IMG/VR virus record: IMGVR_UViG_3300025889_000494 | Coordinates: 1 to 33,461 of that record | DNA from: a virus | Length of the DNA: 33,461 nucleotides | Direction: 5' to 3' (one strand) | Shown here: positions 1-33,461 of the stretch, in pieces | How positions within the stretch are numbered: the first letter of the stretch is position 1 | How the letters are laid out: the number at the start of each line of letters is the position of its first letter | Made by a program: the position numbers and the translations under genes | Notes under the pieces: generated by a model | Told to the model about the DNA's origin: nothing | The model's input: the letters and a program-made list of their open reading frames with translations, nothing else | Database searches by the model: none

Positions 1-80
1 TCCTCGGCGCTGTCGAAAGTCTCGGTTATAAGCGTATCGAGGTCATCCTCATTACCTATCGTTAACACGTAGTAAACCAT
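1..80 (-). CDS. 5' part of a 40-aa ORF that crosses the window ends
   Basis: An ATG at 80-78 on the minus strand follows an AGGAG Shine-Dalgarno nine bases upstream and opens a frame that stays open to base 1 (26 complete codons plus two bases). It begins MVYYVLTIGNEDD and is acidic. If base 1 is joined to base 33461, the reading continues in frame for 14 more codons to a stop at 33419-33421. The product would be a 40-residue protein encoded directly ahead of the primase-helicase, the first gene behind the leftward promoter at 159-186. No family is recognised. A first-transcribed tiny phage protein could be a host-takeover factor, but nothing in the sequence shows that. Confidence 0.6.
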   Translation of the reverse strand, partial: MVYYVLTIGNEDDLDTLITETFDSAE

Positions 81-158
81 GATCTTGCTCTCCTATTACT
101 TGTGTGTCTGTTAAAGATAATCCATTAATCGGGAGGGGTTTGCCCTGTCGATGGTTGT

Positions 159-186
159 ATTATACACAGGTATCTAACCTCGTCAA
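159..186 (-). promoter_or_regulatory. Leftward early promoter (PL), sigma-70 type
   Basis: On the minus strand the -35 box is TTGACG (186-181), the spacer is 16 bp and the -10 box is a perfect TATAAT (164-159). Transcription would start near 152, about 70 nt before the ATG at 80, and would run into the replication operon if the genome is circular. Host-type consensus fits the absence of a phage RNA polymerase gene. Confidence 0.75.
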
Positions 187-271
187 CCCCCCCAACACAA
201 AAAAACTTAAATTAATTTCCACGGACTACTGCTACATCTATATGCACTCATTGCTACCCTGCCGCTGCGCG

Positions 272-334
272 GTGCTATCCAGTCGCTACCCAGTGCTATC
301 CAGTCGCTACCCAGTGCTGTCCAGTCGCTTAGCG
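272..334. repeat. Three tandem 21-bp repeats
   Basis: Units at 272-292 and 293-313 are identical, and 314-334 is a diverged third copy. Each unit is itself two similar half-units of 10 and 11 bp (GTAGCGACTGG and ATAGCACTGG on the minus strand), so the motif recurs about once per helical turn. The array lies upstream of PL and is not within either predicted transcript, which favours a DNA-level role such as protein binding. Confidence 0.85.
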
Positions 335-371
335 GTAGCCCCACCGACATCCTCGCCTCACGGAAACTGAA

Positions 372-460
372 CAGCCCTACGCAGCCCTACGCAGCCCTAC
401 GCAGCCCTACACAGCCTACGTAGCGGCACGCAGCCCTATGCAGCCCTATGCAGTGCTACG
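372..460. repeat. Tandem 10-bp repeats (CAGCCCTACG)
   Basis: Three exact tandem copies of CAGCCCTACG occupy 372-401. One near-copy at 402-411 and a shortened copy at 412-420 follow. After a short break there are two CAGCCCTATG copies (431-450) and a degenerate copy (451-460). The minus-strand reading RTAGGGCTGC resembles the half-units of the 21-bp repeats at 272-334, so the two blocks look like one phased array of related decamers. Confidence 0.85.
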
Positions 461-535
461 CGAGGCTACGCGCGGGCAGCGGCGTGTCTTTGTAGGGGGC
501 AGGGGGGTACGGCTAGGCTAGTCGATGCGACCACC

Positions 536-546
536 CGCACAGATTT
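536..546 (+). repeat. 11-bp direct repeat, copy 1 (CGCACAGATTT)
   Basis: The word CGCACAGATTT occurs here and again at 701-711 in the same orientation, both inside the non-coding control region. A shared binding site is possible; an 11-bp match alone is weak evidence. Confidence 0.4.
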
Positions 547-700
547 GCAAGAAGGCAAAATAGGGCGAGGAAACTACCCAGAAACCCCTATTAATTAGCC
601 TCCACAGCACTCCACATAGCAGTAGTCATAGCTCATTGATTTAATTAGTAAAAGGCACTGCGGAGAACAACACAGGTCAGCCAAGGTCCGCACCGTAAAA

Positions 701-711
701 CGCACAGATTT
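701..711 (+). repeat. 11-bp direct repeat, copy 2 (CGCACAGATTT)
   Basis: This is the second identical copy of the 11-bp word at 536-546, 165 bp downstream and in the same orientation. Confidence 0.4.
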
Positions 712-778
712 ACCATGCGATAACACAGCACCAAACAGCGCATAGTGCGGGTATAGGGAACCGTTAAGGGAGAAGATA

Positions 779-792
779 GTACGTTAACGTAC
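779..792. promoter_or_regulatory. Perfect 14-bp palindrome, possible operator
   Basis: GTACGTTAACGTAC is its own reverse complement and lies about 65 bp upstream of the -35 box of the rightward promoter at 858-886. The position and symmetry suit a dimeric regulator or a host factor. No regulator gene is recognised in the window, so the ligand is unknown. Confidence 0.4.
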
Positions 793-857
793 ACTAACGC
801 TACAGCCCAGTATTCATGGGAGTATTAAAAATAATTAAAATAAATAGGTCAAAGGGG

Positions 858-886
858 TTGACTTTTCGTAAAAAATATGGTATAAT
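858..886 (+). promoter_or_regulatory. Rightward promoter (PR) for the virion operon
   Basis: The -35 box is TTGACT (858-863), the spacer is 17 bp and the -10 box is a perfect TATAAT (881-886) preceded by TGG, an extended -10. An AT-rich stretch (about 825-853) sits where an UP element would. A start near 893 gives an untranslated leader of about 205 nt before the ATG at 1098. This is the best host-type promoter in the window and the only clear one for the 21-kb rightward operon. Confidence 0.85.
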
Positions 887-1097
887 ATTACGTATAGTAT
901 AAAGTAATTTAAACGACTCGAACGAATCGACTACAAGTACAGAGCTCTATTTGAGTGAGTTGAGTGTGTTGTCTGTACGCACAGAACATAACCCACTTAA
1001 CGTAGCTTAAAGTATATAAGGTTTCCGATAAGCTTTACGAAGCGAACTATATAGACTATGTGGTTACTCCACTGGTTACCAATCAAGGAGAACGTCA

Positions 1098-1445
1098 ATG
1101 GGACGCCCTAAGAATTCTGACCTAGCTAAGGTTAAGAAGCCCGGTAAGCCCGGAAGGCCGCCGGGACAGGCAGCAGCGATAGCCGACTTCACCGCACGAA
1201 TAGTGAATTCACCGAAGAGTAGGCGGGTTATGGACGCTATCGTGGAGGCTGCCCTTAATGATGACCATAAGAACCAAGCCGCAGCGTGGAAGCTGCTCAT
1301 GGACAGGATGGTTCCCCTCTCCGCGTTTGAGAAGAACTCATCCGGTGCAAAGCCTCAGATAAACATTAACATTACATCCGCTGGCGCACCGGTGATTTCA
1401 TCTGACGACGAGGTTATAGAAGGAGACTACGATGACGAGACATGA
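1098..1445 (+). CDS. Putative terminase small subunit-like DNA-binding protein
   Basis: This is a 115-residue protein, first in the rightward operon, preceded by AAGGAG eight bases before the ATG. The N-terminus is basic with two AT-hook-like segments (GRPKNSD at 2-8 and GRPPG at 19-23). A helical middle part (about 25-75) includes AAAWKLLMDRM, and the tail is acidic. Its place just upstream of TerL (separated by lysozyme and a small basic gene), its size and its DNA-binding look suggest it recognises phage DNA for packaging. No signature motif proves TerS, so a transcription regulator or other DNA-binding role remains possible. It overlaps the lysozyme gene by 14 bases. Confidence 0.55.
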   Translation: MGRPKNSDLAKVKKPGKPGRPPGQAAAIADFTARIVNSPKSRRVMDAIVEAALNDDHKNQAAAWKLLMDRMVPLSAFEKNSSGAKPQININITSAGAPVISSDDEVIEGDYDDET

Positions 1446-1923
1446 GACAGCGCGTAGAGCGCAGAATGGCCTGAAAGCTATTAGAGCTGTTATGGATGCC
1501 TACCCCGGACAGATCGAGGGTAAGCATCTACCAGTTATAATTTGGGAAGGATACAGCCCTGTACCTTATCGCGACACCAAGGGCGTAGTCACGGTGGGTG
1601 TCGGGCAGACTGGTTACTGGGCTGATATCCCATTCCCTGAAGTATTCGATCATTTCGAGCAGCAGGCGCGTCACTTGACGACGGGGTTCGATGAGCTGCC
1701 GCAGATGGTGAAAGACGCTATCGTGGTGGCTTGCTACCGTGGAGACTGGCAGATGTCCCCGCGCACTAGGCGGCTATTCAACAATAAAATGTACTTGGAA
1801 GCTGTCGAGGAGTGGTACGACAACGAGGACTACAGAGTAGCCTGCGCTCAGCGTAGCGGGGTGAAGGCGAGGTTTGAGTATGTCGGGGACGCTATCGAGA
1901 GTATGCACTGCGGAGAGGACTGA
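1432..1923 (+). CDS. Endolysin, T4-type (GH24-like) lysozyme
   Basis: The 163-residue protein hydrolyses peptidoglycan to release progeny. The segment WEGYSPVPYRDTKG continuing into VVTVGVGQ matches the GH24 active-site block. The catalytic Glu is E39, Asp is D48 and Thr is T54, with the D-x5-T spacing of T4 lysozyme. No N-terminal signal or membrane anchor is visible, so access to the wall should need the holin encoded near 10.5 kb. AGAAGGAG precedes the ATG. It sits between the TerS-like and TerL genes, away from the holin cluster, which is unusual. The C-terminal third is not recognisable beyond the fold family. Confidence 0.88.
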   Translation: MTRHETARRAQNGLKAIRAVMDAYPGQIEGKHLPVIIWEGYSPVPYRDTKGVVTVGVGQTGYWADIPFPEVFDHFEQQARHLTTGFDELPQMVKDAIVVACYRGDWQMSPRTRRLFNNKMYLEAVEEWYDNEDYRVACAQRSGVKARFEYVGDAIESMHCGED

Positions 1924-2210
1924 TGCCAGCTAAGAAAGATTCAAGATTGGAAAGAGCAGGAGTATCGGGTTATAACAAACCTAAGCGTACCCCTAAGCAT
2001 CCTACTAAATCACACGTAGTTGTGGCGAAAGAAGGCGATAAGATTAAGACCATACGCTTCGGACAGCAGGGTGTTTCAGGTTCTCCCAAGAAAGCCGGGG
2101 AGAGCAAAGCTGAACGTAAACGACGAGAGTCCTTTAAGGCTAGACATGCCAAGAATATATCCAAGGGTAAAATGTCTGCTGCTTATTGGGCCGATAAGGT
2201 TAAATGGTAA
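1923..2210 (+). CDS. Small basic conserved phage protein
   Basis: This 95-residue, Lys/Arg-rich protein starts at a TGATG overlap with the lysozyme stop. It contains GVSGYNKPKRTPKHPTKSH (14-32) and ends in KGKMSAAYWADKVKW. I recall the same pattern in small proteins beside terminase genes in many phages (a DUF6321-like family, from memory). The high positive charge suggests nucleic-acid binding. The function is unknown; a packaging accessory role is only suggested by position. Confidence 0.75.
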   Translation: MPAKKDSRLERAGVSGYNKPKRTPKHPTKSHVVVAKEGDKIKTIRFGQQGVSGSPKKAGESKAERKRRESFKARHAKNISKGKMSAAYWADKVKW

Positions 2211-3463
2211 TGAACTTTGATATCTCCCTACTCCCGTGGCAGGAAAAAGTATGGAACGATAACAGCAGATTTACAGTGATTGCGGCAGGACGGCGGACGG
2301 GCAAGTCTCGCTTCGCAGCCTACAAGATGATCTTCGCTGCGCTGACTAGAGAGAAGTGCGACGTGTTCTACATAGCACCAACTCAGGGACAGGCACGAGA
2401 CATTATGTGGCATCTACTGCTAGAACTCACTGAGGGGCTGAGAACAAAGAGTAACGTCAACAACCTACAGGTCGAGCTGGTTAACGGTAGCCGCATCAGC
2501 CTGAAGGGCAGTGACAGACCGGATACGATGCGGGGTGTTGCCCTGCGTGCGGTTATCCTAGACGAATACGCTGAGATGAAGCCGGAGGTGTGGGACGAGA
2601 TTATCCTCCCCGCCCTAGCTGACTTGAGAGGTGAGGCAGTGTTCATCGGTACGCCGAAGGGACGCAACCACTTCTATGATCTCTACCACTACGCGGACAC
2701 GGGTGAGGACGAAGCCTACAAGGCATGGCACTTCACCACATACGACAATCCGCTGGTAGCGAAGGAAGAGATCGACTCAGCACAGAATCGAATGTCCAGC
2801 CATGCATTCCGACAGGAGTTTATGGCATCGTTCGAAGCAATCGGTAGCGAAGTCTTTAAGGAAGAGTGGGTTAAAATTGATGACGAGGAACCCATGACCG
2901 GAGACTTCTATATCGCTTGCGACCTTGCAGGCTTTGAGCAGGCAGGGGCTAAGAGGAAGCGTAGGCGTGATAATAGCGCCTTTGCTGTCGTCAAGGTGAA
3001 CGAGGACGGCTGGTGGGTTGCGGACATCGTAGCGGGGCGCTGGACGGTCGAGGAGACTGCTCAGACGATCTTCGACTTGATAGCCGAGTACAATCCTGTC
3101 GGTGTTGGCATTGAGATGGGTATTGCAAAGCAGGCGGTGATGTCACCCCTGTTCGAGTTGCAGAAGCGATCAGGTCGCTACTTCCCCATCAAGGAGCTAA
3201 CGCACGGTAATCAGCGAAAGACGGACAGAATCATCTGGGCCTTGCAGGGTAACTTCGAGCAAGGACGTATAACGCTAAACAAGGGCGAATGGAACAGGCA
3301 ATTCTTAGATGAGCTATTCCAGTTCCCTGACAAACTAACGCACGATGACATGGTGGACGCGCTGGCATACATTGACCAGCTTGCCAAGGTTAGCTACGTA
3401 GACTATCGAGACCTCGACGATGAGGACGACTACGCGGCTCTCGACGAAATCTCAGGATACTAG
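2210..3463 (+). CDS. terL: Terminase large subunit
   Basis: This is the ATP-driven DNA packaging motor with a nuclease domain. The ATPase part shows a Walker A variant AGRRTGKS (26-33), Walker B VILDE (115-119) and the coupling motif GTPKG (147-151). The RNase H-like nuclease part shows acidic residues at D238 (CDLAG), E302 (IEMG) and the HDDMVDA cluster (378-384). At 417 residues the length is typical for small TerL proteins. The start at 2210 is chosen because TAATG overlaps the previous stop, the pattern used at many junctions here; an ATG two codons upstream at 2204 is the alternative. It docks on the portal protein encoded next. Confidence 0.96.
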   Translation: MNFDISLLPWQEKVWNDNSRFTVIAAGRRTGKSRFAAYKMIFAALTREKCDVFYIAPTQGQARDIMWHLLLELTEGLRTKSNVNNLQVELVNGSRISLKGSDRPDTMRGVALRAVILDEYAEMKPEVWDEIILPALADLRGEAVFIGTPKGRNHFYDLYHYADTGEDEAYKAWHFTTYDNPLVAKEEIDSAQNRMSSHAFRQEFMASFEAIGSEVFKEEWVKIDDEEPMTGDFYIACDLAGFEQAGAKRKRRRDNSAFAVVKVNEDGWWVADIVAGRWTVEETAQTIFDLIAEYNPVGVGIEMGIAKQAVMSPLFELQKRSGRYFPIKELTHGNQRKTDRIIWALQGNFEQGRITLNKGEWNRQFLDELFQFPDKLTHDDMVDALAYIDQLAKVSYVDYRDLDDEDDYAALDEISGY

Positions 3464-3471
3464 GAGCGACA

Positions 3472-5532
3472 ATGCTTAATAAAGATGATAACTTGCTAGG
3501 AGCCAGTCTTACTAGCTGGGTACTAGACAAGGTAGAAGAGTGGGAACAGCACTACATCTCCAACTATCAGGAGAAGCACCTTGAGTATGACCGCCTGTGG
3601 CGCGGCATCTGGGCGGAGAATGACAAGACTCGTCAGAGCGAGCGCAGTCGTCTCATATCGCCAGCAAGCGCACAAGCCGTAGAAGGCAGTGTAGCCGAGG
3701 TGGAAGAGGCCATATTCGGCAGAGGCGAGTTCATTGACATCCGCGATGACTTCCAAGATCAGGACTCTAGCGATATTGTAGCTATGCGTGCTGCCCTGAT
3801 GGAGGACTTTGAGAAGCGTGGGTTCCGTAAGACGTGCGGCGAAGTGCTTATTAACGCTGCCGTGACGGGTACGGGCATCATGGAACTGGTACTGGACGAG
3901 GTGGTAGAGAAGGCTCCGGCATCTCAGTCCGTCGATCAGTACACTAAGGCTGTCGGAGTGATGTCAAAAGAGAAGGTTGTGGTCGATTACAGGCCCATCC
4001 ATCCTCGTAACTTCCGCATTGACCCTGCTGCTGTGTCCATTGAAGGCGCTCTGGGCGTGGCAATCGACGAATACGTACCTACTCATCAGGTGGAGCTGCT
4101 TCAAGAGAGCGGCGTTTACCGCGATGACGTGATGGTCGGCGTGTCCTACACGGAAACTTCGCTGGAAGCTGACCAGAATCTGGCGGCTCAGGCTCACAGC
4201 AAGTGCCGACTCATCAAATATTACGGCTTAGTGCCGACAGAACTGCTCGATGCGGACAAAGACACCGAGGGAGACGACCCGTTCGACGGTTATGACATCG
4301 AAATGCCGGACGTAGAGAAGACTTACTACACTGAAGCTATCGTCGTCATCGACGCTACCAGTGGAGAACTGCTAAAAGCCGAGAAGAATCCGTTTATGAT
4401 GGGTCAACGCCCCGTCGTATCGTTCCAATGGGACTGCATGCCGGGTGTTTTCTACGGTAGAGGCGTTGTCGAGAAGGGCTATAACAGCCAGAAGGCTATT
4501 GATTGCGAGTTACGGGCACGAGCAGACGCTCTGGCGCTGACCGCACACCCAATGTTAGCCGTAGACGGCACTAGAATGCCCCGTGGCATGAACGCTAAGG
4601 TGGTTCCGGGTAAGACTCTGATCACTACAGGGGACCCCAACACGATACTTCGCCCATTTAAGTTCGGTGAAGTGAGTGGAATCACGTTTAATCAGGCAGA
4701 AGCACTGGAGCGCATGCACCAGAGGGCTACCGGCGCTATAGACACCGCTGGACTGCCTCAGGAGATCGGAGACGCACGTTCTGGAGCCGTTAGTATGGCA
4801 CTAGGGGGCGTGATAAAGCGTCATAAGCGCACGCTCATGGCGTTTCAGAACGATTTTCTAATCCCTGCCGTGGAGATGGCGGCATGGTTGTACATACAGT
4901 ACGACCCTGAGCGCTTCCCCGCCAAGGATTACAAGTTTGTCGTGTCAGGCAGCATGGGAATCATGGCTAGAGAGTTCGAGACTAGCCAACTGACCACACT
5001 GCTGAGCACTACGGGTAAGGAAAGCCCGGCGTACCTGCCCCTGATAGAGGCAATCATCAACAATATGCACCTGAACAACAGGGAGCAGTTGATCGCTACT
5101 ATCCAGAAGGCAGCACAGCCCGACCCGCAGCAGCAAGAGGCTGCTCAGCGTCAGGCACAGCTACAAGAACAGTTACTCCAAGCTCAGATCGCCGCATTCC
5201 AAGCACAAGCGAACGAGAGCAACAAGAGGGCAGAGAAGTACGAGGCAGAGAAGCGTGCTATCCCGATTGAACTGGAGAATGATAGAATCGCAGCCATTAG
5301 CAAGCAACTCGCTGCTGGCAGTGACGACGACAAGGAGTTCTCACGGCGCTTTAAGGAGGCTGAGCTTAACTTAGCCAACCGTAAGATGCAGTTAGAAATC
5401 CTTGAATCAGCAACTAAGAACGGGGCAATTCCATTCGATGAAGGAACCCCGACAGGAGTACCAGTAGATGACACCAGTAGTCAAGAAAGAGGATTTGCAG
5501 AGGATAGTCGACCAGATCAACGGACGCTTTGA
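3472..5532 (+). CDS. Portal (head-tail connector) protein
   Basis: A 686-residue protein that should form the dodecameric ring through which DNA enters and leaves the capsid. The order TerL, portal, scaffold, capsid and the sequence style (WRGIWAENDKTRQSERSR early, long mixed core) fit podoviral portals. It is longer than T7 gp8 (about 536 residues). The extra length is a Gln/Ala/Glu-rich, probably coiled-coil C-terminal segment (about 545-645), possibly a barrel reaching into the head. AGGAG precedes the ATG. The last 65 bases overlap a 50-codon ORF in another frame. Confidence 0.93.
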   Translation: MLNKDDNLLGASLTSWVLDKVEEWEQHYISNYQEKHLEYDRLWRGIWAENDKTRQSERSRLISPASAQAVEGSVAEVEEAIFGRGEFIDIRDDFQDQDSSDIVAMRAALMEDFEKRGFRKTCGEVLINAAVTGTGIMELVLDEVVEKAPASQSVDQYTKAVGVMSKEKVVVDYRPIHPRNFRIDPAAVSIEGALGVAIDEYVPTHQVELLQESGVYRDDVMVGVSYTETSLEADQNLAAQAHSKCRLIKYYGLVPTELLDADKDTEGDDPFDGYDIEMPDVEKTYYTEAIVVIDATSGELLKAEKNPFMMGQRPVVSFQWDCMPGVFYGRGVVEKGYNSQKAIDCELRARADALALTAHPMLAVDGTRMPRGMNAKVVPGKTLITTGDPNTILRPFKFGEVSGITFNQAEALERMHQRATGAIDTAGLPQEIGDARSGAVSMALGGVIKRHKRTLMAFQNDFLIPAVEMAAWLYIQYDPERFPAKDYKFVVSGSMGIMAREFETSQLTTLLSTTGKESPAYLPLIEAIINNMHLNNREQLIATIQKAAQPDPQQQEAAQRQAQLQEQLLQAQIAAFQAQANESNKRAEKYEAEKRAIPIELENDRIAAISKQLAAGSDDDKEFSRRFKEAELNLANRKMQLEILESATKNGAIPFDEGTPTGVPVDDTSSQERGFAEDSRPDQRTL

Positions 5533-5620
5533 GTGGTTTACCAATAAAGTAAACGAGCTTGAGCACCGTATCAAGGAACTTGAAGACAGCAAGCAACCCA
5601 AACCAACTACTAAGAAGTAA
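5468..5620 (+). CDS. Small coiled-coil protein overlapping the portal 3' end
   Basis: This 50-residue ORF begins MTPVVKKEDLQRIVD and ends KPTTKK. The middle (about 8-42) has heptad-like spacing and alternating charge, suggesting a short amphipathic or coiled-coil helix, and the tail is Lys-rich. It starts in a different frame inside the last 65 bases of the portal gene, with AGGAG nine bases upstream, and fills the otherwise unexplained gap before the gene at 5630. Function is unknown; its position suggests a head or connector accessory factor. Confidence 0.7.
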   Translation: MTPVVKKEDLQRIVDQINGRFEWFTNKVNELEHRIKELEDSKQPKPTTKK

Positions 5621-5629
5621 GGAGTACAC

Positions 5630-5863
5630 ATGGATAACTTCAACATTGAAGTCCAGAAGGCGTTAGAAGATATGTTCGCAAGCGAAGGCTGGCGATTCTT
5701 TCTTGAGGACGTCACCGCCAATAAGAATGGTATTAACCATCTCGATGGGATTGAAGGCGATCAGATGTTAGGCTTCCGGCAAGGACAAGTCAGCATCCTC
5801 AACTCAATCCTAGCATACGAGGATGCGATTCGCACTGCCTCAGAAGTGGATACAGAGGAATGA
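5630..5863 (+). CDS. Small hypothetical head-region protein
   Basis: A 77-residue acidic, probably helical protein preceded by AAGGAG and starting MDNFNIEVQKALEDMF. It contains EGWRFFLEDV (19-28) and FRQGQV (49-54). No domain is assigned. It is translationally coupled to the next gene through an ATGA overlap at 5860-5863. Small proteins of this type between portal and scaffold occur in many podoviruses, but their role is not established. Confidence 0.75.
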   Translation: MDNFNIEVQKALEDMFASEGWRFFLEDVTANKNGINHLDGIEGDQMLGFRQGQVSILNSILAYEDAIRTASEVDTEE

Positions 5864-6141
5864 TTATCTGTATCGACGTGACCTGCGAAGCGGGGCATAC
5901 CACGGAAGTCTTTGTTGACTCGAAGACGACCACAATGGAGTGTCCGGTGGAAGGGTGTGAAGTAACAGCGAAGCGTATCATAAGTCCCGTACGTACCTCT
6001 CTAGACCCGATCTCAGGGGATTACCCCGGAGCCACGATGAAGTGGATGGCGAATAGAGAGAAACAGATGGCGGTGGAAAGGAAGGCAGTCGAACGACACG
6101 GTCCTACGGCAGCGTGGGATGTAGCACGTGGCGGGCGATAA
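5860..6141 (+). CDS. Small zinc-ribbon-like protein
   Basis: A 93-residue protein whose first third carries likely metal ligands: C9 with H13 (CEAGH) and C28 with C33 (CPVEGC). This arrangement recalls FmdB-type short zinc ribbons found in many phage head modules. The C-terminal half is helical and charged (ANREKQMAVERKAVERHG). It starts on the ATGA overlap with the previous gene. A role in assembly or nucleic-acid contact is inference. Confidence 0.72.
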   Translation: MIICIDVTCEAGHTTEVFVDSKTTTMECPVEGCEVTAKRIISPVRTSLDPISGDYPGATMKWMANREKQMAVERKAVERHGPTAAWDVARGGR

Positions 6142-6191
6142 CCGCAATCCTATATGCTTCTCCATAATGCAAACAGCACGGAGTTTTAACA

Positions 6192-7010
6192 ATGGCAATG
6201 ATAGATGATCCAGCAGATAAGTCACCAAAAGCAGAACCGGGGACTACCGAGTTCTCTCTAGAAGATGTAGCAAGCACCGCGACTGAGGAGTCGAGACCTA
6301 CGGGAGCTACTATGGACGCAGAGGAACTTCCTGAGAAATACAGGGGCAAGTCGCCTGCCGAAATAGCGCGTATGCATCAAGAACTTGAGCAGCGTTTCGG
6401 ACAACAGGGCAATGAGGTTGGTCAGTTACGGAGAACACTTGATGAGTTTGTACTTAGTAAGCTGAACGAAGGGACGGATAAAAAGGAACCTGAACCCACT
6501 CTTACGGACGATGATTTCTTTGCTCGACCTACCGAGGCAATAAACAAGGCATTGGCAATGAACCCTGAGATTCAACAGCTCAAGACACTTGCCGCCCAAC
6601 AGAGGCATCAAGCCTCACAAGCACAGCTTGCAAGCAAGCATCCAGACTTTATGGAAGTGCTGAAGTCCCCAGACTTTAATAGCTGGGTACAAGGCAGTAC
6701 GATTAGACAACGGATGCTGAAGGAAGCTGATGCTACTTACGACCTGACGATAGCTGACGAGTTGTTCACGGAATACAAGAACACTCGGAAGAAAGTGTCT
6801 GACGATGTCGTAGAGCAGGAAAAGACTGCTCGGAAGGCAGAAGTAAAGAAGGCTTCTACCGGAACTGCGAAAGGCGCACCCGCTGGACGTAGCTCTAAGA
6901 AGGTGTTTAGACGACAAGACATTGTTGAACTAATGAGAACCAACCCATCCCGATACGAGGCGCTCGCTCCTGAGATCAGGAGAGCGTACGCAGAAGGGAG
7001 GGTTAAATAA
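6192..7010 (+). CDS. Putative scaffolding protein
   Basis: A 272-residue, highly charged and mostly helical protein placed immediately before the major capsid gene, the standard place for a podoviral scaffold. An acidic disordered start (DKSPKAEPGTTEF) leads to a Gln/Glu-rich helix (about 60-95: MHQELEQRFGQQGNEVGQ). The C-terminus is basic (KKVFRRQDIVELMR), as expected for a capsid-binding end. GGAG lies nine bases before the ATG, and a second ATG two codons later is possible. Assignment rests on position and composition, not on a motif. Confidence 0.8.
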   Translation: MAMIDDPADKSPKAEPGTTEFSLEDVASTATEESRPTGATMDAEELPEKYRGKSPAEIARMHQELEQRFGQQGNEVGQLRRTLDEFVLSKLNEGTDKKEPEPTLTDDDFFARPTEAINKALAMNPEIQQLKTLAAQQRHQASQAQLASKHPDFMEVLKSPDFNSWVQGSTIRQRMLKEADATYDLTIADELFTEYKNTRKKVSDDVVEQEKTARKAEVKKASTGTAKGAPAGRSSKKVFRRQDIVELMRTNPSRYEALAPEIRRAYAEGRVK

Positions 7011-7028
7011 CCTATGGAGAACTAAGGA

Positions 7029-7988
7029 ATGGCAACTTCAACTTACCCAACTATGACTGGCGCTACTGGTCTGACCGAAGCGGATACTTTTATCCCCGAA
7101 CTCTGGTCGGATGAGATCAAGGCAACCTATGAGAAGAACCTTGTAGCCGCTAATCTGGTACGCAAGATCAAGCACAACGGCAAGAAGGGCGACACGATTA
7201 ACATCCCAGCCCCGACCCGTGGCAGTGCCAATCAGAAGGCAGAGAACACTGCTGTCACCCTGATCGGCAACACTGAGAGCAACGTCGCTGTTGTTATCGA
7301 CCAGCACTGGGAATACTCAAAGCTGATCGAGGACATCGTAGGCGTTCAGGCACTCGACAGCATGCGTCGTTTCTACACTGAAGACGCTGGTTACGCTCTG
7401 GCAACCAAGATCGACTCTTTGATTCTTGAGCGTGGCAAGTACCTCGGTGACGACAACGGCTCAGGCTCTGACTGGGTTCACAGCAACTCTTTCTACGTAG
7501 ACGCTTCCACTGGTCTTACTGCTTACGCGGTAGACACTGTGACTACTTCTGACGTAGTAACTGCTGCTGGCATCCGTGCCGCCGTTAAAGAGCTGGACGA
7601 CGCAGACGTTCCGATGAACGACCGCGTTTGGGTTATCCCTCCCAGCGTTAAGAGCACCATGTTCGGAATCTCTGACTTCATCAGTCAGGACTTCGTATCC
7701 GGTCGTCCGGTTGAGAATGGTAACTTCGGCTCCATCTACGGCGTCGACCTGTACCAGACCACCAACTGCCCGGAAGTGGAAACTGCTACAGCTAACACTG
7801 CTGGTGATCGACTGATCGCATCCATGATGTTCCATCGTGATGCCATCATACTCGCTACCCAGATGGACGTCCGTTCGCAGACTCAGTACAAGCAAGAATA
7901 CTTGGCTGACCTGCTGACCTCCGACGTACTGTTCGGTGTACATGAATTCCAGCAAGAAGCTGGTGTCGTAATCGTAGTCAACGACTAA
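7029..7988 (+). CDS. Major capsid protein
   Basis: A 319-residue protein directly after the scaffold gene, with regular codon use typical of a highly expressed gene. It opens with small residues (MATSTYPTMTGATG), and FIPELWSDEIKATYEKNLV (22-40) and KGDTINIP resemble HK97-fold capsid proteins of marine podoviruses. The later part VWVIPPSVKS and EFQQEAGVVIVVND fits an A-domain and strand core. AAGGA precedes the ATG. A hairpin at 8003-8028 follows and may tune downstream expression. No frameshift extension like T7 gp10B is apparent. Confidence 0.9.
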   Translation: MATSTYPTMTGATGLTEADTFIPELWSDEIKATYEKNLVAANLVRKIKHNGKKGDTINIPAPTRGSANQKAENTAVTLIGNTESNVAVVIDQHWEYSKLIEDIVGVQALDSMRRFYTEDAGYALATKIDSLILERGKYLGDDNGSGSDWVHSNSFYVDASTGLTAYAVDTVTTSDVVTAAGIRAAVKELDDADVPMNDRVWVIPPSVKSTMFGISDFISQDFVSGRPVENGNFGSIYGVDLYQTTNCPEVETATANTAGDRLIASMMFHRDAIILATQMDVRSQTQYKQEYLADLLTSDVLFGVHEFQQEAGVVIVVND

Positions 7989-8002
7989 TAAGTAGACTAC
8001 AC

Positions 8003-8028
8003 ACGGGGCGTCCACTAGGGCGCTCCGT
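8003..8028 (+). terminator. Hairpin after the capsid gene (possible attenuator)
   Basis: ACGGGGCG (8003-8010) pairs with CGCTCCGT (8021-8028) over 8 bp including one G-T pair, leaving a 10-nt loop. No T-run follows, so this is not a classic intrinsic terminator; it could lower read-through or protect the capsid mRNA end. It lies in the 66-bp gap between the capsid gene and the next. Confidence 0.45.
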
Positions 8029-8054
8029 CCTAATTCAAATTCAGGAGACTATGC

Positions 8055-8990
8055 GTGAGCGACTATACTAAGACTACGAACTTCACAGCGAAAGACGCGC
8101 TGGCCTCTGGCTCGCCTGCGAAGCTAGTGAAAGGGGTCGACTTCGATACAGAGTTCGATGCCATTGCGACAGCGGTCGCCACTAAGATCGAGGCAGCATC
8201 GACAGATACACTGACTAACAAGACAATCAATACTGCCAGCAACACGATCACAATCGTCGAGGCAGACATCAGCGACCTCGGCAGCTACATCACTGCCTCC
8301 AGTACGGACACGCTGACTAACAAGACTATCAACCTGACCAGCAACACTGTGTCTGGTACGACTGCTCAGTTCAACACTGCCCTGAGCGACGGTAGCTTTG
8401 CTACGTTGGCAGGTACTGAGACGCTGACTAATAAGACAATCAATACAGCAAGCAATACGATTACTATCGTTGAGGCTGACATCAGCGACTTGGGGAGCTA
8501 CATCGAAGCAGCTACCACCGATACGCTGACTAACAAGACTATCAATCTGTCTAGCAATACTGTTTCGGGTACGACTGCCCAGTTCAATACAGCACTGAGC
8601 GATGGCAGCTTCGCCACTCTGGCGGGTACTGAGACGCTGACTAACAAGACTATCACGTCACCGACTATGACGGGTACTCCGGTGGAGGACGTGTACGCTT
8701 GGACTAGCACTACTGGGTCTGTGACCGACGAGCTTGACCCTGACAACGGCAGCATACAGACAGTGACGCTGACAGGTAACATCACATCGCTGACCGATAA
8801 CATAGCCGCAGGCGAGGCCATCACGTTAATGGTCGACGACGGTACAGCATATACGATTACATGGCCCACGATGACTTGGGTTAATAACGCAGGAAGCGCA
8901 CCAACGCTGGCTACTTCAGGCTATACGGTGATTGCGCTCTGGAAGGTAAGCACTACACTTTACGGTGCATTAGTGGGAGACGGAACATAA
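8055..8990 (+). CDS. Repeat-containing tail/fibre structural protein
   Basis: A 311-residue protein rich in Thr, Asn and Ser. A GTG start is chosen because AGGAG lies seven bases upstream and the ATG at 8051 is out of frame. The core is built of repeats: five copies of T(D/E)TLTNKTI, arranged as a near-perfect 71-residue duplication (residues 50-120 and 121-191) plus a partial copy. TLTNKTI repeats are common in phage tail-fibre and virion surface proteins. The C-terminal third (about 210-311) resembles a beta-rich cap domain. A role in host contact or virion decoration is likely but unproven. Confidence 0.75.
   Translation: MSDYTKTTNFTAKDALASGSPAKLVKGVDFDTEFDAIATAVATKIEAASTDTLTNKTINTASNTITIVEADISDLGSYITASSTDTLTNKTINLTSNTVSGTTAQFNTALSDGSFATLAGTETLTNKTINTASNTITIVEADISDLGSYIEAATTDTLTNKTINLSSNTVSGTTAQFNTALSDGSFATLAGTETLTNKTITSPTMTGTPVEDVYAWTSTTGSVTDELDPDNGSIQTVTLTGNITSLTDNIAAGEAITLMVDDGTAYTITWPTMTWVNNAGSAPTLATSGYTVIALWKVSTTLYGALVGDGT
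8202..8627 (+). repeat. Two tandem 213-bp repeats inside the fibre-like gene
   Basis: Units at 8202-8414 and 8415-8627 encode 71-residue repeats that are almost identical in protein but differ at many synonymous positions. That pattern suggests an old duplication held by selection on the protein. A third, truncated repeat starts at 8628. Confidence 0.85.
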
Positions 8991-9670
8991 TGTTATGGCA
9001 TAAGATACAAGGCGCTGGTGGCGTTGGTGGTACTGCTGAAATAACCTTTGTCGGAGCTGTTACTTATAGCTCAAGCGAACGCTTTTTTGGCACTAGCTCT
9101 ACTGGTTGGAATAGCAACCCCGACTATGTGGACATTGAAAGCATAGCTCAAGATGGAGACTTAGTTGTTCTTGCTGTATCTCTTGACAATGGAACAGATA
9201 GTAGCTGGACTTGGGGAACGGGAGCGACCTTTACCAATATCTGCGCTCAAGACGCTCTTGTCAGGAACCAGACCCTGTATCGCTTTTGGCAGACTGGAGA
9301 CACCAATCCAGCGCCAGATGCTGCTTCTGGATATAACGGCCTAAGCGTTGTTGCTGCAGTGTTTAGAGGGGTATCCTCGTACTTATCCTGTGGGTCAGCA
9401 ACTAACTCTACGGGTATGCCAGACCCTCCAAGCCTCGCTCAGTCTGGAACAAAGTTATGGGTAGCTACAGGACACTTGGACGATGATGATGTAACCATGA
9501 CTGCTCAAACTAATTTTACAATGGCAGGAGCAGATAGTGGCACTAGCACAGGTACTTCATCAACAGGCATAAGCTATTGGATAACTGATGCACAAACAAC
9601 CGTTGACCCTGCTGCTTTTGGAGGCGGTGGGGATGATGATTGGGTAGCAAGAACAATAGCTTTCGACTAG
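8990..9670 (+). CDS. Putative receptor-binding / fibre-associated protein
   Basis: A 226-residue Gly/Ser/Thr-rich, probably all-beta protein that starts on a TAATG overlap with the previous gene. It begins MLWHKIQGAGGVGG, contains GNGTDSS-like and WTWGTGATF segments, and ends GGGGDDDWVARTIAFD. Such compositions are usual in phage adhesins and fibre tips, and the place after a TLTNKTI-repeat protein agrees. A sampled 60-bp stretch here has lower GC than a stretch in the preceding gene, which may mark an exchanged host-range segment. The family is not recognised. Confidence 0.6.
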   Translation: MLWHKIQGAGGVGGTAEITFVGAVTYSSSERFFGTSSTGWNSNPDYVDIESIAQDGDLVVLAVSLDNGTDSSWTWGTGATFTNICAQDALVRNQTLYRFWQTGDTNPAPDAASGYNGLSVVAAVFRGVSSYLSCGSATNSTGMPDPPSLAQSGTKLWVATGHLDDDDVTMTAQTNFTMAGADSGTSTGTSSTGISYWITDAQTTVDPAAFGGGGDDDWVARTIAFD

Positions 9671-9680
9671 GAGAAATTAA

Positions 9681-10232
9681 ATGTACGTAAAAGCACCCAA
9701 TAATGTTGCCGAGACTTATCCGTACTCAATCGGTGACCTTAGACGCGATAACCCGAACACTTCATTTCCTAAAGCGCCAACAGATACATTGCTGGCTGAT
9801 TGGGATATGCACCCTGTGACTATAGCTCAAGACCCGGCTTATGACCCAAGAACGCATAAAATAGTAAACGATGCGTTGCCTACTCTAATAGATGGCGCAT
9901 GGATTCTTGCTAAGTCTGCTGTTGAGATGACGCAGGACGAGAAGGATGCATACAGGGCAAAAACTGTTAGGCAATACGAACTGGCAGTGCAAGATCACAT
10001 GGATGTGGTAGCCGGTCAGAGGAACTACGATTCTATGTTATCGGCGGCAACTTATGCTGCTTCTAAGAATGGAAGATACGGTCTTGAAGGTAAGGCTTGT
10101 GTCGACTGGAGGGACGACGTATGGGATACATGCTATGCTATCCTATCGGACGTTGAGGCGGGAAACAGAACACCGCCCACGGTAGAGGAGCTAATCTCTG
10201 AGCTACCGACAATGGTGTGGCCTGTTATCTAA
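9681..10232 (+). CDS. Tail-associated protein (fibre accessory-like)
   Basis: A 183-residue protein preceded by AGGAG. The N-terminal half (MYVKAPNNVAETYPYSIGDL) is followed by a C-terminal region (about 115-183) with YDSMLSAATYAAS, then AFxAWR-like VDWRDDVWDTCYAIL and ELPTMVWP. I remember this C-terminal arrangement from small phage proteins encoded beside tail fibres. It may be a virion protein or a fibre-assembly factor; the exact role is not shown. Its last 16 bases overlap only an unlikely upstream extension of the next gene. Confidence 0.65.
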   Translation: MYVKAPNNVAETYPYSIGDLRRDNPNTSFPKAPTDTLLADWDMHPVTIAQDPAYDPRTHKIVNDALPTLIDGAWILAKSAVEMTQDEKDAYRAKTVRQYELAVQDHMDVVAGQRNYDSMLSAATYAASKNGRYGLEGKACVDWRDDVWDTCYAILSDVEAGNRTPPTVEELISELPTMVWPVI

Positions 10233-10261
10233 TAACACTGTCGTTCTACACGGAGGTAGGA

Positions 10262-10534
10262 GTGACTAAACAACCAAGTAATGGATACAGGATGGACAGG
10301 ACTATCAGCGTTATGAATATCATAGCGGTGTTGACGGTAGGGCTGTCTGGGTTTGGGGCGTATGACGCATTGACAGACCGAATAGCTAAGCTAGAAAGCA
10401 CGGTAGATTTCCAGCTTAGGGTAGACGAGGCACAGGACGCGTCTCTGCTACGGTTCAGGTCTGAGATGAAGGAACGTACCCAGCAAATCAATGACAAGTT
10501 AGATCGCTTAATCGAGCGATTGGGAGGTGGATAG
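10262..10534 (+). CDS. TM plus coiled-coil protein, possible i-spanin
   Basis: A GTG at 10262, preceded by GGAGG at five bases, is a better start than the upstream ATG at 10217, which has no Shine-Dalgarno and overlaps the previous gene. The 90-residue product has one N-terminal transmembrane segment (about 15-35) and then a charged coiled coil (about 37-86). An anchored helix of this shape, next to a holin and a lipoprotein, suits an inner-membrane spanin subunit. A class III-type holin or other membrane accessory are alternatives. Confidence 0.6.
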   Translation: MTKQPSNGYRMDRTISVMNIIAVLTVGLSGFGAYDALTDRIAKLESTVDFQLRVDEAQDASLLRFRSEMKERTQQINDKLDRLIERLGGG

Positions 10535-10536
10535 GC

Positions 10537-10827
10537 GTGAATAAGCTGAGAGCGCTTCTGAGCCTGTTTAAGCAAGGTAAACGAGTAGCCAATGTTGAGG
10601 CATGGAAGACAGGACAAATGAGCGTAGAGGCCGTCTCAGGGCTTCTAATGGCTATTGTCGCAGTCTTCGTAGTCTTCAGCGGGTATGAGGTGGAGGTGAA
10701 TGGTGAAGAGATCGGCGCGATTGCTACTGCTCTGGTCACTATTGTGCCTGCCTTTGCTGGGCTGTGGGGCGCTGTCTCAACAGTCATTACAACGAATAAG
10801 GTCGGCTTGCGAGCTGACAGCGAGTAG
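10537..10827 (+). CDS. Putative holin
   Basis: A 96-residue protein with a GTG start and GGGAGG ahead of it. It has a basic N-terminus (KLRALLSLFKQGKR) and two hydrophobic spans, about 30-48 and 58-84, separated by a short acidic loop (EVEVNGEEIG). Size, two spans and a charged short tail fit phage holins that let the lysozyme (encoded at 1432-1923) reach the wall. It lies two bases after the TM/coiled-coil gene. A lipoprotein gene is nested in its 3' half in another frame. Confidence 0.75.
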   Translation: MNKLRALLSLFKQGKRVANVEAWKTGQMSVEAVSGLLMAIVAVFVVFSGYEVEVNGEEIGAIATALVTIVPAFAGLWGAVSTVITTNKVGLRADSE

Positions 10828-10891
10828 AGAAGAGATTACAGCGATCACTTACTATACGGTGGGCGGTCGCTGTCTACTACAGAAACTTTAG
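10700..10891 (+). CDS. Nested small lipoprotein, Rz1-like o-spanin candidate
   Basis: A 63-residue ORF with a typical lipoprotein signal: basic start MVKRSARL, hydrophobic core LLLLWSLLCLPL and a lipobox LLGC (19-22) with the lipidated Cys at 22. The mature part is about 42 residues. GGAGG stands just upstream of the ATG. Two thirds of the gene lies inside the holin gene in another frame. In many phages of Gram-negative hosts the outer-membrane spanin is encoded by an embedded or overlapping lipoprotein ORF, normally inside the i-spanin gene. Here the overlap is with the holin, which is unusual. Confidence 0.7.
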   Translation: MVKRSARLLLLWSLLCLPLLGCGALSQQSLQRIRSACELTASREEITAITYYTVGGRCLLQKL

Positions 10892-10900
10892 GAGAATACT

Positions 10901-11161
10901 ATGAAGTGGTTTGGAATTATACGTGCAGTGCTATCGTTACTACCTTCCATTATCGTCGCAATACGGGCGTTAGAAGAAGCCATCCCCGGTGAGGGTAAGG
11001 GTGAACAACGTCTGGCAGCGCTTCGCTCCATACTGGAGACTACCTACGAAGCAGCAGACGATGCCGTGGCTGAGTTTGAGAGCGTATGGCCCGTGATCGC
11101 CACCTCCGTAGGCGTGCTGGTCAAAGTGTTCAACGACACAGGCTGGGGCAAGAACGACTAA
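10901..11161 (+). CDS. Small membrane-associated lysis-cluster protein
   Basis: An 86-residue protein preceded by AGGAG. It has an N-terminal hydrophobic helix (about 4-23: FGIIRAVLSLLPSIIVAI), an acidic helical middle and a second hydrophobic stretch near the end (WPVIATSVGVLVKVF). This could be a second holin, antiholin or tail-associated membrane peptide. No family is named with confidence. Its stop overlaps the next start as TAATG. Confidence 0.65.
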   Translation: MKWFGIIRAVLSLLPSIIVAIRALEEAIPGEGKGEQRLAALRSILETTYEAADDAVAEFESVWPVIATSVGVLVKVFNDTGWGKND

Positions 11162-11721
11162 TGGAAGTTTTGATAGTCGGCGGTGGGCCGAGTGTAACTA
11201 GGGGACAACTAGATTCGGTAGCCCAGTGGCGGGACATGGACGATTCGCGTCGTGTCATGGTGGTGAACAAGGGTGTGGAGCATCTACCGTGGGCCGATTA
11301 TCTATTTAGCCGCGACACGCGGTTCCTAAAGTTTTATGAGGAGGTGATCTCTAGTTTCTCAGGGCAGCTAGTGGTTGGTAACTCCACCATCACCCCAGAG
11401 GGCTGTCGAGTCTGCACGGTGGTTGCGTACATATCAGGTGCTGCGGCCATCGAAGCAGCGCAGGCGCTAGGCGCTACGACAATATACCTGATCGGAGCAG
11501 ACGGACATCACAAGGGAGGTGCTCATTGGTTTGAGAACTACGAGAGATTAGCCAACGCTCCGAACTATCAGAAGTTTAATGAATACTACGAGGACGCTAT
11601 GAGACAAGTCAGCGTCCCTGTGTGGAACTTATCACCGGGCACGGCAATCACAGCCGTACCTACTAAGGACATTAACGAGGTACTGGATGGCACGGAAACA
11701 GATAGCGCAGACAAGACCTAG
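11161..11721 (+). CDS. Rossmann-like phage protein (MptE/DUF115-like)
   Basis: A 186-residue protein started at the TAATG overlap at 11161. It begins with a beta strand and glycine loop MEVLIVGGGPSV, and includes VNKGVEHLPWADYLFSRDT and a late IYLIGADGHHKGGAHWF. The loop and the GADG block recall the MptE/DUF115 fold seen in sugar- or pterin-related enzymes and in phage proteins near tail genes. Substrate and role are unknown; modification of a surface glycan or of the virion is only a guess. The final 35 bases overlap the next gene. Confidence 0.6.
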   Translation: MEVLIVGGGPSVTRGQLDSVAQWRDMDDSRRVMVVNKGVEHLPWADYLFSRDTRFLKFYEEVISSFSGQLVVGNSTITPEGCRVCTVVAYISGAAAIEAAQALGATTIYLIGADGHHKGGAHWFENYERLANAPNYQKFNEYYEDAMRQVSVPVWNLSPGTAITAVPTKDINEVLDGTETDSADKT

Positions 11722-12025
11722 TGGCACGACAGCTACCACGTTCATTCAAGAGGACAGACCTTGGACGGTTGATCTTGTAATGGTGACTAACACAGGAGCT
11801 GTGAGTGCTGCCGTAAGCCTCTACCATGATGCTGATGGCACCACCTACGACACGTCCACAGCGATATTATACACGATTTCTGTCGCAGTTGGGGAAGTAT
11901 ATATGATTGAATTTGCGGCCCCTATACGCAACATAGACAGGTCTGGTAGCCTCGGCGTGCAGGCAAGCGTAGCAGATACGCTGACGATTACAGCATTCGG
12001 TGAAGTGGAAGGGGAGCGACAGTAA
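11687..12025 (+). CDS. Small beta-rich virion protein
   Basis: A 112-residue protein, started by an ATG with GAGG upstream inside the end of the previous gene. It is Thr/Val/Ala-rich with alternating hydrophobic residues, for example WTVDLVMVTNTGAVSAAVSLY, indicating a beta sandwich. Size and neighbours suggest a head-decoration or tail protein. No specific family is recognised. It is coupled to the next gene by TAATG. Confidence 0.6.
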   Translation: MARKQIAQTRPSGTTATTFIQEDRPWTVDLVMVTNTGAVSAAVSLYHDADGTTYDTSTAILYTISVAVGEVYMIEFAAPIRNIDRSGSLGVQASVADTLTITAFGEVEGERQ

Positions 12026-13239
12026 TGCCTATAAGCAAGATACCCAGCACTACTGCATTAGACTCCGTAACGATTGGCAGTATATCTACCGACTACGGTA
12101 ATGCTTCTACGGACAACTCGACGACTACCCCGCTAGCTGGCGACGCTACGTACACCGGCACAGGGGAACAAAACGATTTCCCAGAAGTATTAGTTATGTC
12201 CAAGGCTGACGTAGCTGGGACGCTGTACTTCGACTTCTCTAGTGACGGCACGAACTGGGACAGTACATACCCTACATCAGGTTATGCATGTTCGGCAGGG
12301 GTTCCAGAAGTACATAGAGCAGCGGTTGGCGGTAGATACTTCAGAGTACGCTACGTCAACGGGTCGTCAGCTCAATCGTACTTCAGGCTCACTACGTACA
12401 ACACCGCAGGCATAGGACAGCTATCTGCAGCATATAATCAGACTATGGGGCTAGATAGCGACGCTATCGCTACACGTCCTTCTAGCTTTCAAGACGAAGT
12501 TAAGCTAGGTAGACGCTCAGGAGTAACAGGGTGGAATAAGTTTGGATACCATTCAGGACTGACAGCCGCTTCGGGAGATCAGTTGGTTACAGCAGGCAGT
12601 ATCACTACACTGCCTACGATACTAACGACAGCAGATACGTTTGACATTGCATACGATGGTACGGGTGGAGGCTCTACGGACGGCTCAGGAACGACTGGAG
12701 CAACGTCTTTGGTAATATACTACTTAGATGCTAACGGTCAGTCAGCTACGGCTGTACATGCTCTAGGCACTGACGGTTCGGATACTACGTCCTTCACTGG
12801 GCTGGGAATCAATCGAGTAGCTGTGTACGCCTCTGGTACGGCTAATGTGAACAACTCGGACATAACGATCACAGCCACTACAGGCGGTAGCGAGCAGGCG
12901 TTCATACCAGCAGGCGGCAGTGTTACTCAGCAGCTCTGGTTCCACACGCCCACGGACTCTAAGGGGGTACTGAAGGATATCTTCCTAGCAGCTAACAAGC
13001 TGTCAGGTAGCTCCCCGAATGTGATCTTCAAGATATGGGCGTACAACAGGGGTGTGGATACGGCCTACGAGATATTCAGGTATACGATGGACACCGGCTC
13101 TACTAACCAGCTAGTGTATGCGGATAAGGTTGGGTTCGGTGTGTCGGCAGGAGACGTAATATACGTAACAGCAGACACGGATACAAACAGTACGGTGGTC
13201 GAGGGGAGATTCTCCTTGAACGTCTATCAGAATCAATAA
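12025..13239 (+). CDS. Structural (tail/decoration) protein
   Basis: A 404-residue, Thr/Ser/Gly-rich protein that starts on a TAATG overlap. The first about 130 residues include GTLYFDFSSDGTNWDSTYP and RYFRVRYVNGSSAQSYFRL, a discoidin/BppU-like beta-sandwich style often seen in phage tail proteins. The remainder is beta-rich with a C-terminal VIYVTADTDTNSTVVEGRFSL. It probably belongs to the virion exterior. No enzymatic motif was seen. Confidence 0.65.
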   Translation: MPISKIPSTTALDSVTIGSISTDYGNASTDNSTTTPLAGDATYTGTGEQNDFPEVLVMSKADVAGTLYFDFSSDGTNWDSTYPTSGYACSAGVPEVHRAAVGGRYFRVRYVNGSSAQSYFRLTTYNTAGIGQLSAAYNQTMGLDSDAIATRPSSFQDEVKLGRRSGVTGWNKFGYHSGLTAASGDQLVTAGSITTLPTILTTADTFDIAYDGTGGGSTDGSGTTGATSLVIYYLDANGQSATAVHALGTDGSDTTSFTGLGINRVAVYASGTANVNNSDITITATTGGSEQAFIPAGGSVTQQLWFHTPTDSKGVLKDIFLAANKLSGSSPNVIFKIWAYNRGVDTAYEIFRYTMDTGSTNQLVYADKVGFGVSAGDVIYVTADTDTNSTVVEGRFSLNVYQNQ

Positions 13240-13248
13240 GGAGGCATC

Positions 13249-14745
13249 ATGCCATTAAATCCAGTTGGGGTACTAGACGCTCCACTATTCGACGCAGCCG
13301 GTACGTACATCGGTGGCAGTCGTGCTATTGAGCAGGGCGCTCAGACGCTAGGAGCAGCAGCAGGCGGTGGGCTGTCGGGTACTATCGGTTCTGGCTTTTT
13401 CCAGTTCAACCCGATACTGGCAGTGTTCTCATACTTGGCGAATAAGTGGGATATCTTCGGACTATCACCAGACATGCCTAAGTTCGACGACCTGACTCCA
13501 GAGGAGCAAGCCGTTGTACTAGAGAATGGCTACAACGACATGATGCGTGAGCAGGGTGTGAATGCAGACGGTATGCAAGACACTGAGGGCGTTATGTCAT
13601 TCTCGCCAGAGATGATGCTTGACTACTACGAGAAGGTACGAGATGTCGTAGGCGAAGAAGGCGTTTCTACGATGGACGAGATCGTGGATGACTTGCAGAG
13701 CAGCGACTTCGACAATGAGTTACTGTCTCCACAGCAAGACCTTATCGACATGAACATGGACTCGAACTCAGAGAACTTCTACGAGTCCATTACGCTTGCC
13801 GAGCAGACCCCTGTCGATCTAACGAGAGAGCAGGTGGACGATATCGCCCAGCGTGTGTACATCAACGGTGAGAACGCACAGGACGTACTTAACGAGTACG
13901 GAGTGCTAGTAGACGGCGCTACGTTCGACCCTGCTACGGCTATGGACGCAGGCGGCTCGGTCATGGACCGCATCAATGTCATCGACTCTAGCGAAGCTGG
14001 CGGTGGCGGTGGTGGCGACATTGGCGGCGGTAGTAGTGATGCTGGTGGAGATGCCGGTGGTGACCCCGGCGGCGATGCCGGTGGCGTGATAGGCGAACCT
14101 ACTAACGAGTGGATATATGACGAGGCTAATGGCGTAATACGAAACACCGGAGACGGGACTGAATACCCCGTAGGTGACAGGCCTGACTGGGCTTCTGAGG
14201 ACTTAGTAGACGGTCAGATATACACTGGACTGCCTATTGATGTTGGAGGCGGTGGGTACTGGCCTGAGCATGTGTCTCCCGGCGAAGTCGGCGACGGCGG
14301 TGGTAGCGATACCCCTGACGTAATCATAACTCCAGACTTAGGCGACGGTGGAGGCGGTAATGACACTGTAGACGGTGGCGGTCCCGGTACAAGGCCTGAC
14401 ACTATGATAGGTGGCGGCGGTAATGATGTTATAGACGGCGGTGCAGGACGTGGCGGTAGCCCCGGAGGCCGTCCTGAAGATGTTATCGACCAACCCGCCG
14501 AACCTCCCGATAACGGTGATGGTAATGACACTGTAGACGGTGGCGGGGATGGTACCGGAGGCGGAGACGGCGCTGGAGACGGCACTGGAGACGGAGACGG
14601 TACTGGAGACGGTACTGGAGACGGCACTGGCAGCGGCATCGGTAATGATGCACTACGGCGTGCCTACGAGGGACTGTTCTCAGACGCACACAGCGGGTTC
14701 TGGTTCCCTAAGATTGGCGGCTATGGTTCTTTTTGGAGGCCTTAA
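13249..14745 (+). CDS. Gly/Asp-rich structural protein with RTX-like repeats
   Basis: A 498-residue protein preceded by AAGGAGG. The N-terminal third (about 1-240) is ordinary globular sequence with Gly-rich helices (EQGAQTLGAAAGGGLSG) and acidic segments. From about 245 to 465 it is dominated by Gly and Asp, with GGGGNDTVDGGG and GGGGNDVIDGG units resembling calcium-binding RTX nonapeptides, then a GDGT run. The last 30 residues (YEGLFSDAHSGFWFPKIGGY) are aromatic. Virion location follows from the position just before tail-tube genes; adhesion or calcium-dependent folding is inference. Confidence 0.65.
   Translation: MPLNPVGVLDAPLFDAAGTYIGGSRAIEQGAQTLGAAAGGGLSGTIGSGFFQFNPILAVFSYLANKWDIFGLSPDMPKFDDLTPEEQAVVLENGYNDMMREQGVNADGMQDTEGVMSFSPEMMLDYYEKVRDVVGEEGVSTMDEIVDDLQSSDFDNELLSPQQDLIDMNMDSNSENFYESITLAEQTPVDLTREQVDDIAQRVYINGENAQDVLNEYGVLVDGATFDPATAMDAGGSVMDRINVIDSSEAGGGGGGDIGGGSSDAGGDAGGDPGGDAGGVIGEPTNEWIYDEANGVIRNTGDGTEYPVGDRPDWASEDLVDGQIYTGLPIDVGGGGYWPEHVSPGEVGDGGGSDTPDVIITPDLGDGGGGNDTVDGGGPGTRPDTMIGGGGNDVIDGGAGRGGSPGGRPEDVIDQPAEPPDNGDGNDTVDGGGDGTGGGDGAGDGTGDGDGTGDGTGDGTGSGIGNDALRRAYEGLFSDAHSGFWFPKIGGYGSFWRP
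14563..14628 (+). repeat. 12-bp tandem repeats (GGAGACGGNRCT)
   Basis: Five 12-bp units related to GGAGACGGTACT, interrupted by one extra GGAGAC, encode the GDGTGDGT run of the Gly/Asp-rich protein. Such arrays can change length by slippage or recombination. Confidence 0.75.
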
Positions 14746-15392
14746 TGACATATTTAGACTTGGTAAACAGCGTAATGCGTAGGCTCCGTGAGACTGAAGC
14801 GTCTACATGGAACGAGAACAGCTACTCTACGATGGTAGGTGACTTCGTAAACGACGCCATGATACACGTACAGAACGCTCACAACTGGTCACAGCTAATC
14901 ACTGAGATCACAATCACTACTACTGCCTCGGACGATACTGAGGTTGTAGAGACTCTCGGAGAGCATGGTCAGATATGGCACGTGCTCAACGACACGCAGA
15001 ACACTAAGCTGCGTATGATGGATAGAGGCACTATGAAGGTGCAGAAGTCACTGTCTGGTAATCCTTCTGGACCGCCTACGCACTATGCAAGCTATGCGCA
15101 GGCTACGGACGGGGACTTGGAGATTCAACTCTACCCTACTCCTGACGCAGTGTACACCCTGTTAGTGCTGGGTAAGAAACATCAGGCACGTATGACAGAC
15201 GACGCTGACGTACTACTCGTACCAGCAGACCCTGTTATACAGTTCGCCTACGCTTACTGCTTGGAAGAGCGGGGCGATACAGGCGGAAGTAATAACATGA
15301 CGCAGATGCAGAGAGCAATGGAATCGCTGGCAGATGCTGTCGGACTAGACATACAACGCGACCCTACACTTGGAGTTTGGGAGACTATTTAA
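14745..15392 (+). CDS. Tail tubular protein A-like (gp11-type adaptor)
   Basis: A 215-residue protein started at the TAATG overlap at 14745, with TTGGAGG upstream. It begins MTYLDLVNSVMRRLRETEAS and includes VNDAMIHVQNAHNWSQL (about 35-51), the pattern of podoviral gp11-like adaptors that extend the portal and form the tail tube with the gp12-type protein encoded next. The order adaptor then nozzle agrees. Length is close to T7 gp11 (196 residues). Confidence 0.83.
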   Translation: MTYLDLVNSVMRRLRETEASTWNENSYSTMVGDFVNDAMIHVQNAHNWSQLITEITITTTASDDTEVVETLGEHGQIWHVLNDTQNTKLRMMDRGTMKVQKSLSGNPSGPPTHYASYAQATDGDLEIQLYPTPDAVYTLLVLGKKHQARMTDDADVLLVPADPVIQFAYAYCLEERGDTGGSNNMTQMQRAMESLADAVGLDIQRDPTLGVWETI

Positions 15393-16894
15393 TGAGATCA
15401 AAGCAGCAACTGGCAGTCGCTCAGGTAAACCCCGGACAGTTCGGGCTGAATACGCAAGACGCTCCACGTCTGCTGCCTGACGGTTTCCTGACTAAGGCGG
15501 ATAACTGTATCATCGACAAGCAGGGACGTATCGCGGCTCGTAAAGGCAGGGAGTATACTACTACTTCGGGCGGTACGTCCTCGGCTATCGAGGCAATATT
15601 CGAGGCAGAGTGGGACGACGGAACGACCACTATGTTCTCTGTAGGGGCTAACAAGGTTTACACAGGCACAACTACGCTAACAGACGTCACTAACGGACAG
15701 ACCATTACAGACAATGCGTGGCAGATTGTGCAGTTGCAGGAGATCGTGTACTTCTTCCAAAGTGGTCACGCCCCGCTGCAATACGATAAAGGCGTTGGTA
15801 CGTTAGAACTTGTAACGGCACACTCGAACTACGTCGGAACCGTAGCTCAGGGGACGTGCGCGTTGTCCGCCTTTGGTCGGCTGTGGACGGCTAAGGACGA
15901 CACGGTTTACTGGAGCGATCTCCTGAACGGTGTCAACTGGGGAGGCGGTACGTCTGGTAGTATCGACTTGTCTACTGTGTTCCCGCAGGATAAGGACACT
16001 GTGACAGGACTGGCATCGCACAACGACTTCCTCGTGATCTTCCTGACTAGGAACATCCTGATCTACAGGGAGGCAGACAGCCCCGCTACGATGAGTATAC
16101 AGGACGTGGTTAGTAACATCGGCTGTCAGCACCGCGATACGATCATCAATACAGGACAGGACATTATATTCCTAGACAAGACTGGTGTAAGATCGCTAGG
16201 CAGGACGATTCAAGAGAAGAGCAGCCCCATCGGGAGCATAAGCCGTAACGTAAACACCGACCTTATATACTGGGTAGACAACGAAGCAGACCCAGTCAGG
16301 GCGGCATACAGCAGGACGAACAGGTTTGTGGTGTACTTCTTCCCTACAGCAGAGATTGCGTACGTATTCGATGTACAGCAGCCGCTACAGGATGGTAGCT
16401 GGAGAGCTACTCGCTGGTCTAACTGGCCTATTAACTGCGGGTACGAGGCAATCGACGGTACTTTCTACCTCGGTGCAGTTAACGGGTTGCAGCACTACAG
16501 CGGGCTGTATACGGACGAGGGCGGCAGCTTTGATATGACTATCAGAGCGCCTCACAAGCAGTACACGGAACAGATGGTACTTCTAATACCTAAGACCTTA
16601 TCGGTGGTGATAGAAGGCGGTAACGTAAACAGTAGTCAGGTTGAGTGGTCGTTCGACTACAATGAAGGATACAAGACCGTGACATACACGACTCCGGGAG
16701 CGACACAAGCGGAGTTTGGAACAGCGGAGTTCGGAGTAGCTCAGTTCTCTGGCGGAGCTGGTAATTCAAGACAACGTGTAAACATCTTCGGAAGCGGGTT
16801 AAGCCTATCATACGGTTGGCAGACCTCAATCAACGGAACAGAGTTAGCCGTTCAGGAGGTTGACATTCACATGATAACAGGAAGGGTATATTAA
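15392..16894 (+). CDS. Tail tubular protein B-like (gp12-type nozzle)
   Basis: A 500-residue protein started at TAATG (15392). The early stretch GLNTQDAPRLLPDGFLTKA with DNCIIDKQGRIAARKG is the usual opening of podoviral nozzle proteins. A beta-propeller-like middle follows (repeated short strands such as LWTAKDDTVYWSDL and VYFFQSGHAPLQYDKG). It should form the tip of the short tail below the gp11-like adaptor. It is shorter than T7 gp12 (about 790 residues), as in many marine relatives. Confidence 0.83.
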   Translation: MRSKQQLAVAQVNPGQFGLNTQDAPRLLPDGFLTKADNCIIDKQGRIAARKGREYTTTSGGTSSAIEAIFEAEWDDGTTTMFSVGANKVYTGTTTLTDVTNGQTITDNAWQIVQLQEIVYFFQSGHAPLQYDKGVGTLELVTAHSNYVGTVAQGTCALSAFGRLWTAKDDTVYWSDLLNGVNWGGGTSGSIDLSTVFPQDKDTVTGLASHNDFLVIFLTRNILIYREADSPATMSIQDVVSNIGCQHRDTIINTGQDIIFLDKTGVRSLGRTIQEKSSPIGSISRNVNTDLIYWVDNEADPVRAAYSRTNRFVVYFFPTAEIAYVFDVQQPLQDGSWRATRWSNWPINCGYEAIDGTFYLGAVNGLQHYSGLYTDEGGSFDMTIRAPHKQYTEQMVLLIPKTLSVVIEGGNVNSSQVEWSFDYNEGYKTVTYTTPGATQAEFGTAEFGVAQFSGGAGNSRQRVNIFGSGLSLSYGWQTSINGTELAVQEVDIHMITGRVY

Positions 16895-19182
16895 TGAGTT
16901 GGATAAGCGATCTACTAAGTGGTGGCGCTCAGTGGTGGGTAGCCGATCAGGCTAATAATAACTATCAAGACGCCTTTAACGCGAACATCACCTCACTACA
17001 GACATTGCAAAACGAAGCCCGTGACTACAATGACGAGGGTACTTTTACGCCGGTTACTGTCACTCCTGATACTACTACTAACTATGGGGGTACTGCACCT
17101 ACGGCTCCGACAGCACCTACTTTGGTAACTACTGGTAGCAGCGGCTACTCAGCTCCAGCGACAGGCCCTACAGGCTACAGTACCGTTAATGGCTACACGC
17201 TGGGCAGCCAGCCGACTGGTTACACTAATGGCTACACGCTGGGAGCACAGCCTACAACTGCTACTAACAGCTATACCGCTGGCATGGGACCGGGTAGTAT
17301 CGCGTCTTCATACGTAGCAGGACAGGCTCCTAGTGGCGTTACGTCCAACTACACGGCAGGGCCCACGGCTCAGCTTGGTGGTGTGAATGTAAACTTACCG
17401 GGACGGTTTCAGGGCGGTGTAGGAGGTCCAGCTAACGTATCACTGAACGGTATGCTCGGATTCTCTGGGTTCAATATACCACAGACTGCTAGTGCTGCAC
17501 AGTACAACGCACCGGGACAGGTTAATACGAACTTGCAGCAGTCCGCGCTGTACAATGCACAGGCACAGTCTCCGCAGTATTCGCAGGGACAGATCGCTAG
17601 TGGTCTACTGGGCGGTCTAACTGCACAGGACGCGCTGTCACAGCTAGGCGGCGGTACAGGACGCAGCGAGCAAGAAATATACGACATGCTAGAAGGCATG
17701 CAGTCTGGTGATCGTGAGCGTGAGCGTCTTGCTCTGCGTGACGAACTGGCTGCACAGGGACGACTAGGCACTGCCTCTAATGCGTACGGCGGTACACCGG
17801 AAGAATTGGCACGTGCTAAGGCTGTAGAGGAGGCGCGAGGCGCTAACGCTATGCGTGCGTTCCAGCTTGCAGGTGAAGAGCAGGGACGATTGGCAACACA
17901 GCGCTTACAGGCTATGGGTCTGGGCGAAGAGTCCGCAGGTCGTCAGAATCAAAACTTACTCCAGAGCTTTGGCTTAGGCACTGAGTCTCAGAACGCTGCT
18001 ACGAACCTGACTAACGTACTGGGCGAGCAGGCACTGCAAGGACGCTCCATCGGTAATCAGTTCCAGCAGGGGCTGCTTAGTGCTGCTCTGAATCAGCGTG
18101 GTCAGGACGTACAGGCTGGTACGAGCATGGCAGGCATCAACAACCAGTATAATCTGGGGATGTTCGGCGCTCAGACCAACGCTCAGGCACAGCAGGCTGC
18201 GGCTACTAACGCTTACAATCAGGTTATGGCACAGCTATACGGTACGGACGTGGGCGCTGCTACGCAGGCTCGTGGTCAGGACGTACAGATGCAGAACGTG
18301 TTGGCTAACGTGTACGGCACGGACGTAAACGCTGCTGTACAGCAAGGACAGCTAGGACTAGAAGCAGACCGTAACACTATCGCCCAGTATCAGGCACAGC
18401 AGACAGCACAGGCTGAGCAGGGACGACAGGCTTTACAGGCTGCTGGTATTAACATCGATGCGTTCCGCGCAGGAGATGCGGCTGCACAGGCTCAGGGAGC
18501 ACAGGCGCTACAAGCTGCCGGTATTAACGTAGACGCCTACAGAGCTGCTGAGCAGGCTAGTCAGGCACAGTCACAGCTTGGTCTACAAGCAGGACAGCAA
18601 AGCATAGATGCCTTTAATGCCTACAATCAGGCTCAGTTCCAGCAGGGACAGCTAGGCGTTCAGGCGGGACAGCAAGGTATAGATGCCTTTAATGCTTACA
18701 ATCAGGGACAGTATCAGCAGGGAATGCTAGGCGTTGAGGCAGGTAATCAGAACATTACCGCATTCAATGCTTTCAACCAAGCGCAGCAGGAAGCAGCACG
18801 GCTTGGGTTACTGGCAGACCAGAACGCTATATCGAACTACAATGCTCAGGCTAATTACAATATCGGTATGGGCGGAGTAAACAATACTGCGTACGCCAAT
18901 TCGTTCTTGAGCGATAGGCAGGCTTTTGACTATGCTCAGTTGAATGCTGAGACACAGTTGAACTCCGAGAGGAACCAACTGGTAGCCGAGGGCTATGCAC
19001 AGACGGCTGGCATGAACGAAGCTACGCTGGCACAGCAGGCAGCAGAGGCACAGATGAACTACGAGCTAGGCAACAATCAACTGATTGTTGACATGCTCTT
19101 AGGTACTATCAACGATCAGACGGGGCAGACAGTAAATACTGGACTGCTAGAGCAGTGGTTCCCCGGACTATTTAGCGGCTAG
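16894..19182 (+). CDS. Internal virion / ejection protein with 25-residue repeats
   Basis: A 762-residue protein started at TAATG. The start MSWISDLLSGGAQWW recalls short-tail internal proteins. Residues about 60-170 are Thr/Gly/Pro/Tyr-rich with YTLG(S/A)QP repeats. The central and C-terminal parts are Ala/Gln-rich and helical. Between residues 486 and 660 there are seven consecutive 25-residue repeats with an invariant hydrophobic pattern (LG-x-QAG-x5-DAFNAYNQ). A long helical repeat protein after the tail-tube genes fits an injected protein that helps form a channel through the cell envelope; this is by analogy with T7 gp14-16, not by clear homology. Confidence 0.72.
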   Translation: MSWISDLLSGGAQWWVADQANNNYQDAFNANITSLQTLQNEARDYNDEGTFTPVTVTPDTTTNYGGTAPTAPTAPTLVTTGSSGYSAPATGPTGYSTVNGYTLGSQPTGYTNGYTLGAQPTTATNSYTAGMGPGSIASSYVAGQAPSGVTSNYTAGPTAQLGGVNVNLPGRFQGGVGGPANVSLNGMLGFSGFNIPQTASAAQYNAPGQVNTNLQQSALYNAQAQSPQYSQGQIASGLLGGLTAQDALSQLGGGTGRSEQEIYDMLEGMQSGDRERERLALRDELAAQGRLGTASNAYGGTPEELARAKAVEEARGANAMRAFQLAGEEQGRLATQRLQAMGLGEESAGRQNQNLLQSFGLGTESQNAATNLTNVLGEQALQGRSIGNQFQQGLLSAALNQRGQDVQAGTSMAGINNQYNLGMFGAQTNAQAQQAAATNAYNQVMAQLYGTDVGAATQARGQDVQMQNVLANVYGTDVNAAVQQGQLGLEADRNTIAQYQAQQTAQAEQGRQALQAAGINIDAFRAGDAAAQAQGAQALQAAGINVDAYRAAEQASQAQSQLGLQAGQQSIDAFNAYNQAQFQQGQLGVQAGQQGIDAFNAYNQGQYQQGMLGVEAGNQNITAFNAFNQAQQEAARLGLLADQNAISNYNAQANYNIGMGGVNNTAYANSFLSDRQAFDYAQLNAETQLNSERNQLVAEGYAQTAGMNEATLAQQAAEAQMNYELGNNQLIVDMLLGTINDQTGQTVNTGLLEQWFPGLFSG
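18349..18873 (+). repeat. Seven 75-bp repeats encoding 25-residue helical units
   Basis: Units begin at 18349, 18424, 18499, 18574, 18649, 18724 and 18799. Units 4 and 5 (18574-18723) are the most similar at both DNA and protein level; outer units are diverged. The constant 25-residue length implies a regular helical stack. Confidence 0.8.
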
Positions 19183-19192
19183 GAGTTAGAAT

Positions 19193-20497
19193 ATGTTAGA
19201 TGGATTGTTCAACATTCAGAAGATATACGCTGATATGATGGACGCCAATAAAGTAGAAGACCCTTTCGAGAAGTACACTCGTCAGGGTCACTCTGCTTCA
19301 ATGGCGGGTATCAAGGCAGCGCAGGACAGGACTCGTAACAGGTTAGGCCTGTTCACTCCTCAGCAGCAGTTTAATCAGGCTGTGAGTCAGATTTACCCTA
19401 ATGCTCCTGACTATAATCAGCAGATGATGACAGCGGCTCAGAGGAATGCTCCAGCTTTCGTACCTCAGCTTGCACAGGCTCAGACTATAATGCAGCAGCA
19501 GAGAGTAGACAGGGCAGAGCAAGAGCGTCAAAGAAGATTTCAGGAAGGAGTGCAAACCGAGCAGGGTAGACTTGCAGCTCTTGCGGCTGGCCGAGCTAAT
19601 CGGGAGGAAGCACGAGCACAGCAATTGCATGAGTATGAATTACGTCAATTACAAGCTCAAGCGACATTGTCTGAGATGCAGCTAACGGGAGAAATTCCAG
19701 AGACTGTGGACGTACATGCGGTGGAGACGTTTCAGAACGGTACTGTGCTTATAGCTACAGACGATGGTCAAACCTTCGTACGTGACCGCGCTGGAAATAA
19801 GCTAACCGGAGAGGAGGCTGCTAAGGCATTAGAGCAGGCTAGGACTGACGAGATGGACTTTGAAAGTAGGGCCTTACTACAGAAGGGAATCGCTGAGGCG
19901 GAAGTTAATACCTTCAATAAAGCCGTTTCAGACGCTGAAGATGCGTTAGGTGGTCTTGCTGAAGCGTATCGTATCAGGGAACTCCTAGAACTCGTCGATA
20001 CTGGCGCATGGGAAGCTGGTAAGTTACAGGCTAAGCTACTGTTTGGGTCTGAAGGGGTAGATTGGGACAGTGTTAACAATGCAGTAGAACTCCGTAATCG
20101 AATGGGCGCGTCTGTAATATCTAGGCTGAAGGAGTCTTTTGGGGCATCCTTTACCGAGAGGGAAGGGGCGAAACTTGAGCAGTTCTCAGCGTCCTTTAGC
20201 AATACTACGGAGTCTAACATTAGACTTATTGACGGTATAATTAGCAGTGCGGAGAGTCGTGTAGGTAGGGCTGTTGGCTTAGCCGCTGATTATGGAAGCA
20301 TGACAATCGCTAACGACCTGAGAGAGCGTAGAGCATTTAGGTACTCAGGGTACGAGTCAGACAAAGCTGGGACTGACGCTCAGATGTCGACGTCTGCCCC
20401 TAGCGGGTCTGATGGCCCCTCCGTTACACAGTTTACAGATGAAAATGGTAACAAGTGGTTCTGGGACCCTGAGTTCTCTCAATGGTTCAAAAAGTAA
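19193..20497 (+). CDS. Putative internal virion protein
   Basis: A 434-residue, Ala/Gln/Arg-rich helical protein preceded by AGGAG. It begins MLDGLFNIQKIYADMMD. Residues about 95-165 are a long charged helix (MQQQRVDRAEQERQRRFQEG), residues 170-220 form a more compact segment with AVETFQNGTVLIATDDGQTF, and it ends in WFWDPEFSQWFKK. It has no signal or enzyme motif. Position between two other large internal-type proteins supports an ejected core protein. Confidence 0.65.
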   Translation: MLDGLFNIQKIYADMMDANKVEDPFEKYTRQGHSASMAGIKAAQDRTRNRLGLFTPQQQFNQAVSQIYPNAPDYNQQMMTAAQRNAPAFVPQLAQAQTIMQQQRVDRAEQERQRRFQEGVQTEQGRLAALAAGRANREEARAQQLHEYELRQLQAQATLSEMQLTGEIPETVDVHAVETFQNGTVLIATDDGQTFVRDRAGNKLTGEEAAKALEQARTDEMDFESRALLQKGIAEAEVNTFNKAVSDAEDALGGLAEAYRIRELLELVDTGAWEAGKLQAKLLFGSEGVDWDSVNNAVELRNRMGASVISRLKESFGASFTEREGAKLEQFSASFSNTTESNIRLIDGIISSAESRVGRAVGLAADYGSMTIANDLRERRAFRYSGYESDKAGTDAQMSTSAPSGSDGPSVTQFTDENGNKWFWDPEFSQWFKK

Positions 20498-20512
20498 AAA
20501 TAGGGGATTACA

Positions 20513-22312
20513 ATGACTGATTTTTTAAAAGGGCTTCCGCCTGAGTTGCACCATATGGTGGTAGGTCAAAAAGAGGAAGATGCCCCTACGGTTCCTCAAT
20601 ACCCTCAACCGAGACAGCCGGAGCCGCCGTCAAGGCTGGAACAGGGCGCACAGACCGCGTCTGACTTCATAGGCGGGATGGCTACCGGCATGGGCGGCGG
20701 TATAGTCGGTGTTGGCGGCCCTGTAAATAATGCTGCTTCTATGTCTGGATACTACGCCGGGCAGGGAGCTTCGTGGGTAATGGGCGCTAAGGGCATAAGT
20801 ACAGTTCTTAATATGTTAACTAAGGGTCCTAGCGCCTCTACGACAGCTCTTAACGTATTCCAACGTCTGGGACAGCAGAGCATCGCAGCGGAGTCTGGTA
20901 TAGGTGCCGTCGCTGGTGTGGGCGGTTACTATGGCGGTGAGATCGGTGGTGACTTGATGGGAGCCGGTGGAGAGCTTGGCGGAGAATTTATAGGCGCAGC
21001 GCTTTCCTCAGTTCCTACAGCAGTTGCTCTTAACGGTTTGAGGACGCTGACGTCCGCTAGTAGGCATCTGTTCCTTAATGACTCTATACCAACGGCTGAG
21101 CAGTTAAAAGGCGCTTCTGACGTTCTGTATAAGGCACTTGACGACTTTGGAGTCACCATTGACGGGGCGAAGATCGTTCCGGGGTTGGAAGATTTCGCAT
21201 ACAGGGAAGGTATAAAGTTCGGTAGCGACAATCCTAGCAGGATAGGTAGGAGCATAGAGATCATAAAGAAAGCCGCTGACGAGGGCAGGCTTACGTATGG
21301 GGTGCTTCAGAGAGAGATAGAGGCCCTGTCTCCGTATGCAGGAGGTTCAGATACAACCGCTGTTGCTTATAAGAACGCTGTTGACTACCTTAAAACTACA
21401 ATGCTTGATACGAGTAAGAAGAGTAACATCGTCCTCGATAACATCCGGTTGCCGGGTAAAGACGGGGAGGCTTCTCGCAAGGCTGTGGCTATGACGCTTG
21501 AGGAAGTCGTAGAGACGGCTGGTAGGACGTATCAGCGATATAGTTCTGACCGTGCAATTAACGAGGCGTTCGATAGGGCGTACATTCAGTCACTGGAGAA
21601 TGTAAATAAGCAGGGTACGCCCGTCTGGAAGACTATGGATAAGACATTACGTTCATTAGTTGAAGGAAACGGACAAGGCAAATACTTAGACGATAGGCAG
21701 AAAGCTGTTCTTAAGAGGGCCTTAGAGGGTACATCTTTAGAGGAGATATTTAGAAGACTTGGTAAGTTACGGTTTAACTCTGAGGACTTTGTACGGACTA
21801 TGATAATGGGAGCCGGTGTTACGTCTATTGGCGGAGCTGTTGGAGGCGTACCGGGCGCTGCGACAGGTGCAGGGCTGTCAACGGCAGGGTTCCTCACCGC
21901 TCACGTTATAGGTAAGGCAGCACATAATCGGGCAGCTAATATGTTTGAGGGTAACGTCAGACTCGCTCAGCAGGCTATCAGGGCTGGTAATGACCCTGTT
22001 AGGGCGTATCGTGCCTATCAGGCTACTGTACCTAAGCCGCAGCAGAACCCAGAAGACTTAGCTATGCTGTTCATAAGGAATAACGTCGATACTGGCGATC
22101 TAGCTAATATAACAATAAGCAAGGGGAGCTACCTGCTATCCGACGCCGTGATGCTTACTAATGCTATGAGGACTCTCGGAGCTAGTGAGGATGAGAGGGC
22201 GGAGGCGATAGCTCGACGTAGGCAGGCAATACAGCACGCCGATGCTCGAAGGAGTGGGCAGGTGCCTAGTCTGGACGTTCCGACAGTTCCTAATCGCTTC
22301 CAAGGACGTTAG
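20513..22312 (+). CDS. Putative internal virion/ejection protein, Gly-rich membrane-active region
   Basis: A 599-residue protein, last in the rightward operon, with AGGGGA before the ATG. After a Pro-rich acidic start it has Gly-rich hydrophobic stretches (about 45-165, for example GMATGMGGGIVGVGG and GAVAGVGGYYGGEIGG) that resemble glycine-zipper membrane segments. A second such stretch is at about 425-455 (GVTSIGGAVGGVPGA). The rest is helical. The pattern suits a protein inserted into the host membrane during DNA ejection. No lytic transglycosylase motif, as found in T7 gp16, could be seen. Confidence 0.68.
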   Translation: MTDFLKGLPPELHHMVVGQKEEDAPTVPQYPQPRQPEPPSRLEQGAQTASDFIGGMATGMGGGIVGVGGPVNNAASMSGYYAGQGASWVMGAKGISTVLNMLTKGPSASTTALNVFQRLGQQSIAAESGIGAVAGVGGYYGGEIGGDLMGAGGELGGEFIGAALSSVPTAVALNGLRTLTSASRHLFLNDSIPTAEQLKGASDVLYKALDDFGVTIDGAKIVPGLEDFAYREGIKFGSDNPSRIGRSIEIIKKAADEGRLTYGVLQREIEALSPYAGGSDTTAVAYKNAVDYLKTTMLDTSKKSNIVLDNIRLPGKDGEASRKAVAMTLEEVVETAGRTYQRYSSDRAINEAFDRAYIQSLENVNKQGTPVWKTMDKTLRSLVEGNGQGKYLDDRQKAVLKRALEGTSLEEIFRRLGKLRFNSEDFVRTMIMGAGVTSIGGAVGGVPGAATGAGLSTAGFLTAHVIGKAAHNRAANMFEGNVRLAQQAIRAGNDPVRAYRAYQATVPKPQQNPEDLAMLFIRNNVDTGDLANITISKGSYLLSDAVMLTNAMRTLGASEDERAEAIARRRQAIQHADARRSGQVPSLDVPTVPNRFQGR

Positions 22313-22333
22313 AGCTGCACAGAGCGTAGTTTT

Positions 22334-22386
22334 AGCGACGATAGCGACGGGGTATAGTTACCTACTACCTCATCGTTATCGTCGCT
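22334..22386. terminator. Long hairpin at the convergence of the two operons
   Basis: A 21-nt arm (22334-22354) pairs with 22366-22386 around an 11-nt loop. Ten perfect outer pairs (AGCGACGATA with TATCGTCGCT) are followed by a mostly paired inner part with two G-T pairs and one C/A mismatch. It lies between the stops of the rightward operon (22312) and the leftward operon (22418). Neither side has a T-run, so it is not a textbook intrinsic terminator, but position and stability suggest a bidirectional transcription end or mRNA 3'-end stabiliser. Confidence 0.65.
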
Positions 22387-22417
22387 TCTACACTAGAATA
22401 GACACGTCTGAGGGCTA

Positions 22418-24274
22418 TTACAGCTCACAGGCGCCGCCTTTACATGCCAACTCTTGCGAGCTGGTAGTAGTATCGTCTCTCTCCACGACATCCCACTCTA
22501 TTGTTGTGGGCATCTCAGCTTCGAGTAGCTCGAATGTGCCTCGACTTATAGGTTCATAAGGGGCTTGCTGGTAGACGTGACCGTCATACGGCAGGAAACT
22601 TATCCCACTCACCTTATCGAAGTTATTATAAATCCATTGACCGATCTCAAGGAACTCGTGGTCACGGTAGTAGACTGTGACGCTAGGCTTGTGCTCACAC
22701 CAGTGGTCTTGGAACTTCTCCCACAGATCGAGCTGCTCTCTAGCGCTCACCTCATCGGCTGTACGTACATGATCTCCCGCAAATATGGGGAATGAGAACA
22801 CGTAAGCGTTCGGATTGAACGCATCGTCCTCGCATGGTACGCCAGCATCTTGCATAACAGCACTTAACGGGTCAGACTTATCGGCACGGACACGCCTGAT
22901 ATACTGCTTAGCGTATCTGGGGTGTATCCCACTGGCTGCATTAACCAGTTGAGATACAGTGCCGGATGGTTTGACGCAGGTAATTGCTGCGCTTGCGTGT
23001 ATCCCAAGCCTTTCCGCCCAACGACGGTTAGTCTCGACTGCATGTACTCGCAGTTTATGTAAATCCTCGCCTGAACATCCCAATAGATAGGGGCAGTCAA
23101 AGATGCCAGTGATTGATACACCGAGTAGTGCCTCCTCTTCCGTGTTGACCCGCCACTTGGAACGTAAGTAGCGGAAGTCTGTTAGTGTTGCCTGCATTGT
23201 CCCAAGGATAGTAGCCAACTCAACCTTACGCTTCAGACTCTTGAAGTCATCGCTCGGTCTAGCTACCACCTCGGACAGATTACAGAACTGGTTAGGGCGC
23301 AGGATGATCTCAGAGCACGGGTTAGTACCAAAGTGCTCATTGTCTTCCCGCCTGCCGTTACGTGCTGCTACTGCTCTTGCTGCGACTCGGCTGAAGATTC
23401 CTCGCTCTCCGCATTTGCTTTCGTAGAGTTCTTTCCACTCGTTGAGGAACGCCTCGAAGTCCGGCTTTTCGGTATAGCATGCGCTATTATTAGCCAAAGC
23501 CCTATGAGGAGCAGTGATATACCATTCACCATGTTTAGCCCTCCTTATCCTATCGTCCGTTAAGTTCGATAGAGATATCAATGCGCTCCTACGTACACCG
23601 CCGCACACTACCACGTCCGCTATCTTGCAAACCAGATCGTGACACTCTAGTGAACTGAGCCGTCGTCCGGCAGCACCTCGGAAGGTGTCGACTGTGAAGC
23701 GGAAAAGAGACTCAAGAGGTTCTGGGCCACTGCTTCGACCTCCGAAGGTCTTAAGTGGTTCACCTTTTGCTCGAACCTTGGATGTATTCCATCGAGGTAC
23801 TCTTCCCGAATAGAGAAGAGATATGAGTTCTCTGAGTCCTGTAGCCCATCCAAGTTTACTATCTCTAACGTCAATGACCGTATCGGTTTCATAGAAGTCT
23901 TCTCCCACAATCGGCAAGGCAGACACATACTGTCGCTCCACGCTGAACCCTACACCTGTCCCGCACATCAGTACGTAGAGTATTTCGTCGAATGCGCGGG
24001 GATGGTCTATCGGTACGTATGAGCAGTTGAACCCTGCCACGTTATCCCTATCCAATGCAGGCCCTGCTGTCATTAAGGCACGCATCGAGGGCATCACCTC
24101 TAGTCCTACTATTGCCTTGTATAGCTTACTGTACTCAGCATCCGTCAGCTCACACCTCTCACCGAAGTAGTCCATGTAACGGCTGACCGTTTCTTCCCAC
24201 GTCTCCCTGCGCTGTTCACCGTGCAGGTATCGAGCGTAGCGAGACTTGGCTATGTACTTTTGATAGTTATCCAA
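22418..24274 (-). CDS. nrdJ: Class II (adenosylcobalamin) ribonucleoside-triphosphate reductase
   Basis: A 618-residue monomeric-type reductase that makes deoxynucleotides for phage replication. Conserved residues are visible: C84 (GFNCSY) and C331 form the redox pair; NPCSE (318-322) carries the thiyl Cys320 and Glu322; CGGVRRSA is at 224-231. The C-terminal redox cysteines occur as CKGGAC (611-616). The spacing Cys320 to Cys331 is the 11 residues seen in Lactobacillus RTPR. No ATP-cone is present at the N-terminus. The start is TTG at 24274, with AGGAG nine bases upstream inside the preceding small gene. It needs host-supplied or salvaged cobalamin. It is the last gene of the leftward operon. 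Confidence 0.93.
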   Translation of the reverse strand: MDNYQKYIAKSRYARYLHGEQRRETWEETVSRYMDYFGERCELTDAEYSKLYKAIVGLEVMPSMRALMTAGPALDRDNVAGFNCSYVPIDHPRAFDEILYVLMCGTGVGFSVERQYVSALPIVGEDFYETDTVIDVRDSKLGWATGLRELISLLYSGRVPRWNTSKVRAKGEPLKTFGGRSSGPEPLESLFRFTVDTFRGAAGRRLSSLECHDLVCKIADVVVCGGVRRSALISLSNLTDDRIRRAKHGEWYITAPHRALANNSACYTEKPDFEAFLNEWKELYESKCGERGIFSRVAARAVAARNGRREDNEHFGTNPCSEIILRPNQFCNLSEVVARPSDDFKSLKRKVELATILGTMQATLTDFRYLRSKWRVNTEEEALLGVSITGIFDCPYLLGCSGEDLHKLRVHAVETNRRWAERLGIHASAAITCVKPSGTVSQLVNAASGIHPRYAKQYIRRVRADKSDPLSAVMQDAGVPCEDDAFNPNAYVFSFPIFAGDHVRTADEVSAREQLDLWEKFQDHWCEHKPSVTVYYRDHEFLEIGQWIYNNFDKVSGISFLPYDGHVYQQAPYEPISRGTFELLEAEMPTTIEWDVVERDDTTTSSQELACKGGACEL

Positions 24275-24383
24275 TCTTATAAACTCCTGTCAGTTTCTTC
24301 CACCATATCACGTAGCAAGAGCGAGAGCAGAACGTCTCGTCGCTGCGTCTCACCTTGCCGCCACAGTTAGGACACTTTGCCAT
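24267..24383 (-). CDS. 38-aa zinc-ribbon protein
   Basis: A tiny ORF, MAKCPNCGGKVRRSDETFC then SRSC, with four Cys at 4, 7, 19 and 23 that form a clear C-x2-C and C-x3-C metal site, and a basic tail (WWKKLTGVYKIG). A full AGGAGGTG Shine-Dalgarno stands before the ATG, the strongest such site in this operon. It overlaps the SAM methyltransferase end by 17 bases and the reductase TTG start by 8, and its 3' end supplies the reductase ribosome binding site. Function is unknown; it may bind nucleic acid or couple translation. Confidence 0.78.
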   Translation of the reverse strand: MAKCPNCGGKVRRSDETFCSRSCYVIWWKKLTGVYKIG

Positions 24384-24963
24384 GTACGTTCACCTCCTCA
24401 GTAGGTAGTACGATAGGACGCACGCTACAGTCTAGCGTAGCATTGCCGTTCTTGTTACGAACGTGCGTTATGTCAACATGGAAGTAACGCTTCAGCCTGT
24501 CAACCCACCAATCCTCACTCTCTACTATCAGATGCGCGTTGCGTCCATCAGGTAGTATCTTACGTGCAGGGTACAGGGCGATGCTGAAGTATCCCACGTC
24601 TATCATGTTACGGTTGAGATCGACCAGTACGTTATCCAGCAGGTCAGGCTCGATGTGCTCCAGCACGTCAACACACAGCACCAGATCACACGCACGCTTG
24701 TGTAGCCTGTCCTCGTAGCCGGGATCGTACTCGACGATCTCGAAGTCTTCCGGTATCAGGCCTCGTCGACGTAGCTGCTTCTGTAGCTTACCGTTGCTGC
24801 TGCCATAGTCTAGCATGTCTATGGCCCCACGCTTGATATGTCCGTTAACCCACTCGGCAATCTCGTAGCAACGGGAGGACGCCGTAGCACCCCACCGTCC
24901 TTCTGACTCCTCGTGAACCTGTCTGATCTGTGCCTTGTACTCGTCACTAATCAGTTCACTCAT
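24367..24963 (-). CDS. SAM-dependent methyltransferase (class I fold)
   Basis: A 198-residue protein with the glycine-rich SAM loop LDYGSSNGKL (51-60), an acidic residue after strand 2 (VEYDPG) and the strand 4 motif LVLCVDVLEHIEPD. No DNA-methylase motif such as DPPY or PCQ is present, so its target is probably not a DNA base; small molecules, protein or nucleoside substrates are possible. It starts on an ATGA overlap with the 72-aa gene. Confidence 0.78.
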   Translation of the reverse strand: MSELISDEYKAQIRQVHEESEGRWGATASSRCYEIAEWVNGHIKRGAIDMLDYGSSNGKLQKQLRRRGLIPEDFEIVEYDPGYEDRLHKRACDLVLCVDVLEHIEPDLLDNVLVDLNRNMIDVGYFSIALYPARKILPDGRNAHLIVESEDWWVDRLKRYFHVDITHVRNKNGNATLDCSVRPIVLPTEEVNVHGKVS

Positions 24964-25178
24964 ATGTTCCTCCGTATACCAACAGCGTTGTAGCCCTGAT
25001 TGATTGCTATATCTACTGCTATGTCCTCACGGATACGCTTAGCCTCCGCCTTGGGTACCGTAGTTACAAGTTTAATGTCCGCCGTACGGCACTTTGCAGA
25101 GTACACTTGCTCCTTAGCGTCAGTGTACTCTACGTACTGCTCAGTGCGTGCGTCGAAGTAGTGACTACTCCCCGCCAT
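24960..25178 (-). CDS. Small hypothetical protein
   Basis: A 72-residue protein. The start MAGSSHYFDARTEQY at 25178 is chosen because GGAGAAG precedes it; a longer upstream reading lies wholly within the metallophosphoesterase gene. It has mixed beta/alpha sequence with a helical C-terminal half (AEAKRIREDIAVDIAINQGYNA). No domain is recognised. It overlaps the metallophosphoesterase by 14 bases and the next methyltransferase by 4, so it is firmly within the operon. Confidence 0.7.
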   Translation of the reverse strand: MAGSSHYFDARTEQYVEYTDAKEQVYSAKCRTADIKLVTTVPKAEAKRIREDIAVDIAINQGYNAVGIRRNI

Positions 25179-25932
25179 ATTTCTTCTCCAAGTAGTTGAT
25201 GCTGACTGGCATCTCATCGCAGCCTCCATCGTCTACCTCGTGCAACATCCACAGCCCACGCCACTGGTTATTACCCTGCGGGCCGAGGTAGTCCTCGTCG
25301 TGCTGGTAGTACGTGCCAGCGAACAGGCCGATCATACGCTTGCCGTCTGCACGGTGTGCGAACGCTACGTCACGCTGCTGCACATGCCCCATCACACAGG
25401 ACATCATCTTCTTATTCAGCATGATGCGTGCGCTAGTGACAGGACGTCCCATCACGCCACTGGTATGGTAGTGAGTGTACGCTATGCCGTCGATGATAAC
25501 CACCTCATTGAACGGATGTACTTCCCAGCCGTGCTGCTCCAGATTAAAGTCGTGATATCCGAGGATACCTTCCAGTTCTGGATGCTCCTGCGTAGTGCGC
25601 TCGATGCGATGCTCGTGATTGCCAAGCAGGAAGACCAGCCTAGGCTTGTACTCTTCTTTACCGGCTCGTCGTAGCTGTCCGTTCATGCGATTGATAGGCT
25701 CCATGAAGATGTCCATCGCACGGTTACCAGCCTCGATGTCTGCCTTGTATCTGCGCCCTTCGAAGGATCGCTTGCCCTTATCATAGCTCGACAGGGATGG
25801 CATGTCATAGTGATCGCCCAAGTGTATGATAACGTCAGGCTTCTTATCTGCTGCGAACTTGCCCGCCCAGCGTAAGTGAGACATGTCAGTTCCCGGCTTG
25901 ACTTGCGTATCAGGAATTATAAGGTGCTTCAT
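25165..25932 (-). CDS. Calcineurin-like metallophosphoesterase
   Basis: A 255-residue protein with the metal-binding blocks of this superfamily: D8 (PDTQ, where the usual DxH His is replaced by Gln), GD at 39-40 (HLGDHYD), GNHEH (104-108), THYH (153-156) and GH at 182-183. The start at 25932 has GAGGTAAC upstream and overlaps the stop of the 44-aa membrane ORF as ATGA; a longer reading upstream is not supported. Phage members of this family are often nucleotide or phosphodiester hydrolases with unknown biological targets. The D-x-Q variant may affect one metal site. Confidence 0.85.
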   Translation of the reverse strand: MKHLIIPDTQVKPGTDMSHLRWAGKFAADKKPDVIIHLGDHYDMPSLSSYDKGKRSFEGRRYKADIEAGNRAMDIFMEPINRMNGQLRRAGKEEYKPRLVFLLGNHEHRIERTTQEHPELEGILGYHDFNLEQHGWEVHPFNEVVIIDGIAYTHYHTSGVMGRPVTSARIMLNKKMMSCVMGHVQQRDVAFAHRADGKRMIGLFAGTYYQHDEDYLGPQGNNQWRGLWMLHEVDDGGCDEMPVSINYLEKKYGGE

Positions 25933-26063
25933 ATCGGTGTTACCTCGACTGCTGCTAGTAATGTAGTGGTTAATGCCCATAGTGCTACTATCAGTATAAC
26001 ATCCGATAGTATTACTGTCAAGAGTATCTCAGTCCCGCGAAGTCGGTCGATAGTACTTCTCAA
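25929..26063 (-). CDS. 44-aa membrane ORF with TTG start
   Basis: From a TTG at 26063 with AGGAG eight bases upstream, a frame runs 44 codons to a TGA that overlaps the metallophosphoesterase ATG (ATGA). The product has a basic start (RSTIDRLRG) and then about 30 almost unbroken hydrophobic residues (ILLTVILSDVILIVALWAL), a clear membrane span. It overlaps the previous small membrane gene by 35 bases. A GTG at 26072 is an in-frame alternative. The non-ATG start hides it from ATG-based gene finding. Function is unknown. Confidence 0.65.
   Translation of the reverse strand: MRSTIDRLRGTEILLTVILSDVILIVALWALTTTLLAAVEVTPI
25993..26021 (-). promoter_or_regulatory. Sigma-70-like promoter inside the 44-aa ORF
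   Basis: On the minus strand there is a perfect TTGACA (26021-26016), a 17-bp spacer and TATACT (25998-25993). Transcription would start near 25986, about 55 nt before the metallophosphoesterase ATG, and could reinforce the nucleotide-metabolism end of the leftward operon. It also lies inside coding sequence for a hydrophobic peptide, so a chance match cannot be excluded. Confidence 0.5.
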
Positions 26064-26205
26064 TTTCCACACTCCTCTTAATAGATTCAAAGTCTTCTCT
26101 GATCTTACGGCCCCAGAGATTCTCGTATACGTACATAAACAATATGATGTTCAACGCTGCCAGTATCCCGAACAGCGGAAACAGTATAGCTAGTTGCTGT
26201 AGCAT
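26029..26205 (-). CDS. Small membrane protein
   Basis: A 58-residue protein started at 26205 with AGAGGA upstream. A first span of about 25 hydrophobic residues (LQQLAILFPLFGILAALNII) is followed by a basic, charged helix (REDFESIKRSVEIEKYYRP) that probably lies in the cytoplasm. A reading extended to 26250 overlaps the previous gene and lacks a better ribosome site. No family is recognised; it is one of four tiny membrane proteins in this operon. Confidence 0.65.
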   Translation of the reverse strand: MLQQLAILFPLFGILAALNIILFMYVYENLWGRKIREDFESIKRSVEIEKYYRPTSRD

Positions 26206-26209
26206 GGTG

Positions 26210-26449
26210 TTATCCTCTACGTTCCAGTGACCAGTAAGTACCACGGTCACACTCAGTTATCTCAAAGGTTAGGCCGCCTCTGCCTACTGGGATGCTATCA
26301 CCCTCCGATAAGTCTAGGCATTGACGGCTATCCCATTCTCCGACACGGTGCGTATCGAACGCTCTCAACCCTCCGAACGTCTCGCCGCAGACAGAGCACC
26401 TACAACGTGACGTACCTCCGACACGTAGCTTGTAGGTAGTTCTACTCAT
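26210..26449 (-). CDS. FDxHR-type zinc-binding phage protein
   Basis: A 79-residue protein with a compact zinc site: C18-x2-C21, then FDTHR (31-35, His34) and C44. This CxxC/FDxHR/C pattern is a known small phage zinc-finger family of unknown role. It starts on an ATGA overlap with the preceding 66-aa gene. Nucleic-acid binding is likely from the fold type, not shown directly. Confidence 0.75.
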   Translation of the reverse strand: MSRTTYKLRVGGTSRCRCSVCGETFGGLRAFDTHRVGEWDSRQCLDLSEGDSIPVGRGGLTFEITECDRGTYWSLERRG

Positions 26450-26646
26450 GCTGCCGGACCTCCCTGTAGGCTACATACCTGCTCCAGATACTGGATGTAC
26501 TCCACTACCTGCTGCTGTTGGGCTTGCATGTTAGCGATATACTGCGTTAACTCACTGATTTCGGTGAACGACTGGTGATACAGGTACAGTGCCAAGCATA
26601 CCGTAGCTATCAGGAACCCATTAGTCAAGTCTTTAATCGTGCTCAT
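26446..26646 (-). CDS. Small membrane/coiled-coil protein
   Basis: A 66-residue protein with an N-terminal membrane span (about 9-26: TNGFLIATVCLALYLYHQ) and then a Gln-rich coiled coil (about 28-58: YIANMQAQQQQVVEYIQYLEQ). Its first five residues, MSTIK, and its ribosome site are inside the 36-bp repeat shared with the cytosine methyltransferase start. Before the methyltransferase was inserted it was probably the direct downstream neighbour of the 126-aa membrane gene. Function is unknown; anchored coiled coils of this size are seen among spanin-like and superinfection proteins. Confidence 0.7.
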   Translation of the reverse strand: MSTIKDLTNGFLIATVCLALYLYHQSFTEISELTQYIANMQAQQQQVVEYIQYLEQVCSLQGGPAA

Positions 26647-26667
26647 TGTTCTACCTCTAATTTAGTC
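26632..26667 (-). repeat. 36-bp direct repeat, copy at the methyltransferase 3' side
   Basis: Thirty-six bases identical to 27638-27673 in the same orientation. This copy spans a vestigial 8-codon ORF, the ribosome site and the first five codons of the 66-aa gene. The flanking base differs on both sides, so the repeat is exactly 36 bp. Confidence 0.95.
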
Positions 26668-26669
26668 AT
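26643..26669 (-). pseudogene. Remnant 8-codon ORF from the 126-aa gene's C-terminus
   Basis: Just after the methyltransferase TAA, an overlapping ATG opens MTKLEVEQ and a stop. TKLEVEQ is exactly the C-terminal sequence of the 126-aa membrane protein, present here because of the 36-bp duplication. Its stop overlaps the 66-aa gene's ATG as ATGA. It may still serve as a coupling relay (TAATG, then ATGA) although the peptide is probably meaningless. Confidence 0.7.
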
Positions 26670-27652
26670 TAGACAAATTGCTTTATGATTTCCGCAGCGA
26701 CTTGCGGGACAATGGCGTTACCCGCTCCGCGCAGTATGCCCACTCGATTGGGTATCCCATTAGCCAGAGGGAAAAGCGCGGGTTCAGTTGGAATTTGACG
26801 GTACTTTCCGTCTCGGCAGTAGATAAGACCGGCACCTGATCCTTCACATTGCTGCACCCAGCTTTCTTCTTCGCTCTGGCTAGAGCTTCGTCCGACCTCG
26901 CCCCCATTGAGTCCATTGCATTCGGCGTTCCCCACGGCTGAACCATCCTCGCAGCCCCGCCCAAAGTCGTTCCACGGGTCGGTGCATTCGCTGCCTTGCC
27001 CTCGCCCCTGACTTGCGGATTGTCTTGAGTCGATGGGGTAGACCAGAACGTCACCGTTGACGCTATCACCCCCAACCCGTTCTGGAAGTTTTCCCTGTAC
27101 CTGTTGCAAGCCTTCGTTCCATCGGTGTGCATTGGAGTCGGCCACGAAGAAGAGCCGCTCCCTTTTGTGCGGTGCGCCGATGCCACAAGCTGGCAATACG
27201 GCCATTGCCGTGGCGTAACCTTCTGCTTCCATGTCAGCTTGTAGATCATCGAACCACTCTGTTCTAATTGCCGAGGCAACTTGTTCGCCAAAAACGATTG
27301 CAGGTTTGCACTGGCGGATGAGATCGAAGAAGTGAGGCCACAAGTGTCGCTCGTCATCTGTCCCTTGTTGCTTTCCTGCTGTTGAGAATGGCTGGCAGGG
27401 TGGGCTTCCTGTCCAAACAGGTCTGTCTGGACTCCATCCTGCGAGCTGTAATGCTCTACTCCATCCCCCGATTCCCGCGAAGAAATGGCATTGTGTAAAT
27501 CCTTTGAGGTCTGATGGTTCGACATCTGCTATGCTCCTGGTATCAACCTCACCTTTCGGAATGAGGCCATCTTCGATCAATTCTTTCAGCCACTCGGCTG
27601 CGAATTTATCCCACTCGTTATAATAATTCATTCTCAATTTAATCGTGCTCAT
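26669..27652 (-). CDS. DNA cytosine C5 methyltransferase
   Basis: A 327-residue phage Dcm-type enzyme. Motif I is FAGIGG (58-63), motif IV PPCQPFS with the catalytic Cys86, motif VI is a GEQV variant (Glu123), motif VIII HKRERLF (162-168) and motif X GNAIVP (311-316). The target-recognition region (about 172-280) is Gly/Ser/Gln-rich. The product could protect phage DNA from restriction. ATG at 27652 overlaps the upstream stop (ATGA). Its first five residues MSTIK and the Shine-Dalgarno come from the 36-bp repeat, so the ancestral start may have been Met8. A 280-codon ORF is nested in another frame. Confidence 0.93.
   Translation of the reverse strand: MSTIKLRMNYYNEWDKFAAEWLKELIEDGLIPKGEVDTRSIADVEPSDLKGFTQCHFFAGIGGWSRALQLAGWSPDRPVWTGSPPCQPFSTAGKQQGTDDERHLWPHFFDLIRQCKPAIVFGEQVASAIRTEWFDDLQADMEAEGYATAMAVLPACGIGAPHKRERLFFVADSNAHRWNEGLQQVQGKLPERVGGDSVNGDVLVYPIDSRQSASQGRGQGSECTDPWNDFGRGCEDGSAVGNAECNGLNGGEVGRSSSQSEEESWVQQCEGSGAGLIYCRDGKYRQIPTEPALFPLANGIPNRVGILRGAGNAIVPQVAAEIIKQFV
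26683..27525 (-). CDS. Nested alternative-frame ORF inside the methyltransferase gene
   Basis: An open frame of 280 codons lies completely inside the methyltransferase gene. Its ATG (27525) has AGGAG at eight bases. The product has LTWKQKVTPRQW (98-109), WPTP, WSTP and WGTP elements, and a C-terminal LNPRFSLWLMGYPIEW. I recall proteins with repeated W-x-TP elements and an NPRF..LMG.P..W ending near phage and metagenomic cytosine methylases, which supports real coding. The function is unknown; partnership with the methylase is inference. The alternative is that the frame is open only because the methylase composition forbids stops. Confidence 0.55.
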   Translation of the reverse strand: MSNHQTSKDLHNAISSRESGDGVEHYSSQDGVQTDLFGQEAHPASHSQQQESNKGQMTSDTCGLTSSISSASANLQSFLANKLPRQLEQSGSMIYKLTWKQKVTPRQWPYCQLVASAHRTKGSGSSSWPTPMHTDGTKACNRYRENFQNGLGVIASTVTFWSTPSTQDNPQVRGEGKAANAPTRGTTLGGAARMVQPWGTPNAMDSMGARSDEALARAKKKAGCSNVKDQVPVLSTAETESTVKFQLNPRFSLWLMGYPIEWAYCAERVTPLSRKSLRKS

Positions 27653-27673
27653 TGTTCTACCTCTAATTTAGTC
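27638..27673 (-). repeat. 36-bp direct repeat, copy at the methyltransferase 5' side
   Basis: Identical to 26632-26667. It covers the last codons and stop of the 126-aa membrane gene, and the ribosome site and first five codons of the methyltransferase. The two copies are 1006 bp apart and bracket the methyltransferase gene closely. Confidence 0.95.
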
Positions 27674-28029
27674 GGCGGGTCCTCACACACCGACGCCAGT
27701 ATCTCATCAATCTCGGGACGTGCGAGTAGCTGTTTAATGCCCTGCTCTATCACGTCATGTTGATTACCTCTACCTACTACGTCGACGTCCTGCCGTACAC
27801 GATGTATGTTACCCGCACAGTCTAGCCACGACCACTCGACGATCCAGTAAGTGAACTCACCGTGCTCGTTAGTAGTCATGCCTACGGGGTACGCATCAGT
27901 GTACAGTTCGTATGTGCGTCCCTCCTCTGCTGCCTCTATCGGGTCAATCCACATCACATAGACAAAGAAGCCTATGAGTATAGACAGTACAATCAAGTCG
28001 CCTGTAATACTCTCTTTAGCTTGTTTCAT
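27649..28029 (-). CDS. Membrane-anchored protein, 126 aa
   Basis: The start at 28029 (MKQAKESITG) follows GGAGG; a longer reading overlaps the HNH gene without support. One membrane span (about 10-28: GDLIVLSILIGFFVYVMWI) precedes a 98-residue soluble domain with WIVEWSWLDCAGNIHRV and a helical end. The C-terminus TKLEVEQ is duplicated downstream of the methyltransferase. It may be a periplasmic or cytoplasmic anchored protein; the family is not recognised. Confidence 0.72.
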   Translation of the reverse strand: MKQAKESITGDLIVLSILIGFFVYVMWIDPIEAAEEGRTYELYTDAYPVGMTTNEHGEFTYWIVEWSWLDCAGNIHRVRQDVDVVGRGNQHDVIEQGIKQLLARPEIDEILASVCEDPPTKLEVEQ

Positions 28030-28396
28030 TTCGAGTCCTCCGATCTGCGTTAGTCTTGCCCCTATGGCAGGGCTTGCACAGTACCTGCATACCGTCAGCC
28101 TCGCAGAACATCCTCTCGACAAAACCGGGTAGATCATCGTAACACTTCAAGCTACCCGCTGGGGTCAGATGATCTACCTCGGTTTCCTTCGCCGAAAAGT
28201 ATTCCTTGCATCTGTTGCATTGGTACTCGTACTTTTGCCTGCCACCGCCTACTACCTCGCGCCTCGCTGCGTTCTTAACAGCGTACTTCACAGGGTACCG
28301 TGAGAAGGCAGCACGTAGTGCGGAGCGTATGAACTGGAAGTATCTACTCTCCGTCCACGTGTTGCCTGCTCGTGTACGTGGTACTCTAACTGCCAT
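28016..28396 (-). CDS. HNH endonuclease
   Basis: A 126-residue protein with a structural zinc site (C60-x2-C63 and C107-x2-C110) around the HNH core: VDH (74-76), and CHRGKTNAD (110-118) with His111. The N-terminal 50 residues are basic. It lies beside the exonuclease and DUF3310 genes, where T7 relatives encode other nucleases, so it may resolve or nick replication intermediates. A homing-type free-standing HNH gene is an alternative, but the tight overlap with its neighbours (11 and 14 bases) argues for an operon function. Confidence 0.85.
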   Translation of the reverse strand: MAVRVPRTRAGNTWTESRYFQFIRSALRAAFSRYPVKYAVKNAARREVVGGGRQKYEYQCNRCKEYFSAKETEVDHLTPAGSLKCYDDLPGFVERMFCEADGMQVLCKPCHRGKTNADRRTRNETS

Positions 28397-28682
28397 TGTC
28401 CTCTACCTCAATAATCAACCTGCCGAGGAACCACTGTGCTTTACGCAGGTCTTCTACGCCGTTCTTATCAGTGTAGCGGTGCAGATACTTGGTAATACTA
28501 CCACGTAGATACCCATGATACTCATCTTTAGTCAGCATAGACTTCAGGTAATCTATGGGCTGTATACCTGACCGCGTATAGTGCGTAGGGTTGATAGCAT
28601 CGACTACCTTACCACGCTTGCCGTATGGCTTTGTTACGTTATCCCACTCTTCCGGTGTTACTTTGTTTAGGGTATCTCCCAT
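28386..28682 (-). CDS. DUF3310-family protein (T7 gp1.7-type domain)
   Basis: A 98-residue protein with the DUF3310 signature NPTHYTRSGIQPIDYLKS (about 29-46) and SITKYLHRY (62-70) then EDLRKAQWFL. The domain is found in phage nucleotide-kinase-like proteins such as T7 gp1.7, which touches nucleotide metabolism. Its exact action in this phage is unknown. It overlaps the exonuclease end by 16 bases. Confidence 0.85.
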   Translation of the reverse strand: MGDTLNKVTPEEWDNVTKPYGKRGKVVDAINPTHYTRSGIQPIDYLKSMLTKDEYHGYLRGSITKYLHRYTDKNGVEDLRKAQWFLGRLIIEVEDNGS

Positions 28683-29353
28683 GGCTTGTCCTCCTCAACT
28701 CTCATGTATAGTAACTGTGCATTCTCACACACTCGCGCCTCTGGGTGCGGCTCTTCGAACTTCTCGTAGGCTGCGACACATGCTTCGTACATCTCACGCT
28801 CTGTCGTGCAGTCTTCGAGTATCTTCTCAGCCTTCTTCGGTCCTATACCCTTGAGTCCGATGATGTTGTCCACCGTATCACCCGTCAGTATCTGCGAGTA
28901 GAAGAAGCGCGTAGCCTCTTCAGCGGTGATGTCATACTCCAACCGCTTAACAAAGTTATAGTGTTTGCCGGGTACGCCATTCAAGTCCTTGTCAATCGTT
29001 ACGATCACGTCCTTGTACCCGCTGGCGTGCTGACCCTGTGCTATCGCATCGTCAGCCTCCTGACCCTCGACGACCTCTGCCTTCCAGTAGTCGATCAGAT
29101 GCTGGCGTATAGCTGCGTAGTGGATGGGTTTTTCTTTCTTGCTGCGCGTGCCCTTGTAGGGATGCGTCTTCGCTATATCGAACCTAAAGTTACCCTTGCC
29201 GGTGAGGTATAGCTGGTAGGGTACTTCAGGGTATTCGATCAGGATGTCCTGAACCATACAGTCTAGCGAGTGTAGAGCGTATGACTCAGGATCGTCCTGA
29301 CTAGCGAAGCCACATCGGTAGACAAGGATGTCCGCGTCGATGTGTAGCTGCAT
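28667..29353 (-). CDS. 5'-3' exonuclease (FEN-like, T7 gp6-type)
   Basis: A 228-residue FEN/PIN-family nuclease. Metal-binding acidic residues appear as D6 and D8 (HIDADIL), E99-D101-D102 (EADDAI), D121 and D123 (TIDKDLNG), and D159 and D162 (GDTVDN). The helix-hairpin-helix GLKGIGPKKAEKIL (166-179) follows. It likely removes RNA primers and degrades host DNA during replication. It starts on a TAATG overlap with SSB. Confidence 0.92.
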   Translation of the reverse strand: MQLHIDADILVYRCGFASQDDPESYALHSLDCMVQDILIEYPEVPYQLYLTGKGNFRFDIAKTHPYKGTRSKKEKPIHYAAIRQHLIDYWKAEVVEGQEADDAIAQGQHASGYKDVIVTIDKDLNGVPGKHYNFVKRLEYDITAEEATRFFYSQILTGDTVDNIIGLKGIGPKKAEKILEDCTTEREMYEACVAAYEKFEEPHPEARVCENAQLLYMRVEEDKPWEIP

Positions 29354-29784
29354 TAGATAGCAGCGTCCATGTCAACACTGATGGTACCGCCCTCACCGTC
29401 GGCATCGTATACTACCAGCTCGTCGACCACAACCTTGTGCGTCTGCAGCATTGAGAACGTACCAAAGTTATTGGTGATCTCGATGATCTCTGCCGCCACC
29501 CGTACCTCGCTGCCGTTACCGACAGGCAGGTCAGTCATGTCATCGCCTGCTGTGTTGACTACACGGATGGGATACTTCGACTTCGATACTACGAAGTTAC
29601 CCTGATCATCGCCCTTGTTACGTACCTCGATGCCATGCTTGGACAACAGTGCACAAGCAGGCCCGGACAGATCGGCTAGGTTATACTGATACTTGCCGCT
29701 CATCTGGTTAGGCGTGTTGAATGACTGCCAGAATACCTTACCCTTCAGTGCACCGCTCCACAACTTCTTAACTGACTTACTCAT
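29353..29784 (-). CDS. Single-stranded DNA-binding protein (gp2.5-like)
   Basis: A 143-residue, beta-rich protein between polymerase and exonuclease, the usual SSB position in these phages. It contains basic/aromatic stretches (KGKVFWQSFNTPNQMSGKYQY) and an acidic end (VVYDADGEGGTISVDMDA), typical of an SSB tail that binds other replication proteins. It has its own promoter (29835-29864), consistent with a need for high expression. The assignment rests on position and composition. Confidence 0.78.
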   Translation of the reverse strand: MSKSVKKLWSGALKGKVFWQSFNTPNQMSGKYQYNLADLSGPACALLSKHGIEVRNKGDDQGNFVVSKSKYPIRVVNTAGDDMTDLPVGNGSEVRVAAEIIEITNNFGTFSMLQTHKVVVDELVVYDADGEGGTISVDMDAAI

Positions 29785-29834
29785 AACAACGTCTCCACGT
29801 TTGGTTGGTTAAGTTTTCGTTTAATACATAGTAT

Positions 29835-29864
29835 ATTATACCACGGGTAGGACTTACTTGTCAA
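29835..29864 (-). promoter_or_regulatory. Sigma-70-like promoter for SSB and downstream genes
   Basis: In the 84-bp gap between polymerase and SSB, the minus strand has TTGACA (29864-29859), an 18-bp spacer and a perfect TATAAT (29840-29835) preceded by TGG (extended -10). The start near 29828 would leave a leader of about 44 nt. It is the only sizeable gap in the leftward operon, which supports a real internal promoter. Confidence 0.82.
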
Positions 29865-29868
29865 CACC

Positions 29869-31545
29869 TTAGTGTGTTGCCGCCCAGTTACTACCCACCT
29901 GATACTCACCGGTCAGCTTGACGTACATATCGAACTGGTCTGTGACCTGCTCAATGGCATGCACACCATGCGCCCCGACTACATCAGCATTGTAGTATGG
30001 CGTCTCGATCTGCCACTCGTCGTGTGCCTGCACCACCAGCTTGGCCCCCTGCTCCTTCAGGATAGGGTAGAAGTTAATCAGTGCCTGCTTCATTACGACA
30101 GCACCGTCTCCCTGTAGCTGATAGTTCAACACAGAATGCATCGAGTCAACCCATACTTTACTTCCATCGAGTAGCGTTATCGTGCCTCCCTGAGCCTCCG
30201 CCTCAGTGCGCCGCTTGAACTCCTCGAATGCGGGCATGTTCTTTAAGAAACGTGCCCTTACGTTACGTGCTGAACCGACAGAGCACTTCAGTATCTCTGC
30301 CAGTTTAGCATCGCTCGCCCCATAGATGAAAGCGTAGATAAATGTCTTAGCCTCATCGCGTGTAGCAAGTCCTGCCTGCTGCTGATTGTACGAGTGCACG
30401 TCTCCCTCCTCGACCTGCTTCTTGAACTCAGGGTCCAGCAGCCTATTAGCTAGTAGTCGTAGCTCCAGCGCTGACGCGTCGATGCCTACCAGCTTGTGTG
30501 CGTCAGGTACACAGAATAGCTCACGGCATTCCTTACCGTACGGCTTGCGAGTGCTAGGTATCTGCGCTAGGTTCGGCCTCGATTGACTCTGTCTATGCGT
30601 ATTAGTACCGAGCGGGTTCACCTTGCCGTGTATCCTGCCAGTCGAATCGTTATAGTATTTAAACCACCCGTCCATCTGACTGATGCGCTTCTCAAGCATC
30701 ATGTACTCCCCGACCTCCTGCGCTACGGGGTGCGGTATCTGCTGAAGCAACTCGTCGCTGATCTTGTACTGACCTGACGGAGTCACCTCTGTCAACTTGA
30801 CGCCTGCCGACATGAGACGCTTGGCTACCTGCTGCCTACTGCCGGGGTTGAACTCCTCGACGTGCGGCTTAAGTTCCTTGCCCGTCTTCTCAGACCAACG
30901 CCGCGTTACGATAGGCGGGAACCTGTGTTGAAGTTCCTTTCGTATAGCGTTACGCTTGGCGCCCAGTCGCACGTATAGGCTAGTAGCTTTCTCGGTGTCG
31001 AACTTGAACCCAGTGTCGATCTGTTCCTGCACGATGCGTGCGATCTGCAACTCGTTGTTGATTGACAGTTTACTGAACCCTGCGCCCTCCAGCTTGCGAG
31101 TCAGTTCACGGTGAAGCTTATCAGTTAGGCGAACGTCCTGCTCCATGTAGTCGCGCATGCGTGTCCACCACCGCTGCCACGTCTCGCCCTCAGCAGGCTC
31201 GTCGAAGTCGGTGAAGTCGCCTTTATAGTCTCCTAGCCTACGTCCCCACTCACCGAGCGAGTGCCCACCGTCCAGCCTCGTAGGCCTGAATAGCGTCGAT
31301 AGGGTGTAAGTGTCAATCAACTCTCGCTTAGAGATGTCAACGCCCCACCTATCACGCAGCGCTGGCATGTCGGCGTACACGATACGGTGTCCGCATAGCG
31401 CCTGCATAGGGCGCTGCGATAGCCAAGCTTCCAGACTAGCTGGGTTCTCGTGACAGGCGTACTCACCTGTTAACGTGTCGAGTGTACCGCACATATGTAT
31501 GTGCCGCTCGTTAAGCGTAGGCCACTCAGCATCCAGTACAATCAT
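29869..31545 (-). CDS. DNA polymerase, family A, with 3'-5' exonuclease
   Basis: The replicative polymerase, 558 residues. Exonuclease motifs: D5 and E7 (LDAEW), D59 (GHRIVYADMPAL) and Y133 with D137. Polymerase motif A holds D356 (GIDASALELR), the O-helix motif B is RDEAKTFIYAFIYG (R396, K400, Y404, Y408), and motif C is QAHDEW with D509 and E510. The residue matching E. coli Phe762 is Tyr404, as in T7 (Tyr526). It is about 150 residues shorter than T7 gp5, and no thioredoxin-binding insert is apparent in the thumb (about 180-300). The start has AGGAG ten bases upstream. Confidence 0.95.
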   Translation of the reverse strand: MIVLDAEWPTLNERHIHMCGTLDTLTGEYACHENPASLEAWLSQRPMQALCGHRIVYADMPALRDRWGVDISKRELIDTYTLSTLFRPTRLDGGHSLGEWGRRLGDYKGDFTDFDEPAEGETWQRWWTRMRDYMEQDVRLTDKLHRELTRKLEGAGFSKLSINNELQIARIVQEQIDTGFKFDTEKATSLYVRLGAKRNAIRKELQHRFPPIVTRRWSEKTGKELKPHVEEFNPGSRQQVAKRLMSAGVKLTEVTPSGQYKISDELLQQIPHPVAQEVGEYMMLEKRISQMDGWFKYYNDSTGRIHGKVNPLGTNTHRQSQSRPNLAQIPSTRKPYGKECRELFCVPDAHKLVGIDASALELRLLANRLLDPEFKKQVEEGDVHSYNQQQAGLATRDEAKTFIYAFIYGASDAKLAEILKCSVGSARNVRARFLKNMPAFEEFKRRTEAEAQGGTITLLDGSKVWVDSMHSVLNYQLQGDGAVVMKQALINFYPILKEQGAKLVVQAHDEWQIETPYYNADVVGAHGVHAIEQVTDQFDMYVKLTGEYQVGSNWAATH

Positions 31546-31759
31546 CGTAGTCCGTCTCCTGCCAATAGTCCTCGTAGTCTTCCTCTCGCTTATCCCAGAA
31601 CCCCGTGAGGTCTTCCTCGTCGGGTATTACCACGTCCATCACAGGGATACGCGCCGCCTTTATACATCGTGTGCACATATCGAGGTACTCCTCGGAGTGC
31701 AGTCCCTTGATGTCCAGTTCGCTGTCTTCCAGTATCGTATCGCATGAGACGCACCTCAT
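31526..31759 (-). CDS. Small zinc-finger-like acidic protein
   Basis: A 77-residue protein with two CxxC pairs (C3-x2-C6, C29-x2-C32), a probable zinc site. The C-terminal half is very acidic and Tyr/Trp-rich (KREEDYEDYWQETDYDD). GAGGAGG precedes the ATG, which overlaps the primase-helicase stop as ATGA, and its own end overlaps the polymerase start by 20 bases. It may be a replication accessory or a DNA mimic-like inhibitor; neither is shown. Confidence 0.72.
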   Translation of the reverse strand: MRCVSCDTILEDSELDIKGLHSEEYLDMCTRCIKAARIPVMDVVIPDEEDLTGFWDKREEDYEDYWQETDYDDCTGC

Positions 31760-33426
31760 ATCGCGCCCTCCTCAACTTGTTCCTCAACTTGTTTGTTTAA
31801 TGATGCAATCCACCGCAGCTTACAAGCCACGCCAGTTACACCGCTGTACCTGTTCTTTAATACACGCACTGTCGTCACGTCCCGATCCTCCTCAAGTTCG
31901 GCCTGCGTGTTACGCTCCAGTGCGATAGCTATGTTACTCAACTGCGCGATAGCCTGACTGCCGCGTATCTGATTCATGCGTACCCTGCCGCCTTCCTCTG
32001 CCGGGGTAGACGACGAATCGCCCCTGCTGATGTGACTTACCAGCAGGACGGTTACGCCAGTCTCCTCTACCAGTGAGCGTAGGCTGTGCATTGCTGCGTC
32101 GATAGCCTCGCGCTCGTTGCCTGCCGTCTTGGCCTGCTGCATCCCTACCAGTATAGAGATGTGATCTAGTATCAGTATCTTACAATCCTCCACCAGTGCA
32201 AAGTATCGCATCCTTTCCAGAACGTCGTCGACCCTAGTGTTACCACCGCTAGAGTAGAAGTGCACCCGGTTAGTTCCGTATAGTAACTGATAGGCAGCTT
32301 CCCGCTCCTCGACCGTCACGTTATCGGCGAGATGCCCAGCCCGTCGTAGCGTCTCTGGATTGTTGAAGCAATATTTAACAGCCTCGTCTTTAGTCGGTAG
32401 GTGCAGCGCCTTGCCCACCGTAGCGGACATCAATGATGTCGCTGCCGTGCCGACTGACTCCTCTAGCGATAGCACCCCGACTTTAATGTCTGTTGTGTCT
32501 AGCACGTGGGCTATGCATGATTTCATAAACGTAGACTTACCAACACCAGACCCCGCCACCAGTGTAACTAACTCCCCGCTCCGTATGCCATACGTCTTCA
32601 AGTTCAACCCGTCGAACGGATAGCGTGCGAATGGTAGATGCGTGGGCTGCAGGACTAGATCGTGTAGCTTCTCACCCGATACTATATCGTCGGGACGATA
32701 GCGATCCGCTCCATACCACGCGTTAACGAATGCTTGCGCCTTATCGTTGCACAAGTAGTCGTTGGCGTCCTTGTACTCTGTCAACTCCACCACATAGGAC
32801 TTGCCAGCGAACAGGGAAGCGACATGCTTAGCCGCATCGCGCCCGGCATCGTCGCTATCGAAACACACCAGCACCTTAGTAAAACTGTTGATGTAATCGT
32901 ACGCCTTGCGACATGATGACAACGCAGCCGCTGCGCCTTTCGGTATAGATACCACAGCATACTTGCTACCCGTCATCTGGTACACCGACAACGCGTCGAT
33001 CTCACCCTCTGTTATGGTGACGGTCTTGCCGCTGTCGCCGGGGGCGAATAGCTGCTGACCGAAAAGACCCGCCTGTTTGAAATCGCCCTGAGCGTAGAAT
33101 ACCTTGTCGCCCAGCCGCCTCACCTTGGTTGCTACCTGCTCCTCGCCGCTATAGTACGGGAAGTATACGGCTCCGCTATCTACCACGGCCCCATACTTAG
33201 CCAATGTCAGGCCCGTCAAGCCGCGTTCGGGTAGACCTAGGCCATTACCCCTAGGCAAAGATATCGGCTCGTTACGCGGCTCCGATGGTTTATCATTGCG
33301 TGCGTACTGTCTCCGCTCCCCGACCGTAAACTTGTGGCAGGCGTGACAATACTTAGACCCGTCATCGTTTATCTGTAGTGCGTCGCTGCTCCCGCAGTCG
33401 TCGCATGGTTGGTGTATCTTACCCAT
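31756..33426 (-). CDS. DNA primase-helicase (T7 gp4-type)
   Basis: A 556-residue bifunctional replisome protein. Zinc-binding domain: C8-x2-C11 and C27-x2-C30. TOPRIM fold: EGEIDAL (140-146) and FDSDDAG (189-195). DnaB/gp4 helicase: Walker A AGSGVGKST (291-299), catalytic Glu pair at 322-323, Walker B LILDH (418-422), the VSHISRGD block (463-470) and RGSQAIAQLS (488-497). It unwinds the fork and makes primers for the polymerase encoded downstream. Length matches T7 gp4 (566). GGAGG precedes the ATG, which overlaps the end of the 40-aa ORF. Confidence 0.96.
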   Translation of the reverse strand: MGKIHQPCDDCGSSDALQINDDGSKYCHACHKFTVGERRQYARNDKPSEPRNEPISLPRGNGLGLPERGLTGLTLAKYGAVVDSGAVYFPYYSGEEQVATKVRRLGDKVFYAQGDFKQAGLFGQQLFAPGDSGKTVTITEGEIDALSVYQMTGSKYAVVSIPKGAAAALSSCRKAYDYINSFTKVLVCFDSDDAGRDAAKHVASLFAGKSYVVELTEYKDANDYLCNDKAQAFVNAWYGADRYRPDDIVSGEKLHDLVLQPTHLPFARYPFDGLNLKTYGIRSGELVTLVAGSGVGKSTFMKSCIAHVLDTTDIKVGVLSLEESVGTAATSLMSATVGKALHLPTKDEAVKYCFNNPETLRRAGHLADNVTVEEREAAYQLLYGTNRVHFYSSGGNTRVDDVLERMRYFALVEDCKILILDHISILVGMQQAKTAGNEREAIDAAMHSLRSLVEETGVTVLLVSHISRGDSSSTPAEEGGRVRMNQIRGSQAIAQLSNIAIALERNTQAELEEDRDVTTVRVLKNRYSGVTGVACKLRWIASLNKQVEEQVEEGAI

Positions 33427-33461
33427 CGAATCCCTCCAGTTGTGACATCTTAAAGAATGTA
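33419..33461 (-). CDS. 3' part of the 40-aa ORF that crosses the window ends
   Basis: From the right edge the minus strand is open for 14 codons and stops at 33421-33419 (TFFKMSQLEGFDG). The stop overlaps the primase-helicase start. Joined to base 1, it continues the ORF begun at base 80 in the same frame. Alone, this piece would only show the end of some unknown upstream gene. Confidence 0.6.
   Translation of the reverse strand, partial: TFFKMSQLEGFDG

Follow-up and report, generated by a model that had tools for sequence, protein, structure and literature searches.

A C5-cytosine methyltransferase gene in the IMG/VR virus record IMGVR_UViG_3300025889_000494 (the whole 33,461-nucleotide stretch analysed, positions 1 to 33,461, is here called the window) encloses a second gene in another reading frame of the same strand. 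We give a probability of roughly three in four to the reading that the two frames of this one DNA segment encode a single C5-cytosine methyltransferase (C5-MTase) as two interleaved subunits. The methylase ORF would supply the catalytic parts of the large domain, motifs I–VIII and then X, with the linker between VIII and X being a weakly constrained, out-of-frame shadow of the nested gene. The nested ORF would initiate at its own Shine-Dalgarno sequence and ATG, cross the catalytic region as a leader under weak constraint, and continue through a helix-hairpin, an array of W-x-TP cassettes of about 35 residues each, and a motif IX-like helix. The two chains would then form a heterodimer in which the nested chain picks the DNA target or targets and methyl transfer falls to the methylase chain, the number and identity of the cassettes setting specificity. 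Heterodimer assembly, target recognition and methylation by the pair are the activities to which the sequences most likely point.

Layout of the locus

The methylase ORF (26669–27652, minus strand, 327 codons) matched PF00145 (4e-23) and phrog_363 (2.1e-81). Alignment located motif I (FAGIGG, 27464–27481), motif IV (PPCQ, 27392–27403), motif VI (EQV, 27278–27286), motif VIII (HKRERLFF, 27146–27169) and motif X (GNAIV, 26708–26722), identifying the product as a C5-cytosine DNA methyltransferase. All of the motifs named in the original prediction are there; motif VI reads GEQV and not ENV, with the catalytic Glu retained.

The nested ORF (26683–27525, minus strand, 280 codons) lies wholly within the methylase gene in the +1 frame and is a candidate recognition subunit. 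Its start codon (ATG, 27525–27523) follows, after an 8-nt spacer, a Shine-Dalgarno-like AGGAG (27534–27538) that falls within methylase codons Arg39–Ser40; direct reading of the sequence agreed exactly with the start and spacing first predicted. The W-x-TP elements and the LNPRF..LMGYPIEW ending that had been remarked on are both present in the nested product, and LMGYPIEW, said to lie over the C-terminal motif region of the methylase, overlies the segment immediately before motif X. The nested ORF matched the profile phrog_1008 (2.6e-35), here sitting inside a phrog_363 methylase, and had no match in Pfam; by tblastn the protein was found in 272 phage records and also in 14 plasmid records.

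Open reading in both frames

Openness of the nested frame was assessed in 134 unique relatives, retrieved by a methylase-only search to avoid bias. From motif I to motif X, the +1 frame was open in 128 of the 134 loci, against 7.1 expected under synonymous-codon permutation, and the six exceptions had stops near one end; the +2 frame contained 1383 stops and was open in none. W-x-TP elements numbered 300 in these loci, where 42 were expected. When the methylase codons of the window alone were permuted synonymously, an open +1 frame from motif I to motif X had a probability of 0.0016. Every one of 122 loci, most of them found in viral contigs and bacterial genomes by searching with the nested protein, had an overlapping methylase in the same relative frame, and no standalone nested protein was found among them. 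By these comparisons the nested ORF is a real gene and not a product of chance; frequent nested-frame stops among methylase relatives, named beforehand as evidence against the overlap, did not occur.

Openness extended to the stretches in which each frame would be only a shadow of the other. Across motifs I–VIII, the +1 frame was open in 106 of 108 loci (31 expected), with 3 stops against 123 expected. With the nested codons permuted instead, the methylase frame from the recognition region to motif IX was open in 108 of 108 loci (7.7 expected), with 0 stops against 312; this includes the methylase-frame shadow of the cassette array (26834–27127), which is open and weakly conserved. Since each frame is free of stops even where its residues are weakly constrained, the openness of the shadows is itself under selection, and both frames appear to be translated full length.

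The nested start is also conserved: an ATG with a Shine-Dalgarno-like sequence was present in 55 of 95 loci (9.7 expected), and the Arg of the RSI motif was encoded by AGG in 28% of cases, against 8% elsewhere. In four loci (L035, L050, L052 and L053) stops occur in the usual nested start region but no stop interrupts the frame once a later ATG, with AGGAGG, is reached, which suggests that the nested leader can be shortened.

Alternating selection

In a +1 overlap the third position of a methylase codon coincides with the second of a nested codon, and the first methylase position with the third nested one; because of this phase relation, the codon position that varies reveals the frame under constraint. 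Alignment of the variable region guided by the methylase protein dilutes the signal in distant pairs, so we used close pairs and a frame-neutral nucleotide alignment. Across 606 close pairs, 66–76% of the differences before and around motifs I–IV were at methylase position 3; methylase position 1 dominated over most of the variable region (50–72%), and position 3 dominated again 3' of motif X (65%). In finer bins the share of methylase position 3 rose to 88% at PCQ and 91% at GNAIV, and at PRFSL/WLMGY 65–78% of the differences were at methylase position 1. Disjoint pairs gave the same picture: position 3 exceeded position 1 in 97 of 97 pairs around motifs I–IV (sign test) and in 92 of 95 at motif X, and position 1 exceeded position 3 in 76 of 82 at the LMGYP block. 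For the variable region, aligned as nucleotides in a frame-neutral way, position 1 was ahead of position 3 in 56 of 59 pairs.

The selected frame, as read from these substitutions, alternates along the gene. Most substitutions fall at methylase position 3 over motifs I–IV, VIII and X; in the variable region and the LNPRFSLWLMGYP block it is nested position 3 that takes most of them. Both frames are constrained between motifs VI and VIII and directly before the motif IX-like block, and over motifs I–IV the nested frame shows little residue-level constraint. Codon-usage log-odds for the window alone were noisy. Both frames of the segment are thus selected, but they are not both conserved throughout, as constraint alternates between them. 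Synonymous-site variation gave no sign of constraint confined to the methylase frame. The earlier suggestion that a methyltransferase is overprinted with a partner, which might be a subunit for specificity or regulation, gains support from the openness of, and selection on, the nested frame in relatives.

The catalytic chain

The AlphaFold2 model of the methylase was mostly confident over residues 1–190 and at the motif X helix (pLDDT 77–93). Residues 205–270 and 289–311 fell below 50, with values of 34–45 over most of the cassette shadow, and the model contained no folded recognition domain. Among PDB structures, the best Foldseek matches to the large-domain fold were to M.HhaI (E 1e-9, about 200 columns). 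Motif IX was found in frame 0 of none of the 134 loci within 45 codons of motif X.

A conserved hairpin, YCRDGKYRQI, is read in the methylase frame at 26789–26833, immediately ahead of the segment where the nested frame has its motif IX-like block. This C-R-D-G-K hairpin might contribute to recognition, which would count against the division of labour that we favour.

Cassettes and a motif IX-like block

Nested residues 70–118 (27172–27318), predicted to form a helix and beta hairpin (pLDDT blocks of 71–94), are the first stretch in which both frames are constrained, with a mixed positional pattern of substitution. Between motif VIII and the LMG block, the nested frame consists of an array of one to six cassettes with a median length of 35 aa. 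In the window, cassette 1 (WPTPMHTDG..., 27046–27144) belongs to a family present in 10 loci at array positions 1–3, cassette 2 (WSTPSTQDN..., 26935–27045) belongs to a family present in 5 loci, and the last cassette with its linker (WGTPNAMDS..., 26818–26934) was delimited by alignment. Cassette families recur in diverged loci at differing array positions; across 392 comparisons of same-family cassettes from diverged loci, identity was 0.72 in the nested frame versus 0.37 in the methylase frame. These comparisons support modularity of the cassettes as a property of the nested sequence.

The array is followed by the block LNPRFSLWLMGYPIEW (26740–26787), which is under nested-frame selection. 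Directly ahead of motif X, the pattern L-x-P-...-L-M-G-[FYL]-P-x-x-[FWY] was found in the +1 frame of 124 of the 134 loci and in frames 0 and +2 of none; canonical C5-MTases from the same genomes have LTPRECARLMGFPDTF or LTPEELEELMGFPRGF at the position of motif IX. A canonical motif-IX profile, restricted to the stretch ahead of motif X, pointed to the right place in the +1 frame, but only 16% of loci exceeded the 99th percentile of shuffles, and a strict motif-IX PSSM scanned across the entire +1 frame could not tell real sequences from shuffled ones. As position and pattern agree and profile scores are modest, the correspondence of the nested block to C5-MTase motif IX is well supported, though unproven. 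LMGYPIEW had been taken for a motif of a partner protein; it is conserved in the nested frame, but it resembles motif IX and not a generic partner motif. Because of this resemblance, and because motif IX is absent from the methylase frame, the nested protein most likely supplies the recognition region and motif IX of the same enzyme.

Structure prediction for the nested protein was mostly of low confidence (pLDDT 57, pTM 0.27). The better-predicted parts were the helix-hairpin and the helices at and after the motif IX-like block, and comparison with solved structures gave no direct sequence or fold match.

Relation to known methylases

The small subunit of M.EcoHK31I is read, in an alternative frame, from inside the gene of the large one. 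This methylase (YGGCCR; Lee, Kam and Shaw 1995) has a large polypeptide with motifs I–VIII, X and a predicted recognition domain, and a small polypeptide with only motif IX (PMC3404938). It and M.AquI are the closest known systems. Like M.EcoHK31I, the enzyme proposed here would be a C5-MTase of two polypeptides, one with motifs I–VIII and X and the other with motif IX; the M.EcoHK31I-type split is seen here by pattern and position, with a moderate profile score for motif IX. The predicted recognition domain of M.EcoHK31I is on the large subunit, whereas here the variable region follows the nested frame as a modular cassette array; M.EcoHK31I is also part of a restriction-modification system, whereas the present gene is one of phages and prophages. 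M.AquI (CYCGRG) is split into a motif I–VIII subunit and a motif IX-bearing subunit (PMC3404938). Motif X belongs to its small subunit as well; in the present locus motif X remains with the catalytic chain, and the overlap takes in the full length of the nested ORF. Fragments of M.SssI cut between motif VIII and the recognition domain complement each other in cells (PMC3404938). By analogy with such split C5-MTases, the two chains probably assemble; what sets the present case apart from them is the complete interleaving with alternating selection, together with the cassette array.

The multispecific C5-MTases of SPbeta-group Bacillus phages contain several modular segments for recognition, each of roughly 40 residues. 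Recognition in those enzymes is modular, as is proposed for the cassettes here, but single-chain and in frame. In actinophage methylases of the ShiLan type, an out-of-frame ORF for an HNH endonuclease is hidden in the methylase gene (PMC11855218); concealment out of frame in a phage methylase is common to both cases, but the ShiLan-type ORF is a homing insertion encoding a nuclease and does not form half of an enzyme along the full extent of the gene (PMC11855218).

Alternative explanations

The nested frame may instead encode a real protein with a separate role, such as anti-restriction or regulation of the methylase, which we consider unlikely. The evidence shows coding and leaves a recognition function as a prediction, the nested protein has no Pfam or PDB match, and its resemblance to motif IX is short. 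Against this, the methylase frame has neither motif IX nor a folded recognition domain, the nested frame fills both by position, and actinophage relatives carry such cassettes and motif X in one chain.

Programmed +1 ribosomal frameshifting after motif VIII, yielding one chain of motifs I–VIII, cassettes and motif IX, would fit the switch of selected frame near motif VIII and the fused and split forms among actinophages. Alone, however, it predicts no selection for an open +1 frame over motifs I–VIII or for an open methylase frame over the cassettes, leaves the upstream ATG with its Shine-Dalgarno sequence unaccounted for, and requires a second shift to reach motif X. Both frames should stay open throughout if ribosomes read the entire gene in each of them, but not if a frameshift joins the real parts, and we regard frameshifting as quite improbable. 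It is scarcely credible that the nested frame codes for nothing and only reflects how the methylase uses its codons and is conserved. Conserved methylase motifs can cast +1 shadows that look conserved, and the nested frame is little constrained at the residue level over motifs I–IV. In the variable region and the LMGYP block, however, it is the nested codon phase that substitutions follow, contradicting this reading, and cassette identity is higher in the nested frame (0.72) than in the methylase frame (0.37).

Phage relatives and annotation

In the actinophage Silvy, gp53 is a single chain in which motifs I–VIII are accompanied by PTP cassettes, an LMG-like block and motif X. The corresponding gene of RemusLoopin (gp34/gp35) and Peaches (gp77/gp76) is split after motif VIII into two ORFs, the second of which, in the +1 frame, has the cassettes, the LMG-like block and motif X; in MidnightRain the PTP cassettes are in the +1 frame, and the LMG-like block and motif X remain in frame 0. 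These in-frame and split relatives support the nested module as part of the enzyme, a parallel drawn from a few members. The C5-MTases of Jarcob, RemusLoopin and Peaches are annotated as two adjoining, overlapping ORFs, the first with the catalytic part and the second with PTP cassettes, LMG-like block and motif X, and such fission forms coexist with the Silvy fusion form among actinophages.

GenBank annotates both overlapping ORFs in K1ind2 ('C-specific methylase' and 'Mte8-like protein'), K1H (ORF29/ORF28) and Paenibacillus phage Jacopo (gp56/gp57). The same +1-frame overlap is found in all three, annotated as two methylases or an unknown. The literature searched offered no explanation of these pairs and no description of such an arrangement in phages, and the name 'Mte8' appeared in one use, without explanation. 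In phiKX1, the nested ORF (1903–2511) is annotated as a hypothetical protein and the overlapped methylase is left unannotated in GenBank.

Most copies annotated as a single gene are, judging from their sequences, probably half-enzymes. We also lean towards a more general statement: that this is a single enzyme spread over two frames with coding alternating between them, that its exchangeable cassettes are DNA modules open in both frames, that the layout occurs in many phages and prophages of Proteobacteria and in some phages of Firmicutes, and that a large share of annotated phage DNA methyltransferases are only half of an active enzyme. If true, many phage genes listed as single DNA methyltransferases are two genes, one of them discarded by gene callers, and phiKX1 presents the opposite error, the partner having been annotated instead of the methylase. 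A codon-optimised synthetic methylase would silently lose its partner, and failed or misassigned activities could be artefacts. The locus would also be a clear natural case of one enzyme shared by two frames, each sequence carrying an internal control, and its cassettes would provide a system for the study of change in phage methylation specificity.

The methylase gene is flanked by a perfect 36-nt direct repeat (26632–26667 and 27638–27673, spacing 1006 bp) that covers the leader, the ATG and the first codons (MSTIK); a downstream ORF of 66 aa also begins with MSTIK. This repeat may be a recombination boundary for gain or loss of the methylase gene. The alignments of many relatives begin at MNYYNE, methylase residue 8 (position 27631), and the true methylase start may lie 7 codons downstream of the listed ATG, the first residues deriving from the repeated leader.
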